Origin: Nonomuraea typhae
GTDB lineage: Bacteria > Actinomycetota > Actinomycetes > Streptosporangiales > Streptosporangiaceae
Assembly: GCF_009760925.1 (NCBI RefSeq)
Contig: NZ_VRLV01000001.1
Span: 1,116,001 to 1,180,000, forward strand
Length of the DNA: 64,000 bases
Direction of reading: 5' to 3'
Of the stretch, positions 1-64,000 are shown in pieces; within the stretch, counting starts at the first letter, position 1, and every line of letters starts with the position of its first letter. A model generated the notes under the pieces. That model was given only the letters and a program-made list of their open reading frames with translations. It was not told the DNA's origin and did not search any database. The translations under genes and the position numbers were made by a program.

Positions 1-95
1 AGGTCGCGGGCACCGCGCCGTTCCGCCCCGTCGTGGGCACGCGCGCACTCCTGGACCTCGGCGTTCGCCACCTCACACGGGCGTTTTCGCGGTGA
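1..95 (+). CDS. 3' end of an unidentified gene cut by the window start
   Basis: An open frame enters from the left edge and stops at TGA 93-95, giving about 30 C-terminal residues ending HLTRAFSR. Third codon positions are almost all G or C, as in real genes here, which is the main support. The fragment is too short to assign a family. It ends 49 nt before the ABC-F start and runs in the same direction, so the two could be cotranscribed. Confidence 0.45.
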   Translation, partial: VAGTAPFRPVVGTRALLDLGVRHLTRAFSR

Positions 96-144
96 TTCCC
101 GCCAAGTCACATTTCATGCTGATCTTTGTGACGGGAGCCGCCTT

Positions 145-1731
145 ATGTCATTTTCCGTGGTAATCGACCGCGTCTCGTACGGCTGGGCCGACGGCACCTT
201 GGTGCTCGACCAGCTCGAGGCCGCCTTTCCCGCCGGCCGTACCGGTCTGATCGGGACCAACGGGTCGGGCAAGTCCACACTGCTCAAGATCCTCGCCGGG
301 GAGCTGAAACCCGCCGGGGGCAGCGTCACGCTGGCCGGACGGGTCGGCTACCTGGCGCAGAATCTCACCCTGCGCCGGGAGAGCACGGTCGCGGATCTGC
401 TCGGGATCGCCCCGATCCGGGCCGCGCTGCACGCCATCGAGTCCGGTGACGTGGCCGTGGCGCACTTCGAGGCCGTGGGCGACGACTGGGACGTCGAGGA
501 ACGCGCCAGGGCCGAGCTCGACCGGCTCGGCCTGGACCACGTGCACCTCGACCGCACCGTCGGCACGCTGTCCGGCGGCGAGGTGGTCATGGTCGGGCTC
601 GCGGCCCAGTTCCTGTCCCGGCCGGACGTGCTGCTGCTGGACGAGCCCACCAACAACCTCGACCTGGACGCCCGCACCCGGCTGTACGCGGCGGTCGAGG
701 CGTGGCCGGGCGTGCTCGTCGTGGTCAGCCACGACCGGGCGCTGCTCGCGCTCGCCGACCAGATCGCCGAGTTGCGCGAGGGCCGGGTGCGCATGTTCGG
801 CGGCGACTTCGCCGACTACGAGCGCATGCTCGCCGCCGAGCAGGACACGGCCGAGCGGCTGGTCCGCGTGGCCGAGGCCGACATGCGCAAGCAGAAGCGC
901 GAGCTGGCCGACGCCCTGGTCAAGCTGGATCGCCGGGTGCGGTACGGCAACAAGATGTACGCCCAGAAGCGCGAGCCGAAGATCGTCATGAACGCCCGCA
1001 AGCGCGAGGCGCAGGTCTCGGCCGGCAAACACCGCACCATGCACCAGGACAAGCTGGAGGAGGCACGTGACAAACTGACCGAGGCCGAGCAGGCCGTCCG
1101 CGACGACAAGGAGATCCGCATCTCCCTGCCGGAGACCGCGGTGCCCGCCGGGCGGGTGGTGCTGGAGCTGCCGCTCGATCCGGCCCCGGAGGCCGGGGAC
1201 GGCGCCGCCGTACTGGAGAAGCTGCTCGTGCAGGGGCCCGAGCGGATCGCGCTGACCGGCGCGAACGGCTCGGGCAAGACCACCCTGCTCAAGCGCATCG
1301 CCGCGCACGGCGTGCCGGTGCCGCTGCGCTACCTGCCGCAACGGCTCGACCTGCTGGACGAGAGCATGAGCGTGCTGGACAACGTGCGTGCCTTCGCGCC
1401 GCAGGCGAGCGTGACCGACGTGCGCTCGCGGCTGGCCCGCTTCCTGTTCCGCGGGCAGAAGGTGCACCAGCCGGTCGTCACGCTGTCGGGCGGCGAGCGG
1501 TTCCGGGCGACGCTGGCGGCGCTGCTGTCGGCCGACCCTGCGCCGCAGCTGCTCCTGCTCGACGAGCCGACCAACAACCTGGACCTGGCCAGTGTGCGGC
1601 AGCTCACTCAGGCGCTGTCGGCCTACCGGGGAGCGCTGATCGTGGCCAGCCACGACCTGCCCTTCCTGGAGGAACTCGGCATCACCCGCTGGCTGGTGCA
1701 GGACAGGGAGACGGGACTGTCGGAATCGTGA
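145..1731 (+). CDS. ABC-F family ATPase
   Basis: This 528-residue soluble protein carries two complete ABC ATPase cassettes and no membrane segments, the arrangement of ABC-F proteins, which bind the ribosome (translation factors, or antibiotic target-protection proteins) rather than transport. Walker A motifs are seen as GTNGSGKST (about residues 37-45) and GANGSGKTT (about 372-380). Each cassette has LSGGE and the ABC-F style LLLDEPTNNLDL. Between them lies a charged, Lys/Arg/Glu-rich linker (about 230-320) matching the P-site tRNA interaction motif. GGGAG sits 8 nt before the ATG. Whether it protects against an antibiotic or is a housekeeping factor cannot be told from sequence alone; no biosynthetic genes adjoin it. 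Confidence 0.9.
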   Translation: MSFSVVIDRVSYGWADGTLVLDQLEAAFPAGRTGLIGTNGSGKSTLLKILAGELKPAGGSVTLAGRVGYLAQNLTLRRESTVADLLGIAPIRAALHAIESGDVAVAHFEAVGDDWDVEERARAELDRLGLDHVHLDRTVGTLSGGEVVMVGLAAQFLSRPDVLLLDEPTNNLDLDARTRLYAAVEAWPGVLVVVSHDRALLALADQIAELREGRVRMFGGDFADYERMLAAEQDTAERLVRVAEADMRKQKRELADALVKLDRRVRYGNKMYAQKREPKIVMNARKREAQVSAGKHRTMHQDKLEEARDKLTEAEQAVRDDKEIRISLPETAVPAGRVVLELPLDPAPEAGDGAAVLEKLLVQGPERIALTGANGSGKTTLLKRIAAHGVPVPLRYLPQRLDLLDESMSVLDNVRAFAPQASVTDVRSRLARFLFRGQKVHQPVVTLSGGERFRATLAALLSADPAPQLLLLDEPTNNLDLASVRQLTQALSAYRGALIVASHDLPFLEELGITRWLVQDRETGLSES

Positions 1732-1760
1732 ATTGACGCAAGGGGATCAACCGGGCGATA

Positions 1761-2744
1761 GTGTGGCAGGTGGCTGCCCCCCGGTTGATGACCTGCGTAC
1801 TCGCTCTCGCGACCCTCACCGCCTGCTCCTCCGGCGGCGGCACCCTGACCGGTGGCGAACCCGTCGCCCGGGGCGTGGCCGGCGGCCCCGGCAGCGCCCC
1901 GCCGAGCACGGGAACGAGCTCCGCCCCGCCCAGCGGCACCGCGCTCACCCCCGAGGGCTACAAGAGCGAACTGTCCACCCGCAAGCAGGAGCTGACCGCC
2001 GCCATCGGCTCGATGATGGGCGCGAAGTCGGTCAAGACCCTGGACCAGCGGATGGAACGCGCCGAGGCGGCGCTGCGCGGCGCCGCCGACGCGCTGGCCC
2101 TGGTGAGCCCGCCGCCGGAGGTGAAGGCCCAGCACGACGCCTACGTCGGCAGCCTGCGCGCGGCCGCCGCCCAGTTCGGCGCCACCCTCGGCAAGGTCGG
2201 CAGCCGCGACGTGTGCACCGCGGGCGGCGTGCTCACCGACCTCGGCGCCCCGCTCAAGCAGCTCGACGAGGCCGGCGCCGCGCTGCAGGCCGCCGGCGAC
2301 TACCCGGCCGACGTGGTCACCGTGAAGGCCGCGGCCAAGCAGAGCCGGCGGCTGAAGACCGGGCAGTTCCTCAAGAAGGAGAGCCTCACCGGCCGCAGCT
2401 CGATGCAGATCCACAACGGCGCCTCCCGGGACGCGGTCGTCACCCTGATGCGCGGGGACACCAAGGCGTTCAGCGTCTACGTCGGCAAGAAGAAGAAGTA
2501 CAAGGTCAGCGGCGTGCGCGACGGCAAGTACCGGATCTACTTCACCCATGGCGTGGACTGGGACGGCAAGAGCAAGGCGTTCACCCGCGACTGCAGCTTC
2601 GAACGCTTCCAGTCGTCGGTGCGGTTCAAGACCACCTACACCGCGACGCAGATCCGCTGGAACGATTGGAAGATCACGCTGCACGCCATCACCGGCGGCA
2701 ACGCGCCCACCGACGAGGTGGACCCGGAGAGCTTCCCCAAGTAG
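1761..2744 (+). CDS. secreted lipoprotein of unknown function
   Basis: The 327-residue product has a short hydrophobic N-terminus ending in a lipobox (LTAC, Cys about residue 22), then a Gly/Ser/Pro-rich spacer, so it should be lipid-anchored on the outer face of the membrane. A central helical, Ala-rich region (about 70-210) is followed by a Lys-rich segment with KKKKYK and a C-terminal beta-rich part with many aromatic residues. I do not recognise the family. The GTG start is weakly supported; an in-frame ATG at 1788 would still leave a usable lipoprotein signal. A strong hairpin follows the stop. Confidence 0.75.
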   Translation: MWQVAAPRLMTCVLALATLTACSSGGGTLTGGEPVARGVAGGPGSAPPSTGTSSAPPSGTALTPEGYKSELSTRKQELTAAIGSMMGAKSVKTLDQRMERAEAALRGAADALALVSPPPEVKAQHDAYVGSLRAAAAQFGATLGKVGSRDVCTAGGVLTDLGAPLKQLDEAGAALQAAGDYPADVVTVKAAAKQSRRLKTGQFLKKESLTGRSSMQIHNGASRDAVVTLMRGDTKAFSVYVGKKKKYKVSGVRDGKYRIYFTHGVDWDGKSKAFTRDCSFERFQSSVRFKTTYTATQIRWNDWKITLHAITGGNAPTDEVDPESFPK

Positions 2745-2756
2745 GCCCGGAACACG

Positions 2757-2791
2757 GCGAAGGGCCGCGCGGCGGCCGCGCGGCCCTTCGC
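2757..2791. terminator. 15-bp stem terminator between convergent genes
   Basis: A perfect 15-bp inverted repeat (2757-2771 with 2777-2791) encloses a 5-nt loop. It lies between the stops of the lipoprotein gene (+) and the zinc-ribbon gene (-) and can serve both. There is no T tract, as is common in high-GC actinomycetes. Confidence 0.75.
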
Positions 2792-2802
2792 ACGTTCCAG
2801 CG

Positions 2803-3069
2803 TCAGGACGAGAACAGCATGCCCATGAAGCTGTCCTTGCGACGCCGGCCGTGACCGTAACCACCGTGGTGGCCGCCGTGTGACGGCGCGCCCCAGGCCG
2901 GGCCGCCGGGCGCGGGCGGCGGCGCAGCGTGGTACTGGGACTCCATCCGGGTCAGGGTCTCGAGCTCGCCATAGTCGAGGAAGATTCCCCGGCAGTTGTC
3001 GCACTGCTCGATGTGGACCCCGTTGCGCTCATATGTCCGCATGCTGCCGCGGCACTTGGGGCACTGCAT
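2803..3069 (-). CDS. zinc-ribbon (zf-TFIIB-like) protein
   Basis: The 88-residue protein begins MQCPKC and carries two Cys pairs, CPKC and CDNCRG, in the spacing of the TFIIB-like zinc-ribbon family, followed by IFLDYGELE, which is typical of that family. The C-terminal half is low-complexity Pro/Gly/His and ends in a basic, hydrophobic tail. Function is unknown; members are small bacterial zinc-binding proteins. The start at 3069 is chosen because AAGGAG lies about 7 nt upstream; a longer in-frame reading to 3144 would run into the neighbouring APH gene. Confidence 0.85.
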   Translation of the reverse strand: MQCPKCRGSMRTYERNGVHIEQCDNCRGIFLDYGELETLTRMESQYHAAPPPAPGGPAWGAPSHGGHHGGYGHGRRRKDSFMGMLFSS

Positions 3070-3115
3070 CCGCTTGATCTCCTTGCCGTCAGGGGAAAAC
3101 TCCTTGCGTGCGCCA

Positions 3116-3973
3116 CTATGGCAGGCTCTGAGGGAGCCCGACAATTCTGCCGCACGCCTCGATCAACGAATGCTCCACCTCGTCGAGTTCCCGGCCGTCG
3201 CGGGTGGCGTTCACCACGGCCACCGCGGCGAGCTGCACGGTCAGCGCACGGGCCGGGACGTCGAGGCGGGCCCACGGGTCGGAAGGGTCCAGCGCGGGGC
3301 CGCCGGAAGCCAGGTAGGCGCCGAGAAACCGCTCCCAGATCGGGGTGGCCAGCAGCCCCGCCGCGAACCACGCCGCCGGGCGGGCGAGGTCCCAGGCCGG
3401 GTCGCCCACGCCCACGTCGTCGATGTCGATGAGCAGCCAGCGCTCGCGCCACACCAGCTGGCCCAGGTGCCAGTCGCCGTGGGTCAGCAGGCCGGGGTGC
3501 GGCTCCGGCTCGGGCAGGCTCTCGAACGCCCGCCGTACCAGCTGCTCGACCGGGCCGTCACCCGGCATCCGCCGCACCGCGCGGGCGGCGCGCGCCGGAC
3601 CGCCCGCCTCGGGCAGCGGCCCCAGCGTCGGCAGCGGTACGGCGTGCAGCCGCGCCAGCAGCCTGGCCCCCTCCTCCCAGGGGGCGGTGTCCGGGTCCAC
3701 GGTCGTCCCGGCGGGCCAGACGGTGACCGCGCGCCCGGAGACGGTGAGCATCTCGGGCTCGAGCGGCGCCAGCATGATCCCGCTCAGCGCCGCGGCGCCG
3801 GCGGCCCGCAGGCGGGCGGGCAGCAGGAGCGGGTCGTCACGCTCGGAGTGCGCCTTGACCACGACCTCGCCCCTGCGCACCACGACCACGTCGGTGCGGG
3901 TGGGATGGACCGCGATCTCGCCCGTGCCGCCGTAGGCGGCGGCGACCCCGGCCAGTTCTTCCGTGAGACTCAC
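3116..3973 (-). CDS. aminoglycoside phosphotransferase-fold kinase
   Basis: A 285-residue APH/choline-kinase-fold protein. The catalytic loop reads HGDWHLGQ (about residue 165), with Gln where many members have Asn, and the metal-binding motif reads LIDIDDVGVGDPAWDLA (about 181). The substrate is unknown; most actinobacterial members next to housekeeping genes are not resistance enzymes. The GTG start at 3973 has no Shine-Dalgarno, but TAGTCT lies 6 nt upstream (3985-3980), which fits a leaderless transcript. It diverges from the LLM oxidoreductase gene 47 bp away. Confidence 0.85.
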   Translation of the reverse strand: MSLTEELAGVAAAYGGTGEIAVHPTRTDVVVVRRGEVVVKAHSERDDPLLLPARLRAAGAAALSGIMLAPLEPEMLTVSGRAVTVWPAGTTVDPDTAPWEEGARLLARLHAVPLPTLGPLPEAGGPARAARAVRRMPGDGPVEQLVRRAFESLPEPEPHPGLLTHGDWHLGQLVWRERWLLIDIDDVGVGDPAWDLARPAAWFAAGLLATPIWERFLGAYLASGGPALDPSDPWARLDVPARALTVQLAAVAVVNATRDGRELDEVEHSLIEACGRIVGLPQSLP

Positions 3974-4020
3974 TTGATAAGACTAGGTGTCGCCGGAGGT
4001 CGTTCTTCACGGGAGTCGTC

Positions 4021-4905
4021 ATGAAGATCAGCTTTGGAGTGCCGCTGTCGGGTCCGTGGGCGCGGGCGGAGAACATGCGGCGGGTGGCCCAGCGGGCCGA
4101 GGAACTGGGGTACGCGGGCCTGTGGACCTTTCAGCGCCTGCTCTACCCCGAGGGCCACGCCATGGGACCCGTCTACCGCAGCGTGCACGATCCGCTGATG
4201 ACGCTGGCCCACGTGTCGGCCGTCACCCGGCGGATCGAGCTCGGGCTGGCGGTGGTCAACGTCTTCATGCAGCCGGTGGTGCTGGCCAAGCAGCTCGCCA
4301 CGCTCCAGACGCTCTCCGGCGGACGGCTGGCGGCCGGGGTGGGGCTGGGCTGGCTGGAGGAGGAGTTCACGGCCGCGGGGGTGGACTTCGCCGCGCGGGG
4401 GCGCAGGGGAGAGGAGTTCGTCCAGGTGCTGCGGGCGTGCTGGAGCGAGGACGTCGTGGCGCACGAGGGGGAGTTCTACCGGATTCCGGCCTCCCACATG
4501 GATCCCAAGCCCGAGCCGGGACCACCGCCGGTCCTCATGGGCGGTGCGGCGGAGCGGGCGCTGGAGCGGGCGGGGCGGCTCGCGGACGGCTGGATGAGCG
4601 CCAGCCGGGAGAACCTGGCCGCGATCGACCAGAAAATCTACACTGTAAAGGCGGCGGCCGAGAAAGCCGGGCGCGACCCGGGCGCCCTGCGCTTCGTCGT
4701 CAGAGGCGTCACCCGGATCGGGGCCGGGCGCGGGCCGCTGGCGGGGACCTACGAGGAGATCCGGGCCGACGTGGACGCGCTGGCGGCCAAGGGGGTGACG
4801 GAGGTCTTCCACGACCTCAACTTCGACCCCGCCATCGTCACCGCCGAGCCCGCGCAGGCCATGCGCCGCGCGGAGGAGGCCCTGGAGGCCCTGGCGCCCC
4901 GCTGA
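4021..4905 (+). CDS. LLM-class (F420-type) oxidoreductase
   Basis: The 294-residue protein has the luciferase-like TIM-barrel pattern: an N-terminal MKISFGVPLSG strand, RAEELGYAGLWTFQ, the segment RIELGLAVVNVF, GGRLAAGVGLGW, and a C-terminal PPVLMGGAAERALERA. These belong to flavin- or F420-dependent oxidoreductases, and F420 is more likely in an actinomycete. The substrate cannot be inferred. GGGAG lies about 8 nt before the ATG. It is monocistronic, between a divergent kinase and a convergent serine hydrolase. Confidence 0.88.
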   Translation: MKISFGVPLSGPWARAENMRRVAQRAEELGYAGLWTFQRLLYPEGHAMGPVYRSVHDPLMTLAHVSAVTRRIELGLAVVNVFMQPVVLAKQLATLQTLSGGRLAAGVGLGWLEEEFTAAGVDFAARGRRGEEFVQVLRACWSEDVVAHEGEFYRIPASHMDPKPEPGPPPVLMGGAAERALERAGRLADGWMSASRENLAAIDQKIYTVKAAAEKAGRDPGALRFVVRGVTRIGAGRGPLAGTYEEIRADVDALAAKGVTEVFHDLNFDPAIVTAEPAQAMRRAEEALEALAPR

Positions 4906-4922
4906 GACGGCCCCGCAGGCAC

Positions 4923-5978
4923 CTAGGAGAGGGCCAGGCGCAGTCCTTCGGCGGCCACCGCGTGGCGCAGGGCGCGGATGTCGTCCCGGCCGCGTACGGG
5001 GTGCACGGCGTTGGTCAGCAGCACCACCGTCAGCCGGTGGGCGGGGTCGACGACCAGCGAGGTGCCGGTGAAGCCGGAATGCCCGAACGAGCCGTGCAGC
5101 GGTCCCGCGATGGCCGGGTCGCCGAGGCGCACGCCGAGCCCGTGCCGGAACGCGGCGCCCTCGGCTCCCTGGTCGCGCAGCATCTCGGCGACGGTCTCCG
5201 GCCGCAGGATCGGGCCGCCGCCCTGCCGGAGGGTCTCGCCGAAGCGCAGGACGTCGTCGGCGGTGGCGAAGATCCCGGCGTGACCGGCGACGCCGCCGAG
5301 CCCGTAACCGGTCTCGTCGTGCACCTGCCCGCGCACGCAGCCGGGGCCGGGGCGCTCCGGCTTCCACTCGGTGGCGGCGATCCTGGGCAGCTTGTCCGGC
5401 CCGGGGGTGTAGCCGGTGTCGGACAGCCCGAGCGGTCCGGTGACGCGCGCCAGGACCAGCTCGTCCAGCGGCGCCCCGCCCGCCAGCTCGGCCACGCGCC
5501 CGGCGGTGACCATGCCGACGTCGGTGTACAGGTACGGCCCGCCGGTCTGTGAGGTGATGGGCGTGTCGAGGATGGCGGCCATGCGGGCCGCCGGGGTGGC
5601 GCCGGGGAGCTCGAGGTCGATGCGCCGCGTCGGCTGCAGCCCGGCGGTGTGGGTGAGCAGCCGTCGCGTGGTGATGCGCGGATCGCGGCCGGGCAGCCAG
5701 GCGGCGATCGGCTCGTCCAGCCCCAGCAGCCCGTCCTCGCTCAGCGACAGCAGGACGGCCGTGGTGAAGAGCTTGCTGATCGAGGCCAGGTCGAAGATGG
5801 AGTCCCGGCGGGCCGGCGGCCGCTCCTCGGCCAGGGTGAACTCCGCGTCGTCGTAGCGCACCAGCTCTCCGGCGACCGACGAGGCGACCACGGCCCCGTC
5901 CACGGCGACGAGCGCCACGGCGGCCGCGGCCGTGCCGGGCACACCTCCGGCCAGGATCTCGTCCAGCCGATCCGACAT
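4923..5978 (-). CDS. beta-lactamase-fold serine hydrolase, possible AmiE-type amidase
   Basis: A 351-residue class C beta-lactamase-fold (SGNH-unrelated) protein. The Ser-x-x-Lys nucleophile motif is SISK (about residue 65), the second motif is YTD (about 149, in place of the classic YxN), and the third is HSG (about 301). No signal peptide is visible, so it should act in the cytoplasm. It lies 104 nt downstream of murQ on the same strand. In Bacillus subtilis the enzyme that removes the peptide from MurNAc-peptide (AmiE) belongs to this fold and sits in the same salvage cluster, so the same role is inferred here. The ATG at 5978 is chosen; an upstream start would add an Arg/Glu-rich tail. 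Confidence 0.85.
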   Translation of the reverse strand: MSDRLDEILAGGVPGTAAAAVALVAVDGAVVASSVAGELVRYDDAEFTLAEERPPARRDSIFDLASISKLFTTAVLLSLSEDGLLGLDEPIAAWLPGRDPRITTRRLLTHTAGLQPTRRIDLELPGATPAARMAAILDTPITSQTGGPYLYTDVGMVTAGRVAELAGGAPLDELVLARVTGPLGLSDTGYTPGPDKLPRIAATEWKPERPGPGCVRGQVHDETGYGLGGVAGHAGIFATADDVLRFGETLRQGGGPILRPETVAEMLRDQGAEGAAFRHGLGVRLGDPAIAGPLHGSFGHSGFTGTSLVVDPAHRLTVVLLTNAVHPVRGRDDIRALRHAVAAEGLRLALS

Positions 5979-6082
5979 CAGGAACCCCCGCCCTTCCCGG
6001 CCTCGGACCTCGGTCTCGCGGCCTTCCGCGCACATCCGTCCATCGCCCGCCCTCCGCTCGCCGTCATGTCCGCCCCCCTTTC

Positions 6083-7003
6083 TCAGCTCTGCGCGCTCTC
6101 CAGGGCGTCGGTCAGCCGCTCACCGTGCTCCTCCAGCAGGGCGCGGGCGGCGTCGGCGCCGAGGCCGTGCCGGATCATGAGCACCGCCACCTTGGCCTGG
6201 CCGTCGGCCGCCGCCAGGGTCTTGCGGGCGGTCTCGGGGTCGGCGCCGGTGATGTCACCGACCATGCGGACGGCGCGGCCGGCCAGCTTGGAGTTCATCG
6301 CGGACATCTCGATCATCTTGTTGCCGTAGGTACGGCCCAGGCGGATCATCGAGATGGTGGAGATCATGTTGAGCACCAGCTTCTGCGCGGTGCCCGCCTT
6401 GAGCCGGGTGGAGCCGGTGACCACCTCGGGCCCCACGACGACCTCGATGCCGTGCTCGGCCGCCGCCGACAGCGGCGCCGCCCGGTTGCACGACAGGCCG
6501 ACGGTGAGCGCCCCGCGCCCGGCGGCCTCGCCGAGCGCGCCGATGACGAAAGGGGCGCGTCCGCTGGCCGAGACGCCGACGACAGCGTCGCTGGGGCCGA
6601 CCTCGAGATCGGCGATGGCGGCGGCGCCTGCCCCGGCGTCGTCCTCCGCGCCCTCGATGGAGCGCGTCAGCGCCTCGTGGCCGCCGGCGATGATGCCCTG
6701 GACCAGCGACGGGTCGGTGCCGAAGGTGGGCGGGCACTCCGAGGCGTCGAGCACGGCCAGGCGGCCCGAGGTGCCCGCGCCGACGTACAGGAGCCGGCCG
6801 CCCGCGCCCATCCGCGCGGCGATCGCGTCGATGGCGGCGGAGATGTCCGGCACGGCGGCGGCGACCGCGGCGGGCACGGACGCGTCGGCCTGGTTCATCA
6901 ACTGGGCGATCTGTTCCGTCGGCAGCCGGTCAATCTGGCTGTAGCGCGGATCGCTCTGTTCCGTGGACAGCTCCGGATCACTCATGACGCTAATTTCCAC
7001 CAT
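6083..7003 (-). CDS. murQ: N-acetylmuramic acid 6-phosphate etherase
   Basis: A 306-residue SIS-domain protein of the MurQ family, which cleaves the lactyl ether of MurNAc-6-phosphate to give GlcNAc-6-phosphate and lactate. The signature YVGAGTSGRLAVLDASE followed by CPPTFG is present, the catalytic-Glu region EGAEDD follows, and GSTRLKAGTAQK and the C-terminal MMEMS-like segment (KMIEMSAMNSKLAGR) are intact. The start at 7003 follows AGAGAAG; an ATG at 6985 is possible. It is the first gene of a murQ-hydrolase unit and diverges from namZ across 39 bp. No MurNAc kinase is nearby, so the phosphate must be added by an enzyme encoded elsewhere. Confidence 0.93.
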   Translation of the reverse strand: MVEISVMSDPELSTEQSDPRYSQIDRLPTEQIAQLMNQADASVPAAVAAAVPDISAAIDAIAARMGAGGRLLYVGAGTSGRLAVLDASECPPTFGTDPSLVQGIIAGGHEALTRSIEGAEDDAGAGAAAIADLEVGPSDAVVGVSASGRAPFVIGALGEAAGRGALTVGLSCNRAAPLSAAAEHGIEVVVGPEVVTGSTRLKAGTAQKLVLNMISTISMIRLGRTYGNKMIEMSAMNSKLAGRAVRMVGDITGADPETARKTLAAADGQAKVAVLMIRHGLGADAARALLEEHGERLTDALESAQS

Positions 7004-7015
7004 CTACTTCTCTCT

Positions 7016-7030
7016 TGTAAATAACTTTCA
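7016..7030. promoter_or_regulatory. candidate operator between murQ and namZ
   Basis: The sequence TGTAA-N5-TTTCA is an imperfect inverted repeat inside the 39-bp divergent spacer, so one protein here could control both directions. A similar element stands upstream of the importer operon at 14856-14870. RpiR/MurR-type regulators bind A/T-rich repeats of this general form, but none is encoded in the window. Confidence 0.3.
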
Positions 7031-7042
7031 GACAATGGGTTC

Positions 7043-8161
7043 ATGCAACACGTACGAACCGGAGCGGAACGGCTGGTTGCCGACCCCTCGCTCGTGCCGG
7101 GCGAGCGCATCGGCCTCATCACCAACCCGACGGGCGTCCTGCCCGACCTGACCCCCACCCTGGAGGCGCTGCTCGCCGCGGGCGTGCCGATCGCCGCGTT
7201 GTTCGGCCCCGAGCACGGCATGCGCGGCACCGCCCAGGCGGGCTTCAGCGAACAGGACGCCACCGACCCCAGGACCGGGCTGCCGGTCCACGACACCCAC
7301 CAGATCTCCGGACCGGAGCTGGACGCCGTCGTGTCCGCCTCGAGGGTGGACACGCTGGTGTTCGACATCGCCGACGTCGGCACCCGGTTCTACACCTACA
7401 TCTGGACGCTGTACGACCTCTTGATGTCCGCTAAACGGCTCGGCGTGCGCTTCGCCGTACTCGACCGGCCCAACCCCCTCGGCGGGACCCTCACCGAAGG
7501 CCCGCTGCTGGAGCCCGCCTTCGCCAGCTTCGTCGGCCGCGCGCCGCTGCCCATCCGCCACGGCAAGACCGCCGGCGAGCTGGCGCTGGGCTTCGACCCC
7601 GGCGTGACCGTCGTCGCGATGGACGGCTGGCGGCGCGAGATGGCCTTCGAGGACACCGGCCTGCCCTGGGTGATGCCGTCGGTCAACATGCCGACCACCG
7701 ACACCGCCCTGGTCTACCCCGGAACCGGGCTGTTCGAGGGCACCACCTTCTCCGAAGGCCGCGGCACCACCCGCCCGTTCGAGCTCATCGGCGCGCCGTA
7801 CGCCGACGAGCGCTACGCCCGCGAGCTCAACGCCCTCGGCCTGCCCGGCGTGCGCTTCCGCGAGGTGTCCTTCACGCCCACGTTCCAGAAGCACGCCGGG
7901 ACCGTCTGCCACGGAGTCCAGCTGCACGTGCACGACCGGACGGCCTTCCGGCCCGTGCTCACCGGCCTGTCGATGCTCCACCTGGCCCGGGCCCTCTACC
8001 CCGGCGACTTCGCCTGGTGGGGGCCCAACCTGTTCATGGAACACCTGTGGGGCTCCGACACGCTCACGCGCTGCCTGGATGACGGCGGCGACCCGCGCGA
8101 GCTGTGTCCTGACCCCGGCTTCCCCGACGGTCACCTGCTCTACACCAGCTCGCGGCGGTAG
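7043..8161 (+). CDS. namZ: DUF1343/NamZ exo-N-acetylmuramidase
   Basis: A 372-residue member of the DUF1343 family (GH171), whose characterised Bacillus member NamZ releases MurNAc from the non-reducing end of peptidoglycan fragments. Family segments visible are GLITNPTGV, ALFGPEHGMRG, VFDIADVGTRFYTY, VLDRPNPLGG, EGPLLEP, PIRHGKTAGELA, and EGTTFSEGRGTTRPFE. Unlike the secreted Bacillus protein there is no signal peptide, which suggests the substrate is imported first. The ribosome-binding site is poor. The 3' end overlaps the convergent GNAT gene by 22 nt. Confidence 0.92.
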   Translation: MQHVRTGAERLVADPSLVPGERIGLITNPTGVLPDLTPTLEALLAAGVPIAALFGPEHGMRGTAQAGFSEQDATDPRTGLPVHDTHQISGPELDAVVSASRVDTLVFDIADVGTRFYTYIWTLYDLLMSAKRLGVRFAVLDRPNPLGGTLTEGPLLEPAFASFVGRAPLPIRHGKTAGELALGFDPGVTVVAMDGWRREMAFEDTGLPWVMPSVNMPTTDTALVYPGTGLFEGTTFSEGRGTTRPFELIGAPYADERYARELNALGLPGVRFREVSFTPTFQKHAGTVCHGVQLHVHDRTAFRPVLTGLSMLHLARALYPGDFAWWGPNLFMEHLWGSDTLTRCLDDGGDPRELCPDPGFPDGHLLYTSSRR

Positions 8162-9006
8162 AGCCAGAAAACGCGTTCGGCTCGCGCGCCCACCGCGCGC
8201 GAGTAGAACCGCAGCGGCCCCACCCACCCGATCTGGGCGCTCGTCTGTCCCTCCGCCCGCTGACCGGCCAGCGCCAGGCGCAGCAGCACCCGGCCCACGC
8301 CCAGTCCCTGCGCGGCGGGCGCGGTCCCCATCGGGCCGAACCAGCCCGGCCGGGCGCCCCAGGCGGCGAAGCCCAGGATCTCCCCGTCCCGCTCGGCGTA
8401 GGCCACGCCGTCGGCGGTCTCGGCCTCCCAGGCCCACGCATCGTTCCAATGCCGCCGCGTGAACTCCACGACGGCCGCCCGGCCGGGCCCCTCCGCGTCC
8501 TTCCGGTGGACGGCGATGCGGACGCCCCGCTCGGCCAGCCGTACCGTGTCCTTCTCGACCGAGAGGTCCGCGGTGAGGTCGGCGGTCATGTTCCAGGCCA
8601 CGTGGTAGCGCTCGTAGCCCAGGCGCTCGGCCAGCGCGGCGGCGGGCGTGTAGCGCACGTCGATGCCCGGCCAGGCATAGCACGGCGGGTTGCCGGCCAT
8701 CCGCGCCTGCGTCGCGCCCTGGGCGCGCAGCCACTGCTCGGCCGCGCCCACCAGGTCCCGGCCGCATCCCTTGCCCTGCTCATCGGGGTGTACGGCCAGC
8801 AGATCGATGTGCCCGAGCCCGGGATCACGCGTGGACATGGAGGCGAAGACGACCCCTCCGCCCTCGGCGATCGCCGTCCACCGCCGGTCGGCCGGAGGCG
8901 CCGCGAGCCGCCGGACCAGCGCCTCGCCCTCGCCGGCGTCGTAGGTCAGCGCCGCGCGCGCGATCCGCCCGGCCTCGGCCAGGTCCGCGGTGTGCGTTCC
9001 CCCCAC
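8140..9006 (-). CDS. two-domain GNAT acetyltransferase, possibly GlmA-like
   Basis: The 288-residue protein has two acetyl-CoA-binding GNAT domains. Motif A is visible as VHPDEQGKGCGRDL (about residues 72-85) and again as TAPAAQGLGVGRVLL in the C-terminal half. Two-domain GNATs include mycothiol synthase and GlmA, a glucosamine/glucosaminide N-acetyltransferase from a clostridial muropeptide-rescue cluster. The location, last gene of an oligopeptide importer operon and next to namZ, favours re-acetylation of amino sugars from de-N-acetylated wall fragments; this is inference. It starts 6 nt from the end of the importer ATPase gene, so it is very likely cotranscribed. Confidence 0.82.
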   Translation of the reverse strand: MGGTHTADLAEAGRIARAALTYDAGEGEALVRRLAAPPADRRWTAIAEGGGVVFASMSTRDPGLGHIDLLAVHPDEQGKGCGRDLVGAAEQWLRAQGATQARMAGNPPCYAWPGIDVRYTPAAALAERLGYERYHVAWNMTADLTADLSVEKDTVRLAERGVRIAVHRKDAEGPGRAAVVEFTRRHWNDAWAWEAETADGVAYAERDGEILGFAAWGARPGWFGPMGTAPAAQGLGVGRVLLRLALAGQRAEGQTSAQIGWVGPLRFYSRAVGARAERVFWLYRRELV

Positions 9007-9012
9007 GGTCCC

Positions 9013-10023
9013 TCACACCCCGCTCATCGGGCGCGCGATCACGTCGCGGCGCTCGGGGAAGAAGCAGGCGTGCTCCTGCGGCGACCCCTCGGTGATCTGC
9101 AGCGCCGGCCGCTCCGACTCGCAGCGGTCCTGCCGGAACGGGCAGCGGCGGGCGAACAGGCAGCCGGTCGGCTCCTGGCTGCCGTCCAGCGCCTCCACCG
9201 GGACGACCGGCTGCGCACCGGGCTCCTCCAGGCCGTGCAGCACCGGGATCGCCGACAGCAGCGACTGCGTGTACGGGTGCACCGGGTCGGCGATCACCGT
9301 GTCCACGGGTCCGCGTTCGACGACCTGGCCGCGGTAGATGACGTACATCTCGCCGTCGTCGCCGATGTAGCGGGAGGTCGCCACGTCGTGGGTGATGAAC
9401 AGCACGCTGACGCCCAGCCGTTCGCGCAGGTCCTTCAGCAGCGCCAGGATGCCCAGCCGCAGCGAGACGTCGATCATGGAGACCGCCTCGTCGGCCACGA
9501 GCATGTCGGGGTCCACGGTGAGCGCGCGGGCGATGACCACGCGCTGGCGCATGCCGCCGGACAACTGGTGCGGATAGCGCGACAGCACCGAGCCCGGGTC
9601 CAGGCCGACCAGCGCCAGGACCTCCGCCGCCCGCTCCTCGATCCACCTGGCGTCGCGGCCGGTCTGCTTGGCGCGCAGCTTCAGCGGCGCGTGCAGCGTC
9701 TGATGGATGGTCCGCGTCGGGTTCAGCGCCGAGTACGGGTCCTGGTGGATCATCTGGATGCGCCGGAAGTGCGGCTGGCGATCCTTCGGCTTCAGCGACG
9801 ACATCTCGGTGCCGTTGATGCTGATCCGGCCGCCGTCGTAGGACTCGAGCCCGGCGATGATCCGGCCGAGCGTCGTCTTGCCGCAGCCGGACTCGCCGAT
9901 GAACGAGGCGGCGCCGCCCTTGGGGATGGAGAAGTCCACCCCGCGCAGCGCCTGCACCTCCCGGCCGCCGAGCACGTTGCCGCGCTGCTTGAAGGTCTTG
10001 GTGATGCCGGTCCCCGTGATCAC
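9013..10023 (-). CDS. oligopeptide ABC importer ATPase (OppF/DppF type)
   Basis: A 336-residue ABC ATPase: Walker A GESGCGKTT, signature LSGGMRQRV, Walker B VADEAVSMIDVS, H-loop FITHD. The C-terminal oligo_HPY region contains GCLFARRCPFRQDRC, with the paired cysteines typical of dipeptide/oligopeptide importers. Walker B reads DEAVSMID rather than DEPTSALD, a deviation seen in some OppF proteins, so its ATPase site may be weaker. It starts with GTG and overlaps the upstream ATPase gene by 4 nt (GTGA). Substrate is inferred from context to be muropeptides. Confidence 0.9.
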   Translation of the reverse strand: MITGTGITKTFKQRGNVLGGREVQALRGVDFSIPKGGAASFIGESGCGKTTLGRIIAGLESYDGGRISINGTEMSSLKPKDRQPHFRRIQMIHQDPYSALNPTRTIHQTLHAPLKLRAKQTGRDARWIEERAAEVLALVGLDPGSVLSRYPHQLSGGMRQRVVIARALTVDPDMLVADEAVSMIDVSLRLGILALLKDLRERLGVSVLFITHDVATSRYIGDDGEMYVIYRGQVVERGPVDTVIADPVHPYTQSLLSAIPVLHGLEEPGAQPVVPVEALDGSQEPTGCLFARRCPFRQDRCESERPALQITEGSPQEHACFFPERRDVIARPMSGV

Positions 10024-11030
10024 GCGTGCTCACCCTCCCTGGACGGCACCTTGACGGCCTGGTCGACGGCGTGGCAGGCCACGATCCTGGCGCCGTACGC
10101 CCGTGCCGCCGGGTCGGCGGTGTCGCAGACGTCCATGCGCAGCGCGCAGCGCTCGCGGAACACGCAGCCCTCCTTGGGGACGGTGGCCAGCGTGGGCGGG
10201 CGGCCGGGCAGGGCCTGAGCCTCATTGATGTCGCCCACCAGGCGCGGGATGGCCCGGATCAGGCCCTTGGTGTAGGGGTGTCGCGGGTCGGCCAGGACCT
10301 CGCGGGTGGGGCCCTGCTCGACCAGCCGCCCGCCGTACATGACCGCGAGCCTGTCGGCGACCTCGGCCACCACGCCGATGTCGTGGGTGATGACCAGCGT
10401 CGTGAGGCCGCGTTCGGCGTGCACCTCGCGCACGATCTTGAGGATGTTGGCCTGCGTGATCATGTCGAGCGCGGTGGTCGGCTCGTCCAGCACGACCAGG
10501 TGCGCGTTCAGGACCAGCGCGAGCATGATGCCGACGCGCTGGCGCATGCCGCCCGACAGCTCGTGCTGGTGGGAGTCGAGCACCCGGGCGCCGTCCAGGC
10601 CCATCCGGCCCAGCAGCTCCTTGGCCTCCCTGACCAGGGCGCGCAGGTCCTCCACGCCGTGCGAGCGGCCGAGGTCGAGCAGCTGCTTGCCGACGGTCTT
10701 GAGGGGGTTCAGGGAGTTCTGGGCGGCCTGGAAGACGTAGCCGATGTGCCGGCCGCGGGCCTTGCGCAGCTGCTCGCCCTTGAACTCGGCGACGTTGCCC
10801 AGCCCGTCGATGTCCACCCGGCCCGCCGCGATGCGGCCCGGCGGCTGCACGGCGTTGAGCAGCGACAGCGCCATCGTGGACTTGCCCGAGCCGGACTCGC
10901 CCACGATGCCGGTGATCGTGCCCGGCTTCAGCTCCAGGCTGACGTCGCGGACGGCGGGCAGCTCGCCCGCCGCGGTCTTGTAGACGACCGTGAGGCCGTC
11001 GATGCGCACTCCCGGCGCTTGCTTGGCCAC
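10020..11030 (-). CDS. oligopeptide ABC importer ATPase (OppD/DppD type)
   Basis: A 336-residue ABC ATPase with Walker A GESGSGKST, signature LSGGMRQRV, Walker B VLDEPTTALD, H-loop VITHD, and the C-terminal cysteine motif GCVFRERCALRMDVC. Together with the next gene it forms the heterodimeric motor of a dipeptide-type importer. The GTG start at 11030 is chosen because AGGAG, made by the end of the permease gene, lies 5 nt upstream; the stop of that gene is only 2 nt away, so translation is coupled. Confidence 0.9.
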   Translation of the reverse strand: MAKQAPGVRIDGLTVVYKTAAGELPAVRDVSLELKPGTITGIVGESGSGKSTMALSLLNAVQPPGRIAAGRVDIDGLGNVAEFKGEQLRKARGRHIGYVFQAAQNSLNPLKTVGKQLLDLGRSHGVEDLRALVREAKELLGRMGLDGARVLDSHQHELSGGMRQRVGIMLALVLNAHLVVLDEPTTALDMITQANILKIVREVHAERGLTTLVITHDIGVVAEVADRLAVMYGGRLVEQGPTREVLADPRHPYTKGLIRAIPRLVGDINEAQALPGRPPTLATVPKEGCVFRERCALRMDVCDTADPAARAYGARIVACHAVDQAVKVPSREGEHA

Positions 11031-11032
11031 CT

Positions 11033-11926
11033 CTACTCCTCGCGCAGCCGGGGGTTGAAGATCTCGTCCATGGCGTCGACCACGAGCACGATGCCGAGCG
11101 TGAGCAGCAGGATCGCCAGCAGCGGCCCCAGCAGGTAACCCAGCGCGAGCGGCTGGATCATCGCCCCGGCCTGGAACACGGCCAGGTTGAGCATCACGCC
11201 CCAGTTGTCCGACTCGTAGGGCAGCACGCCCAGGAAGAACAGGCCGACCTGCGCGTAGACGGCGCCGGTGACCGCGATGAGCATGTTCATCGCGATGTAG
11301 GGCGCCATGCTCGGCAGCAGCTCCTTGCCGACGATGTGCGGCGTGGACAGGCCCAGGCCGCGCGCCGCCTCGATGAAGCCGCGCTCGCGCAGCGACAGCG
11401 TCTGCGCCCGTACGGCACGCGCCACGCCGCCCCAGCCGAGCAGCCCGAGGACCAGGCCCATCTGGAACGGGTTGCCGAACTTCCACACGGTGGCCAGCAC
11501 CAGCAGCAGGGGCAGGCCCGGGATGGTCAGCTTCATGTCGGTGATCCGCATGAGCACGGTGTCCCAGCGGCCCCGCTTGAACCCGGAGAACAGTCCGAGC
11601 CCGGTGCCGACCACGACCGTGATGACCGCGGTCACCGCGGCGCTGAGCAGCACGTACCGCGAGCCCTTGACGACCAGCGCGACGACGTCGCGGCCCTGCG
11701 GGTCGGTGCCGAGCCAGTGCGCCCAGCTCGGCGGCTTGCTGATGAGGTCGGCGTCGCCCGGCAGCAGGTCCGGGTAGAACATCGGCCCGAAGACGGCCAT
11801 GAACGCGAAGCCCAGGAGGATGATCGCGCCGGCCATGCGGCTGGGCTTGCGCTTCATCACCCGCCAGACGCCGCTCCAGAAGTTGCGGCGCATGGTCGCG
11901 GTCGTGCTCTCCAGCACGATGCTCAT
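11033..11926 (-). CDS. oligopeptide ABC importer permease (DppC type)
   Basis: A 297-residue inner-membrane permease with an N-terminal cytoplasmic stretch, a first membrane segment (IILLGFAFMAVFGPMF), the DppC-type periplasmic LGTDPQGRDV motif, and the EAA loop EAARGLGLSTPHIVGKELL. Five further hydrophobic segments follow. GGAGG precedes the ATG, which overlaps the upstream permease stop (ATGA). Pairs with the DppB-type permease. Confidence 0.9.
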   Translation of the reverse strand: MSIVLESTTATMRRNFWSGVWRVMKRKPSRMAGAIILLGFAFMAVFGPMFYPDLLPGDADLISKPPSWAHWLGTDPQGRDVVALVVKGSRYVLLSAAVTAVITVVVGTGLGLFSGFKRGRWDTVLMRITDMKLTIPGLPLLLVLATVWKFGNPFQMGLVLGLLGWGGVARAVRAQTLSLRERGFIEAARGLGLSTPHIVGKELLPSMAPYIAMNMLIAVTGAVYAQVGLFFLGVLPYESDNWGVMLNLAVFQAGAMIQPLALGYLLGPLLAILLLTLGIVLVVDAMDEIFNPRLREE

Positions 11927-12930
11927 GAGACCTCCTCCCCACTGCGAACCCGCGGGTCGATCACGGTGTAGAACAGGTCGGCCACGATGTTGGCGACGAT
12001 GACCGCGGCGGTGATGAGCAGGAACGCGCCGCCCATGAGCGGGTAGTCGCGCAGGCTGACCGCGTCGATGAGCAGCAGGCCCAGGCCGGGGTAGTTGAAG
12101 ATCTTCTCGATGAAGACCGCGCCGCCGAGCAGCAGGCCCAGCGAGAGCGCCAGGATCGTGAACAGCGGCAGGATCGCGTTGCGGGCGATGTAGCGGAAGA
12201 CGATCGAGCGCTTCATCCCGCGCAGCTCGGCGGCCAGGATGAAGTCGTCGCCCAGCACGGTCACCACGCTGGACTTCATGGCCAGGATCCAGCCGCCGTA
12301 CGCCGACAGCGCGTAGGTCAGGACCGGCAGCACGGCGTGCTCGGCCAGCGAGCCGATGTAGCCGGCGTTCCAGCCGGGGTCGAACAGGATGTCGACCGGG
12401 CTGTCGGCGGGCAGGATCGGGATCAGCGTGGCGAAGATGACCACGAGCAGCATCGCCAGGATGTACTGCGGGATGCCGTGCAGGAGCGAGCCGGAGACGG
12501 CCAGGGCGTCACCGAGCTTGCTGGTGCGCTTGATCGCCGCGTACACGCCGAAGATCACGCCGACCAGGAAGCTGAGCAGCGTGCCGATGAGCACCGGAAG
12601 AACGGTCCATTTCGCGGCGTCGGTGAGCACGTCCAGCACCGGCGTGCCGGGCCGGGTGATCGAGATGCCGAGGTCGAGCCGGAACAGGCCGCCCATGTAG
12701 CTGAGGTACTGCTCCCACATCGAGCCCGTGGGCAGGAAGCCGTACATCACCGCGGTGGCCTGCCGGGCAGCCTCGGGCGACATACCGCCCTCGATGAGCT
12801 TCTCGTACCGCGCGGCGACGGGGTCGCCGGGGATGTTGTTGACGATGAAGAAGCTGATCGTGGCGACCACGAGGATCATGACGATCCCGCGGGCCAGGTG
12901 GCCCGCGAGTCGCCGAGCGATAACCGTCAT
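11923..12930 (-). CDS. oligopeptide ABC importer permease (DppB type)
   Basis: A 335-residue permease with an N-terminal membrane segment followed by NNIPGDPVAAR, the hallmark of DppB-type proteins, a periplasmic loop, and the EAA-type loop AAELRGMKRSIVFRYIARNA in the C-terminal half. Six membrane segments can be traced. It lies 7 nt downstream of the substrate-binding protein gene and overlaps the next permease by 4 nt. Confidence 0.9.
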   Translation of the reverse strand: MTVIARRLAGHLARGIVMILVVATISFFIVNNIPGDPVAARYEKLIEGGMSPEAARQATAVMYGFLPTGSMWEQYLSYMGGLFRLDLGISITRPGTPVLDVLTDAAKWTVLPVLIGTLLSFLVGVIFGVYAAIKRTSKLGDALAVSGSLLHGIPQYILAMLLVVIFATLIPILPADSPVDILFDPGWNAGYIGSLAEHAVLPVLTYALSAYGGWILAMKSSVVTVLGDDFILAAELRGMKRSIVFRYIARNAILPLFTILALSLGLLLGGAVFIEKIFNYPGLGLLLIDAVSLRDYPLMGGAFLLITAAVIVANIVADLFYTVIDPRVRSGEEVS

Positions 12931-12937
12931 GGATGCG

Positions 12938-14767
12938 TTACTGCTTCTTCTTGATCAGGCCCTGCTGGATCCAGACACCCGAGGGGAGGACGCCCTGGCC
13001 CATGCGCAGGAGCTCGTCGTCGTGCGGCCAGCCGGTGAAGCGGCTGTTGTTGACGAACTGGTTGTTGATGTAGTCCCACAGCTGGATGACCGGCAGGTCC
13101 TGGTTGGCGGCCTGGGCCAGCTGGCTCATGATCGGCTTGGCCTCCTCGGGGCCGACCGAGTTCAGCTTGGCGGTCAGCTCGCCGGGGTTGACCTTGGTGC
13201 CGTCGACCTCGATCTGCTCGGGGCCGCCCATCCAGTTGTTGTTCTTGCCGGGCGCGGAGTGCTTGACCTTGCCGCCGACGTTGGCCCAGCCGTTCGAGAC
13301 GCCGTAGAGGCGCTGGAAGATGTCGTACGGCGCGGGCCCGAGGGCGATCAGCCAGAAGCCGACGTCGTACTTACCGGCGGCCAGCTCCTCGAGGTAGACC
13401 GGGTAGTCGGCGGTGGTGACGACCTCGGCGTCGACGCCGGCCTTGACGAGCTGGCTCTTGATGTTCTCCTGGGCCGACAGCCAGTCGGAGAAGCCGGCCG
13501 GGGCGTGCATGGAGACCTTCCACGGCGTGCCGTCGGCGAGGGTCCACTTGCCGTCCTTCTTGGTCAGGCCGGCCTGCTTGAACTCCTCCTCGGCCTTGGC
13601 CGCGTCCGGCTTGTACGGCTCCAGCTTGGGCAGGGTCTCGGCGATCCAGGCGTCGGCGGCCTTCTGGTGGATGCCGCTCGTGGTGGTGGCCGCGGTGCCG
13701 CCCTCGGGGGAGGCGACCTTGGTGACCTGGTCGCGGTCGATCAGGTAGGCCAGGCCGCGCCGTACGTGGACGTTGTCGTAGGGCTTCTTGCTCTGGTTGA
13801 ACGCCATGCTGACCGCGACGGGGGAGTAGCCCTTGATGACCTCGCTGCCCGGAGCGGCCTTGATGCGGGTCATGACGTCGGTGGGGGCGGCCACGAAGCC
13901 GGAGTGGTCGAGCTTGCCCTGGCTCAGGTAGTTCCAGATCTGCTCGTTGCCGGTGTAGTTGAGAACCTTCACCTGGTCGGGCACGACGTTGGCGACGTTG
14001 AAGAAGTGCTTGTTCTTGACCAGCAGCGCCTCGCCGGGATTGGCGCGCTCGAGCACGAACGGGCCGCCGGCCACGTCCTTCTGCGGGGCGAAGGCGATGA
14101 CCTGCTGGCCCAGCTTGGTGATGTCCTCGCGGGCCTTCTCGGCCTCGGGGCCGTCGCCGCGGGCGGTCTTGATGGTGTCCCAGATGGTGGCGGGGACCGC
14201 GGTGTTCCAGATGTGCGAGGGCAGGACGGTGGTGTCCAGCACGCCGCGGGCGAACTTGGGGCTGGGGTTGGCGAGGTCCTGCGTGACCTTGACCGTCTTC
14301 TCGTCCACGACGGTCACGTCGGCCGCCGCGCCCGCGGCGCCCGGGGTGACGGCGAAGGCCGTGCTGCCCTGGGTGTAGGCGATGGCGATGGACAGCTTCA
14401 CGTCCTCGGCGGTCACCGGCTTGCCGTCGGACCACTTGGCGTTCGGCTGCAGCTTCAGGGTGATGGAGGAGTTGTCCGGCGGGATCTCCCAGCTCGCCGC
14501 CATGCCGGGAAGCGCCTTGTTGGGATCGGTCAGGTGGTTGACCACGAAGCCGAGCTTCATCGTGGTGTAGCCGGGGAAGGCGTTGCCCTTGGGGTTGTAC
14601 GGGTTGGGCGGTGCGCTCGCGTCGATTCCCGGCCTGTTCACGTCGATTGTGGTGAAGAGCCCGCCACCACCGCCCGAGCTGGACTTGTTGGTGGCGCCGC
14701 CGCCGGCGCACGCGGACACGCCGGCTGCAAGGCCCAGCAACGTCACTACCGCTGCTAGTCGCTTCAT
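12938..14767 (-). CDS. oligopeptide-type ABC substrate-binding lipoprotein (SBP_bac_5)
   Basis: A 609-residue lipoprotein: signal peptide with lipobox VSAC (Cys about residue 20), Gly/Ser spacer, then an SBP_bac_5 body with TTMKLGFVVNHL, WEIPPDNSSITLKLQPNAKWSDGKPVTAEDVK and RRGLAYLIDRDQV, the usual landmarks of peptide-binding proteins. It leads a five-gene operon (SBP, DppB, DppC, DppD, DppF) plus the GNAT. GGAG lies 6 nt before the ATG and a good promoter stands at 14802-14830. The binding specificity is not readable; the position beside murQ and namZ suggests MurNAc-containing peptides or disaccharides. Confidence 0.9.
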   Translation of the reverse strand: MKRLAAVVTLLGLAAGVSACAGGGATNKSSSGGGGGLFTTIDVNRPGIDASAPPNPYNPKGNAFPGYTTMKLGFVVNHLTDPNKALPGMAASWEIPPDNSSITLKLQPNAKWSDGKPVTAEDVKLSIAIAYTQGSTAFAVTPGAAGAAADVTVVDEKTVKVTQDLANPSPKFARGVLDTTVLPSHIWNTAVPATIWDTIKTARGDGPEAEKAREDITKLGQQVIAFAPQKDVAGGPFVLERANPGEALLVKNKHFFNVANVVPDQVKVLNYTGNEQIWNYLSQGKLDHSGFVAAPTDVMTRIKAAPGSEVIKGYSPVAVSMAFNQSKKPYDNVHVRRGLAYLIDRDQVTKVASPEGGTAATTTSGIHQKAADAWIAETLPKLEPYKPDAAKAEEEFKQAGLTKKDGKWTLADGTPWKVSMHAPAGFSDWLSAQENIKSQLVKAGVDAEVVTTADYPVYLEELAAGKYDVGFWLIALGPAPYDIFQRLYGVSNGWANVGGKVKHSAPGKNNNWMGGPEQIEVDGTKVNPGELTAKLNSVGPEEAKPIMSQLAQAANQDLPVIQLWDYINNQFVNNSRFTGWPHDDELLRMGQGVLPSGVWIQQGLIKKKQ

Positions 14768-14801
14768 TTACCGCTCCGGAGATAGTTCTGGGGTTGTCCG
14801 G

Positions 14802-14830
14802 ACCTTATGGGCACGCGGAAGTTGCGTCAA
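14802..14830 (-). promoter_or_regulatory. housekeeping-type promoter of the importer operon
   Basis: On the minus strand TTGACG (14830-14825), a 17-nt spacer and TAAGGT (14807-14802) form a near-consensus sigma-70-class promoter 35 nt upstream of the binding-protein ATG, leaving a leader of roughly 28 nt with its own GGAG. Confidence 0.65.
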
Positions 14831-14855
14831 TAATCTCCAGCTGTTGTGAGGCTAA

Positions 14856-14870
14856 TGTAACTTTCCTTCA
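14856..14870. promoter_or_regulatory. candidate operator upstream of the importer promoter
   Basis: TGTAA-N5-CTTCA, just upstream of the -35 box, matches the murQ/namZ element at 7016-7030 in 10 of 15 positions by my alignment. If real it would join importer and murQ/namZ in one regulon. Confidence 0.25.
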
Positions 14871-14898
14871 TTGACCCTGCGGGTGGCGCTTGGCTCCA

Positions 14899-15906
14899 TC
14901 ACCCGATGATAAGGACGGCCGCCCCGCTGACCTGCCCGTTTGCCAGGTCCTCCAGCGCGCGGGCGGCTTCCTGCAGCGGGTAGGCGCTCGTGGTCACGCT
15001 CGGCGGCTGCTCGGCGGCCAGCCGGAGATAGGCGCGGCCGTCCTCGCGCGTGTTGGCCGTCACGCTGCGCAGCACCCGCTCCTGGAACAGGTGGCGCCGG
15101 TAGTCCAGCACCGGCACGTCGCTCAGGTGGATCCCGGCCACCGCCAGCGTCCCCCCGCGGTCGAGGGCCTCCAGGGCCGGCGGCACCAGCTCGCCCGCCG
15201 GCGCGAACAGGATCGCCGCGTCCAGCGGCTCCGGCGGCTCGTGCGCCCCGGCCGAGGCGGCCCCCAGCTCCAGCGCCAGCCGCCGCGCCGCCGGCGACCT
15301 GGTCACCACGTGCACCGTGTGCCCCAGGGCCAGCGCCGCCTGCGCGGTCAGATGGGCCGAGGCGCCGAAGCCGTAGATGCCCAGCCTGCCCGGCTCCCGC
15401 AGCCCCGTCTTCAGCAGCGCCCGGTAGCCGATGATGCCCGCGCACAGCAGCGGCGCCAGCCGTTCCGGCGCGACGTCGCCGGGCAGCGGATACACGTACG
15501 CCTCGGGCGCGGTCAGGTACTCGGCGAAGCCGCCGTCGGCGTCCCACCCGGTGTAGACCGACTCCGGGCACAGATTCTCGTCCCCGCGCGCGCAGTAGCG
15601 GCACTTCCCGCAGGTGCCGCGCAGCCACGCCACCCCCACCCGCCGCCCGGCGAGCTCCGTGCGCGCGGAGACGACCCGCCCCACCGCCTGATGGCCCGGC
15701 GTGGTCCGCGGGCGGCGCGGCTGCAGGTCCCCCTCGGCCAGATGCAGGTCGGTACGGCACACGCCGCACGCCTCCACCTTGACCAGCACCTCACCCGGCT
15801 CCGGCACCGGGACCGGGCGCACCTCCAGGACCAGCGGCCCGGAGGAGATCGGGCCGGGCGCGGCCACGGCCCAGGCGCGCATCAGCGACGGGGTATCGGA
15901 TCCCAT
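14899..15906 (-). CDS. zinc-dependent alcohol dehydrogenase (MDR family)
   Basis: A 335-residue medium-chain dehydrogenase. The catalytic zinc ligands are in [10 protein letters not shown] and PGHQAVGRV, the structural zinc site is [15 protein letters not shown], and the cofactor fold has the glycine-rich [10 protein letters not shown]. It resembles AdhA-like zinc alcohol dehydrogenases; the real substrate is unknown. The ATG at 15906 has TGAGG about 7 nt upstream and overlaps the aminotransferase gene by 25 nt; an ATG at 15882 that shares one base with that gene's stop is the alternative. Confidence 0.87.
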
Positions 15907-16664
15907 GGTGTGGCCTCATAAACGGTGAGGATGCGAGACAGGACCTCGGGCGAGTACGGCACGGCCGCGCCGTCCACCTCGCCCACCGGACTGATACCCC
16001 AGGAGTTGGCCAGGAAGACCGCGCGGAACCCGGCGAGGTCGCCGGCCTTGAGCGGCCGGGTCTCCTGCGGGATCCCGGCCCGGGCCAGCTCGCGCCGCAG
16101 GAGCCGCAGGGTGATCCCCGTCAGCATGGGCGCCTTCGGCCACACGACACGCTCGCCGTCGAAGCAGCCGAGGTTCGTGATCGTGCCCTCGGAGATCGTC
16201 CCGTCCTCGGCCACCAGCAGCGCGTCGTCGAACCCCTCGGCCGCGGCCCGGCGGCCCAGGTGGATGGAGGGGAAGCCGCCGCCGTGCTTGATGTGCGGCA
16301 GGAAGCGCCGGTAGGCGACGGTCATCAGGCGCCGCGGGGTCGTGGGCGCGTCCACCGGGGCGCCGGTGGAGACGATCACGTGCACCCGGTCGGTCAGCGT
16401 TACGTTGACCCGGACCGAGGCGTCGTCCGGGTCGCCGCCGAGCGCGGCGGCGATGCCGTCCAGCACGAGGGCGCGGTCCAGGCGCTGGCCGAACAGCTCC
16501 CGCGTCGCCTGTTCCAGCCGCTCGAGGTGCAGCTCCAGGCCGCGTACGGCGTGGCCGCGCACCTGCATCGCGGTGAAGTGGCCGCCCCGGGCGGCGAGCG
16601 CCAGGCCCAGGTCGGCGCCGGTGGCGGGCCTGCCGTCGACGATCGCGCGCTCCTGAGAGGTCAC
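15882..16664 (-). CDS. class IV aminotransferase / aminodeoxychorismate lyase-like PLP enzyme
   Basis: A 260-residue fold-type IV PLP enzyme. The PLP lysine lies in LPHIKHGG (about residue 127), the phosphate/cofactor contacts in ISEGTITN and [10 protein letters not shown]. The family contains branched-chain and D-amino acid aminotransferases and 4-amino-4-deoxychorismate lyase; this sequence does not decide between them. GTG start at 16664 with GGGAG unusually close. It is translationally coupled to the downstream alcohol dehydrogenase. Confidence 0.85.
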
Positions 16665-16733
16665 GCTCCCAGCTTAGGGGCCTACAATGCCGCGTCGAGT
16701 GATCTTTACATCAAACGTGAGAAATGGGAACAG

Positions 16734-17045
16734 ATGTCTGTGATCAAGCGCACGGCCTTCACTCTTGCGGCCGGCTCTCTCTTCCTGGTGGGACTCGGCG
16801 CCGCTTCCGCCTCGGCCTCCGCCGCCGCCCCGTGCACCGGCAGGTCCGGGCTCACCATCATGGCCAAGGGCGAGACCCAGGGCAAGGCGTGGGCGGACGT
16901 GCTCAACTGCGGCCGGACCGGCCTGGTGACGCTCGACATCTCCTGGGGCCCGGACCCGCTGTGCCGGGAGATCCGCAACGGCGTCACGGCCAGGATCACC
17001 GCCCCCACCGCGGTCGGCAGCGTCAGGAAGGCCAAGTACTGCTGA
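16734..17045 (+). CDS. small secreted protein
   Basis: A 103-residue protein with a clear Sec signal: MSVIKR, a hydrophobic core, and an Ala/Ser-rich cleavage region ending near residue 30. The mature part is about 70 residues with four cysteines (APCTG, VLNCGR, DPLCRE and a C-terminal KYC), so two disulfides are likely outside the cell. I do not recognise the family. GGGAA precedes the ATG by 7 nt, and a hairpin terminator follows. It diverges from the aminotransferase gene. Confidence 0.7.
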
Positions 17046-17056
17046 CGCGCTGCGAC

Positions 17057-17082
17057 GATCCCGCCCGATTCCGGGCGGGATC
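17057..17082. terminator. 11-bp stem terminator between convergent genes
   Basis: Perfect 11-bp arms (17057-17067 and 17072-17082) with a 4-nt loop lie between the stops of the small secreted protein gene (+) and the amidohydrolase gene (-). It lacks a T tract. Confidence 0.75.
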
Positions 17083-17091
17083 ACCCTTCGC

Positions 17092-18288
17092 CTAGTACGC
17101 CGCGAGCCGCTCGAAGGCCAGCGAGGCGTACAGGGCCGCGCCGTCCGGCAGCACCGCGTCGTCGAACTGCGCCTCGGGGGAGTGGTTGTAGGGCGCGCTG
17201 GCCGGATCCCGGCCGGCCGGGCAGGCGCCGAGGAAGACGAACGCCCCCGGCACGTTCTCCAGCACGTAGGAGAAGTCCTCCGAGCCCATCACCGGCTGCG
17301 GGGAGACGAAGAACCGCCCCGGCCCGAACAGCCCCTCGACCGTCCGCCCGGCGAAGTCCGCCTCCGATTCGGTGTTGACCGTCACCGGGTACCCCATCCC
17401 GAACGAGGCGTCCACGCTCAGCCCGTTGGCCGCCGCGATGCCCTCGACCAGCTCCACCACACGCCGCTTGACCCGCGTCCTGTTGTCCTTGCTGAAGGTG
17501 CGGATGGTCGCCTGGAAGCAGGCGTCGTCGGGGATGACGTTGTCCACGGTGCCCGCGTGGAAGCTGCCCACGGTGATGACGACCGGGTCGAACACGTCGA
17601 ACTCCCGGGTCACCAGCGTCTGCAGCGCGGTCACCATCTGGCAGGCGGCCGGGATCGGGTCCAGCGCGCGGAACGGCGTGGACCCGTGGCCGCCGCGGCC
17701 CTTCACCGTGACGAGGAACGTGTCGGCCGCCGCCATGATCGGCCCGGGCCGGCTGGCGAACAGCCCCGGCGGCAGCATCGCGGAGACGACGTGCATGCCG
17801 TACGCCGCGACGACCCGTTCGCCGGCCGAGTCCAGCACGCCCTCGTCGATCATGTACTTGGCGCCCTCGTAACCCTCCTCGCCGGGCTGGAACATGAACA
17901 CCACGTCCCCGGCCAGGTCCTCGCGCCGCGCGGCCAGCAGGTGGGCGGCGCCGGCCAGCATCGCGGTGTGCAGGTCGTGACCGCAGGCGTGCATCCGGCC
18001 GTCGTTCTGCGAGATGTAGGGCAGGTCGTTGCGCTCGGCGACCGGCAGCGCGTCCATGTCGCCGCGCAGGAGTACGGCGGGGCCGGGCTTGCCGCCGCGC
18101 AGCACGGCGGTGACCGAGCTCAGCGCGGCGCCCGTGGTGATCTCCAGCGGCAGGCCGTCGAGCGCGGCCAGCACCTTCTCCTGCGTGCGGGGCAGAGTCA
18201 GGCCGATTTCTGGGGTGGTGTGCAGCGAGTGACGGAGCTGGATGAGCTCGTCCCGCATCTCCTGGGCGGAATCCGTGAACGACGACAT
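17092..18288 (-). CDS. M20-family amidohydrolase / carboxypeptidase
   Basis: A 398-residue zinc amidohydrolase of the M20D type (hippurate or N-acyl amino acid hydrolases). Metal and catalytic segments are visible in order: [51 protein letters not shown], the lid-domain GRGGHGSTP, and the C-terminal MGSEDFSYV. No signal peptide, so cytoplasmic. The ATG at 18288 is chosen; an in-frame GTG at 18303 is equally possible because neither has a strong ribosome-binding site. It diverges from the HAD phosphatase gene. Confidence 0.9.
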
Positions 18289-18348
18289 GTCGTCATTCTT
18301 CACATCCCGGTTGCCCTGTCGATATCTGGGGCTCGCTACGATGTGATC

Positions 18349-19128
18349 GTGACTGAGCGTAAGCGAATTGATTCGTGGTTGTCCGATATGGACGGCGTGC
18401 TCGTGCACGAGGGACTGCCGGTGCCCGGCGCCGACGAGTTCATCAAAAGGCTCGACGAGTCGGGCAAGCCCTTCCGCGTGCTCACGAACAACTCGATCTA
18501 CACCCCGCGCGACCTGTCGGTACGGCTGCGCGCGGCGGGCCTGGAGGTGCCCCCGGAGTCGATCTGGACCTCGGCCCTGGCCACCGCCCAGTTCCTGCAC
18601 GACCAGCGCCCGGGCGGCTCCGCCTACGTCATCGGCGAGGCCGGCCTCACCACCGCGCTGCACGAGGTCGGCTACATCCTGACCGACCTCGACCCCGACT
18701 ACGTCGTGCTGGGCGAGACCCGCACCTACAGCTTCACCCAGCTCACCCGCGCGATCCGCCTCATCGAGAGCGGCGCCCGCTTCATCGCCACCAACCCCGA
18801 CCCGGTGGGCCCCTCCACCGAGGGCTCGCTGCCCGCCTGCGGGGCGGTCGCCGCGATGATCACCAAGGCGACCGGCGTCGAGCCGTACTTCGTCGGCAAG
18901 CCGAACCCGCGCATGATGCGCAGCGCCCTCAACGCGATCGAGGGCCACAGCGAGACCACTGCGATGATCGGCGACCGGATGGACACCGACATCGTCTCCG
19001 GCATGGAGGCCGGCCTCTTCACGATCCTCGTGCTGACCGGCGTCACCCAGCGTGACCAGGTCGACCGCTACCCCTACCGCCCGTCGCTCGTGGTGGAGTC
19101 GGTGGCCGATCTGATCGACCTGATCTGA
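18349..19128 (+). CDS. HAD-IIA (NagD-like) phosphatase
   Basis: A 259-residue HAD phosphatase: nucleophile motif SDMDGVLVH, motif II VLTNNS, the cap-region VGKPNP, and motif [21 protein letters not shown]. The NagD/PGP-like subfamily dephosphorylates sugar or nucleoside phosphates. There is no Shine-Dalgarno; TACGAT (18337-18342) lies 6 nt before this GTG, the layout of a leaderless mRNA. An earlier GTG at 18343 is in frame. Confidence 0.88.
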
Positions 19129-19163
19129 CACTCCCTGACAGGTATGGATGTGAGGCTGAGCCC

Positions 19164-19790
19164 ATGACCCGCATCTACCTTGAAGCCGGCGCCAAGAAGG
19201 TCTTCGCCTGCTCGCTGGAGTGGCCCGGCTGGTGCCGGAGCGGCAAGTCGGAGGAACTGGCCATCGAGGCCCTGGCGCACTACGCGCCCCGCTACGCCGT
19301 GGTGGCCGGGCGCGCAGGGCTGCCGTTCGCGCCGGGGGAGCCGGTGGTGACCGAGCGCGTCAAGGGCGGCGCCACCACCGACTTCGGGGCGATCGAGCAG
19401 CACGCGCGGGCCGACCACGAGCCGGTGAGCGCGGAGACGGCCGCGCGTGACGTCGCTCTCATGCGGGCCGCCTGGCAGTTGTTCGACGAGACCGTGGCGA
19501 TCTCGCCTGAGGAACTGCGCAAGGGCCCGCGGGGCGGTGGGCGCGACCGGACCAAGATGGCCGCCCACGTGACCGAGGCCGAGCGGAACTACGCCCGCCA
19601 GCTGGGGGTGCGGCATCCGCCGTACACGTCGATCGCGGATCGCGACGCGCTGCGCGAGGAACTGGCCGCGGTGCTGGGCGGGCCGTCGCAGGGGCCCTGG
19701 GAGACGAAGTGGACCCCGCGCTACGGGGTGCGCCGGATCACCTGGCACGTGCTCGACCATCTGTGGGAAATGGAGGACCGCTCGGCCTGA
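19164..19790 (+). CDS. conserved protein with HicB-like N-terminus and DinB-like helices
   Basis: A 208-residue soluble protein. The first 35 residues (FACSLEWPGWCRSGKSEE, then AIEAL) look like the partial RNase-H fold of HicB antitoxins. The rest is helical, with HVTEAERNYARQLG and a C-terminal WHVLDHLWEMEDR reminiscent of the DinB four-helix bundle and its metal-binding histidines. No toxin gene adjoins it, so I do not call it an antitoxin. Function unknown. Confidence 0.7.
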   Translation: MTRIYLEAGAKKVFACSLEWPGWCRSGKSEELAIEALAHYAPRYAVVAGRAGLPFAPGEPVVTERVKGGATTDFGAIEQHARADHEPVSAETAARDVALMRAAWQLFDETVAISPEELRKGPRGGGRDRTKMAAHVTEAERNYARQLGVRHPPYTSIADRDALREELAAVLGGPSQGPWETKWTPRYGVRRITWHVLDHLWEMEDRSA

Positions 19791-19821
19791 TCCTTGTGGG
19801 TTTCGCACAGAAAAGTGGGTT

Positions 19822-19849
19822 TTGCCCATCGGGTAGCCTAACCTACGGT
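19822..19849 (+). promoter_or_regulatory. promoter of the acyl-ACP desaturase gene
   Basis: TTGCCC (19822-19827), a 16-nt spacer and TACGGT (19844-19849) lie 27 nt upstream of the ATG. The short leader contains AAGGAG at 19861-19866. Confidence 0.55.
19828..19846. promoter_or_regulatory. candidate DtxR/IdeR iron box
   Basis: The 19-mer between the -35 and -10 boxes matches the recalled iron-box consensus TTAGGTTAGSCTAACCTAA at 15 of 19 positions, with an almost intact right half (TAGCCTAACCTA). Occupancy would block the promoter, so an iron-dependent repressor could control this di-iron enzyme. Confidence 0.4.
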
Positions 19850-19875
19850 GCCGTAACTTCAAGGAGACGATCTGT

Positions 19876-20805
19876 ATGGCGATGACTCAGACGGAACTTC
19901 TGCACGAGCTGGAGCCCGTGGTCGCGGGCGAGCTCGACCGTCATCTCAAGGTGGCCAAGGAGTGGTTCCCGCATGAGTACATCCCGTGGAGTCAGGGACG
20001 CGACTTCGACGGCATCTATCAGGGCGAAGCCTGGCAGGAGAGCGACTCCAAGATCCCCGAGGCGGCCCGGATCTCGCTCATCGTGAACCTCCTCACCGAG
20101 GACAACCTGCCGAGCTACCACCACGAGATCGCCACCACGTTCGGCCGCGACGGCGCGTGGGGCACGTGGGTCCACCGCTGGACCGCCGAGGAGGACAAGC
20201 ACGGCACCGCCATCCGCGACTACCTCACCGTCACCCGGGCCGTCGACCCGGTGGCGCTGGAGCGGGCCCGGATGATCCACATGGAGCAGGGCTTCCAGAC
20301 CGAGTACGGCACGATGCTGCAGCAGCTGGCCTACGTCTCCTTCCAGGAGCTGGCCACCCGCATCGCCCACCGCAACACCGGCAGGGCCGCCGGCGACGAG
20401 GGCTGCGACCGCCTGCTGGCCAGGATCGCCGCCGACGAGAACCTGCACATGCTCTTCTACCGCAACCTGCTGAACGCCGCCTTCGAGCTGGACCCCAACC
20501 AGACGATGCGCGCGGTCACCGACGTGGTCACCACCTTCCAGATGCCCGGCTCCAGCATCCAGGGCTTCGCCCGCAAGGCCATGATCATCGCCAACGAGGG
20601 CATCTACGACCTGCGCCTGCACCTGGACGACGTGCTCATGCCGGTGCTGCGCCAGTGGTCGGTCTTCGACAAGTCCGGCCTGGACGCCGACGGCGAGAAG
20701 GCCCGCGAGGAACTGGCCGGGTTCCTGGAGAAGACCGAGACCGTGGCCGCCCGCTTCGTCGCCCGCAGGGAGGAGCGCAGAGCCAGGTCCGCGACCATGG
20801 GATGA
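19876..20805 (+). CDS. acyl-ACP desaturase (ferritin-like di-iron)
   Basis: A 309-residue type II fatty-acid desaturase that would insert a double bond in acyl chains bound to acyl carrier protein, using a di-iron centre. The two iron-ligand motifs are WTAEEDKHG and AADENLHM; the first helix contributes Glu in LLTEDNLPSYHHE. The length and the QTEYGTMLQQLAYVSFQE segment match the actinobacterial DesA group. Strong AAGGAG 9 nt before the ATG. Its stop overlaps the start of the UbiB-like kinase (ATGA). Confidence 0.92.
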   Translation: MAMTQTELLHELEPVVAGELDRHLKVAKEWFPHEYIPWSQGRDFDGIYQGEAWQESDSKIPEAARISLIVNLLTEDNLPSYHHEIATTFGRDGAWGTWVHRWTAEEDKHGTAIRDYLTVTRAVDPVALERARMIHMEQGFQTEYGTMLQQLAYVSFQELATRIAHRNTGRAAGDEGCDRLLARIAADENLHMLFYRNLLNAAFELDPNQTMRAVTDVVTTFQMPGSSIQGFARKAMIIANEGIYDLRLHLDDVLMPVLRQWSVFDKSGLDADGEKAREELAGFLEKTETVAARFVARREERRARSATMG

Positions 20806-22775
20806 TCTCCCGCATGGACGTCCCTACCTCCCTGTTTGTCTCCATCGCCAGCCTGGTCATGGTGCTGATCGTGGCCAGGCTGGCGCAGCGGTTGCTGGGC
20901 GTCCGCTTCGGCGGGTTCCGCGTGTTCGTGGCGGCGGTGGTCGGCTTCGCCATCGCCCCGGCGATCGCCGGTCCGATCATCGCCGGATTCGAGAACCTGA
21001 AGCCCGGGGACGACCCGGGCTTCGGCGCCGTCTGGGTCATGGTCATGGTGGCCATGCTGGCCGTGCTCATCCCGATGGTGATCCTCGTGCTGGCCGAGGC
21101 GCTGGTCCCGCCCGGTTCCATCCCCGGCCCGATCGAGGTCCTGCGGGGGCTGCGCGGCCGCGTCTCGCGCGGCCGCCGCTACTCGCAGATCACCCGCATC
21201 GCCGTACGGCACGGCCTCGGCCCCTACCTGCGCGGCCGGGGCGAGAGCCTGGAGGACCGCTCCGGCAAGGTACGGCTGGCCCGCTCGCTGCGCCAGGCCC
21301 TGGACGACGGCGGCGTCACCTTCGTCAAGCTCGGCCAGATCCTCTCGACCCGGCGCGACCTGCTGCCGCCGGAGTTCGTGGAGGAACTCGGCAAGCTGCA
21401 GGACCAGGTCGCGCCGCTGCCGTGGGAGCAGATCGAGCCGGTGCTCACCGCCGAGCTGGGCGGCCCGGTCGAGCAGGTCTTCGCCGCCTTCGACCGGGTG
21501 CCGCTGGCCGCCGCCTCCATCGCCCAGGCGTACACCGCCCGCCTGCACACCGGCGAGGACGTCGTGGTGAAGGTGCAGCGGCCGGGCATCGGCGCCGTCG
21601 TGGCCAAGGACCTCGACATCGTGCGCCGCCTGGCCGCCACGCTGGAGGCGCGCACCAAGTGGGGCCGCGCGCTGGGCGTGCGCGACCTGGCCGAGGGCTT
21701 CGCCGTGGCCATCCGCGAGGAGCTCGACTTCCGCATCGAGGCCGCCAACATGGCCGCCGTCTCGGCCACGCCCAGCGCCCAGGTCACCTACCCCGTGCCC
21801 CACACCCGGATGTGTACCGACCGGGTGCTGGTCATGCAGCGCCTGAGCGGCAAGCCGCTGGCCGGAGTCCCGGGGGAGAGCGCCCGCCTGGCCCGCGACC
21901 TGCTCGACACCCTGCTGCGCCAGATCCTGCTGGAAGGCGTCTTCCACGCCGACCCGCACCCGGGCAACATCATGGTCCTGGACGACGGCAGCCTCGGCTT
22001 GCTCGACTTCGGCTCGGTCGGCCGCCTGGACGCCTCGGTGCGCGCCGCCCTGCAGCGCTTCCTGCTCGCGCTCAACCGCCAGGACCCGCTCGGCGTCACC
22101 GACGCCCTGCTGGAGGTGGTCCCGCGCCCGGAGGACATCGACGAGGCCGCCCTGGAACGTGCCCTCGGCCAGTTCATGGCCCGCCACCTCGGCCCCGGCA
22201 TGGACAGCGTGGCCATGTTCACCGACTTGTTCAGGATCGTCTCGGAGTACGGCCTGTCGATCCCGCCGGAGGTGGCCGCCGTCTTCCGCGCGCTGGCCAC
22301 GCTGGAAGGCACGCTGGTACGGCTGGCGCCCGGCTTCAACCTCATCGCCGAGGCGCGCAGCTTCGCCGGCCGCTACCTGGCCGAGCAGATGTCGGGCACC
22401 GGCCTGAAGGAGGCGGTGGCCCAGGAGGCGGTGGCGCTGCTGCCGATGGTGCGCCGCCTGCCGCGCCGCATCGAGCGCATCGCCAGCGCCGCCGAGCACG
22501 GGCGCTTCACGGTCAACGTCCGGCTCTTCAACGACGATCGCGACCGGCGCTACCTCACCGGGATCCTGCATCAGATCCTGCTGACCGTGCTGGGCGCGAC
22601 CGCGGGCCTGATGGCGGTCATGCTGCTGGGCACCGACGGCGGCCCGGTGGCGGTGGCGGCGCTGGACCTGAGCCTGTTCGAGCTCATCGGCTACAACCTG
22701 CTGGTCATCTGCGCGATCTTGGTGCTGCGGGTGCTGGTCCTGATCTTCCGCCGCCGAGAGGAATCCCCGTCATGA
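20802..22775 (+). CDS. UbiB/ABC1 family atypical kinase, membrane-anchored
   Basis: A 657-residue protein with two N-terminal membrane segments, a UbiB/ABC1 kinase-like domain, and two C-terminal hydrophobic segments. Landmarks are the KxGQ motif (FVKLGQILSTR), the Ala-rich loop AAASIAQ, the ATP-site Lys in VVVKVQRPG, EELDFRIEA, the catalytic-loop equivalent HADPHPGN, and the metal motif LLDFGSVG. In other bacteria UbiB supports ubiquinone synthesis; in actinomycetes, which use menaquinone, the role is unclear, perhaps isoprenoid lipid handling. ATG 20802 overlaps the previous stop; ATG 20814 is an alternative. Confidence 0.9.
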   Translation: MISRMDVPTSLFVSIASLVMVLIVARLAQRLLGVRFGGFRVFVAAVVGFAIAPAIAGPIIAGFENLKPGDDPGFGAVWVMVMVAMLAVLIPMVILVLAEALVPPGSIPGPIEVLRGLRGRVSRGRRYSQITRIAVRHGLGPYLRGRGESLEDRSGKVRLARSLRQALDDGGVTFVKLGQILSTRRDLLPPEFVEELGKLQDQVAPLPWEQIEPVLTAELGGPVEQVFAAFDRVPLAAASIAQAYTARLHTGEDVVVKVQRPGIGAVVAKDLDIVRRLAATLEARTKWGRALGVRDLAEGFAVAIREELDFRIEAANMAAVSATPSAQVTYPVPHTRMCTDRVLVMQRLSGKPLAGVPGESARLARDLLDTLLRQILLEGVFHADPHPGNIMVLDDGSLGLLDFGSVGRLDASVRAALQRFLLALNRQDPLGVTDALLEVVPRPEDIDEAALERALGQFMARHLGPGMDSVAMFTDLFRIVSEYGLSIPPEVAAVFRALATLEGTLVRLAPGFNLIAEARSFAGRYLAEQMSGTGLKEAVAQEAVALLPMVRRLPRRIERIASAAEHGRFTVNVRLFNDDRDRRYLTGILHQILLTVLGATAGLMAVMLLGTDGGPVAVAALDLSLFELIGYNLLVICAILVLRVLVLIFRRREESPS

Positions 22776-23806
22776 TGTATCCGCCCAAACCGCGGCCCGG
22801 CGACAAGATCGCGGTCCTGTCCACCTCCGCGGGCCTGCCCGGCATCCTGCCGCTGCCCTTCGACGCGGGGCTGCGGGCCCTGCGGGAGGAGTTCGAGCTG
22901 GTGCCGGTGGAGTTCCCCGTCACCCGGGTCATGGGGGCCGGCGCCCGGCGGCGGGCCGACGACATCAACGCCGCCTTCGCCGACCCGTCGATCAAGGCGA
23001 TCGTCGCCAGCATCGGCGGCGACGACCAGATCACGGTCACCCCGCACCTCAACGACGCGGTCATCCGGGCCAACCCCAAGCCGTTCTTCGGCTACAGCGA
23101 CAACACCAACCTGCTCGTGCACCTGTGGAACCTCGGCCTGGTCGCCTACCACGGCGGCTCGGTGATGTGCCAGTTCGGCCGGTGCGGCGGCATGCACCCG
23201 GTCAGCGCCGGCTCGCTGCGCGCCGCGATGTTCACCTCGGGCCCGTACACGCTCCCGCAGGTGTTCTCCTACAGCGACGTCGATCTGCCGTGGGACGACC
23301 CCGCCTCCTTCACCACGGCCCCGCCGGAGCAGCCGTGCGAGGGCTGGTTCTGGCACAACCCCGGCGCGGTCGTCGAGGGCCGGACCTGGGGCGGCAACCT
23401 GGAGATCCTGTCCTGGCTGCTCATGGCCGACCGCGGCGTCCAGGCCCCCGCCGCCTACGACGGGATGGTGCTCGTCATCGAGACCAGCGAGGAACTGCCC
23501 TCCGCCGAGGAGGTGTTCAGGATCCTGCGCACCATGGGCGAACGCGGCCTGCTCGCCCGCTTCCCCGCTGTCCTCGTCGGCCGGGCCAAGGCGTGGTCGC
23601 TGCACCGGCGCACCTCCCCGCAGGAGAAGGCCGCCTACGCCCGTGACCAGCGCGCCGCCGTACTGAAGGCACTGGGGGAGTACGCGCCCGCGGCCATGGC
23701 CGTCTTCGACGTCGACCTCGGCCACACCGACCCGCAGGTGGTCATCCCGTACGGCGGGCAGATCCGGGTGGACGGCGCCGCCAGGTCCATCACCGTCACC
23801 TACTGA
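22772..23806 (+). CDS. LD-carboxypeptidase / MccF-like S66 peptidase
   Basis: A 344-residue S66 serine peptidase. The nucleophile is in FGYSDNTNLL, followed by YHGGSVMCQFG, the conserved GGNLEIL, and an IETSEE segment. S66 enzymes trim the terminal D-Ala from tetrapeptides in wall recycling (LdcA) or inactivate peptide-nucleotide antibiotics (MccF); the sequence does not settle which. AGAGGA lies about 8 nt before the ATG, which overlaps the stop of the kinase gene, so the two are coupled. An in-frame ATG follows immediately at 22775. Confidence 0.87.
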   Translation: MMYPPKPRPGDKIAVLSTSAGLPGILPLPFDAGLRALREEFELVPVEFPVTRVMGAGARRRADDINAAFADPSIKAIVASIGGDDQITVTPHLNDAVIRANPKPFFGYSDNTNLLVHLWNLGLVAYHGGSVMCQFGRCGGMHPVSAGSLRAAMFTSGPYTLPQVFSYSDVDLPWDDPASFTTAPPEQPCEGWFWHNPGAVVEGRTWGGNLEILSWLLMADRGVQAPAAYDGMVLVIETSEELPSAEEVFRILRTMGERGLLARFPAVLVGRAKAWSLHRRTSPQEKAAYARDQRAAVLKALGEYAPAAMAVFDVDLGHTDPQVVIPYGGQIRVDGAARSITVTY

Positions 23807-23818
23807 AGACGTCCGCGG

Positions 23819-24226
23819 TCAGGGTTCGCGGCGCAGGCGCTTGACGTCGGCGCGGGCCTTCTTGGCGGCCAGGCGGCGCTCGACCGAGCCCCTGCTGGGT
23901 TTGGTCGGGCGGCGCCGCTTGGGCGGGGGCGCGATGGCCTCGCGCAGGCGCTGGGCCAGGCGCTGGACGGCGGCCTCGCGGTTGCGGAGCTGGGAGCGGT
24001 GCTCGGAGGCGGCGATCGTGATGACGGAGTGGCCGAGGCGGGCCAGCGCGCGGTCCTTCAGCGCGGGCGGCAGGGCGCCGGTGGCGGCCACGTCGAAGGT
24101 GAGCTCGACCCGGCTGTCGGTGGTGTTGACGCCCTGGCCGCCCGGCCCCGACGAGCGGGAGAAACGCCAGACGAGCTCGGCGTCCGGGATGACGACCGAG
24201 TCGTTGACGACCAGCGGGGCGGGCAT
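23819..24226 (-). CDS. arfB: peptidyl-tRNA hydrolase ArfB (ribosome rescue)
   Basis: A 135-residue class I release-factor-like protein without codon-recognition domains. The catalytic GGQ is in SGPGGQGVNTTDSRVEL (about residue 30), and the C-terminal tail is Lys/Arg-rich (PPPKRRRPTK, then KRLRREP), the part that enters the empty mRNA channel in ArfB/YaeJ. It releases peptides from stalled ribosomes. Start at 24226 chosen because AAGGAG lies 8 nt upstream; longer readings add no conserved sequence. Confidence 0.92.
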   Translation of the reverse strand: MPAPLVVNDSVVIPDAELVWRFSRSSGPGGQGVNTTDSRVELTFDVAATGALPPALKDRALARLGHSVITIAASEHRSQLRNREAAVQRLAQRLREAIAPPPKRRRPTKPSRGSVERRLAAKKARADVKRLRREP

Positions 24227-24364
24227 GACGGGTGCTCCTTCGTGTCTTCGGGCCGGATCCGAGTATGAGACTGGCACATGCCGCCAGCAAGGGATTTTTC
24301 GGATGTGCTGAACGGGGTGGTCATGTGACTATGGGATGAACGCTCAGCGGGAGAGGCGGATTCC

Positions 24365-25138
24365 ATGGGCCTGGCCGGGCAAATTGCTCTGACGGTGGGA
24401 TTAGCGGTGGTTTCGGCGACAGGCTTTCTGCTCTTGCGATGTCAGGGCAAGGGGCGGCCGTTCGGTCCCGGGGGGCGCCGGCTGGCGGTGACGATCGTGC
24501 TGCTGACCGGGACCATCTCGGCCGCGGTGGCCCTGGTGTTCGGCACGCTCCTCGACGACATGCTGGCCACGGCGCTCGGCGCGGTGGCGCCGAGCGGACT
24601 GTGGCTGAGCCAGGTGCGCTCGCGCGAGGACGAGAAACGCTCGCTGGGCCGGGAGGCGGCGACGTTCTGGCTGGTGACCCTGCTGGCCAGGCTGGACCAG
24701 GCGATGGCCGAAGACCAGTGGATCTGGTGCGAACGCCGTATCGAGGACGAGTGGAGCATCTACGAGCTGAGCCTGGCGGCCCACCGCTACCACGACCGCA
24801 TCGGCGAGCGGCTGAACCCCGAGGAGCGCCGCCGCGAGCGGATCAACGTGCGGCTGGAGGCCATCGACCGCAAACTCGACGTGGCGGCGCTGATCGAGGA
24901 CGGCGCGCCGCGTGCCAAGGTCGTCACCGCGCTGAACGGCTCCCGCCACACCCGCCTGGCCCGCTACGAGCGCTACCTGAACGACCTGAACCGCCTGCAC
25001 GGCAACCTGCGCCACGACGCGGAACGCGAGTTGCTGCGCCTGCTGGCCGCCGCCTATCGCGCCGGCTATCGCTCACTGCCCCGCTTCACGCCGCCCTCCC
25101 GCCGGCCGGCGGCGGAGAGCCTGCGCTCGCATCCGTAG
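24365..25138 (+). CDS. unrecognised membrane protein
   Basis: A 257-residue protein with three N-terminal hydrophobic segments within the first 85 residues, then a long, charged helical cytoplasmic region rich in Arg, Glu and Trp (DQWIWCERRIEDEW). I do not recognise a family. GAGAGG precedes the ATG. Its stop codon abuts the stop of the convergent XRE gene without a spacer. Confidence 0.7.
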   Translation: MGLAGQIALTVGLAVVSATGFLLLRCQGKGRPFGPGGRRLAVTIVLLTGTISAAVALVFGTLLDDMLATALGAVAPSGLWLSQVRSREDEKRSLGREAATFWLVTLLARLDQAMAEDQWIWCERRIEDEWSIYELSLAAHRYHDRIGERLNPEERRRERINVRLEAIDRKLDVAALIEDGAPRAKVVTALNGSRHTRLARYERYLNDLNRLHGNLRHDAERELLRLLAAAYRAGYRSLPRFTPPSRRPAAESLRSHP

Positions 25139-25387
25139 CTAGGGCTGCCGGTCCTCGGCGTCGGACAGCGTGAAGTCGAGACGGGCGCCCAGCGCCGTGA
25201 TGACGGAGCCCAGAGTGCGCAACGTGAGGTTCTCGTCCCCGGACAGGATCTGGCTGACGCGGCCCGCGGACACACCCATCGTGGCCGCCAGATCGGCGCG
25301 GGTTATCTTGTGCTCCCGCATGTACCAGGTGATCTCGTCCACTACGTCCTGCGCGAACGTCGAGGTGTCCTCGTGTCTCGTCGCCAT
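25139..25387 (-). CDS. XRE-family helix-turn-helix regulator
   Basis: An 82-residue DNA-binding protein. The HTH spans about residues 28-60: ITRADLAATMGVSAGRVSQI followed by LSGDENLTLRTLGS. The size and fold match small Cro/CI-type regulators and HigA-like antitoxins, but no toxin gene adjoins it. The promoter region holds TTTAG repeats and a near-palindrome, so autoregulation is likely. The ATG has only a weak ribosome-binding site. Confidence 0.85.
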   Translation of the reverse strand: MATRHEDTSTFAQDVVDEITWYMREHKITRADLAATMGVSAGRVSQILSGDENLTLRTLGSVITALGARLDFTLSDAEDRQP

Positions 25388-25416
25388 CTTGGGCTCACTC
25401 TCTGCCGTCTGTCCTC

Positions 25417-25454
25417 ACTTTAGCTCTACCTAAACCTTTAGGCAACCCTAAAGG
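25417..25454 (-). promoter_or_regulatory. xre promoter with palindromic operator cluster
   Basis: On the minus strand TTGCCT (25445-25440), a 17-nt spacer and TAAAGT (25422-25417) form a good promoter. Its spacer is filled by the near-palindrome CCTAAACCTTTAGG (25429-25442), followed by another copy, CCTAAAGG (25447-25454), and a half-site CTTTAG (25418-25423). A repressor bound here would cover both boxes; the adjacent XRE protein is the natural candidate. Confidence 0.55.
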
Positions 25455-25526
25455 TGGTTAATCCAACTGCAAGCCACTTATGCCACGATCTCCGGCAAAC
25501 ACAACGGGGCTGAGTGGGGAGGCGCT

Positions 25527-26342
25527 GTGACGGCTATCGTCGGCGTGCACGGAATCGGGAAGTTCCGCTACTACCTGGAGGCGGGGAACGACGTCGCTCG
25601 CGCGGCGGAGGCGATGCGCGTCAAGTGGGATCGCTACCTGCACGCGGCCATCGGGGGCGAGGCCAAGCCGTACTTCGCCGAGATCGCCTACTTCGCCCAC
25701 CTGATCAACGACCCCCGCCCGCCCGAGGCTCCCGAGGCCGAGCCCCTGTCGGCGCCCGCGCAGATGGTGCTGGCCGGATGGGCCAAGGAACTCGGCGTCG
25801 GCGAGCACCTGACGGGGGCGCTCAAGGCGTTCGCCGGCTGGCTGCTGGGCCGCCTCGACGGGCGGGCGTCGGCCTTCGCCAAGCTGTTCTGCCCCGAGGT
25901 GGCCGTCTACCTCACCGACTCCGCCCGCCGGCAGAAGGCGCGGCAGGTCGTGGCCGAGGTGATCCGCCGCCGCCGGCCCGGGGTCGTCGTGGCGCACTCG
26001 CTGGGCAGCGTCGTCGCCTACGAGGCGTTCTGGGCCAACCCGGACCTCGAGACCGACCTGCTCATCACCCTCGGCAGCCCGCTCGGGATGCGCAACGTCA
26101 TCTTCGAGCGGTTACTGCCGGCGCCGGTCAACGGCAGGGGCGAGCGGCCGCCGGGCGTCGGCCGCTGGGTGAACATCGCCGACAAGGACGACATCGCCGC
26201 CATCCCGCCCGAGCTGTGCGACAGTTTCGCCGGCATCGACGAGGAGCGGCTGGTCAACCTGGACTGGCTGGACTTCCACACCGCGGGCAAGTACCTCGGC
26301 TGCGAGGCGATCGGCCCGTATCTGCGACCCTATCTGGCATGA
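25527..26342 (+). CDS. alpha/beta-hydrolase-like protein
   Basis: A 271-residue protein starting VGVHGIGK, an oxyanion-type HG motif, with the nucleophile elbow AHSLGS (about residue 157), a plausible acid in NIADKDD and a His in DFHTAGKY. The middle insert (about 40-130) is unlike lipases. Esterase or peptidase activity is possible, substrate unknown. GTG start with GGGGAGG 5 nt upstream. Diverges from the XRE gene, whose operator cluster may also influence it. Confidence 0.75.
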   Translation: MTAIVGVHGIGKFRYYLEAGNDVARAAEAMRVKWDRYLHAAIGGEAKPYFAEIAYFAHLINDPRPPEAPEAEPLSAPAQMVLAGWAKELGVGEHLTGALKAFAGWLLGRLDGRASAFAKLFCPEVAVYLTDSARRQKARQVVAEVIRRRRPGVVVAHSLGSVVAYEAFWANPDLETDLLITLGSPLGMRNVIFERLLPAPVNGRGERPPGVGRWVNIADKDDIAAIPPELCDSFAGIDEERLVNLDWLDFHTAGKYLGCEAIGPYLRPYLA

Positions 26343-26926
26343 ACTGGATAGTTTTCGACTACGGTGACGTCCTGTCCACGCCGCAGCCGGACGCCGAGGT
26401 CGAGGCCCTGGCCCGGGCCGCGCGCAAGGATCTGGACACCTTCACGCGCGGCTACTGGGCCCACCGGCTGGAGTTCGACCGCGGCGCGCTGAGCGACGAG
26501 CAGTACTGGGAGCAGGTGCTCGGGCGCGAGCCCGGCGCGGGGGAGGTGACCCGGCTGGTCGCGCTCGACGTGGCCAGCTGGTCGCACCCGTGCGAGGGTA
26601 CGGTGACCCTGCTGGGGGAGTTGCTGGCCGAAGGGCGGAACGTGGCGCTGCTGTCCAATGCCCCCGCCTCCATGGGCGACGGGCTGGAGCGGCTGCCGTG
26701 GATCGCCGCGATCGAGCGGCGCTTCTTCAGCGGCCGGCTCGGGCTGGTGAAGCCGGACCGCGAGATCTTCGACCAGATGGCCGGGCGGCTCGGCGCGGCC
26801 CCGGACGAGATCGTCTTCATCGACGACCGCGAGCTCAACGTGGCCGGAGCCGAGCGCGCGGGCATGACCGGGCTGCACTACCGCGACCCGGAGACGCTGC
26901 GCGCCGACCTGGCGCCGCTCTTGTAG
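26339..26926 (+). CDS. HAD-superfamily phosphatase
   Basis: A 195-residue HAD hydrolase: nucleophile motif FDYGDVL (Asp7, Asp9), motif II LLSNAP, motif III Lys in GLVKPDREIF, motif IV VFIDDRELN. The small helical cap places it with subfamily IA (FMN- or epoxide-hydrolase-N-like). The ATG overlaps the preceding stop (ATGA), so it is coupled to the hydrolase. Confidence 0.88.
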   Translation: MNWIVFDYGDVLSTPQPDAEVEALARAARKDLDTFTRGYWAHRLEFDRGALSDEQYWEQVLGREPGAGEVTRLVALDVASWSHPCEGTVTLLGELLAEGRNVALLSNAPASMGDGLERLPWIAAIERRFFSGRLGLVKPDREIFDQMAGRLGAAPDEIVFIDDRELNVAGAERAGMTGLHYRDPETLRADLAPLL

Positions 26927-26958
26927 GCCAGTGCGCAGAATGATCTAGGGTGGCCGCC

Positions 26959-28044
26959 ATGGACGTCGAGAGCCTGCTCGAGGAAGCGGACGGCATGCCG
27001 TATGGCGAGGCCAGGACCGTGCTCACCGAGCGCGCGCTGCGGGCGGCCGAGGCGGCCCGCGACCACGACCTGATCCGGCGCGCCCGCTTCGAGCTGACCA
27101 GCGCCTATCACTTCGGCGGCGAGCAGGCCAAGTCCTTCGCGGTCTTCACCCGCAACCTCGCCGACCACGACCGCGACCCCGGCAGGTTCGGCGAGCGGGA
27201 GCTGTGGCGGCTGCTGTGGCAGTACAAGTGGATCGTGGCGACCCTCCGGCGCTTCCCCGAGATCCCGCTGCGCCGCACCCTCGACGGCGTGGACGACATG
27301 GAACGCCGTTACCGCGCCGCCGGTGAGGGGCTGCACGCCGTCTACGCCCGGCGCTGCCACATCGCCCAGCACGTGGGCGACCGGGAGGCGGCCGAGGAGT
27401 GGTACCACCGCTGGACCACCACCCCGCGCGACGACCTGTCCGACTGCGCCGCCTGCGACGTGGGCGGCGTCGTCTCCTACCTGGCCTGGGTCGGCGACGA
27501 CGAGCGGGCCATCGAGCTGGCCGCGCCCGTCCTGTCCGGTCACATGTCGTGCACGTCGCAGCCGCACTCCATCCTCGAGATCCTGCTGCTGCCGTTCCTG
27601 CGCACCGGCCGCCTGGAGGACGCCGCCTCCGCCCACCGGCGGTCGTACCAGATCACCCGGGGCAAGCCCGCCTACCTCGACGACATGGGCACGCACCTGC
27701 GGTTCCTGGCCCTGACCGGCAACGAGGCGCACGGCCTGGAGCTCCTGCAACGGGAACTGCCCCTGCTGGAGCGCCCGCCCTCGCCCAGCGCCGCCGGCTC
27801 CTTCATGGCCGGCGCCGCGGTGCTCCTGGCCAGGCTGGAGGAACTGGGCCACGCCGGGACCCCGATCCGGCGGGGCGAGGCCGACGTCCCGGTCGCCGCG
27901 CTGCGGGCGTCGATGGAGGCGGGCGCCCGGGAGATCGCCGCCGCCTTCGACACCCGCAACGGCACCGGTGAACACACCCGCGAGCTGGAGGGGGTCCTGG
28001 CGGCCCGGCCGTACACCGACCGGCTCCCGCCGGCACCGCGGTGA
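26959..28044 (+). CDS. TPR-like helical protein with conserved Cys/His set
   Basis: A 361-residue all-helical protein with TPR-like Ala-rich pairs. It is a clear paralogue of the first 360 residues of the 34329-36869 product: PYGEA, LLWQYKWIV, ERRYRAAG, GLHAV, TPRD, AFDxRNGTGE occur in both. Conserved Cys133, His138, Cys163, Cys166 (SDCAACD) and Cys198 suggest a metal site. The ATG at 26959 has no Shine-Dalgarno, but TAGGGT (26946-26951) lies 7 nt upstream, suggesting a leaderless mRNA. Function unknown; by analogy to its paralogue it may serve as an adaptor for the HSP90-like protein. Confidence 0.75.
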   Translation: MDVESLLEEADGMPYGEARTVLTERALRAAEAARDHDLIRRARFELTSAYHFGGEQAKSFAVFTRNLADHDRDPGRFGERELWRLLWQYKWIVATLRRFPEIPLRRTLDGVDDMERRYRAAGEGLHAVYARRCHIAQHVGDREAAEEWYHRWTTTPRDDLSDCAACDVGGVVSYLAWVGDDERAIELAAPVLSGHMSCTSQPHSILEILLLPFLRTGRLEDAASAHRRSYQITRGKPAYLDDMGTHLRFLALTGNEAHGLELLQRELPLLERPPSPSAAGSFMAGAAVLLARLEELGHAGTPIRRGEADVPVAALRASMEAGAREIAAAFDTRNGTGEHTRELEGVLAARPYTDRLPPAPR

Positions 28045-28051
28045 ACGCCGG

Positions 28052-28112
28052 GGTCATCCCCGCTCACCCGGCCAGAGGACGACCGACGCTGTTCATCTGG
28101 CCTTGACTCCGC
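28052..28112 (+). promoter_or_regulatory. candidate PHO boxes upstream of phoD
   Basis: Four 11-nt units resemble PhoP direct repeats (recalled consensus G[GT]TCAYYYR[GC]G): GGTCATCCCCG (28052-28062), GCTCACCCGGC (28062-28072), GTTCATCTGGC (28091-28101) and a weaker adjoining CTTGACTCCGC (28102-28112). Their position 40-100 nt before an extracellular phosphatase gene supports phosphate-starvation control. Confidence 0.4.
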
Positions 28113-28151
28113 AGTCACGGCCGGGTCAGCGGAGCCGGACATATCTGGATT

Positions 28152-29645
28152 GTGGACCGCAGATCCTTCCTCGCAGCGGCAGCCGCCACCCTCGCCCTCC
28201 CCGCCACCTCCCGCACGCTGGCCCGCGACCCCTTCACCCTGGGCGTCGCCTCGGGCGACCCGTCCGCCGACGGCCTCGTGCTCTGGACCCGCCTGGCCCA
28301 GGACCCCCTGGGCGCCAACGGGCGCGGCGCCATGCCCTCCCGCGACCTCGACGTGGAGTGGCAGGTCTCCACGGACGAACGCTTCGCGAAAATCACCACA
28401 TCCGGTACGGCTACCGCCCGCTGGAAGGACGCCCACAGCGTCCACGTGGAGCTGAAGGGCCTGGAGCCGGGCCGGGAGTACTTCTACCGTTTCCGCGCGG
28501 AAGGCCGGGTCTCGCCCGCCGGCCGTACCAGAACCACGCCGACCGGCGCCACCCAGCCGCTGGCCTTCGCCGTGGCCGCCTGCGCCCACTACGAGCACGG
28601 CTTCTACACCGCCTACCGCCGCCTCGCCGAGCAGGAGCCCGACCTGGTGCTCTTCCTCGGCGACTACCTCTACGAATACGGCCCCAGCGGATACAGCGCC
28701 CTGGCCGGCCGGGTCCGCACCCACACGCCGGGCAAGTGCGCCACGCTGGCCGACTACCGGCTGCGCCACGCGCAGTACAAGAGCGACCCCGACCTGCAGC
28801 GCGCCCACGCCACCGCGCCCTGGCTGGTGGCCTTCGACGACCACGAACTGGAGAACAACTGGGCCGGCCCCGTCTCCAGCACCGGCGCCCCCGCCTTCGC
28901 CCGCCGCCGGGCCAGCGCGTTCCGCGCGTACTACGAGAACATGCCGTTGCGCCGCGAGACGCTGCAGGGGACGGTGCTCCGGGTGAACCGGCGCGTCTCG
29001 TGGGGGAAGCTGGCGCGCTTCCACATCCTCGACACGCGGCAGTTCCGCGACGACCAGGCGTGCCTGGACGGGGTGCGGGCGGGGTGCGACGAGCGGCTGT
29101 CGGCCAAGCGGACCCTGCTGGGGGGCGATCAGTGGCGGTGGCTGTCGGAGGGGCTGGCCTCGTCCGACACCCAGTGGAACCTGCTGGGCCAGCAGATCCT
29201 CATGATGCAGCGTGACTACAAGCGGGGGCCGGGGCGCGAGGTCAACCTGGACGCGTGGGACGGCTACGCGGCCGAGCGCACCCGGCTGCTGGAGCTGATG
29301 CGCGGGACCTCGAACCCCGTGGTGCTGACCGGCGACGCCCACATGCACCACTCGGCCTCGCTCAAGCTCGACTTCGACGACCCGGACTCGCCGGTGATCG
29401 CTCCCGAGCTCGTCACGTCGTCCATCGCCAGTGACGGGGACGGGTATCGGGACAAGGTGTGGATCGCCGAGGGACTGGCGGAGAATCCGCATATTTCGTA
29501 CATCGACCAGCGGCGGGGGTACATCATGGCCCGGCTGACCTTGACCGAGCTCTCGGCGGAGTTCCGGACGCTGGAGTACATCTCGCGCAAGGGGGCTCCG
29601 GCCAGGACGACGCACCGGGTCACGGTTCCGACGGCTGCTCGTTGA
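28152..29645 (+). CDS. phoD: PhoD-like alkaline phosphatase, Tat-exported
   Basis: A 497-residue metallophosphatase. The N-terminus MDRRSFLAAAAA is a twin-arginine signal, so it is exported folded. The PhoD pattern follows: FTLGVASGDP, VLWTRL, the N-terminal fibronectin-like domain, then metal-ligand segments VAACAHYE, LFLGDYLYEYG, FDDHELENNW and VLTGDAHMHH. It would release phosphate from phosphodiesters or monoesters such as teichoic or nucleic acids. The GTG start has no Shine-Dalgarno and a TATCTG or CATATC just upstream. Confidence 0.9.
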   Translation: MDRRSFLAAAAATLALPATSRTLARDPFTLGVASGDPSADGLVLWTRLAQDPLGANGRGAMPSRDLDVEWQVSTDERFAKITTSGTATARWKDAHSVHVELKGLEPGREYFYRFRAEGRVSPAGRTRTTPTGATQPLAFAVAACAHYEHGFYTAYRRLAEQEPDLVLFLGDYLYEYGPSGYSALAGRVRTHTPGKCATLADYRLRHAQYKSDPDLQRAHATAPWLVAFDDHELENNWAGPVSSTGAPAFARRRASAFRAYYENMPLRRETLQGTVLRVNRRVSWGKLARFHILDTRQFRDDQACLDGVRAGCDERLSAKRTLLGGDQWRWLSEGLASSDTQWNLLGQQILMMQRDYKRGPGREVNLDAWDGYAAERTRLLELMRGTSNPVVLTGDAHMHHSASLKLDFDDPDSPVIAPELVTSSIASDGDGYRDKVWIAEGLAENPHISYIDQRRGYIMARLTLTELSAEFRTLEYISRKGAPARTTHRVTVPTAAR

Positions 29646-29804
29646 CGAAGCTGATCTCTTGGCAGGCCCAGCTGATGAACAGCTCTTGCATGACCGGACC
29701 GACCGGGAGGGGGCAAGCTCGGCGTCGATGCCGAGCCGCCGCTGCACCGTCAGCCTGATGACGTCGACGATGAGACCACTGACGGTTCCCCCGGCGAGTG
29801 CCAT
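29620..29804 (-). pseudogene. short frameshifted gene remnant
   Basis: Two reading frames on the minus strand have actinomycete-like third positions: from ATG 29804 (MALAGGTVSGLIVDVIRL) and, in another frame, from ATG 29691 to TGA 29620 (MQELFISWACQEISF). Joining them with one frameshift near 29700 would give a protein of about 60 residues. I do not recognise it. The 3' part overlaps the end of phoD. It could instead be a chance pattern or a real 23-codon ORF. Confidence 0.3.
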
Positions 29805-29836
29805 CCGGCGAGCGTATCCGGATATCTCACGACGGT

Positions 29837-31237
29837 TCAGCCGAACGCATACCCGTACAGCCCAGACCCGGAGCTCAACTTCCTGGCCTCCCCGGCACGC
29901 AGCCCCGGATATGCCCCGGGCCGCCGCCCCCCGGGCACCAGCGTGAGCACCCCGTCCCCGGGCGCCGCCACCACCAGCCCGAACACCGGCCGCGAACGGG
30001 CGAGGAGCCGATACCGAGGCGCGGCGCCCAACGCCGCCAGCGAAGAGCCGAAGTCCCGCCCCTTGCCCGTGATCAGCAGGTTCCCCTTCCGCGTGAGCCC
30101 GCCGGACCGGGTCCCGGCCAGCACCTGGACGGCCCGCTCCCCGGGCACCCCGATCGCCAGCTCGGAATCCCCGTCCCCGTTGAAGTCCCCGGCGGCCAGC
30201 GCGGCCCCGAACCGGTCGTAGTACCGGGGCTCCCCCTGGAGAACCCGCTGCGTCCACGCCTCGCTCCGCGTGGTCCGCAACCCCGAGCCCGTCCCGTAGA
30301 CGACATGAACCATCCCATCCCCGTAATCCATGGCCCGCTGGTTGGCGCTGAGCCCCTCCCCGGGCGCCCCGATGGCCAGATCCGCCCGCCCGTCGGCGTT
30401 GAAGTCCCCGGTCGCGAGGGAGGCGCCGAACGCGTCCCACTTCTCCGCGGACCCCTTGATCCCGGGACTGTCCTGAGTGAGCAACGACGCCCGCTTCCGC
30501 AGGGGGTCCAGGACGGTGACGGACCCCTGCCCGTCGGTGGTGACACTGTCGGCCGGCGCACCCACGACCAGCTCGGCCCGGCCGTCCCCGTCGAAGTCGC
30601 CGGTCGCCAGGGCCGCCCCCCACTGGTCGGTGGCGTTCCCCCGCTGCCCGACCCACCCGGCCTGCTGAGTGATCTGATACGGCTTGCGTTTCCCGAGGAA
30701 GTGCACCGTGACCCCGCCACCTCGCCCCTGCCCGGGAGCCCCGACCGCGAGCTCGTCGTCGCCGTCTCCGTCGAGGTCGCCGGCCGCCAGTGCCGCGCCG
30801 TACCGGTCGCCGCCGGGGCGGGCGGGGGTGAGCTGCCGCCAGGGGGTGAGGCCGCGCGGGCCGCCGCGGTAGAGCTGCACGGCCCCGTCGCCGTCCGCGC
30901 CGGGCCGGGCCGTACCCGAGAACTCCTCCGAGACCCCCACGGCCAGGTCGGCGCAGCGGTCGCCGTCGAAGTCGCCGGCGGCCAGCGCCGAGCCGAACGA
31001 GTCGCCGCGCTCGGCGCCGTCCTGGCGCAGGGTGGCCTTGCGGCCGGAGCCGTAGAGCACGGTCACGGATCCGGCCCTGGAGCCGGTGTACGGCGCGGCC
31101 ACCGCCAGGTCGGCGCGGCCGTCGTCGTCGAAGTCGGCGGGCCGGCCGCCGCACCCGGGGGCGGCGCCCGCCGAGGCAGGGGAGAGCAGGGGCATGACCA
31201 GGCATGCGGCCACCAAGGCATTCATGTATCCAGTCAT
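29837..31237 (-). CDS. secreted FG-GAP repeat (integrin-alpha-like propeller) protein
   Basis: A 466-residue exported protein: Sec signal (MNALVAACLVMPLLSPASAGA) then seven or so repeats of the form ADFDDDGRADLAVAAP, each with a calcium-binding DxDxDGxxD loop, building a beta-propeller. Such proteins bind calcium and ligands at the surface; no enzyme domain is seen. Starts at 31237 or 31225 (MNAL) are both acceptable; longer readings run through the divergent P450 gene. Convergent with phoD. Confidence 0.85.
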   Translation of the reverse strand: MTGYMNALVAACLVMPLLSPASAGAAPGCGGRPADFDDDGRADLAVAAPYTGSRAGSVTVLYGSGRKATLRQDGAERGDSFGSALAAGDFDGDRCADLAVGVSEEFSGTARPGADGDGAVQLYRGGPRGLTPWRQLTPARPGGDRYGAALAAGDLDGDGDDELAVGAPGQGRGGGVTVHFLGKRKPYQITQQAGWVGQRGNATDQWGAALATGDFDGDGRAELVVGAPADSVTTDGQGSVTVLDPLRKRASLLTQDSPGIKGSAEKWDAFGASLATGDFNADGRADLAIGAPGEGLSANQRAMDYGDGMVHVVYGTGSGLRTTRSEAWTQRVLQGEPRYYDRFGAALAAGDFNGDGDSELAIGVPGERAVQVLAGTRSGGLTRKGNLLITGKGRDFGSSLAALGAAPRYRLLARSRPVFGLVVAAPGDGVLTLVPGGRRPGAYPGLRAGEARKLSSGSGLYGYAFG

Positions 31238-31292
31238 GTCCGCACCGGCCGAACCCGGTATGAACAGGGCGGGAACGTGCCACGATAGGCAC

Positions 31293-32522
31293 GTGGCCAT
31301 CGACCTCGCGGACCTGGACTTCTGGCGCAGACCCCTGAAAGAACGCCATGAGGCGTTCGCCCGGCTCCGCCAGGAGGAGCGGCCGGTGTTCTTCCCGGAG
31401 AAAAAGGTTCCGTTCCTGCGCTCGGGCACGGGCTTCTACGCCTTGGTCCGGCACGCCGACGTGGTGGAGGCCAGCCGGAACGCCAAGGTGTTCTCCAGCG
31501 AGCCCGCGGTCACGAACCCGGAGCCGCCCGGCTGGGTCAAGCACGTCTTCGGCGAGTCCATGGTGAACATGGACGATCCCCGGCACGCGCGGCTGCGCCG
31601 GATCGTCACCCGCTCCTTCAGCCCGCGCATGCTGGAGCGGCTGCAGGACGACATCGCGGCCGCCTGCGCCCGCATCGTGGACGACCTCCAGGCCGAGGGG
31701 CCGCACGACTTCGTCGGCCAGGTCGCGGCCCGGCTCCCCATTCACGTCATCTGCGACATGATGGGCATCCCCGCGGAGTACCGCGCCAAGGTGCACGAGC
31801 ACGTGGACGTCTCCACCGCCTACACCGGCGTGCGCCCGAGCCTGCTGCGCAGCGTCACGCTGGCCGGGCAGAACATGCTCGCCCTGCTGGCCCTGCAGCG
31901 CCTGGTCATCCGGCTCGGCCACGAGCGCCAGCGCGAGCCCGCAGGCGACCTGGTGTCGTTGCTGGTCAACGCCAATCCCGACGGCGAGCGGCTCACGGAC
32001 AAAGAGCTGGGCTCGTTCTTCTCGCTGCTGCTGGTCGCCGGGAACGAGACCGCGCGCAACACGATGGCCCACGGCATCAAGCTGCTCACCGAGCATCCGG
32101 CGCAGCGCGAGCTGCTGCGGGCCGACTTCGACGGCCACATCGGCGGGGCGATCGAGGAGATGGTGCGGCACGTCTCGCCGATCATCCAGTTCCGCCGCAC
32201 GGTCACCGAGGACTACGAGCTGCGCGGCCTGCACCTGCGCAAGGGCGACAAGGTCGTGCTCTTCTACGGCTCGGCCAACCGGGACGAGAGCGTCTTCCCG
32301 GACCCGGACGTCTTCGACATCACCCGCGACACCAAGCCGCACGTCGGGTTCGGCGGCCCGGGGCCGCACTTCTGCCTGGGCGCGAACCTGGCCAGGCAGG
32401 AGATGCGCACGATGTTCAGGGAGTTGTTCACGCGGCTGCCGGAGATCCGGTCGGTGGGGGAGCCGGAGCTGCTGCTGTCCAATTTCGATAACAGTGTCCG
32501 AAGGCAAGCGTTTACATACTAA
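31293..32522 (+). CDS. cytochrome P450
   Basis: A 409-residue P450. The heme-binding loop is FGGPGPHFCLGANLAR (Cys about 361), the I-helix oxygen-activation motif is LLVAGNETARN, and the K-helix ExxR is EEMVRH. FGGPGPHFCLG is typical of the CYP125/142/124-like actinobacterial group that includes sterol and fatty-acid hydroxylases, but the substrate cannot be assigned. No ferredoxin gene adjoins. The GTG lacks a Shine-Dalgarno; CACGAT lies 6 nt upstream, suggesting a leaderless transcript. Confidence 0.92.
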   Translation: MAIDLADLDFWRRPLKERHEAFARLRQEERPVFFPEKKVPFLRSGTGFYALVRHADVVEASRNAKVFSSEPAVTNPEPPGWVKHVFGESMVNMDDPRHARLRRIVTRSFSPRMLERLQDDIAAACARIVDDLQAEGPHDFVGQVAARLPIHVICDMMGIPAEYRAKVHEHVDVSTAYTGVRPSLLRSVTLAGQNMLALLALQRLVIRLGHERQREPAGDLVSLLVNANPDGERLTDKELGSFFSLLLVAGNETARNTMAHGIKLLTEHPAQRELLRADFDGHIGGAIEEMVRHVSPIIQFRRTVTEDYELRGLHLRKGDKVVLFYGSANRDESVFPDPDVFDITRDTKPHVGFGGPGPHFCLGANLARQEMRTMFRELFTRLPEIRSVGEPELLLSNFDNSVRRQAFTY

Positions 32523-32565
32523 ACAATTCGGACTTTGTCCCCTGGGGCAACTAGGGTGACTGGGC

Positions 32566-34332
32566 GTGGAGAACGCCTTTCAAGTTGACCTGCGCGGTGT
32601 CGTCGATCTGCTGAGCCGTCACCTGTATTCCAGCCCACGCGTCTACGTCCGTGAGCTGCTGCAGAACGCCGCCGACGCCATCACCGCCCGCCGTACCGGC
32701 GACCCCGGGGCCAAGGCCGAGGTCACGATCGAGGTCGCCGACGGGCGGATCCAGGTCAGCGACAGCGGCGTGGGCCTCACCGAGGACGAGGTGCACATCC
32801 TGCTGGCCACCATCGGCCGCTCCTCCAAGCGCGACGAGCTCGGCTTCGCCCGCCACGAGTTCCTGGGCCAGTTCGGCATCGGCCTGCTGTCCGGCTTCCT
32901 CGTGGCCGACGAGATCCGGGTCGAGACCAGGTCCGTCACCGGCGCCCCCACCGTCGTGTGGACCGGCCGCTCCGACGGCGTCTACCAGGTCGAACCGGCC
33001 GCGGCCGAGCGAGCCGAGCCGGGCACCACCGTCACGCTGGCCGTCCGCCCGGACGCCGCCGAATGGGTCACCGAGCGCACCGTCGCCGAGCTGGCCGCGC
33101 TCTACGGCTCGCTGCTGCCGGTCGAGGTCACCGTCAACGGCCGCCCCGCCACCGTCGCCGGCCCGCCGTGGCTGGCCCGCCACGGCAACCCGGCCGAGCG
33201 CCGGGCCGCCCTGCTCGGCTACGGCCGCGACCTGTTCGGGTTCACCCCGTTCGACGTCCTCGACCTGAACGTCCCGGAAGCCGGGCTCACCGGCGTCGCG
33301 TTCATCCTGCCCACCCAGGCCAACCCGGCCGTCAAGGGCGCCCACCGCGTCTACCTCAAGCGCATGCTCCTCACCGAGCACGCCGAGGGACTGCTGCCCG
33401 GCTGGGCGTTCTTCGCCCGCTGCGTCGTCGACGCCGGCGAGCTGCGCCCCACCGCCTCCCGCGAGGCGCTGTACGAGGACGACCTGCTCGAGCACGTGCG
33501 CGAGCAGCTCGGCCGACAGCTGCGCGAGTGGCTGGTACGGCTGGCCGAGACCGACCCCGACGGCCTGCGCGCCTTCCTGCGCCTGCACCACCTCGGCGTC
33601 AAGGCGCTGGCCCTGCACGACGACGACATGCTCCGCCTGGTGGACCGCTGGCTGGAGTACGAGACCAGCTCGGGCCCGATGACCCTCGCCCAGTTCCGCG
33701 CCCTGCACCCGCGCGGCCGCTTCACCGCCAGCGTCGACGAGTTCCGCCAGCTCGCCGGCGTCTCCGGCGCCCAGGGCGTCGGCCTGATCAACGGCGGCTA
33801 CGTCTACGACAGCGAGATCCTGCGCGCCCTGACCCGCATCGACCCCGGCGTCCGCCTGGAGCCGCTCGACCCGGCCGAGCTGGCCACCCACCTCGCCCCC
33901 GTGGACCCGGCCGCCGAGCTGGCCGCGCGCCCCTTCCTCAACGCCGCCGCCCGCGCCCTCGACCCGCTCGGCTGCGAGGTCGTGCTGCGCGACTTCGACC
34001 CCGCCTCGCTCTCGGCCCTCTACCTGACCAGCCGCGCCGCCGCGCACCACGCCCAGCTGCTGGAGGCCAAGGAGGCCGGCGACGAGCTGTGGGCCGACGT
34101 GCTCGGCGCGATGGAGCGCTCCCTCGCCGCCGACCGTCCCCGCCTGGTGCTCAACCACCGCAACCCGCTGGTGCGCAAGGTGCTGTCGCTGAGCGACCTG
34201 AACCTCGCCGGCACCGCCGTCGAGGCGCTGTACGGCATGGCGCTGCTGCACGGCCACCACCCCCTGCGCCCGGCCGACAGCGCCGCCCTCAACCGCTCCT
34301 TCCTCGGACTCCTCGATTGGGCCACCTCGTGA
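32566..34332 (+). CDS. HSP90-family chaperone-like ATPase
   Basis: A 588-residue protein with the GHKL ATPase of HSP90: VRELLQNAADAI (about residues 25-36), DSGVGLTEDEV, GQFGIGLLSGFLVADEI, followed by the middle domain and a shorter C-terminal part than HtpG. There is no MEEVD tail. It ends in an overlap (GTGA) with a large TPR protein, so the two are translationally coupled. TAGGGT (32552-32557) 8 nt before the GTG suggests a leaderless transcript. Clients unknown. Confidence 0.9.
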   Translation: MENAFQVDLRGVVDLLSRHLYSSPRVYVRELLQNAADAITARRTGDPGAKAEVTIEVADGRIQVSDSGVGLTEDEVHILLATIGRSSKRDELGFARHEFLGQFGIGLLSGFLVADEIRVETRSVTGAPTVVWTGRSDGVYQVEPAAAERAEPGTTVTLAVRPDAAEWVTERTVAELAALYGSLLPVEVTVNGRPATVAGPPWLARHGNPAERRAALLGYGRDLFGFTPFDVLDLNVPEAGLTGVAFILPTQANPAVKGAHRVYLKRMLLTEHAEGLLPGWAFFARCVVDAGELRPTASREALYEDDLLEHVREQLGRQLREWLVRLAETDPDGLRAFLRLHHLGVKALALHDDDMLRLVDRWLEYETSSGPMTLAQFRALHPRGRFTASVDEFRQLAGVSGAQGVGLINGGYVYDSEILRALTRIDPGVRLEPLDPAELATHLAPVDPAAELAARPFLNAAARALDPLGCEVVLRDFDPASLSALYLTSRAAAHHAQLLEAKEAGDELWADVLGAMERSLAADRPRLVLNHRNPLVRKVLSLSDLNLAGTAVEALYGMALLHGHHPLRPADSAALNRSFLGLLDWATS

Positions 34333-36869
34333 TCGATCTCGACGACCTCATGGACGAAGCCGCCGACCTGCCCTACGGCGAGGCCAAGACCCTGCTGCTG
34401 GAGCAGGCGTTGCGGCAGGCGGAGACGGGCGGCGACCGCGGCCAGGTCCTCACCGTGCGCATGGAGCTGACCGAGGCGTACCAGTTCGGCTCCGAGCCGG
34501 CCAAGTCGTTCGCCACGTTCTCCCGCTGCGTGGCCGACTACGACGCCGACCCCGGGTTGTTCGACGACTGGCAGACCCACACGCTGCTGTGGCAGTACAA
34601 GTGGATCGTCGACTCCATGCGCGACTTCCCGCAGATCCCGCTCAGCCGCGCCCACGACGCGCTGGCCGAGATGGAGCGCCGCTACCGCGCGGCCGGCGTC
34701 GGCCTGCACGCCGTCCACGCCCAGCGCTGCGCGGTCGCCGAGCACGTGGGCGACCGCGCCGCCGCCGAGGAGCACTTCCACCGCTGGAGCACCACGCCCC
34801 GCGACGAGATGTCCGACTGCGAGGGCTGCGACCCCGACGGCAAGGTCGTCCACCTGGCCTGGACGGGCCGCGACGAGGAGGCCGTCGAGCTGGCCGCGCC
34901 CGTCGTCGCCGGGCACCTGACCTGCGAGAACCAGCCGCAGAGCATCCTGAGCTGCCTGCTGCTGCCGTACGTGCGCACCGGTCGGCACGCCGAGGCCGCC
35001 CAGGCCCACCTGAAGGCGTACCGCCTCATCCAGGCGCTGCCGCACTACACCAGCGACCTGGACCTCCACCTGGAGTTCCTGGCCAGGACCGGCAACGAGC
35101 ACCGCGGCCTGGAGATCCTGCAGCGTGAGCTGCCGCGCCTGGAGGAGCGGGCCGCGCCGCACACGCTGATGACGTTCCTGAGCGCCGCCGGGCTGCTGCT
35201 GCGCCGCCTGGAGGAGACGGGCCACGGCGGCCTGCCCGTCGGGCAGACCACGGTCGCCGCCCTGCGCGACGACACCACCCGGCGGGCGCGCGAGCTGGCC
35301 GCCGCCTTCGACGCCCGCAACGGCACCGGCGAGCAGAGCGCCCGCGTGGAGGCCAGGCTGGCCGCCGAGCCGCTGGCCGAGCACCTGCCGCTGGTCCCGC
35401 ACGCCCGCCGTACCACCCTCCCCGGTACGGCCCGGCCGCCCGCGCAGGCGGCGCCGCACGAGACGCCCGAGCAGCTGCTGGACACGGCCGAGGACGCCTG
35501 GCGGCGCGGTGAGCACGCGGCGGCCCTGGCCGCGTGGGAGCGCTACGACGAGGCGGGCGGCGAGCCGGGCGGCCGCAGGACCGACGGGCACGGGCTGGCC
35601 GCGGCGGCCCAGGGCGACCTGGAGACGGCGGCCAAGCACTGGGAGCACGCGGCCGAGCTGCACCGGCGGGCCGGTGACGAGTCCCGGCGGCAGGCGTCCC
35701 GCGGGCGGGCCGCGATGGCCGGGCCGGACGGGCTGGCGGTCGTCGAGGAGACCTCGCGCTACCTCCTCGCCCACGGCGCCCCCGGCCAGCGCCCGGCCGC
35801 GCTGTCGCGGCTGGCGCAGGCGTACGTGACGGCCGGGCGCCGGCAGGAGGCGCTCGACCTGCTGGCCGGCGCCGAGGACGGGATGCTGCTGTTCCTGCGC
35901 GCCCGGATGGAGGACCCGGTCACGGCCGCCGCGACGCTGCCGCTCGCGCGCGCGGCGCTGCGCGCGGAAGGCGTCCACGTCCAGCTCGCCGACGCCGCGC
36001 TGGCGCACGGCGAGCTGCTGCGCCGCCTGGCGGCCGACGGCCTGGCCGAACCGGACCCGGAGGAGGTGACGGGCGCCTACGCCGAGGCGGCCGCGGTCAC
36101 CGCCAACCCCGAGCAGCGGGCCGTGGCCCTGGCCGTGCGGGGCGAGCTGCTGGTCGCCGCCGGGCGCGAGGAGGAGGCCGCCGAGGACCTCATCGAGGCG
36201 GTCGCCCTGTTCACCGCGCTGAGCAGCACGGGCAACGCCGCCCTGGCCCGGGTGGACCTGGCCGCCGCCTATCTGGCCACGGACCGGCCGGTCGAGGCGG
36301 CCATCACCGCCGAGGAGGCGCTCGGCCTGCTCGACCCGGACGACTACGACAACCGGGTCAACGTCCAGTGGCTGCGGGCCTGCGCCCGGCGTGCGCTCGG
36401 CGAGATGGAGGCGGCACTGGCCGACTTCACCGAGCTGGCCGGGCGCTACGCCGAGCCGCTGCGCGTCGCCCGCGCGCGGGAGTCGGCCGCCGTCATCCTG
36501 TCCGACCTGGATCGCGACGACGAGGCCGCGGCCGGCTTCCGCGACGCCGTCGAGGCATACCTGGCCGCCGGCGCCCGGGACGAGGCGGGCGCGGCGATGC
36601 GCCGGCAGCTGTCGGCGCTGCACTGGTCGGGCAAGACGGCGGCGGCGCTGGAGGCGGTCGAGCCGGTCAGGGAGTTCCTGCGCACGCTCGACGGCCCGGA
36701 CGCCCCCTTCGAACGGGCCGCGCTCGACTACGACGAGGCCAGGATGCTGCTGTCGCAGGAGCGCGGGGAGGAGGCCGCCGAGCGGGCCGGGCAGGCGGCC
36801 GCCGCCTTCACCGCGCTCGGCCTTCCCGACCTGGCCGAGGCGGCCACCGACCTGCTCGGCTACATCTGA
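34329..36869 (+). CDS. large TPR protein coupled to the HSP90-like chaperone
   Basis: An 846-residue helical repeat protein. Residues 1-360 are paralogous to the 26959-28044 product and keep Cys134, His139, Cys164, Cys167 (SDCEGCD) and Cys199. A Pro-rich linker (about 355-380) leads into a C-terminal 460-residue array of TPR-like hairpins. No enzymatic motif is seen. Coupling to an HSP90-like ATPase suggests a co-chaperone or client adaptor, in analogy to eukaryotic HSP90-TPR pairs; this is inference. Convergent 10-nt overlap with the MFS gene. Confidence 0.85.
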   Translation: MIDLDDLMDEAADLPYGEAKTLLLEQALRQAETGGDRGQVLTVRMELTEAYQFGSEPAKSFATFSRCVADYDADPGLFDDWQTHTLLWQYKWIVDSMRDFPQIPLSRAHDALAEMERRYRAAGVGLHAVHAQRCAVAEHVGDRAAAEEHFHRWSTTPRDEMSDCEGCDPDGKVVHLAWTGRDEEAVELAAPVVAGHLTCENQPQSILSCLLLPYVRTGRHAEAAQAHLKAYRLIQALPHYTSDLDLHLEFLARTGNEHRGLEILQRELPRLEERAAPHTLMTFLSAAGLLLRRLEETGHGGLPVGQTTVAALRDDTTRRARELAAAFDARNGTGEQSARVEARLAAEPLAEHLPLVPHARRTTLPGTARPPAQAAPHETPEQLLDTAEDAWRRGEHAAALAAWERYDEAGGEPGGRRTDGHGLAAAAQGDLETAAKHWEHAAELHRRAGDESRRQASRGRAAMAGPDGLAVVEETSRYLLAHGAPGQRPAALSRLAQAYVTAGRRQEALDLLAGAEDGMLLFLRARMEDPVTAAATLPLARAALRAEGVHVQLADAALAHGELLRRLAADGLAEPDPEEVTGAYAEAAAVTANPEQRAVALAVRGELLVAAGREEEAAEDLIEAVALFTALSSTGNAALARVDLAAAYLATDRPVEAAITAEEALGLLDPDDYDNRVNVQWLRACARRALGEMEAALADFTELAGRYAEPLRVARARESAAVILSDLDRDDEAAAGFRDAVEAYLAAGARDEAGAAMRRQLSALHWSGKTAAALEAVEPVREFLRTLDGPDAPFERAALDYDEARMLLSQERGEEAAERAGQAAAAFTALGLPDLAEAATDLLGYI

Positions 36870-38284
36870 CCCTTCGCGGGACTCGGCCGGGCGGCGGGCT
36901 CGTCCGCCGCCAGGACGTTCTGCCGGATCGACACGACGGTGATCAGCGCGGCCACGCCCATCATGACCGCGCTGATCAGCATCGCCTTCTCGAACCCGGC
37001 GTCGAAGAGCGCCTTGTCCTTGAACGCGTTCCCGACCAGCCCCACCGCGGGCGGGATCGCGGCCACCGCGAACAGGCTGCCGGTCCTGGCCACCGCGTTG
37101 TTCACGCCGCTGGCCGTACCGGCATAGCGCTCGTCCGCGGTGGCCAGCACGGTCGCGGTCAGCGGCGCCACGGCGGCCGACAGGCCCAGGCCGAAGACGG
37201 ACACGGCCGGGATGACGTGCAGCCAGTAGGAGGAGCCCTCGCCGATCGTGGCCATCCACAGGAAGCCGGCGCCGGACACCAGGATGCCGATCGTGATCGG
37301 CCAGCGCGGCCCCACGCGCTTGGCCACCTCGCCGGCCCGCGCCGACAGCAGCATCATGAGGATCGTCGCCGGCAGCATCGCCGACCCGGCCGCGATCTCG
37401 TTGAAGCCGGAGACGACCTGGAGCTGCACCACCAGCAGGAAGAAGACCACGCCCATCGCCGCGTACATGATCAGCGTGACCACGTTGATCGCGGTGAACA
37501 CGTGGTTGCGGAAGATCCCCACGGGCACGAGTGCCTGCGGCGAGCGCCGTACCTCGACCCAGACGAACGCGGCGCCCAGCACGAGACCGGCGATCAGCGG
37601 GATCGGCATGCCCGTCTCGATCAGCCCGTAGGTGATGCCGGCCAGCGCGAGCGCCGCCAGCACGGAGCCGAGCACGTCGAAGCGGCCCGCCGCCTGCTCG
37701 TCGCGGGTCTCGGGCACGTGCCGCAGCGTCACCAGCACCACCAGCGCGGCGAAGGGCAGGTTGATGAGGAAGGCCCAGCGCCAGCCGGCCGTCTGGATCA
37801 GGAAGCCGCCCAGCAGCGGGCCGATCGCGCTGGCCACGCCGCCCAGCCCCGACCAGGCGCCGACCGCGCGGGGCCGGTCGCCGCGGACGAACGACGCCTG
37901 GATGATCGCCAGTGAGCCGGGGGTGAGCAGGGCGCCGCCGACACCCTGCAGGGCACGGGCGGCGATGAGAACCTCGATGTTGGGCGCCAGCCCGCACAGG
38001 GCGGAGGCCAGCGCGAACCAGACCGTGCCGATGAGGAAGACCTTGCGCCTGCCGTAGCGGTCCCCGAGGGAGCCGCCGAGCAGGATCAGGCCGGCCAGCG
38101 TGAGCGTGTAGGCGTTGATCGTCCACTGGAGACCGGCCATGTCGGCCTTCAACTCGTCGCCCAGGCGGGGGAGGGCGACGTTGACCACGGTGCTGTCGAG
38201 CATGGCCAGCCCCGAGCCGAGCACGGTCGCCGCGAGGATCCACCTGCCTTGAGCGGACTTGAGAGTGATAAGGCCGTTGTCCAT
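36860..38284 (-). CDS. MFS drug exporter, DHA2 (EmrB/QacA) family
   Basis: A 474-residue MFS protein with 14 predicted membrane segments. It shows motif D1 (LDSTVVNVALP), motif A (GSLGDRYGRRKVF), and motif C-like SAIGPLLGGFLI, all typical of proton-driven multidrug exporters of the 14-TM family. The ATG at 38284 is chosen (start of MDNGLITLKS); the region upstream belongs to the divergent promoter. CAAGAT lies 7 nt upstream, a possible leaderless -10. No dedicated regulator adjoins. Confidence 0.9.
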   Translation of the reverse strand: MDNGLITLKSAQGRWILAATVLGSGLAMLDSTVVNVALPRLGDELKADMAGLQWTINAYTLTLAGLILLGGSLGDRYGRRKVFLIGTVWFALASALCGLAPNIEVLIAARALQGVGGALLTPGSLAIIQASFVRGDRPRAVGAWSGLGGVASAIGPLLGGFLIQTAGWRWAFLINLPFAALVVLVTLRHVPETRDEQAAGRFDVLGSVLAALALAGITYGLIETGMPIPLIAGLVLGAAFVWVEVRRSPQALVPVGIFRNHVFTAINVVTLIMYAAMGVVFFLLVVQLQVVSGFNEIAAGSAMLPATILMMLLSARAGEVAKRVGPRWPITIGILVSGAGFLWMATIGEGSSYWLHVIPAVSVFGLGLSAAVAPLTATVLATADERYAGTASGVNNAVARTGSLFAVAAIPPAVGLVGNAFKDKALFDAGFEKAMLISAVMMGVAALITVVSIRQNVLAADEPAARPSPAKGQM

Positions 38285-38345
38285 GTTGCCAATCTTGTCA
38301 TCGGTATCTGGTACACCTGGTCTCCCCCCGCCACGAGGAGATCCG

Positions 38346-39278
38346 TTGTCCATCCACGAGCACCTGACAACCTTCCACGGCCTGCCCGTCCACATGGCGG
38401 GCGATCCCGGCGCGCCGCCGTCCGATCAGGCCGCCTGGGGGATCTCGACCGACTCCCTCGAGGAGTCGGGGCAGAGCTTCCAGAGCGCCCTGGACGAGAC
38501 TCTGTCCCAGCTCGATCCCGGCCGGGTCAAGGCGCTCGTGATCGGCTACTGGGGGCCCGGATGGGAGAACGTGACCTCCAGCGTGGCCGTCTCGGCGCTG
38601 ACCGGCGCCGCCTCGCGGCTGACCGCGCTGGAGGCGATCTTCCTCGGTGACATCACCAGCGAGGAGTCCGAGATCTCCTGGATCGAGCACGGCGACATCA
38701 CGCCGCTGCTGGAGTCCTTCCCGCGGCTGCGGCGGCTGGAGGTGCGCGGAGGCTCCGGGCTGGTGCTGCGGCCGGTCCGGCATGCGGCGCTGGAGGTGCT
38801 GCGCTTCGAGTCCGGCGGGCTGCCCGGCCGCGTCGTGCGGGCCGTCGGGGAGAGCGACCTCCCCGTGCTGCGCACCCTGGAGATGTGGCTCGGCGAGGAG
38901 AACTACGGCGGCGATTCCCGGCCCGAGGACTGGGCGGGCGTCCTGGCCGGGGCCGGGCTGCCCGCGCTGGTCGAGCTCGGGCTGCAGGACAGCCAGATCC
39001 AGGACGACGTGGCCGCCGCCGTGGCGGCCGCGCCGATCGTGGCCCGGCTGGAGGAGCTCAACCTGTCCATGGGCATCCTCACCGACGCCGGCGCCGAGGC
39101 GCTGCTGTCCGGGCAGCCGCTCACCCACCTGCGCAGGCTCGACCTGAGCCACCACTACGTCTCCGAGGCCATGCGCAAGCGCCTCCTCGCCGCCCTCGAC
39201 GGCGTCGAGGTCGATCTCGGCGATCCGCAGGACGGGGACGACGATGACGGCTGGCGGTACATCGCGGTGTCGGAGTGA
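38346..39278 (+). CDS. STM4015-family leucine-rich repeat protein
   Basis: A 310-residue leucine-rich repeat protein without enzyme motifs: repeats such as LPVLRTLEMWLGEENYGG, LPALVELGLQDSQIQDD, LEELNLSMGILTDAGAEALL and LTHLRRLDLSHHYVSEAM. The N-terminus (HEHLTTFHGLPV) is characteristic of the STM4015 family. It begins the five-gene operon. TTG start, supported by GAGGAG 6 nt upstream. Likely a recognition or scaffold subunit; inference only. Confidence 0.85.
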   Translation: MSIHEHLTTFHGLPVHMAGDPGAPPSDQAAWGISTDSLEESGQSFQSALDETLSQLDPGRVKALVIGYWGPGWENVTSSVAVSALTGAASRLTALEAIFLGDITSEESEISWIEHGDITPLLESFPRLRRLEVRGGSGLVLRPVRHAALEVLRFESGGLPGRVVRAVGESDLPVLRTLEMWLGEENYGGDSRPEDWAGVLAGAGLPALVELGLQDSQIQDDVAAAVAAAPIVARLEELNLSMGILTDAGAEALLSGQPLTHLRRLDLSHHYVSEAMRKRLLAALDGVEVDLGDPQDGDDDDGWRYIAVSE

Positions 39279-40414
39279 CGCCGGTGGTCGTGGTCGGCGT
39301 GCCGGGGGATCGGCGGGTGCGGCTGTTCGGCGAGGCGCTGGTCCGGGGCGGCCACGCCGTACCCCTGGTGGTGGCGTGGCGGCAGGTCCTGACCGAGGGG
39401 ATGCCGCCGCTGCCCCCGGGCGCGCTCGTGCGCGTCGAGTCGCCGGGCGAGGACGCCGCGACCGGCGCGCTGCTGCGCGGTCCCGGCCCGGCCACGCGGG
39501 CCGGGGGCGGGCGGGCCTGGTACCTCGCCTTCCTCCGGGCCCTCGACACGGTACGGCGGGCGGTCGCGGCCACCCCCGGGGCCCGGCTGCTGGGGGACGT
39601 GGCGGAGATCGGGGTGCTGTTCGACAAGCGGCGCTGCCACGCGCTCCTGGCCGGGGCCGGGGTGCCCGTTCCCCCCGCCCTGCCGGGGCCCGTGGGCGGC
39701 TACGCCGATCTGCGGGCCGGGATGGCCGCCGCCGGGTGGAACCGCGTGTTCGTCAAGCCCGCCCACGGGTCCTCGGCCTCCGGGGTGCTCGCCTTCCAGG
39801 CGGCGGGGGCGCGGCTCAAGGCGACCACGTCCGTGGAGCTCGACTCCTCCGGGGAACTGCACAACTCGCTGCGGGTGCGCTCCTACACCGGTGAGCGGGA
39901 GGTCGCGGCCATCGTGGACGCGCTGGCCCCCGAGGGGCTGCACGTGGAGCGGTGGTTCCCCAAGGCGTCCCTGGGCGGGCGGGTGGTCGATCTACGGGTC
40001 GTGGTGGTGGGCGGGGTGCCCACCCATGCCGTCGTCCGGTCCTCGGCGAGCCCGATGACGAACCTGCACCTCGGCGGCTCACGCGGCGACCTGGCCGCGT
40101 TCCGCGCCGCGCTGGGCCCGGAGCGCTGGGCGCGGGCGCTGCGCGTGTGCGCCCGCGCGGCCGCGTGCTTTCCCGCCGCCCCCTCCGTCGGAGTCGACCT
40201 CATGGCCGGGAGCGACCTGCGCCGCTTCGCCGTCGCCGAGGTCAACGCCTTCGGCGACCTGCTCCCCGGGCTGACCGGCCTGCCCGGCAGCGGTGCCGAG
40301 GGCCTGGACACCTACGACGCGCAGGTGGCCCGCTTGCCTGGCGCGGAGGTCTCGTGCTCTCCGAATGCGGAGGTCGTGTGCTCTCCGGGTGCGGAGGTCA
40401 TGTGCGGGACATGA
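39275..40414 (+). CDS. STM4014-family ATP-grasp-like protein
   Basis: A 379-residue protein with ATP-grasp features: an N-terminal VVVVGVPGDRRV Rossmann-like part, DKRRCHALLAGAGVPVPP before the central ATP-binding region, the Lys in RVFVKPAHGSSASGV, VERWFPKA, and metal-ligand-like VDLMAGSD and AEVNAFGDLLPG. It could ligate an amine or amino acid to a carboxylate. GTGA overlap with the LRR gene. The last 24 codons are three imperfect 8-residue repeats (GAEVSCSP-like). Confidence 0.82.
   Translation: MTPVVVVGVPGDRRVRLFGEALVRGGHAVPLVVAWRQVLTEGMPPLPPGALVRVESPGEDAATGALLRGPGPATRAGGGRAWYLAFLRALDTVRRAVAATPGARLLGDVAEIGVLFDKRRCHALLAGAGVPVPPALPGPVGGYADLRAGMAAAGWNRVFVKPAHGSSASGVLAFQAAGARLKATTSVELDSSGELHNSLRVRSYTGEREVAAIVDALAPEGLHVERWFPKASLGGRVVDLRVVVVGGVPTHAVVRSSASPMTNLHLGGSRGDLAAFRAALGPERWARALRVCARAAACFPAAPSVGVDLMAGSDLRRFAVAEVNAFGDLLPGLTGLPGSGAEGLDTYDAQVARLPGAEVSCSPNAEVVCSPGAEVMCGT
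40343..40414 (+). repeat. three 24-nt tandem repeats at the end of the STM4014 gene
   Basis: Units at 40343-40366, 40367-40390 and 40391-40414 each begin GCGGAGGTC. The first two differ at a few bases; the third has diverged after position 12 and contains the ATG of the next gene. They encode the C-terminal AEVxCSPx repeats. Confidence 0.85.
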
Positions 40415-41211
40415 ACGCCGTCATCGGCACCCACGACCTGCTGCTCGTCACGCTCGACACCCTGCGCTACGACGTCGCCGAACGCCTGCTGGCCGACGGC
40501 CGCCTGCCCACGCTGGCCCGGTTCCTGCCCGGCGGCGTCTGGGAACGCCGGCACACCCCGGGCAGCTTCACCTACGCCGCCCACGCCGCGATGCTGGCCG
40601 GGTTCCTGCCCACCCCGGCCGCGCCAGGGCCGCACCCGAGGCTGTTCGCCGCCGACTTCCCCGGCAGCGAGACCACCGCCCCCGGCACCTGGCGGTTCGC
40701 CGCCGCCGACCTGCCCACCGGCCTCGCCCGGGCCGGGTACCACACCGTGTGCGTGGGCGGTGTCGGCTTCTTCAACAAGCTCACCCCGCTGGGTACGGCG
40801 CTGCCGTCGTTGTTCGCCGAGTCCCACTGGGAACCCGGCTTCGGCGTCACCGCCCCCGACTCCTTCGAACGGCAGATCGCCTGCGCCCGCGGGGCCGTGG
40901 CCGCCCGGCAGGAGCCCGTCTTCCTCCTGGTCAACGTCTCCGCCCTCCACCAGCCCAACCACTTCTACCTGCCCGGCCGCTCGGGCCACGACGGCTTGGA
41001 CAGCCACGCCGCCGCCCTCGCCTACGTGGACCGGCACATCGGCGAACTGTTCGCCCTGATGAGCGAGCGCCGCCCGTGCCTGGCCATCGTCTGCTCCGAC
41101 CACGGCACCGCCTACGGGGAAGACGGCCACACCGGCCACCGCATCGGCCACGAGGTCGTCTGGACCGTGCCCTACGCCGAGTTCGTGATCCCGAAGGGAG
41201 GCCGGCCGTGA
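40411..41211 (+). CDS. STM4013/SEN3800-family sulfatase-fold hydrolase
   Basis: A 266-residue member of the alkaline phosphatase/sulfatase superfamily: the metal-binding start LLLVTLDTLRYDV, SFTYAAHAAMLAGFLP in the nucleophile region, and CSDHGTAYGEDGHTGH with further metal-ligand Asp/His. It is shorter than true sulfatases. The expected substrate is a phospho- or sulfo-ester, unknown. ATG overlaps the STM4014 stop. Confidence 0.85.
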   Translation: MNAVIGTHDLLLVTLDTLRYDVAERLLADGRLPTLARFLPGGVWERRHTPGSFTYAAHAAMLAGFLPTPAAPGPHPRLFAADFPGSETTAPGTWRFAAADLPTGLARAGYHTVCVGGVGFFNKLTPLGTALPSLFAESHWEPGFGVTAPDSFERQIACARGAVAARQEPVFLLVNVSALHQPNHFYLPGRSGHDGLDSHAAALAYVDRHIGELFALMSERRPCLAIVCSDHGTAYGEDGHTGHRIGHEVVWTVPYAEFVIPKGGRP

Positions 41212-42533
41212 CCGCCGGGCCGTACCAGGGCAAGATGGCCGAGCGCCCGGATGAGGCTCGCGCGGCCGGGCCCTACCAGGGCTACGTCTACGCCTACCCG
41301 CACAAGACGGCCTACCGGCCGCTCGAGGACCGCCCCGCGCTCACCGACGTGTGGTCAGGCGAGCGCACCGGCGCGCTCTTCCTCTACCTCCACATCCCGT
41401 TCTGCGAGATGCGCTGCGGTTTCTGCAACCTGTTCACCCGCACCGGCGCGCCGGAGGAACTCGTCACCGCCTACCTCGACGCCCTGGCCCGCCAGGCCGC
41501 CGCCGCCCGCGAGGCCGTGCCCGGGGCCCGCTTCGCCGCCGCGGCCATCGGCGGCGGCACCCCCACCTACCTGGCGCCCGCCGAGCTGGAACGCCTCTTC
41601 GACCTCGCCGGCCTGCCGCCCGGCATCCCCATCGGCATCGAAACCTCCCCGGCCACCGCCACGCCCGGCCGCCTCGCCGTACTGCGGGAGCGGGGGGTGA
41701 GCCGGATCTCGATCGGGGTGCAGAGCTTCATCGACGCCGAAGCCCGCGCCGCGGTGCGTCCCCAGCGCCGCGCCGAGGTGGAGGCCGCCCTCGCCGCCAT
41801 CCGCGACACCACGACCGCCGCGCTCAACATCGACCTGATCTACGGCATCGACGGCCAGGACGCCGCCTCCTGGCGGTACTCCCTCGACGCCGCCCTGGCC
41901 TGGCGGCCCGAGGAGCTCTACCTCTACCCGCTGTACGTCCGGCCGCTGACCGGCCTCGGCCTGCGCGGCCGCGACCGGGACTGGGACGATCAGCGCCTGA
42001 CCCTGTACCGCCAGGGCCGCGACCACCTGCTGGCCGCCGGGTACGAGCAGGTTTCCATGCGCATGTTCCGCCTGCCGGGGACCGGCGCCGGGACCGAGTA
42101 CCACTGCCAGCGCGACGGCATGCTGGGCCTCGGCTGCGGCGCCCGCTCCTACACCCGTGACCTGCACTACTCCTTCGAGTACGCCGTGGGCGTGCGCCAT
42201 GTGCGGGCGATCATCGACGAGTACGTCGCCACCGCCGACTTCACCCGGGCCAACGTCGGCTTCCGCCTCGACGACGGCGAGCGGCGCCGCCGCCACCTGC
42301 TGCAGTCGCTCCTGCAGGCCGAAGGGCTCGACCGCGCGCTGTACAAGGAGAGCTTCGGCGCCGACGTGCTCGACGACTTCGACCTGTACGGCATGGCCGC
42401 CGCCGGCTGGCTCGAGGACGACGCCGAGACGGTCCGCCTCACCCCGGAGGGCCTGGCCCACTCCGACGCCATCGGGCCCGCGTTGTTCTCCGGCCGGGTC
42501 AGGGAGCTGATGGACGCCTATGACCACCGCTGA
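41208..42533 (+). CDS. STM4012-family radical SAM enzyme (HemN/HemW-like)
   Basis: A 441-residue radical SAM protein. The [4Fe-4S] motif is FCEMRCGFC (Cys66, Cys70, Cys73), followed by the GGGTPTYL segment, the SAM-binding IGIETSPAT, and VSRISIGVQSF, all as in coproporphyrinogen-dehydrogenase-like HemN/HemW proteins. The N-terminal 25 residues contain a repeated AGPYQG. GTG start overlaps the preceding stop; GGGAGG is 6 nt upstream. Confidence 0.9.
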   Translation: MTAGPYQGKMAERPDEARAAGPYQGYVYAYPHKTAYRPLEDRPALTDVWSGERTGALFLYLHIPFCEMRCGFCNLFTRTGAPEELVTAYLDALARQAAAAREAVPGARFAAAAIGGGTPTYLAPAELERLFDLAGLPPGIPIGIETSPATATPGRLAVLRERGVSRISIGVQSFIDAEARAAVRPQRRAEVEAALAAIRDTTTAALNIDLIYGIDGQDAASWRYSLDAALAWRPEELYLYPLYVRPLTGLGLRGRDRDWDDQRLTLYRQGRDHLLAAGYEQVSMRMFRLPGTGAGTEYHCQRDGMLGLGCGARSYTRDLHYSFEYAVGVRHVRAIIDEYVATADFTRANVGFRLDDGERRRRHLLQSLLQAEGLDRALYKESFGADVLDDFDLYGMAAAGWLEDDAETVRLTPEGLAHSDAIGPALFSGRVRELMDAYDHR

Positions 42534-43386
42534 CCACCTCACCATCCTGTACCGGGGGCCGCTGGCCAGCTGCGACTACGACTGCCCGTACTGCCCGTTC
42601 GCCAAGCGCCGCGACACGCCCGCGCAGTTGCGGGCCGACCGCGCGGCGCTGGGACGGTTCACCGCGTGGGCCGCGTCGGCGGGCAGAGAGGTGTCGGTGT
42701 TGTTCACGCCCTGGGGTGAAGGGCTGGTCCGGTCGTGGTACCGGGAGGCGATGGTCGAGCTGAGTCACCTGGACCACGTGCGCCGGGTCGCCATCCAGAC
42801 GAACCTGAGCGGCCGGACCACGTGGCTGGCCGGGGCGGACCTGTCGAAGCTCGCCTTGTGGGCGACCTACCATCCGGGCCAGGTGTCCGCTGACCGCTTC
42901 ATCGCGAAATCTCACGACTTGGCGGGGCAAGGAGTGCGTTTCAGCGTAGGCGTGGTCGGCCTCCCCGAGCACCTGCCCGCCGCCCGCCACCTGCGCACCG
43001 CTCTGCCCCCGTCGACCTACCTCTGGATCAACGCCGCCGAGGGCCACACCTACACCGATGACGAGGCCGCCGAATGGACCGCCCTCGACCCCCTGTTTCC
43101 CCTGAGCCGCCATCCCCACCGCAGCCTCGGCCTGGCCTGCCGTACCGGAGACACCGTGATCTCGGTGGACGGCGACGGCGAGGTACGGCGCTGCCACTTC
43201 GTCCCCCGGCGCCTGGGCAACCTCTACGACGGCACCGCCCTGGCCGCCCTCCGCCCGCGCACCTGCCCGCTGGAGACGTGCGACTGCCACATCGGCTACG
43301 TGCATCTGGAGCCGCTGGGCCTGTACGACACCTTCGCCGGCGGCATCCTGGAACGCATCCCCGCCACCTGGCCTCCCACGACCTAA
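42520..43386 (+). CDS. STM4011-family radical SAM enzyme
   Basis: A 288-residue radical SAM protein with SCDYDCPYC (Cys18, Cys22, Cys25) and a C-terminal cysteine cluster (RRCHFVP, CPLETCDCHIG) suggesting an auxiliary iron-sulfur cluster, as in SPASM-like proteins. It overlaps the STM4012 gene by 14 nt and closes the operon. Two radical SAM enzymes in one operon imply a radical modification of a substrate that is not encoded nearby. Confidence 0.9.
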   Translation: MTTADHLTILYRGPLASCDYDCPYCPFAKRRDTPAQLRADRAALGRFTAWAASAGREVSVLFTPWGEGLVRSWYREAMVELSHLDHVRRVAIQTNLSGRTTWLAGADLSKLALWATYHPGQVSADRFIAKSHDLAGQGVRFSVGVVGLPEHLPAARHLRTALPPSTYLWINAAEGHTYTDDEAAEWTALDPLFPLSRHPHRSLGLACRTGDTVISVDGDGEVRRCHFVPRRLGNLYDGTALAALRPRTCPLETCDCHIGYVHLEPLGLYDTFAGGILERIPATWPPTT

Positions 43387-43777
43387 CCCCTAATCACCCG
43401 CCCACCACCGGTCCTCAGCCGAGAGCTTTCCCATCTGGCCCACCGCGGCGTAACCCCTGCCCCGGCATCCTGCTTCCCGACCGGCCCCCATGACCGGCCC
43501 CGTCCTCGACCACGTGTTTCCAGTCGGCCACCGCCCACGACCAGGCGCTACCTGGCCGTCTACCCGCTGGCCCCGCCCTCTGCCGGGCCGCCCCGGGCCG
43601 TGGCTCCGTAGGGCCAAGGTTGCCCCGGTCGCGTGGAAGGACCCGTCCCGGGGGACGCGGCGGGGACGTGTGACCGCGTAGTGGCCGGCCCTGCTGGCCG
43701 GGACACCCCGGGACGGGAGCGGTGGGGCGCGGGAACGGCTGGATGGCGGCATCGGGGCCTGGCCCGGGGGAAGCGGG
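43387..43777. other. non-coding gap between convergent genes
   Basis: About 390 bp with no convincing gene: the short open frames lack codon bias and ribosome-binding sites. A 6-bp stem, 5-nt loop hairpin (CCGGCC at 43685-43690, GGCCGG at 43696-43701) may end the radical SAM operon. Nothing else stands out. Confidence 0.5.
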
Positions 43778-45193
43778 TCAGGTCTCCTGGTCGGGCTGGT
43801 AGGTCTCCTCGGTGAGGCCGAAGGTCCAGGCGACCCCTTGGCGGGCGGTCTGAACCCACGGCGGGACCCGGAGGAAGTACGTGCGGCTCGTGCCGTCGGG
43901 CTCCGGGGTGGCGTTGATGACCTCCACGGTGACGATCGGCTCATCGTCGGGCATGTCCACCCTCCACAGCACCCCGGTCGCGTCGCGATGTGTCGGCCGT
44001 GCGCCCGATTCGGCCAGATAGCGGTCGATGCCGTAGTGCTCGACCATGGCGCGCCTGAGCTCGGCGTTGCGCTCGCTCGCGATCCGCTTCGCGTCCAGCC
44101 CGGTCATCGTCTCCCCGAACCAGGACGGCACCGGCATCCCGTGCCAGGCATGCAGCGCGAAGCCGTCGGGGTAGGCCATGGCCGGGCCGTCCGCACGGTG
44201 CAGGCGGCCCAGGTCGTCGCGGTGCAGGCACACGGGGCGCTCCGACATCAGCGCCACCCGCTCGAACGGCCACCACCACCCAGCCGCCCTCGCCACCTGG
44301 GCCACCGCCTCCAGCGCCACCGCCTCCCCGCCCCCGCGCGGCACCCGGCCCACGGCCGAAGCCCGGCCCTCGCCCGGATCCCACGTGGTCGTGGCGGTCA
44401 GCTGCTCGAGGCCGTCGAATGTGGACAGCCACGCGGCCTCGTGCTGGCCCAGGACGGCGTCGAGAGTGGCCTGGCGCAGCAACCTCTCGGCCTCCTCGAC
44501 CGCCTCGTCGGTGGGCTGCTCCCCTCGGCCGACTCCGGTTCCGCCCGTCAGCTGCCCGGCCGCCCCTGGACCCGGCTGCCCGGCTCCGCCTGGCCTCTGC
44601 CCGGCGGCGCTCGGACCCGGTTGCCCGGCCACCGCGACGGTCGGATCCGCCCCGGTGACCGCTACCCCGGCGTCCGGGACGCCGGCGTCCCGGACGCCGG
44701 GGGCGGCCTGGTCGCCGATGGCGGTGCGGAGTTGCGTGGTGAGCCGGTTGACGTCCGGCCAGAGGTGGCCTCCGGTCAGCGCCCATACGCGGGACCATGC
44801 GGCGGGCCCCAGTGCCGCCGCTGCCTTGGCGCGGGCCGCTTCCCAGGGCCGGGTCCGGACGAGGTCGCGGACCGGGCGGCCGGGCGTGTGGACGTCGGTG
44901 GTGGTCAGGCGGGTCAGGATCTCGGTGACTAGGGCGTTCAGGCCGGCGGCGGTCAGGGTGGCGACGGCCTCGGCGCCTCCCGACAGGACGGCGGCGGCGA
45001 CGGCGGCGCGGGCGGGGGAGCCGAACCAGAGGATGCGCTCGGGTCCGGGAAGGCCGGCGGCCCGGTAGGCGGCGCGGACCGCGGACTCGGCCTCCGCGCG
45101 GGCGGCCGGGCCGGTGGCGAAGGCGGTGGTCTCCCAGGCGGAGGCGGCCCGGACCAGGGCGGCCTCGGCGTCGAGGGACAGGATGTCGGTCAT
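43778..45193 (-). CDS. DUF6745-like protein
   Basis: A 471-residue soluble protein. An Ala-rich helical N-terminal half is joined by a Pro/Gly-rich segment (about 175-230) to a C-terminal part with VCLHRDDLGRLHRADGPAMA, YPDGFALHAWHGMPVP, and a closing EVINATPEPDGTSRTYFLRV. This is the pattern I associate with DUF6745, a family of unknown function. Start at 45193 chosen from GGAG about 10 nt upstream. It follows the 109-residue protein gene by 22 nt, in a likely operon. Confidence 0.75.
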   Translation of the reverse strand: MTDILSLDAEAALVRAASAWETTAFATGPAARAEAESAVRAAYRAAGLPGPERILWFGSPARAAVAAAVLSGGAEAVATLTAAGLNALVTEILTRLTTTDVHTPGRPVRDLVRTRPWEAARAKAAAALGPAAWSRVWALTGGHLWPDVNRLTTQLRTAIGDQAAPGVRDAGVPDAGVAVTGADPTVAVAGQPGPSAAGQRPGGAGQPGPGAAGQLTGGTGVGRGEQPTDEAVEEAERLLRQATLDAVLGQHEAAWLSTFDGLEQLTATTTWDPGEGRASAVGRVPRGGGEAVALEAVAQVARAAGWWWPFERVALMSERPVCLHRDDLGRLHRADGPAMAYPDGFALHAWHGMPVPSWFGETMTGLDAKRIASERNAELRRAMVEHYGIDRYLAESGARPTHRDATGVLWRVDMPDDEPIVTVEVINATPEPDGTSRTYFLRVPPWVQTARQGVAWTFGLTEETYQPDQET

Positions 45194-45215
45194 GGAAGGG
45201 GGGCTCCGGCGATGC

Positions 45216-45545
45216 TCAGTCGGCGACGTACTGGAAGGAACGGACGGCTCCGGGAACGTACTCACGCTGCCTGACCACCTGGAACCAGCCCTTGGGCAGC
45301 GCGATGGCGGAGTGTTCCTCGTGCACGAGGCGGCCGCCGGACGGCAGGTGGAGGAAGCCGCCGCCGTCGCGCTCGAGCACGAGCGTGCCCGGGCCGGGGA
45401 TGGCGTGCGCGTGCCCCGTGGCCTCGCCCAGCGCCAGCACCAGCCGCCCCCGCGCGTCGCGAGCCTCCGGCGGCGTCGATCGCACGTGCTCCGGCACCGA
45501 GTCCTCGGCCACCGGCAAGATCAGGATGTCACCCTGGCGGAACAT
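45216..45545 (-). CDS. small conserved protein with GHAHAI motif
   Basis: A 109-residue beta-rich protein: MFRQGDILILPV, VLALGEATGHAHAI, HEEHSAIALPKG, and VVRQREY. The clustered histidines (HAH and HEEH) suggest a small cupin-like metal site. I recall this protein as a frequent partner of DUF6745 proteins, but no function is known. GAGGAGG lies 5 nt before the ATG, and a palindrome is upstream. Confidence 0.75.
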   Translation of the reverse strand: MFRQGDILILPVAEDSVPEHVRSTPPEARDARGRLVLALGEATGHAHAIPGPGTLVLERDGGGFLHLPSGGRLVHEEHSAIALPKGWFQVVRQREYVPGAVRSFQYVAD

Positions 45546-45565
45546 GGAACCTCCTCTGCGATGAT

Positions 45566-45581
45566 CTACCGGGAACGGTAG
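45566..45581. promoter_or_regulatory. perfect palindrome upstream of the small GHAHAI gene
   Basis: CTACCG-GGAA-CGGTAG, 6-bp arms with a 4-nt centre, lies 20-36 nt upstream of the ATG. It could be an operator over the promoter, or a short stem in the mRNA leader. Confidence 0.4.
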
Positions 45582-45634
45582 CGAGGAGGTACGACAGTTT
45601 CCGCGATCGCGGAGGAGGGCCAGGTCAGAGCGTT

Positions 45635-46219
45635 CTAGGCGGAGCCCAGCGCCCTCAGCACGAAGCCGGACACGAGCTTCTCCGCCTCGTCCAGGGTCAG
45701 CGCCCCCGACAGCAGCGGCACCCGCTCGGCCCCGATCACCGCCAGGATCATCCGCGCGGTCGCCGCCACGTCGCCGACCTGGAAGGCCCGGCTGTCCAGG
45801 ATCTCCTCCAGCACCCGCTGCATCGGCGCCACGTGCTCGGCCAGCTGCTGGTAGGCGTCGGGCCCGAGGGTCGCGCTCAGATCGGCGGCGCCGGGATGCG
45901 GGTGGGCGAGCAGCCCGGCGAGCTGCAGCCGGATGAAGGCCCGCAGCCGGTCGGCGGGCGAGGCGTCCTCGGGCAGCTCACGCTCGTAGCTGTCCAGGAA
46001 GTACTGCGTGACCCGCTCCGTGAACGCCAGCAGCAGCGCCGCCTTGTCCGGATAGTAGTTGTACAGCACGGTACGGGTGATCCCCGCCTCGCCGGCCACG
46101 TCCGTCATCGAGATGGCGTCGATTCCCTGCACCCTGGAGAGACGAGAAACCGCCTGCAGAATGCGGTCCTGCGTCTGGGCGCGGTGTTCACCGATCGTCG
46201 CGGCGGATATCCGGGGCAT
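45635..46219 (-). CDS. TetR-family regulator
   Basis: A 194-residue TetR repressor. The HTH is in SMTDVAGEAGITRTVLYNYY followed by PDKAALL (about residues 37-63); the C-terminal ligand-binding helices show no known signature. It starts 27 nt downstream of the heme oxygenase gene in the same direction and likely controls it through GACACWGTGTC sites. Its ligand may be heme or biliverdin; inference. Confidence 0.88.
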   Translation of the reverse strand: MPRISAATIGEHRAQTQDRILQAVSRLSRVQGIDAISMTDVAGEAGITRTVLYNYYPDKAALLLAFTERVTQYFLDSYERELPEDASPADRLRAFIRLQLAGLLAHPHPGAADLSATLGPDAYQQLAEHVAPMQRVLEEILDSRAFQVGDVAATARMILAVIGAERVPLLSGALTLDEAEKLVSGFVLRALGSA

Positions 46220-46246
46220 AAGCTCATGTTAGGCGTACGGCGCGGC

Positions 46247-46888
46247 CTAGGCCGCCGCCTTGACCGAGTGAAGTAGCTCGGCGAGAACCTCGGTGTTGAG
46301 CTGGTACGCCAGCTTCACCTCGCGGATGATCCGCTGCTGCTCGCGCTCGTCCAGGTCAAGGGCGTCCAGCCGAGCCCGGTACTCGTTCTTGAACCGGGGC
46401 AGGCTGCCTACCTCGTCGAAGATGTAGAAGTCGACGCCGCCGTCCCTGCCGTACCCGTAGATCTTCTGCAGTTCCATCCGGATGAACTGGCCGCCGGAAA
46501 GGTCGCCCATGTACCGGGTGTAGTGGTGGGCGATGTACCCGCCCGGCCAGGAGGCGACCTGGTTGATCCGGGCCACGAGCGTCTGGGTGGCCATCGACGG
46601 TCCGATTCGCGCCCGCCAGTTACGCCCGTAAACGGTGTGCAGGTCGCGCTCGAGCGCCTCCTGCCGGTAGAGCTCGGGGAAGACGAACCGCCCCGCGACC
46701 GGGTGCCCGGCCAGTGCCTTGGACGCCCCGTCGAGGGCCAGGTAGGCGAAGTAGTGCTGGGCGACCATCTCGCCGTACTCCTCCGTGCTCAGGCGCCCGC
46801 CCATGAGTTCCTTGAGGTAACTCTCGTCCTCGGCCGACTCGTGGTCGGCCCAGGTGGCGGTCTTCAGGATCTCGGAGAACGACGTCAC
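46247..46888 (-). CDS. hmuO: heme oxygenase (biliverdin-producing)
   Basis: A 213-residue HmuO-type heme oxygenase that opens heme to biliverdin, CO and iron. The proximal His is in WADHESAED (His16), and the distal helix is HHYTRYMGDLSGGQFI with the Gly-rich kink. The GTG start has GGGGTGAG upstream. It is the first gene of a two-gene unit with the TetR regulator, whose operators frame the promoter. Confidence 0.93.
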   Translation of the reverse strand: MTSFSEILKTATWADHESAEDESYLKELMGGRLSTEEYGEMVAQHYFAYLALDGASKALAGHPVAGRFVFPELYRQEALERDLHTVYGRNWRARIGPSMATQTLVARINQVASWPGGYIAHHYTRYMGDLSGGQFIRMELQKIYGYGRDGGVDFYIFDEVGSLPRFKNEYRARLDALDLDEREQQRIIREVKLAYQLNTEVLAELLHSVKAAA

Positions 46889-46918
46889 GGCTCACCCCGC
46901 ACTGGACTGATGTTTCAC

Positions 46919-46968
46919 GACACAGTGTCACAAAGCTGCGGGGCCGTCGTCAAGCTGACACTGTGTCA
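46919..46968 (-). promoter_or_regulatory. heme oxygenase promoter with two TetR-type operators
   Basis: On the minus strand TTGACG (46953-46948) is followed after 18 nt by GACACT (46929-46924). Two palindromes surround them: GACACAGTGTC (46919-46929) over the -10 and TGACACTGTGTCA (46956-46968) just upstream of the -35, centres 38 bp apart. Repression by the adjacent TetR is the simple reading. Confidence 0.6.
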
Positions 46969-47222
46969 TTAACCCCTGGCCGGTACGGCTCCCGCCGCGG
47001 AAAACTGCCGAGTCGCATTCCAGAAGCGCGCCGGCGAATGCCCCACGAAAAAGATCACTCCTTACTTTCGCATGCCGAGTGACGCGGGAGATATTTGTCG
47101 ACCAGTGGGGTGTCGCCTCTGAACACCGTGGCATGGAGAAGTCGGATACGCTCTTGGCTCAAGCGCGCACGGCAGACGTGAGAACGACCGCGTCCCAGGC
47201 CGCGCTCCCACCCGAAGAATCA

Positions 47223-47243
47223 CCCCGGGAAGAAACCTCGGGG
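47223..47243 (+). terminator. terminator-like hairpin with T-rich tail
   Basis: CCCCGGG (47223-47229) pairs with the CTCGGGG side (through 47243) giving a 7-bp stem including one G-U, followed by a T-rich stretch up to 47265. It would stop transcripts running toward the structured element. Confidence 0.4.
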
Positions 47244-47285
47244 CGATTTCTCGATTTCACATTTCGGGGCCCCAGTACCCCTTAG

Positions 47286-47380
47286 GGGACGAGAGGGAAA
47301 CACCCGCGGCGTGCTGTTCCCGCAGGACGACGCGGACCCTCTCGTCCCTTCGACTCACCAAAGTGAAGGTAAGGAGTCGA
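47286..47380 (+). ncRNA. candidate structured mRNA leader
   Basis: A perfect 12-bp inverted repeat (47286-47297 with 47337-47348) encloses 39 nt with an inner 5-bp stem (47304-47308 with 47331-47335). Directly after it, TCGACTC (47350-47356) pairs with GAGTCGA (47374-47380), covering part of the Shine-Dalgarno AAGGAG (47371-47376) of a short ORF. This looks like a translation-control leader, but I cannot match it to a known RNA class, and no large gene follows on this strand. Confidence 0.4.
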
Positions 47381-47383
47381 GTG

Positions 47384-47533
47384 ATGACGAAACATCATCG
47401 TCAGATGTTCATCATCGCGAGCAGTTGCCCTGTTACGCGCAACCCCGAGGCTCGCCCAAGGTGCCCGTACGGTCACCCGCCCGGTCCCCAGGATGCCCGG
47501 TTCCGGCTCAGGAGTCGACCGGAACCCCGGTGA
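47384..47533 (+). CDS. 49-codon ORF behind a sequestered Shine-Dalgarno
   Basis: ATG at 47384 lies 7 nt after AAGGAG. The product starts MTKHHRQMFIIASSCPV and continues Pro/Arg-rich to a stop at 47533. Codon bias is weak after the first 20 codons. It may be a leader peptide, a short protein, or chance. Upstream hairpins are the main reason to list it. Confidence 0.3.
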   Translation: MTKHHRQMFIIASSCPVTRNPEARPRCPYGHPPGPQDARFRLRSRPEPR

Positions 47534-47837
47534 ACTCCTTGACAGGTAAGGGCAATGGCCACTGCTCGTCAGGAGACGCCGGAGCGGCGCCGGCGGTTGA
47601 CATGCCCTGCCGAACTCACACCTCACCCCGCCCCACCCCACCGCCGCACACCCCATCGCCGCACACCCCACCGCCCAGGCACGCTCCCGGCACCGGGCGT
47701 CCATCCCCCCGCGGGGCCGCGCCGCCCGCCACCGCCCCGACCGGCGCCCCACCCCACCTGCCTCCCCATCCCCGGACTCCCCGGCCCCGAACCCCCTACC
47801 CACCACCCCGCCACCGGCTCACCCACCTACTTCGATC

Positions 47838-47934
47838 CCACCTCACCCGGCTTCCACCTCACCCGGCTTCCACCTCACCCGGCTCCCACCTCACCCGGCT
47901 CCCGATCCCACTCGGCTCCCGATCCCACTCGGCC
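47838..47934. repeat. minisatellite of 16- and 17-nt units
   Basis: Four tandem copies of CCACCTCACCCGGCTY (47838-47901) are followed by two copies of a related 17-mer, CCGATCCCACTCGGCTC (47902-47934, second end diverged). Confidence 0.9.
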
Positions 47935-48193
47935 AGGGCTCGCCACACTGCCGCTCAGCGCCCCCTGCCGGCACGCCTTCAGCCAGTACGCCTCCGGTCC
48001 AGTACGCCCTCGGGGCTGGTCGGCTGTTGGCACGTGCCAAGCCACGGGTCAGGAGGAGGAAACCCCGTGGGTGGCCGACGGGGGCCGTGACGGCGGGGAC
48101 CACGTCCGACGTGAGAAGCGACCCCCACGATCGGCGCCCGCCCGCGACGGCGGGTGGCGTCTGCTCGGCTCCGCCGTAACAACGCTTGAAACA

Positions 48194-48229
48194 ACGCGCC
48201 GCAAGAAACGCGCCGCAAGAAACGCGCCG
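48194..48229. repeat. 14-nt direct repeats
   Basis: ACGCGCCGCAAGAA occurs twice in tandem (48194-48207, 48208-48221) with a partial third copy, 34 nt from the stop of the ligase gene. Confidence 0.8.
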
Positions 48230-48262
48230 ACATTAACGGCGCAGCCAATCAGGTGCGCGCAG

Positions 48263-49606
48263 CTACCGGGTGTAGCGGTGTTTGGCGCCCGGCGGGAAAT
48301 ACTCGGGGTCGGCTGTTTGGCGCAGGCGGATGAAGGGGTTCTGGTGGACGGCCGGCACATACGCCGTGAACTCGCTGTTCAGGCGCCGCAACTGGGTGAG
48401 GATGGACGTCCCCGCCAGGGTGGCGAGGTCGGTGGAGGGCGCGGTGCCGGGGGCGAGTTCGACGGTGATGGTCAGGTGGCGGTCGTGGGAGCCGTCCTCC
48501 ACGATCTCCATCACGAACTTGCCCGTCACCGACCCGCTGATCTCCGGCTGCTCCAGGCCGACGGCGATGTTCTCCGGGTAGATGTTGGCCCCGTAGTACG
48601 ACACGGTGAAATGGCTGCGGCCGAAGACGTAGACGAAGGGGCGTTCCGGGCCGGTGGACGCGGGCGTGAAGCCGTGGCCGGCGGCGAATCGCAGCATGTC
48701 GGCGTAGGGGATGACGCCGCCCTCGTCGGCGATGTGGTAGCGGATGAGCGGGATGCCGTTGTCCCCGGTGAACGCCAAGGTGCCGTCGATCTCCTCGAAG
48801 TAGCGCACCCCGGGGTCGTACTGCACCAGCGTGGGCAGGCGGGACTCGCCGAACAGCGACCGGGCGAGCGAGGGCCGGGCGGCCAGGAAGCGGCGTAGTT
48901 CGATGGACAGCGGCGTCTCGTTGCCCAGGACGCCCGCGTCGGCCGTGCCGTACAGGCTGGCGGTGCCGCGCACGGGGTCGGCGATGCCGGCGCGCTCGCA
49001 CACCAGCGTGCGCCACTCCTCGCTGAACACCTCGCCCGCGGTCACGAGCTTGAGGTCCCATGCGTCCCAGCCGGTGCCGGCGTCGATGACGTCCTTGAGG
49101 AACGGCGGATAGCCGAGCAGGACGACCTGGTCGAAGCAGGGCGCCAGGGGCGGGATGACGCGAAGGATCTCCCGTTTGTCGCTGCCGGGGGCGACGACGG
49201 TGATCGGATAGCCGCGTTCGGCCAGGTGGCGCAGGCAGTTGAGGGTGAACAGGCCGCCCACCCAGGTGCCCAGGGCGAAGCAGATCACGGCGAGCGTGCG
49301 GCGGGAGCGGCCGTCGAAGGTGTCGAAGACCTCGGCGAAGCGGTCGGCGATGACGCGTTCGTCGGCGGCCGAGCGGGGCCAGAACGACGGTTCGCCGGTG
49401 GAGCCGGAGGAAACGGCGATCATGTCGCCGAGCACGCCGCCCCGGCACAGGTCGGGCAGGGGGTGGCGGCGGGTGTAGGCGTCCTTGCCGGTCAGGGGGA
49501 GGTCGTGGAAGGCCGTGTTGTGGGGGTCGATGCCGTGTTCGGCCAGGAAGGCGCGGTAGGCGGGCACGGTTGCGGCCACGTCATGGAACAGCTCGACCGG
49601 ATCCAC
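48263..49606 (-). CDS. PaaK-like adenylate-forming ligase
   Basis: A 447-residue AMP-forming ligase related to phenylacetate-CoA ligases: the P-loop-like AVSSGSTGEPSFWPR, SLYGTADAGVLG at the aryl-binding core, LAFTGDNGIPLIRYH, and the hinge region VFGRSHFTVSYYGANIYPEN. It would activate a carboxylic acid as an adenylate; acceptor (CoA or carrier) and substrate are unknown. The GTG start has no Shine-Dalgarno; TACAGT (49619-49614) lies 7 nt upstream, so it may be leaderless. Diverges from the sugar importer operon. Confidence 0.87.
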   Translation of the reverse strand: MDPVELFHDVAATVPAYRAFLAEHGIDPHNTAFHDLPLTGKDAYTRRHPLPDLCRGGVLGDMIAVSSGSTGEPSFWPRSAADERVIADRFAEVFDTFDGRSRRTLAVICFALGTWVGGLFTLNCLRHLAERGYPITVVAPGSDKREILRVIPPLAPCFDQVVLLGYPPFLKDVIDAGTGWDAWDLKLVTAGEVFSEEWRTLVCERAGIADPVRGTASLYGTADAGVLGNETPLSIELRRFLAARPSLARSLFGESRLPTLVQYDPGVRYFEEIDGTLAFTGDNGIPLIRYHIADEGGVIPYADMLRFAAGHGFTPASTGPERPFVYVFGRSHFTVSYYGANIYPENIAVGLEQPEISGSVTGKFVMEIVEDGSHDRHLTITVELAPGTAPSTDLATLAGTSILTQLRRLNSEFTAYVPAVHQNPFIRLRQTADPEYFPPGAKHRYTR

Positions 49607-49620
49607 GAAGCCGACTGTAC

Positions 49621-49632
49621 GCCACCGGTGGC
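49621..49632. promoter_or_regulatory. 12-nt perfect palindrome in the divergent spacer
   Basis: GCCACCGGTGGC is self-complementary and adjoins the -10 of the ligase gene. It has the central CG symmetry of LacI-family operators, but could serve any dimeric regulator. Confidence 0.35.
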
Positions 49633-49658
49633 TTGCGGTGTGGCAGTCACAGAATCAC

Positions 49659-49706
49659 GAAAACTTTCATTGAAGGATTGCAAGTCCGGAAATGCCCCGG
49701 TAGCGT
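49659..49706 (+). promoter_or_regulatory. sugar importer promoter with LacI-type half-sites
   Basis: TTGCAA (49678-49683), a 17-nt spacer and TAGCGT (49701-49706) form a promoter 40 nt before the ATG. Just upstream, GAAA-AC-TTTC (49659-49668) is an inverted repeat like those bound by actinobacterial LacI-family sugar regulators; the LacI gene at the operon end is the likely binder. Confidence 0.5.
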
Positions 49707-49746
49707 CCCCGGCACGTCCTCTCGCACCCCCACAGGAGACACGCCC

Positions 49747-51078
49747 ATGGACCGTCGCCGTTTCCTCCAGCTCAGCGCCCTGGCCGCCGGGGGCACTCTG
49801 CTCAGTGCGTGCGGGGGAGGCGGCGGTCAATCGGCTCGGCCCGGTCCCACGGGCACCGCCGCGTCCGGCGAGATCACCGTGTGGAGCTGGCAGGGGCCGG
49901 CGGCGATGATGAAGGAGCTGGTCCCGGCGTTCACCAAGGAGTTCCCCAGGATCAAGGTGGACGTCCAGGACATCGGCAACCCGGCCATCTGGGACAAGAT
50001 CACGACCGGGCTGGCGGCGGGCGGGCAGGGGCTGGGTGACGTGCTGCACATCGGCGTCGACTATCTGCCCGCGTATATCGAGAAATTTCCGGACGGCCTC
50101 GCCGACCTCACCCCCCTCGGCGCCGGCCGGCACAAGACCGGGTTCGCCCAGGGCATGTGGGAGACCGTCAGCCGCGGCGGCAAGGTCTACGCCCTGCCCT
50201 GGGAGGCGAACTCGGCCGGCTTCTACTACCGCGCCGACCTCTTCGAGAAGGCCGGCGTCGACGTCGAGGCCATCGCCACCTGGGACGAGCTGATCGACGC
50301 CGGCGCCAAGCTCAAGGAGAAGACCGGAGTCCAGCTCCTCGGCATCGACAAGGCCGCCACCCAGGCCGACTCCGCCAACCTCTTCCAGGCGCTCATGCAG
50401 CTCCAGGACGCCTTCTACTTCGACATGCAGGGCAACATCACCCTCGACTCGCCCGCCGGCGTCACCGCGATGACGATCGTCAAGAAGCTCAACGACGCCG
50501 GCCTGGTCGCCGACTACGGCGGCGGCTGGGAGGCGATGATCGGCTCGATCAAGAAGGGCAGCGTGGCCGTCCAGCCGATGCCCACGTGGTTCGGCGGCAT
50601 CATCGAGGAGACCGTCCCCGCCGAGAAGGGCAAATGGAGGGTACGGCTGCCGCCGGCCGTCACCGCCGGAGGCAAGGTCGCGGCCGTGGTGAACTCGACC
50701 CACCTGGCCGTGGCCGGCACCAGCAGGCACCGGGAGGCGGCCTTCGCCTTCGCCGAGTACGTGCTGACCCGCCCCGGCAACCAGGTCGCGATCTACAAGG
50801 GCAAGGGCATCGCCCCCGCGCTCATGGCCGCCTACGACGATCCGGTCTTCCACGAGGAGTCGGCGTTCTTCGGCGGCCAGAAGAAGGGCGAGATCTTCCT
50901 CGGCGCGCTCAAGCAGCCCTCGTACGTCACCAACTACTCCGCCGACTACCCCCGCGCGCTCAAGGCGGTCACCGACGCCCAGACGAAGGTGCTGCTCAAG
51001 GGCGCCGACCCGGCCGCGGTCCTCAAGGAGGCGGCCGACCTGATCGGCCAGCAGACCGGCAGGAAGGTCCTCCGGTGA
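49747..51078 (+). CDS. sugar ABC substrate-binding lipoprotein
   Basis: A 443-residue extracellular binding protein. The signal has both a twin-arginine-like MDRRRFLQLS and a lipobox LLSAC (Cys about 20). The mature part begins EITVWSWQGPA, with the DIGNPAIWDKITTGLAAGG and ALPWEANSAGFYYR segments of family 1 carbohydrate-binding proteins. AGGAG precedes the ATG by 8 nt. It leads an operon with two permeases, an alpha-galactosidase-like enzyme and LacI, so a galactoside substrate is inferred. No ATPase gene is present; a shared MsiK-type ATPase elsewhere is likely. Confidence 0.92.
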   Translation: MDRRRFLQLSALAAGGTLLSACGGGGGQSARPGPTGTAASGEITVWSWQGPAAMMKELVPAFTKEFPRIKVDVQDIGNPAIWDKITTGLAAGGQGLGDVLHIGVDYLPAYIEKFPDGLADLTPLGAGRHKTGFAQGMWETVSRGGKVYALPWEANSAGFYYRADLFEKAGVDVEAIATWDELIDAGAKLKEKTGVQLLGIDKAATQADSANLFQALMQLQDAFYFDMQGNITLDSPAGVTAMTIVKKLNDAGLVADYGGGWEAMIGSIKKGSVAVQPMPTWFGGIIEETVPAEKGKWRVRLPPAVTAGGKVAAVVNSTHLAVAGTSRHREAAFAFAEYVLTRPGNQVAIYKGKGIAPALMAAYDDPVFHEESAFFGGQKKGEIFLGALKQPSYVTNYSADYPRALKAVTDAQTKVLLKGADPAAVLKEAADLIGQQTGRKVLR

Positions 51079-51956
51079 CGGCGTTCGCCGCGCGCCGCCC
51101 CGCCGTGTGGAAGGCGGCGCCGTACCTGTTCGTCCTGCCGGCCGTGGCGCTGTTCGCGATCTTCAAGCTGTATCCGATCGCCTGGTCGTTCGTGCTGAGC
51201 CTGTTCCGGACCGACGGCGCGCTGCAGACGTTCGCCGGCGGGGCCAACTACGCGCGGCTGGTGAACGATCCGCTGTTCTGGACGGCGCTGCGCAACACCG
51301 CGCTCATCCTCGTTGTGCAGGTGCCGGTCATGCTGGGCATCGCGATCGGGCTGGCGGTGGCGTTCAATTCCCGGCTGCTCGCGCTTAAATCGTTTCTACG
51401 GCTGGGCTTCTTCCTGCCGATGGTGACCGGGCTGGTGGCGTACGGGATCCTGTTCGGCGTCCTGCTCAACCCGCAGGGCGGGCTGGTCAACTGGTTCCTC
51501 GGGCTGCTCGGCATCCCCGCGGTGCCCTGGCTGACCGACACCCTGTGGGCGCGCATCGCCGTGGGCCTGGCGCTGACCTGGCACTACACCGGCTACAACG
51601 CGGTCATCTACCTGGCCAGGCTGCAGTCGCTGCCCAAGGACCACTACGACGCGGCGGCCGTGGACGGGGCGGGCGCCTGGCGGCGGTTCCGGCACGTGAC
51701 GCTGCCTGGGCTGCGGCCGGTGCTGCTGCTGACGGTGGTGATGTCCACGATCGGCACCCTGCAGCTGTTCGACGAGCCGTACGTGCTCACCGGCGGCGGC
51801 CCCGACAACGCCACTCTGACGCTCGGCATGTACCTGTACGTCAACGGCTTCCGCTACTTCGACTTCGGCTACGCCTCGGCCATCGCCTACGCGCTGGCCG
51901 TCATCATCGCGATCCTCGGCATCGTCCAGTTCAGGTTCCTGGGTGACAAATCATGA
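51075..51956 (+). CDS. sugar ABC permease (MalF type)
   Basis: A 293-residue permease with six membrane segments, an N-terminal YLFVLPAVALFAIFKLYPI helix, and the EAA loop DAAAVDGAGAWRRFRHVTLPG. Start GTG overlaps the SBP stop (GTGA), so they are coupled. Confidence 0.92.
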   Translation: MTAFAARRPAVWKAAPYLFVLPAVALFAIFKLYPIAWSFVLSLFRTDGALQTFAGGANYARLVNDPLFWTALRNTALILVVQVPVMLGIAIGLAVAFNSRLLALKSFLRLGFFLPMVTGLVAYGILFGVLLNPQGGLVNWFLGLLGIPAVPWLTDTLWARIAVGLALTWHYTGYNAVIYLARLQSLPKDHYDAAAVDGAGAWRRFRHVTLPGLRPVLLLTVVMSTIGTLQLFDEPYVLTGGGPDNATLTLGMYLYVNGFRYFDFGYASAIAYALAVIIAILGIVQFRFLGDKS

Positions 51957-52762
51957 AAAGGGTGATGCTGACCTCGTCGCTGCTCATCACGGTCACCGTC
52001 GTCCTGGTGCCGTTCTACTGGCTGGCCGTCGGCGCCACGCACGACACCGGCGACATCTTCGGCAGCCCGCCGCCCCTGCTCCCCGGCGGCCACCTCCTGG
52101 ACAACCTCGCCAACCTGGAACAGGGCATCGGCTTCAGCCGGACCGTGCTCAACTCCCTGCTGATCTCGCTCGTCTATACGGTGCTGTCCGGCGCGGTCTG
52201 CACACTGGCCGGGTACGGCTTCGCCAAGTACTCCTTCAGGGGCAGGGAACCGCTCTTCGGCCTGCTCATGCTGGGCCTGGTCATCCCCAGCCAGGTGACG
52301 CTGGTGCCGTTGTTCAAGATGATGCTGGCGCTCGACTGGCTCAACACCTACCAGGCGATCGTTTTACCGAACCTGGCGCTGCCGTTCGGCATCTTCCTGA
52401 TGCGGCAGAGCATGTCCGCCCTGCCGGACGAGTTGCTGGCCGCAGGGCGCGCCGACGGCTGCGGTGAGCTGCGGTTGTTCGTGCGGATCGTGCTGCCGCC
52501 GATGCGCCCGGCGCTGGCCGCCCTGGGCATCTACCTGTTCCTCTACCAGTGGAACGATTTCGTCTGGCCGCTCATCGCCCTGCGGACCAAGGACGCCTAC
52601 ACCATCCCCCTCGCCATCGCCTCCTTGCAGGGCGCCACCGAGACCGACTACGGCCAGATCCTCGCCGGCACCGCCGTGGCCGCCCTGCCGATGGCCGTGC
52701 TGTTCCTGTTGCTGCAACGACACTTCGTGTCCGGACTTCTCGCTGGAGCTGTGAAAGAGTGA
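51953..52762 (+). CDS. sugar ABC permease (MalG type)
   Basis: A 269-residue permease, MalG-like, with six membrane segments and the EAA loop AAGRADGCGELRLFVRIVLP. ATG overlaps the previous permease's stop. Its C-terminus is followed by a GTG that overlaps its stop and starts the alpha-galactosidase gene. Confidence 0.92.
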   Translation: MKRVMLTSSLLITVTVVLVPFYWLAVGATHDTGDIFGSPPPLLPGGHLLDNLANLEQGIGFSRTVLNSLLISLVYTVLSGAVCTLAGYGFAKYSFRGREPLFGLLMLGLVIPSQVTLVPLFKMMLALDWLNTYQAIVLPNLALPFGIFLMRQSMSALPDELLAAGRADGCGELRLFVRIVLPPMRPALAALGIYLFLYQWNDFVWPLIALRTKDAYTIPLAIASLQGATETDYGQILAGTAVAALPMAVLFLLLQRHFVSGLLAGAVKE

Positions 52763-54654
52763 GCGTCACCACGGCCGGGCTGGCCCCCGCGCCCACCGCG
52801 CCCCTGCTCGACGACGTACGGCTGGCGGTCCTGCCCGCCTCCGCCCGCTGGGAGCTGACGCCCGGGCCCGGAGGCGCCGCCGTCCTCGAGATCCACTCCG
52901 AGGAGGAGTTGGAGATCAGGCTGTCGGTCCCCTTGGGGGACGCGGTGGGCTTCTGGCACCCCGACTGCCGCTGGAGCCGCACCATCGTCGCCGACTGGGC
53001 GGGACGGGCCGAGACGTCGCTGGTCAAGGGGGCGGCCGCGGGGTGCCTGTACGACAGCGCAGGGGAAACCATGCTGACCTTCGCCGCCGCCGACCCGGTG
53101 CCGGAATCCTCGATGCGCTTCGGGGTGTCGGAGGAGAACAAGGTCTTCGTGGTTCACCTGAGGGTTCCGGGCGGCCTGCCGTACCGGCTGCTGCTGGCGC
53201 CGCGCGCGGCGAGCGTGGCGACGGCGATGCGGCTCCTGCGGTCGGAACTCGCGGAGAGGCTAGCGGGTCTTGCGGAGGGGCCAGCGGCTCTTGCGGGGGG
53301 CCCGCCAGGGCTTACGGAGGGCCCGCCGGAGCTTGCGGAGGGCCCGCCGGGGCTTGCGGAGGGCCCGCCGGGGCTTGCGGTTGGGACGGCGGTGCCGCGG
53401 GCTGGACTCGCGGGCGAGACGGCGGGGGCGGGGCGTGCGCCGGTGCCTGAGGCGGCTCGGGTGCCGGTTTACTCGACCTGGTACGGCTTCAGCCAGGCGG
53501 TCGAGGCGGCGGCCGTGGAGGAGGAGGCGCGGCTGGCCGCCGAGCTGGGGTGCGGTGTGGTCATCGTGGACGACGGGTGGCAGGAGAAGGGGAACGGGCG
53601 CGGTTATGCGGGCGTAGGCGACTGGCGTCCGGATGTCACGAAATTTCCGGATCTGGCGGGGCATGTTGCCCGGGTCCAGGCGCTCGGGCTCACCTACATG
53701 CTCTGGGTGGCGCCCCTGCTGCTCGGCGCCGAGGCCGACTGCTTCGACCGGCTTGCCCAGTATGCCCCGGCGTCCGGCGGCTCGCCCGGCGCCCGCGTTC
53801 TCGACCCCCGCCACCCCGAGGTCCGCCGCCACGTCGTGGAGACCTGTGCCCGGCTGGTACGCGACTACGGCCTCGACGGCCTGAAAATCGATTTTCTCGA
53901 CGAGGCCATGGTCTACGCCGGCAAACCGGCCCACGGCGACGTCACCGACGTGGGCGTGGCCATGCGCCTCCTGCTCACCGAGGTACGGCAGGCGCTCGGG
54001 CCGGGGAAGCTCACCGAGCTGCGCCAGCCGTACACCGGGCCCGGCATGGCCGGGTTCGGCACCATGCTGCGGGCCGACGACTGCCCGGCCGACGCCGTGG
54101 CCAACCGGGTGCGCACGATCGACGTCGGGCTGCTGGCCGTGGGCGGCGCCGTCCACGCCGACATGCTCATGTGGGACCCGGCCGCGCCGCCCGCGAGCGC
54201 CGCCAGGCAGCTGATCGGCGCGCTGCACGCCGTACCGCAGATCTCCGCGCGGCTCGCGGGGCTCAGCGCGGACCACCGCGCGATGCTGCGCTTCTGGCTC
54301 GCGCAGTGGCGGCGGCTGCGCCCGCTGCTGCTGGACGGCGAGGTGGAGCCGGGGCGGCCCGACGAGCTGTATCCGGTGGTGCGGGCCGAGCGCGGCGACG
54401 CCTGCGTGATCACCGTGAGCGCCGCGCGCGTGGCGGCCCTGGACACCGCGCGGCACCGTAAGATCACGTTGGTCAACGGTACGGCGGCGCCACGGCTCGT
54501 CCTCGAGGTCACCGGGCCGGGAGGCGCCTTCGCGACCGTGGTCCACGACGCCGCCGGCCGTATCATCGAGCGGGCGGAGCGGCGGCTCGAGCCCGGCCTG
54601 AGCGTGCTGAGCGTGCCACCCTCGGGGCTGGCGATTCTGGAGGGGACCCCGTGA
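52759..54654 (+). CDS. GH36-type alpha-galactosidase-like glycosidase
   Basis: A 631-residue glycosidase of the GH36/GH-D clan. The N-terminal beta-sandwich leads to the TIM barrel with VPVYSTWYGFSQ, VVIVDDGWQEKGNG, the nucleophile Asp in GLKIDFLDEA (about 377), and the acid/base Asp in MLRADDCPADA (about 440). No signal peptide: it acts on imported oligosaccharides. Six degenerate 7-residue repeats (PPGLAEG) sit between the first two domains (about 168-209). GTG overlaps the permease stop. Confidence 0.88.
   Translation: MSVTTAGLAPAPTAPLLDDVRLAVLPASARWELTPGPGGAAVLEIHSEEELEIRLSVPLGDAVGFWHPDCRWSRTIVADWAGRAETSLVKGAAAGCLYDSAGETMLTFAAADPVPESSMRFGVSEENKVFVVHLRVPGGLPYRLLLAPRAASVATAMRLLRSELAERLAGLAEGPAALAGGPPGLTEGPPELAEGPPGLAEGPPGLAVGTAVPRAGLAGETAGAGRAPVPEAARVPVYSTWYGFSQAVEAAAVEEEARLAAELGCGVVIVDDGWQEKGNGRGYAGVGDWRPDVTKFPDLAGHVARVQALGLTYMLWVAPLLLGAEADCFDRLAQYAPASGGSPGARVLDPRHPEVRRHVVETCARLVRDYGLDGLKIDFLDEAMVYAGKPAHGDVTDVGVAMRLLLTEVRQALGPGKLTELRQPYTGPGMAGFGTMLRADDCPADAVANRVRTIDVGLLAVGGAVHADMLMWDPAAPPASAARQLIGALHAVPQISARLAGLSADHRAMLRFWLAQWRRLRPLLLDGEVEPGRPDELYPVVRAERGDACVITVSAARVAALDTARHRKITLVNGTAAPRLVLEVTGPGGAFATVVHDAAGRIIERAERRLEPGLSVLSVPPSGLAILEGTP
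53260..53385 (+). repeat. six in-frame 21-nt repeats within the glycosidase gene
   Basis: Units of 21 nt starting at 53260, 53281, 53302, 53323, 53344 and 53365 encode LAGLAEG, PAALAGG, PPGLTEG, PPELAEG, PPGLAEG and PPGLAVG. The last three are nearly identical, indicating recent expansion. Confidence 0.9.
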
Positions 54655-55643
54655 AGATCGGCATCACCGAGCTGGCCGCCCGGGCGGGCGTGAGTGAGGC
54701 CACGGTCAGCCGGGTGATCAACCGGCGCTCCGGCGTCGCCGCCAAGACCCGCGAGGCCGTCGAGCGGGCCATGAACGAGCTCGGATACGAACGTTCCACC
54801 CGCGGCCAGATCGTCGCCGTGATCACGCCCTGGCTGTCCAACCCGTTCTTCTCCGACGCCGCCGAGCTGATGGAGGCCGCGCTCGCGCCCCACGGGCTCA
54901 AGGGAGTGCTCTGCCCGGCGCTGCCCGGCGGCATACAGGAACGCGAGTTCGTCACCTCGCTGGCCGACCACGGGGTCGCGGCGGTGGTGTTCCTGTCGGC
55001 CAGCAACACCGTCGAAGGCGCCGACCCCGAAACGTTCAACATCCTCGCCGCCCGGCGCATCCCGTTCGTCGGCGTCAACGGCGGCTTCGAGGGCCACGAC
55101 GCGCCGGTGTACTCCACGGACGACTACCAGTCGGCCGAACTGGCCGTCGACCACCTGTGGGCGCTGGGCCACCGGCGGATCGGCATCGCCTCGGGCCCGG
55201 CCGGCAACCAGCCCGCCGACCGGCGGGTCAAGGGCTTCCGCGCGGCGCTGGCCCGGCGCGGCGTGCCCGACTGCGAGCCGTGGATCGTGCGCCAGCACTA
55301 CACCATCGAGGGCGGCCAGTCGGCCACGCTCAGCCTGCTCAAACAGGACGTCACCGCGATCGTCGCGGCCAGCGACTTCATGGCGCTCGGGGTGATCCGC
55401 GGTGCCCGCCGCGAGGGCCTGTCGGTGCCCGCGGACCTCTCGGTCGTCGGCCACGACGGCTCCATGATCATGGAGTTCGCCGACCCGCCGCTGACCACGG
55501 TCCGCCAGCCGGTGGACCGCCTGGCCAAGGAGGTCGCCAGGGGCGTGGTCGCCCTGGTGAGCAACCGCGAGGTGCCCTCGGGCGAGCTGTTGTTCAGCCC
55601 CGACCTGGTCGTGCGCGGCTCCACGGCCCCGCCGCGCGCCTGA
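54651..55643 (+). CDS. LacI-family sugar regulator
   Basis: A 330-residue LacI-type repressor: HTH ITELAARAGVSEATVSRVIN (about residues 4-23), hinge, and a periplasmic-binding-protein-like sensor domain with AVITPWLSNPFFSD and VVAFVSASN-like segments. GGAGGGG lies 6 nt before the GTG, which overlaps the glycosidase stop. Being last in the operon it probably controls, it is likely autoregulated; the GAAA-AC-TTTC site at 49659 is a candidate target. Confidence 0.92.
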   Translation: MKIGITELAARAGVSEATVSRVINRRSGVAAKTREAVERAMNELGYERSTRGQIVAVITPWLSNPFFSDAAELMEAALAPHGLKGVLCPALPGGIQEREFVTSLADHGVAAVVFLSASNTVEGADPETFNILAARRIPFVGVNGGFEGHDAPVYSTDDYQSAELAVDHLWALGHRRIGIASGPAGNQPADRRVKGFRAALARRGVPDCEPWIVRQHYTIEGGQSATLSLLKQDVTAIVAASDFMALGVIRGARREGLSVPADLSVVGHDGSMIMEFADPPLTTVRQPVDRLAKEVARGVVALVSNREVPSGELLFSPDLVVRGSTAPPRA

Positions 55644-55652
55644 CGTCCCCGC

Positions 55653-55720
55653 AGCCGGTACGGCGCGGCCAGTCAGCCGGCATGGCACGGCCGTCCGCAC
55701 AGCCGGTACGGCGCGGCCAC
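55653..55720. repeat. three 20-nt repeats after the lacI gene
   Basis: CAGCCGGTACGGCGCGGCCA is found at 55653-55672 and 55701-55720, with a degenerate copy at 55675-55694. Confidence 0.85.
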
Positions 55721-55742
55721 GCCGTACCACCACCACGAGCAC

Positions 55743-55799
55743 GCCCTACGCCCAGCTAACCGCCCTATGCCCAGCTAACCGCCCTACGCCCAGATAAGC
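55743..55799. repeat. three 19-nt tandem repeats
   Basis: CGCCCTACGCCCAGCTAAC at 55743-55761 is followed by near-identical copies at 55762-55780 and 55781-55799. No coding frame is evident. They lie 75 nt upstream of the secreted glycosidase-like gene. Confidence 0.9.
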
Positions 55800-55874
55800 G
55801 CCACGAACACGACATAGAGCGACATATCCAGACCTCTGATACACGCACGATTCATCCGATCATCGGGAGACCCC

Positions 55875-57809
55875 ATGAAACGCATCGTGTTAACCACCAC
55901 CCTGCTCGCCGCCGCCCTCGTCACCCCCGCCCAAGCCCAGGCCCGGACCGCCACACCCCCGCTCGTCATCCTCAACCCCGGCTTCGAGAAGGGCGCCGAA
56001 GCCTGGACCTTCACCCCCGGCACCGGCGTGGCCACCAACAACCCGCACGGCGGCACCCGCCTCATCTACCTCGACTCCGGCCCGGGCAAGAGCGTCCGCC
56101 AGACGATCACCGTGCCCGCCACCGGCCGCTACTCGATCTCCGCCTGGATCGCCACCGGCGGCGCGGGCGGCACCTTCACCGCCACGGTCAACGGCGCCCA
56201 GGCGGACTCCGTGACCCTCCCAGCCCGCAGCATCTACAGCCGCTACACCCTGACCGGCCTCAGTCTGACCGCGGGCGACACCCTGGAGATCGCCTTCGGC
56301 TCCGGCAACGGCTGGGTCAACGCCGACGACCTCATGATCTCCCCGGCCGCCCCGGCAAGCCCGGTGATCACCTCGGGCAACACCAAGATCGTCGCGATGT
56401 TCGACTGGGCCAAGGCCAAGGCGGCGAGCTGGGTCCACCAGGACGGCGTCGTCGGCCCCATCAACATCGGCGCCACGAACCCGGTCGACCCCGGCGAAGC
56501 CCCGTACACCCCGACCTACTGGGCGGGCTACGCCCACCGCACCGCCTACTACTCCCGCGACCTGGCCCACCAGCTCGCCGGCGCCCAGATTCTGGGCTTC
56601 TCCGCGGAGAACAAGAACATGCTGCGCTCCTTCGCCGCCTCCGCCACGCCCGAGCACAAGTACTACCCGGTGTGGGCGATCAACTTCGACGCCAAGACCT
56701 GGCACACCATCGACTACAAGTCCCCGGTCAACTTCGTGCGCGAGGTCCCGGCCACCTTCGAACTGGTCGAGAAGGCCAACCAGGCATTCCGCTGGACCGG
56801 CGACCGCTCCTACCTCGACGACCCGGTCTTCTGGGACTACTACCGCAACGCCACCACCGGCTTCGTCGCCCAGCACGACGGCGCCAGGCCGAACGGCGTG
56901 GCCGAGGGCACCGGCAAGGGCATCTTCCAGGGCGTGGCCAGCTACAACGAGGTCAGCCGGGAGCCCCTGGCCGAGGCGGGCGACGGCATCGGCGCCCAGT
57001 ACCAGGCATTCCGCGCCCTGGCCGAGATGGCGCAGGACAAGCACGAGGTACGGCTTGCCCGCACGACCGCCCGGCAGGCCACGGACCTCAAGCGGTACTT
57101 CAACCAGACCTGGAGCGTGAAGCCGGGCACCGGCGAGTTCGTCCGCGCCTACACCATCGATGGCACCCCGCTGACCGGCTTCGGCAAGGAGAACAGCTGG
57201 TTCATGCCGATGAAGGGCATCGTCGAGGCCGGCCCGCGCAACGAGGCGTACCTGGACTTCATCGACACCGAGGCCACCGGCGCAGGGCGGCCGGCCAACA
57301 TCGAGGCCATCACCTACCTGCCCGACACCTTCTTCCGCCACAACCGCAACGAGACGGCCTGGAAGTGGATGCAGCACGTCTACGACGAGCGTGAAACCCG
57401 CCACGTCAGCAACCGCCAGGGCCTCAACGGCGACTACCCGGAGGTTCCGTTCACCCTGGTCAGCCAGACGGTCGAGGGCCTGATGGGCGTCCAGCCCGAC
57501 GCCCCGAGGCGAGCCGTCGCCACGCAGTCCCGCCTGCCCGGCGACATCCCCTGGCTCCAGGTGGCCGCGATCCCCGTCGGCGCGGGCACCGTGGACGTCC
57601 GCCACGACGGCCGGGCCTCGACCACGTTCACCAACCGCACCGGCGCCAAGATCGCCTGGGAGGCCCGCTTCCCCGCCGGGCACCGGTGGCTGACCGTCGA
57701 CGGCCGGCGCAAGCCGGGCACCCAGAAGGTGATCGACGGCGTCACGTACACCGTGACCGTCGTCAACGTCCCCGACGGCCGGAGCACGAACGTCACCGTC
57801 GCGAGCTGA
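55875..57809 (+). CDS. secreted glycoside-hydrolase-like protein
   Basis: A 644-residue exported protein. A Sec signal (MKRIVLTTTLLAAALVTPAQA) is followed by a carbohydrate-binding beta-sandwich (about 30-155, PLVILNPGFEKGAEAWTF) and a large helical domain rich in Trp, Tyr and acidic residues (HRTAYYSRDLAHQLAGAQIL, GKENSWFMPMKGI) like an (alpha/alpha)6 glycosidase. I cannot name the family or confirm catalytic acids. GGGAG before the ATG; the arms CCGAT and ATCGG (55857-55867) overlap its upstream edge. Confidence 0.75.
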   Translation: MKRIVLTTTLLAAALVTPAQAQARTATPPLVILNPGFEKGAEAWTFTPGTGVATNNPHGGTRLIYLDSGPGKSVRQTITVPATGRYSISAWIATGGAGGTFTATVNGAQADSVTLPARSIYSRYTLTGLSLTAGDTLEIAFGSGNGWVNADDLMISPAAPASPVITSGNTKIVAMFDWAKAKAASWVHQDGVVGPINIGATNPVDPGEAPYTPTYWAGYAHRTAYYSRDLAHQLAGAQILGFSAENKNMLRSFAASATPEHKYYPVWAINFDAKTWHTIDYKSPVNFVREVPATFELVEKANQAFRWTGDRSYLDDPVFWDYYRNATTGFVAQHDGARPNGVAEGTGKGIFQGVASYNEVSREPLAEAGDGIGAQYQAFRALAEMAQDKHEVRLARTTARQATDLKRYFNQTWSVKPGTGEFVRAYTIDGTPLTGFGKENSWFMPMKGIVEAGPRNEAYLDFIDTEATGAGRPANIEAITYLPDTFFRHNRNETAWKWMQHVYDERETRHVSNRQGLNGDYPEVPFTLVSQTVEGLMGVQPDAPRRAVATQSRLPGDIPWLQVAAIPVGAGTVDVRHDGRASTTFTNRTGAKIAWEARFPAGHRWLTVDGRRKPGTQKVIDGVTYTVTVVNVPDGRSTNVTVAS

Positions 57810-57821
57810 CACCCCACGCCG

Positions 57822-57862
57822 GGCACGGGCGGGCAGAACGCAACCCGCCGCCCGCCCGTGCC
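57822..57862. terminator. 13-bp stem terminator between convergent genes
   Basis: Perfect 13-bp arms (57822-57834 and 57850-57862) with a 15-nt loop lie between the secreted protein gene (+) and the response regulator gene (-). Confidence 0.7.
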
Positions 57863-57876
57863 GGGTTGTCCGGGTC

Positions 57877-58536
57877 TCAGTCGCCCGGCCGGATGAGCCC
57901 GCTCTCGTAGGCGTAGACGATGGCCTGAGCGCGGTCGCGCAGCCCCAGCTTGGTCAGGAACCGCCCCACATGGGTCTTGACCGTCTGCTCCGACAACACC
58001 AGCTTGCCGGCGATCTCCTGGTTGGACAGCCCCCGCGAGACCAGCACGAGCACCTCGGTCTCCCGCTCGGTCAGCTCGCCCAGCCGCCGGGCGGACGGGG
58101 CGCGCGGCCCGCCGAGCCGGGCGAACTCCCGGATGAGCCGCCGGGTGACGGCCGGAGCCAGCAACGCCTCGCCGGCGGCCACCACCCGGACCGCCTCGGC
58201 GAGCTGAACGGCGGAGGCGTCCTTCAACAGGAACCCGCTGGCCCCGGACCGCAGCGCCTCGTACACGTAGTCATCCAGATCAAACGTCGTCAGGATCAGG
58301 ATTTTCGCCGAAATCTCGGCGTGCTCGGAGATCCGGCGTGTCGCCTCCAGGCCATCCATCACCGGCATTCGGATGTCCATCAGCACCACGTCCGGCTGCA
58401 GCTCGACGGCCCGCTCGATGGCCTCCCGCCCGTCGGCCGCCTCGCCCACCACCTCGATGTCCGGCTGCGCGCTGAGGAAGACCGTGAAGCCGGTCCTGAC
58501 CATGCCCTGGTCGTCGGCGATGAGAACCCGGATCAC
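57877..58536 (-). CDS. NarL/LuxR-family response regulator
   Basis: A 219-residue response regulator: receiver acidic pair IADDQG, phospho-Asp54 in [12 protein letters not shown], Lys in FLLKDAS, and the C-terminal Lux[24 protein letters not shown]. Overlaps the sensor kinase gene by 4 nt, so they form a two-component pair. Targets unknown. Confidence 0.95.
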
Positions 58537-59804
58537 GCCGCACCCACCGGAAGCCGCGCGACCACTTCGAACCCGTCGTCGATGGGCCCGGCCTCCAGGC
58601 TCCCGCTGAGCATCTCCACCCGCTCGCGCATGCCCACGAGCCCGTGCCCGGCGGACTTCGCCGCGGGCCGGGCGACGGGATGCTTCGACGGCCCGTTGGC
58701 GACCCGGACCACGAGCTCGCTCCCGGTCCGCGCCACCTCCAGGGACACGGTCGCGCCCGGCGCGTGCCGCATCACGTTGCTCAGGGACTCCTGCACGATC
58801 CTGTACGCCGACAGCGCCACGGCCTGCGGCACCCCTTCCGTGGTTCCCGATCTTCTGAAGAGTACGGCCAGCCCGGCCGCCCGTGCGTTGGCCACCAGCT
58901 CGTTCACGCGCTCGAGATCGGGCTGGGGCGCGGTCTCCTTGCGGCCGTCGGCGTCACGCAGCACGCCGAGCACCTGGCGGAGCTGGGCGATGGCCTCCAG
59001 CGAGAGCGCGCGGATCTCGGCCAGTCCCTCCTCCAGCTGCTTGGCGTTCCCGCGGGCCTTGAGCGGCACCGCCTCCGCCTGGATGGCGATCACCGACATG
59101 TGGTGCGCGACCACGTCGTGCAGCTCGCGGGCGATGCGCGCGCGTTCCTCCAGGACGGCCTGCGCCCCTTCCGCCGCCCCTTTGAGCTTCTCCTCCTCGG
59201 CCAACTTGACGGCGGCCTGCCGCCGGGCCCGCACGTTGTAGCCGAGCACGATCGGCACGGCGAAGATGATCCCGCCCACCGCCAGCACGTACACGTTGAT
59301 CGAGGCGAGGAAGACGATGGACACGACCCAGGTGGCGACGGCGACGGGCATCTCGGTCCTGGAGGCCACGGTGTAGAGGACCAGCACGTACATCGTGATC
59401 ATGGGCCAGGTGTAGGTGATGCCCTGGGGGCTGAAGCCGTCGATCCACCTGTCCAGGTACAGGGCCACCGGCAGCAGCCCGATCGCGAGGCGCCAGGCGG
59501 CCATCGGCCAGCGATCGCGCACGAGCACGGGCAGCGAGTAGCACAGCGTCGTGAGGATGAAGGGAAGCTGCGGAGGCTGGGTGATGCCCCTTTCCTCGAG
59601 CCTGGCCCAGAGGTCGGAGGAGGTGGTCAGGTAGATGACCAGCGCGAGTATCGCGTCCGCCAGCCGTACCGCGTCGAAGGTGAACGGGAAGACGGCCTCC
59701 GGCGCGGCGTAGCGCAGGCGGCGGCCGGCGAGCGGGGCGGGATCGGCCGTGCCCGTGAACAGTGCGAGCTTGAGCGGCCGCACCAGGGCGGGGAACATCA
59801 TCAC
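58533..59804 (-). CDS. NarL-type sensor histidine kinase
   Basis: A 423-residue membrane kinase. Several N-terminal hydrophobic segments (about residues 45-205) carry no recognisable sensor domain; then [19 protein letters not shown] (phospho-His about 229, HisKA_3 type), the N box [11 protein letters not shown] and the G box [11 protein letters not shown]. The input signal is unknown. Start could be GTG 59804 or the following ATGs; TAGGGT (59811-59806) suggests a leaderless start. Confidence 0.92.
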
Positions 59805-59917
59805 GACCCTAAGGGGGGCCAGGGGTAGCCGACGTCACTCTCAAGGGTGACTTACATGATTACGATCGCCGTGAGCGAACACCGGCAAGCTTGGGAACAT
59901 TCACGGGCTCCAATGAA

Positions 59918-59936
59918 TTGAGTCCGTATAACTCAA
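59918..59936. promoter_or_regulatory. HAIR (HspR-binding) inverted repeat before lon
   Basis: TTGAGT-N7-ACTCAA matches the HspR-associated inverted repeat (CTTGAGT-N7-ACTCAAG) in both arms except the outermost base. It covers a TATAAC -10-like box (59927-59932) 20 nt before the lon ATG, so HspR would repress lon until heat shock or protein damage. Confidence 0.75.
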
Positions 59937-59951
59937 CCCTTTGGAGTTCGC

Positions 59952-62312
59952 ATGAGTGAGAGCCTGATCCTTCCGGTGCTTCCGCTGGACGACGAGGTCG
60001 TCCTGCCCGGAATGGTGGTACCGCTGGACCTGTCCGACTCCGAGGTGCGGGCTGCCATCGACGCGGCCCAGGCATCCGGTGGCAACAAGCCGCGGGTCCT
60101 TCTCGTTCCCCGGATCGACGGCCGATACGGCGCGATCGGCGTGCAGGCGGTTGTCGAGCAGGTCGGACGCCTGCCCGGCGGCGAGCCCGCGGCGGTCGTG
60201 CGCGGCGTGAACCGGGTGCGCGTGGGCACCGGCACCACCGGCCCCGGCGCGGCGTTGTGGGTCGAGGCGCACACCGTGGACCGCGTGGAGGCCGGCGAGC
60301 GCGCCCAGGAACTGGCCCGGGAGTACAAGGCGCTGGCCACGACCATCCTGCAGAAGCGCGGCGCCTGGCAGGTCGTCGACCAGGTCAACCAGATCGACGA
60401 CCCCTCCGTGCTGGCCGACAGCTCCGGCTACACCCCCTGGCTGAGCACCGCCCAGAAGGTCGAGCTGCTGGAGTCGCCCGACCCGGCCGACCGGCTGGAC
60501 AAGCTGGTCGAGTGGTCGCGCGAGCACCTGGCCGAGCTCGACGTGGCCGAGACGATCCGCAAGGACGTCCAGGAGGGCATGGAGAAGCAGCAGCGCGAGT
60601 TCCTGCTCCGCCAGCAGCTGGCCGCCGTCCAGAAGGAGCTGCGCGAGCTCAAGGGCGACTCCGCCGAGAGCGAGGAGGAGGACTACCGCGCCCGCGTCGA
60701 GGCCGCCGACCTGCCCGACAAGGTGCGCGAGGCCGCCCTCAAGGAGGTCGACAAGCTCGAGCGCACCTCCGACCAGTCGCCCGAGACCGGCTGGATCCGC
60801 ACCTGGCTGGACACCGTCCTGGACATCCCCTGGAGCACCAGGACCGAGGACACCTACGACATCTCCGGCGCCCGCGAGGTGCTGGACACCGACCACACCG
60901 GCCTCGACGACGTCAAGGACCGCATCATCGAGCACCTGGCCGTGCGCAAGCGCCGCCAGGACAAGGGCCTCGGCGTGGTGGGCGGCCGGCGCAGCGGAGC
61001 CGTACTCGCCCTGGCCGGTCCTCCCGGAGTCGGCAAGACCTCGCTCGGCGAGTCGGTGGCCCGCGCGATGGGCCGCAAGTTCGTCCGCGTCGCCCTCGGC
61101 GGCGTGCGGGACGAGGCGGAGATCCGCGGCCACCGGCGCACCTACGTCGGCGCGCTGCCCGGCCGCATCGTCCGCGCGATCCGCGAGGCCGGCTCGATGA
61201 ACCCGGTCGTCCTGCTCGACGAGGTGGACAAGGTCGGCGCCGACTACCGCGGCGACCCGACCGCCGCCCTGCTCGAGGTCCTGGACCCGGCGCAGAACCA
61301 CACCTTCCGCGACCACTACCTCGAGGTCGAGCTGGACCTGTCCGACGTGCTCTTCCTGGCCACGGCCAACGTCCTGGAAGCCATCCCGGGGCCGCTGCTC
61401 GACCGCATGGAGGTCGTCACGCTCGACGGCTACACCGAGGACGAGAAGCTCGCCATCGCCCGCGACCACCTGCTGCCCAAGCAGCTGAAGCAGGCCGGCT
61501 TCGAGACCGAGGAGATCACCTTCGAGGAGGGCGCGCTGCGCCGCCTGGCCGCCGAGTACACCCGCGAGGCCGGCGTCCGCTCCCTGGAGCGCTCGGTGGG
61601 CCGGGTCATCCGCAAGGTGGCCGCGAAGGACGAGGTGCCGGTGACGGTCACCGCGGAGTCCCTCGTCGACTACCTCGGCCGCCCGCGCTTCGTCCCCGAG
61701 TCGTCCCTGCCGGAGTCCAAGCAGCGCACCTCGGTGCCCGGCGTGGCCACCGGACTGGCGGTCACCGGAGCCGGCGGCGACGTCCTCTACGTCGAGGCGT
61801 CCCTGGCCGACCCCGAGACCGGCGACACCGGCCTGACCCTGACCGGCCAGCTCGGCGACGTGATGAAGGAATCGGCCAGGATCGCCCTGTCCTACCTGAG
61901 GAGCCACGGCGCCGAACTCGAACTCCCCGTCACCGCCCTGAAGGACCGCTCGATCCACGTGCACTTCCCGGCCGGCGCCGTCCCGAAGGACGGCCCGTCC
62001 GCGGGCGTCACGCTGACGACGGCCCTGGCCTCGCTCCTGTCCGGGCGCCTGGTCCGCAACGACGTCGCGATGACCGGCGAGATCTCCCTCACCGGGCGGG
62101 TCCTGCCGATCGGCGGCGTCAAGCAGAAGCTCCTCGCGGCCCACCGGGCCGGCATCACCACGGTGCTCATCCCGGCCCGCAACGAGCCCGACCTGGACGA
62201 CCTGCCCAAGGAGATCCGCGACGAGCTGACCATCCACGCGGTCGGCGACGTGCGCGAGGTCCTGGACATCGCCCTCACCCCGGCCAAGGTCGCCGCCTCC
62301 GCGGCTGCCTGA
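59952..62312 (+). CDS. lon: ATP-dependent protease Lon
   Basis: A 786-residue LonA protease: N-terminal substrate-binding domain ([20 protein letters not shown]), AAA+ domain with Walker [10 protein letters not shown] (about 356) and Walker [11 protein letters not shown], then the Ser-Lys protease domain with PKDGPSAGV (Ser about 682) and [10 protein letters not shown] (Lys about 724). It degrades misfolded and some regulatory proteins. GGAG precedes the ATG by 5 nt. Under HAIR control; ends at a strong terminator. Confidence 0.96.
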
Positions 62313-62324
62313 CGCCTCCCGCGC

Positions 62325-62364
62325 CTGCCCCGCCGTGCCAGCTGGATCTGGTACGGCGGGGCAG
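62325..62364 (+). terminator. 17-bp stem terminator of lon
   Basis: Arms 62325-62341 and 62348-62364 pair over 17 bp (one G-U) with a 6-nt loop, 13 nt after the lon stop, followed by CTTTA. This is the strongest terminator-like structure in the window. Confidence 0.85.
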
Positions 62365-62477
62365 CTTTATGCGGACGAATCGCCGTGCTGCGGGACCTCG
62401 AGGACATGCGGCAGGACCTGGCACAGGTGCCGCCCGGTGCCGGCCGCCAGAGGCCGGGAGGCTCATCTACGACGTAG

Positions 62478-62820
62478 GTCTGCTCAACGCGAGTACTACG
62501 CCGTTCTCGGCGAGGTCGGCCGGAAGTGGTGGAGCCCGCACGGCAGCACCCTGCCCTGGGTCCGATTCTGCCTGCGGGCCCACCACACGCAGGCTCAGCG
62601 GCTGCGTGAGGCGGAGGAGGTCTGGGCGCTCCTGGAAGAACAGGTGGACGGCCTCAACCCTCGTGTCGTATCCGCCCTGTACGAGGTCTTCGTCAACCGG
62701 TGGCTGCGCCGTACCCCAAGAGGGCGTTTCTACGCGCCCGGGCCGCGGATGGCGGCCATCAAGGCGGAGTTCGCCGAAAGGCGGGGGCCGCCGCGTGATC
62801 CCTACCGCAGTACCGGGTAA
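62478..62820 (+). pseudogene. C-terminal remnant of a Fic-family protein
   Basis: A frame to the stop at 62818-62820 encodes about 113 residues with QREYYAVLGEVGRKWWSP, TLPWVRFCLRAHHTQAQ and REAEEVWALLE, which resemble the C-terminal helical part of actinobacterial Fic proteins after the catalytic domain. The Fic motif (HxFx[DE]GNGR) is absent, upstream sequence is in another frame, and no proper start is seen. A decayed or truncated gene. Confidence 0.55.
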
Positions 62821-62856
62821 GTCACTGTCGGTGATCTCCCCAGGTAGAGGACTTCC

Positions 62857-64000
62857 GTGGACACTGCGCTCGCCAAGGCCCGCCGTCGCATCCTGCCCCT
62901 GATCGTCGCCTGTTACGTCATCTGCTTCGTCGACCGGACCAACATCGGCATGGCCCAGCTCACGATGGGCGCGGACCTCGGGCTCGGGCCGGCGGGGTTC
63001 GGGCTGGCGGCGGCGGCGTTCTTCGTGGGGTACGTGGTGTTCGAGGTGCCCAGCAACCTCATCCTGCACCGGGTGGGGGCGCGGGTGTGGATTGCCCGGA
63101 TCATGGTTACCTGGGGGCTTCTGTCAGCGGCGACGGCGCTGGTCGGCAGTCCTCAGGGGCTCTATCTGGTGAGGTTCCTGCTGGGGCTGGCCGAGGCGGG
63201 GTTCTATCCGGGGATCATCCTGTACTTCACGTACTGGTTTCCGCAGCGGGAGCGAGCGCGGATCATCGCGTTGCTCATGGCGGGGATCCCGGTGTCGTTC
63301 CTGATCGCCAATCCCCTGTCCGGGTGGCTGGTGGAGCACGCCGGGTGGCAGGCGATGTTCGTGGTCGAGGGGCTGCCGGCGGTGGTGCTGGGCGTGGTGG
63401 TGTGGCGGGTGCTGCCGGACCGGCCGGTCAACGCGCGGTGGCTGACGCAGCGGGAGAGCGAGCTGCTGACCGTGGAGCTGGCGGCCGAGGCGCCGCCGGC
63501 GGTGGCGGTCCGGCGCACGCTGGTCAGCACGCCGGTGCTGCTGATCGCCGTGGTGGCTTCCGGGACCGTTCACGCGGCCTATCTGCTCAGCCTCTTCCTG
63601 CCGCAGATGATCGCTCAGCTCTGGCCGGAGGCGGGGGCGACCGCGGTCGGGCTGACGTCCGCCATTCCGTACGGCTTCGCGGCCGTGGCCATGGTGTATT
63701 GGGGGCGGCACTCGGATCGGTCGGGGGAGCGGATCTGGCATGTGGCGTTGCCCGCGCTGCTGTGCGCCATGGGGTTCGCGCTGGCCGCGGTGGTGCAGCA
63801 GCAGCCCTTGCTCGTACTGGGGGCGTTGACGCTGGCGGCCGTGGGCGGGCATGCGATGGTGCCGGTGACCTACACCCTGCCGACGCTGATGTTGTCCGGG
63901 CGCGCGGCGGCGGCGGGGATCGCGCTGGTGAACTCGCTGGCGCACATCGGGGCGATCTTCGGGCCGATGGTGACCGGGCGGCTGCGGGAGGCTACGGGCG
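62857..64000 (+). CDS. MFS permease, ACS (anion:cation symporter)-like, 3' truncated by window
   Basis: GTG at 62857 with AGAGG 6 nt upstream opens a frame that continues to the window end (about 381 codons). Membrane segments and the signatures CFVDRTNIGMAQLTMG, EVPSNLILHRVGARVW, RFLLGLAEAGFYPGIILYF and WFPQRERARI are typical of tartrate/phthalate/glucarate-type transporters. An organic acid substrate is likely; none can be named. Confidence 0.88.
   Translation, partial: MDTALAKARRRILPLIVACYVICFVDRTNIGMAQLTMGADLGLGPAGFGLAAAAFFVGYVVFEVPSNLILHRVGARVWIARIMVTWGLLSAATALVGSPQGLYLVRFLLGLAEAGFYPGIILYFTYWFPQRERARIIALLMAGIPVSFLIANPLSGWLVEHAGWQAMFVVEGLPAVVLGVVVWRVLPDRPVNARWLTQRESELLTVELAAEAPPAVAVRRTLVSTPVLLIAVVASGTVHAAYLLSLFLPQMIAQLWPEAGATAVGLTSAIPYGFAAVAMVYWGRHSDRSGERIWHVALPALLCAMGFALAAVVQQQPLLVLGALTLAAVGGHAMVPVTYTLPTLMLSGRAAAAGIALVNSLAHIGAIFGPMVTGRLREATG

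Follow-up and report, generated by a model that had tools for sequence, protein, structure and literature searches.

A conserved C-terminal glutamate tail on the leucine-rich-repeat protein of the STM4015 to STM4011 operon and its possible role as substrate or carrier

Examination of the window, a 64,000-nucleotide stretch of the Nonomuraea typhae genome, revealed an operon at positions 38346-43386 with the gene order STM4015, STM4014, STM4013, STM4012 and STM4011 (Table 1). The operon is complete, as stated in the initial annotation: all five genes are intact and co-oriented, and each product scores above the NCBIfam cut-off for its family. The STM4015 reading frame starts at a TTG codon with GAGGAG upstream, and a protein that is 92% identical to the window STM4015 (P0001) begins at the same residue. 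With the GTG codon at 41208 as the start of STM4012, neighbouring genes overlap by 4, 4, 4 and 14 bases from STM4015 through STM4011, in agreement with the five overlapping genes described earlier, but from the alternative ATG at 41235 the overlap between STM4013 and STM4012 is replaced by a 23-base gap. A scan for promoters and terminators found none. Directly downstream of the operon are genes for a DUF6745 protein (start ATG at 45193, with an in-frame GTG at 45265) and a 109-residue protein, neither of which was in the gene list of the initial annotation.

Table 1. Features of the operon and its surroundings in the window
Feature	Position	Strand	Basis
STM4015 family protein	38346-39278	+	NCBIfam NF038076, 347.7 bits (cut-off 275)
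STM4015 C-terminal tail WRYIAVSE, last residue glutamate before the stop	39252-39275	+	Motif count in 117 STM4015 ORFs
STM4014, ATP-grasp protein, likely ligase	39275-40414	+	NCBIfam, 408.7 (cut-off 175)
STM4013, alkaline-phosphatase-superfamily hydrolase	40411-41211	+	NF038075, 401.8 (cut-off 250)
STM4012, HemN-like radical SAM enzyme	41208-42533	+	NF006067, 599.7 (cut-off 380)
STM4011, radical SAM enzyme, partial SPASM/twitch-like C-terminal cysteines	42520-43386	+	NF038073, 394.4 (cut-off 200)
DUF6745 protein	43778-45193	-	PF20530, 318.3 bits
109-residue partner protein	45216-45545	-	Alignment A5, 19 sequences
Heme oxygenase homologue	46247-46888		Within window

Inheritance of the five genes as a block was evident from their distribution. 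Thus, all five families scored above cut-off in the identical 15 of 148 genomes of the class, so the genes do not occur mostly apart, a pattern named beforehand as evidence against a shared pathway, and the five were together in 62 of the 80 loci found through STM4013. As had been claimed, the families extend far beyond Salmonella: complete five-gene sets were present in at least ten phyla, some E. coli and Salmonella included, and Bacteroidota formed an eleventh phylum with a broken copy only. Though found in Salmonella, in 154 of 5426 E. coli genomes and in many soil bacteria, the five families bear locus-tag names only. In the E. coli example and the two Salmonella records examined, the operon is flanked by ompL and typA, and plasmid records also carry operon genes. 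The STM4015 of Bacteroides was rejected as an orphan counter-example because the one Bacteroides record covered, from B. finegoldii, also contains STM4014 and a fusion of STM4011 with a HAD phosphatase homologue, with remnants of STM4013 and STM4012 in between. A further STM4015 copy, on a Calothrix plasmid, ends in RYCSVAE, with no enzymes named near this plasmid copy.

STM4015 consists of a leucine-rich-repeat (LRR) body, an acidic linker that drifts in length and sequence among relatives, and a C-terminal tail that is mostly R-[YF]-x4-E. Glutamate was the last residue in 113 of 117 STM4015 ORFs (4 ended otherwise), arginine occupied position -6 in 107 and the complete R[YF]x4E end was present in 101. 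The tail was preserved in tandem and unlinked STM4015 copies, and multiple copies per enzyme set were noted in 22 of 80 loci; the Salmonella tail lacks both R and Y/F, and the Methylobacterium tail lacks Y/F. Among paralogue pairs, the tail was at least as identical as the body in 38 of 47 and so is not always better conserved. STM4015 was found in the sample only alongside the enzymes, and confinement of the tail to operon genomes is therefore no independent evidence. The solved structure nearest to the STM4015 model (pLDDT 92.6) was 2ra8 (TM 0.83), a WGR-LRR relative from B. fragilis, the full-length match to which (P0241) ends in YPMITE; for the B. fragilis protein, 120 relatives were listed, of which 102 have E as the last residue, 74 have the end [YF]x4E and only 8 have the full R[YF]x4E. 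The tail of the STM4015 model has no secondary structure, is not clearly disordered and has a mean pLDDT of about 86 across the last 14 residues, which suggests that the tail may lie against the LRR body instead of hanging free.

The STM4014 gene follows that of STM4015 in all 67 loci holding both. Top-ranked matches to the predicted STM4014 structure were ArgX/LysX bound to LysW, and RimK, and the closest folds were mostly ligases working on protein C-termini, but glutathione synthetase, DcsG, PurK, Ddl and inositol-phosphate kinases were only 1.7 to about 4 Z below the top matches. The graspetide ligase PsnB, with peptide substrate bound, was among the first Foldseek rows. By sequence, the link to LysX was weak (E 8e-5) and biotin carboxylase came ahead of RimK; direct comparison with E. 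coli RimK by hhalign gave E 3.4e-7 over 188 columns, with a D(L/I)R and (S/T)NLH segment in common. From the fold ranking, STM4014 is predicted to be a ligase of the ATP-grasp group, similar in type to LysX, ArgX and RimK.

STM4013 scored over the Pfam cut-offs for PF01663 (43.4 bits) and PF00884, and D16, T54, D207, D230 and H231 were invariant among 46 sequences (alignment A4). These matches bear out the sulfatase fold proposed initially, but the formylglycine-sulfatase motif C/S-x-P/A-x-R was absent from the window STM4013, and the form also requiring A, S or T after it occurred in none of 80 relatives. Identification as a formylglycine sulfatase was thus dropped, and STM4013 is a predicted phosphoesterase. 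STM4012 (numbered from ATG 41235) carries the cluster motif C57xxxC61xxC64, which was kept in more than 97% of 77 sequences, and matches PF04055 with 60.2 bits; its scores were far under the cut-offs for HemN TIGR00538 (106.2 against 324.95), HemW (119.8 against 205.4) and HutW (130.2 against 400). In STM4011, the CxxxCxxC residues C18, C22 and C25 and the extra C-terminal cysteines already pointed out in the initial annotation, five in number (C207, C225, C249, C254 and C256), were invariant in 35 of 35 sequences (alignment A6). Compared with the SPASM cysteine pattern, the first half is present and the second half is different, and the SPASM Pfam score of 15.7 bits is below the cut-off of 21.5; a PDB search with the STM4011 profile gave no match at E 0.1 or better.

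A recurring further partner of the operon had been sought from the outset, and two were found. The DUF6745 and 109-residue proteins recur, in many phyla, in 32 of 80 loci, are adjacent as a pair in all 32 loci having either, and are accessory, at about 40% of loci. In 48 of the 80 loci, some of them on short contigs, the pair was not seen in the sequence retrieved, and it was likewise lacking from the regions examined in Salmonella, Paenibacillus, Bacteroides and E. coli. Of the 15 operon genomes, 7 encode a close type of DUF6745 (E < 1e-89), which occurred in 0 of 133 other genomes, and 8 gave no DUF6745 match. Invariant motifs of the 109-residue protein were RxGD, GExTGHxH, HxEH and QREYxP (alignment A5). 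Both proteins match phage families of no known function, that for the small protein being phrog_27831 (E 6.2e-11), and the profile of the 109-residue protein gave a single poor match in the PDB (E 0.76). The other partner is a HAD phosphatase homologue; in Enterobacteria its gene overlaps that of STM4011, and in the one Bacteroides record the two are fused.

When 6,679 ORFs of at least 70 residues from 87 loci were clustered, the widest of the 40 neighbour clusters listed covered 9, 8 and 6 loci. Judged by eye from the printed sequences, the 8-locus cluster, which extends across phyla, is of the ABC-transporter ATPase type and one 6-locus cluster is of the protein-kinase type; most other listed clusters were common to Myxococcus-like or Streptomyces loci. 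No universal sixth gene was accepted among the 40 clusters, the ATPase and kinase types being large common families. ORFs flanking the operon in the window, heme oxygenase included, were in none of these clusters, and no recurring protease or exporter was found. Within the size range clustered, 70 residues and upward, the earlier statement that the operon holds no precursor peptide may stand with regard to a short peptide, although the STM4015 tail can fill that role.

The initial reading of the LRR protein as a recognition subunit gives way here to another. STM4015 is more likely a substrate or carrier because its tail ends in a near-invariant glutamate, because the 22 loci noted above have more than one copy for a single enzyme set, and because its gene precedes that of an ATP-grasp protein whose closest folds are mostly C-terminus ligases. 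We put at about even the chance that the four enzyme homologues use this glutamate tail as a substrate or carrier for building a modification. STM4014 would activate a carboxylate of the last STM4015 glutamate with ATP and join to it an amine or amino acid, as in LysX/LysW or RimK/S6; STM4011 and STM4012 would remodel the added group or a neighbouring Tyr/Phe through radical chemistry; and STM4013, together with the HAD phosphatase in some lineages, would take off a phosphoester group. The product would then remain as a protein modification or be released by an unlinked protease. The enzymes would read the tail more than the LRR body, which would let several STM4015 copies depend on a single enzyme set. 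The single pathway proposed in the initial annotation is supported by block inheritance; its radical chemistry and ATP-dependent ligation are plausible, and its ester hydrolysis is likely that of a phosphoester.

Tentatively, and at somewhat less than an even chance, the operon represents a new ribosomally encoded biosynthesis class that occurs in at least ten phyla. Here a whole LRR protein would be leader or carrier. A ligase of RimK/LysX type would lengthen its tail (typically R-[YF]-x4-E), the radical SAM pair would convert the lengthened tail to a cofactor, a signal or a natural product, and paralogous LRR bodies would be different addresses for one and the same chemistry. If the tail does carry such a modification, LRR proteins would be a further target of C-terminal ligation besides LysW and ribosomal protein S6, radical SAM enzymes would acquire a class of substrates borne on a folded protein, and a new kind of protein-borne biosynthesis would be at hand. 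The tail makes function cheaply testable as a mass shift on one residue of one protein.

LRR proteins usually bind partners, and STM4015 could instead be an adaptor or scaffold, its tail serving as a docking site for the enzymes or lying against the LRR body, with a small molecule or other protein as the true substrate. The fair pLDDT of the tail, as for a packed element, and the high placing of the small-molecule ligases DcsG and Ddl against STM4014 are consistent with this explanation, which we consider rather unlikely given that glutamate is the very last residue in nearly all ORFs, beyond what docking needs, that the linker drifts in length and sequence, and that several STM4015 copies accompany one enzyme set. 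It is improbable that the 109-residue protein and DUF6745 are the true substrate or precursor side, with STM4015 aiding recognition, since the pair was unseen in the sequence retrieved for more than half of the loci and a DUF6745 match was lacking from 8 of 15 operon genomes; their constant adjacency, the restriction of the close DUF6745 type to operon genomes and the invariant HxH, HxEH and QREY motifs of the small protein would fit such a role.

The patchy distribution of the operon in the class and in E. coli, its presence in plasmid records and the phage-family matches of the downstream pair could point to an anti-phage or stress system spread as a cassette. We regard this as very improbable, and an anti-phage system was rejected: PADLOC gave no match for 6 of the 7 proteins and a single weak one for STM4012 (7e-5), and the site between ompL and typA is constant in the records cited above. 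Least probable is a tetrapyrrole or cofactor pathway in which STM4012 acts on a porphyrin like its HemN, HutW and HemW relatives; STM4012 matches HemN-type families and a heme oxygenase homologue is nearby, but the scores are far below the family cut-offs and heme oxygenase is in none of the 40 clusters listed.

The STM4015 tail, the pairing and fold rank of STM4014, the DUF6745 and 109-residue partners and the HAD homologue are new in this analysis. In the portions of the literature retrieved by gene name, STM4013 and STM4015 appear as single table entries, with just the neighbour STM4010 mentioned elsewhere in passing, and nothing was found in open-licence literature on DUF6745, on a carrier protein or on combinations of LRR, radical SAM and ATP-grasp proteins. 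The substrate or carrier reading of STM4015 can be compared with known systems. Like LysW, STM4015 is acidic close to its C-terminus, has Glu as its last residue and is paired with an ATP-grasp ligase homologue, against the model of which LysX/ArgX structures rank first. In contrast with LysW, a zinc-cysteine protein of about 54 residues that ends in EDWGE and receives an amide bond on the side chain of its terminal Glu, STM4015 is an LRR protein of about 294-310 residues, ending in WRYIAVSE on the 310-residue window protein, and its other companions, homologues of a phosphoesterase and of radical SAM enzymes (two), belong to families other than those of lysine synthesis. RimK is described in PMC10092738 as an ATP-grasp ligase working on the C-terminus of ribosomal protein S6. 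STM4014 is instead partnered by an LRR protein whose tail is conserved, and radical SAM enzymes are added in the operon. Radical SAM/SPASM peptide maturases are known from RiPPs, PQQ and mycofactocin, and STM4011 resembles them in CxxxCxxC and in a CX12GX4C segment with additional cysteines, but its SPASM score is under cut-off and the role of precursor would go to the LRR protein, no short one having been found among the ORFs clustered. In graspetides, the precursors are short and their core residues are repeated; the STM4015 tail has a single terminal Glu, although PsnB is structurally close to the STM4014 model. STM4012 lies in the wide sequence group of HemN, HutW and HemW but constitutes a family of its own, NF006067.

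The initial annotation placed a five-gene STM4015-4014-4013-4012-4011 operon in the window, and this observation was confirmed, every gene scoring above its NCBIfam cut-off; the two genes directly downstream, for a DUF6745 protein and a 109-residue protein, had been missed. Given a GTG start for STM4012, the operon genes overlap by 4, 4, 4 and 14 bases. The databases and literature searched here offer no more than names for the five families. The genome carrying the window is 11.39 Mb in size, and the closest STM4015 relative among the matches listed (92%) is from Nonomuraea typhae.

Features of the window, with side observations on each
Feature	Position	Orientation	Remarks
STM4015, 4014, 4013, 4012, 4011	38346-43386	co-oriented	each above its NCBIfam cut-off
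Tandem repeat at end of STM4014	40343-40405		24-base unit, 2.6 copies, 87%; encodes a low-confidence tail
DUF6745	43778-45193	convergent to operon	directly downstream; weak match to phage family phrog_31813, function unassigned
109-residue protein	45216-45545	convergent to operon	directly downstream; match to phage family phrog_27831, function unassigned
TetR regulator and heme oxygenase homologues	45635-46888		adjoin the module; in 0 of 40 neighbour clusters listed

The STM4011-4015 block is real, and the proposal that its genes are inherited together was borne out. All five families were above cut-off in the identical 15 of 148 class genomes, and all five lay inside the fetched stretch at 62 of the best 80 loci from a scan with an STM4013 alignment (one genome per species; at least 80 loci in total); of the 18 loci without a complete set, 11 were stretches shorter than 14 kb. 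Two genomes of the class sample without the other four families gave matches below cut-off, one to STM4015 (G259, weak, 22.5 bits) and one to STM4011 (G357, 48.1 bits). In a sample drawn from the phylum, STM4014 was above cut-off in 6 of 246 genomes.

Two modules, STM4015-STM4014 and STM4013-4012-4011, were indicated by the points at which loci were split or rearranged. By order of stop codons, 46 of the 62 five-family loci read 15-14-13-12-11, while 13-12-11 faced 14-15 in 10 (8 of them from Myxococcota, judged by record title) and other arrangements were noted in 6. Among 11 loci without STM4014 nearby, the gene was present elsewhere in all 8 genomes searched. STM4015 and STM4014 were consecutive among the five families at all 67 loci with both, strictly so at 62 and, at the other 5, with only the end of a convergent STM4011 overlapping the pair; the gap was no more than 150 bases at 64 loci and 209, 209 and 884 bases at the remainder.

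The C-terminus of STM4015 consists of an acidic linker (8-24 residues, 40% acidic versus 15% in the body; 112 aligned ORFs) and a short conserved tail. After removal of the window duplicate and a near-copy from a set of 119, there remained 117 STM4015 ORFs, of which 113 ended in E and 107 had R at -6; the endings [YF]x4E and R[YF]x4E were present in 107 and 101, respectively. Salmonella lacked R and Y/F, Methylobacterium lacked Y/F at -5, and the final E was missing from one copy each in loci L066, L098 and L103 and from a weak match (55 bits) in L079. R[YF]x4E ended 0 of 440 ORFs of six other families in the loci (final E in 5 of 440), and either of two tail patterns ended only 3 ORFs outside STM4015 in a scan of 18,215 complete ORFs. 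At the DNA level, the strict tail pattern occurred 16 times in the 148 class genomes (reversed control, once); 15 occurrences were STM4015 3' ends (from 8 of 15 operon genomes), and one was in a genome without the operon (G341).

Two to four STM4015 genes were present at 22 of the best 80 loci. Median identity between paralogues (47 pairs, 26 loci) was 54% for the body, 31% for the linker and 71% for the seven tail columns, and tail identity equalled or exceeded body identity in 38 pairs (minimum 14%, degenerate copies). Terminal-E tails were also kept by three unlinked copies, all from operon genomes (L148, L149, L150), and by a Calothrix plasmid copy (L193). Among the relatives listed for the window protein, the closest 120 all ended in E, 90 of them in R[YF]x4E; among 120 listed relatives of a B. 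fragilis WGR-LRR protein (some fragments), the counts were 102 for final E, 74 for [YF]x4E and 8 for R[YF]x4E, YPMITE being a frequent ending. Judged by these ending counts, the most widely shared feature is the terminal Glu, followed by Tyr/Phe, R having been lost in the B. fragilis-type group.

We give about an even chance to modification of STM4015 on its tail. Ranked next, and rather unlikely, is a scaffold or adaptor role for STM4015 with the true substrate elsewhere. Some results count against tail-borne modification. STM4015 and the enzymes were always together in the sample, from which the restriction of the tail to operon genomes follows. The predicted STM4015 model (pLDDT 92.6; 43 sequences) had no secondary structure in its last 14 residues, where mean pLDDT was about 86, and the tail thus appears not clearly disordered. 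The closest solved structure was a B. fragilis protein (2ra8, TM 0.83); P0241, which matches that protein over its full length, carries a WGR domain at its N-terminus. The novel elements are a tail with terminal Glu, the pairing of that tail with a predicted LysX/RimK-type ligase, and the partners.

The extra C-terminal cysteines noted initially in STM4011 number five and, with CxxxCxxC, were invariant in 35 of 35 aligned sequences (C207-x12-G220-x4-C225, then C249-x4-C254-x-C256), a partial SPASM-like layout with a Pfam SPASM match below threshold. STM4012 (C57xxxC61xxC64) is HemN-like, yet fell below the HemN, HemW and HutW cut-offs. In STM4013, of the alkaline-phosphatase superfamily, D16, T54, D207, D230 and H231 were invariant and H247 at least 90% conserved (46 sequences); a sulfatase motif was found in 0 of 80 relatives. 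These residues suggest that STM4013 is probably a phosphoesterase or phosphotransferase with a Thr nucleophile.

A recurring further partner, as had been sought, was found in the DUF6745 and small-protein pair, present at 32 of the best 80 loci, always adjacent and on one strand, and in 5 of 10 plasmid regions (L040, L041, L044, L045, L048). Close matches to DUF6745 (E < 1e-89) occurred in 7 of 15 operon genomes of the class sample versus 0 of 133 others; distant matches (E 4e-33 to 2e-23) occurred in four non-operon genomes (G235, G259, G354, G356) and, as a second copy, in the window's own genome. A Cof-type HAD hydrolase gene overlapped STM4011 in two Salmonella records and the E. coli examined, and was fused to it in a B. 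finegoldii record.

Occurrence far beyond Salmonella was upheld: judged by record titles, taxonomy lines and look-ups, the five genes are together in ten phyla (Actinomycetota, Pseudomonadota, Myxococcota, Chloroflexota, Acidobacteriota, Armatimonadota, Planctomycetota, Cyanobacteriota, Deinococcota and Bacillota); an eleventh, Bacteroidota, had one broken copy. Most of the Salmonella operon matched 154 of 5426 E. coli genomes (blastn; query coverage 80% or more in 153), and the operon lay between ompL and typA in one E. coli example and two Salmonella records. A locus labelled Comamonas sp. KCTC 72670 (L054) had flanking gene clusters common to Myxococcus loci, and its label or assembly may be wrong.

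STM4013 matched 15 plasmid records (tblastn), of which 10 regions were examined. In a Bacteroides finegoldii plasmid record (L191:10001-14018), short remnants of STM4013 and STM4012 lay between STM4014 and the STM4011-HAD fusion, followed by a MATE transporter. A Streptomyces albidoflavus plasmid (L043:6815-10264) carried an STM4013-family hydrolase (341 bits) in another cluster, with a MoaA-like radical SAM protein, a dTMP-kinase-like protein, a 159-residue protein and NUDIX, and a Kitasatospora plasmid (L047) had three STM4013 places.
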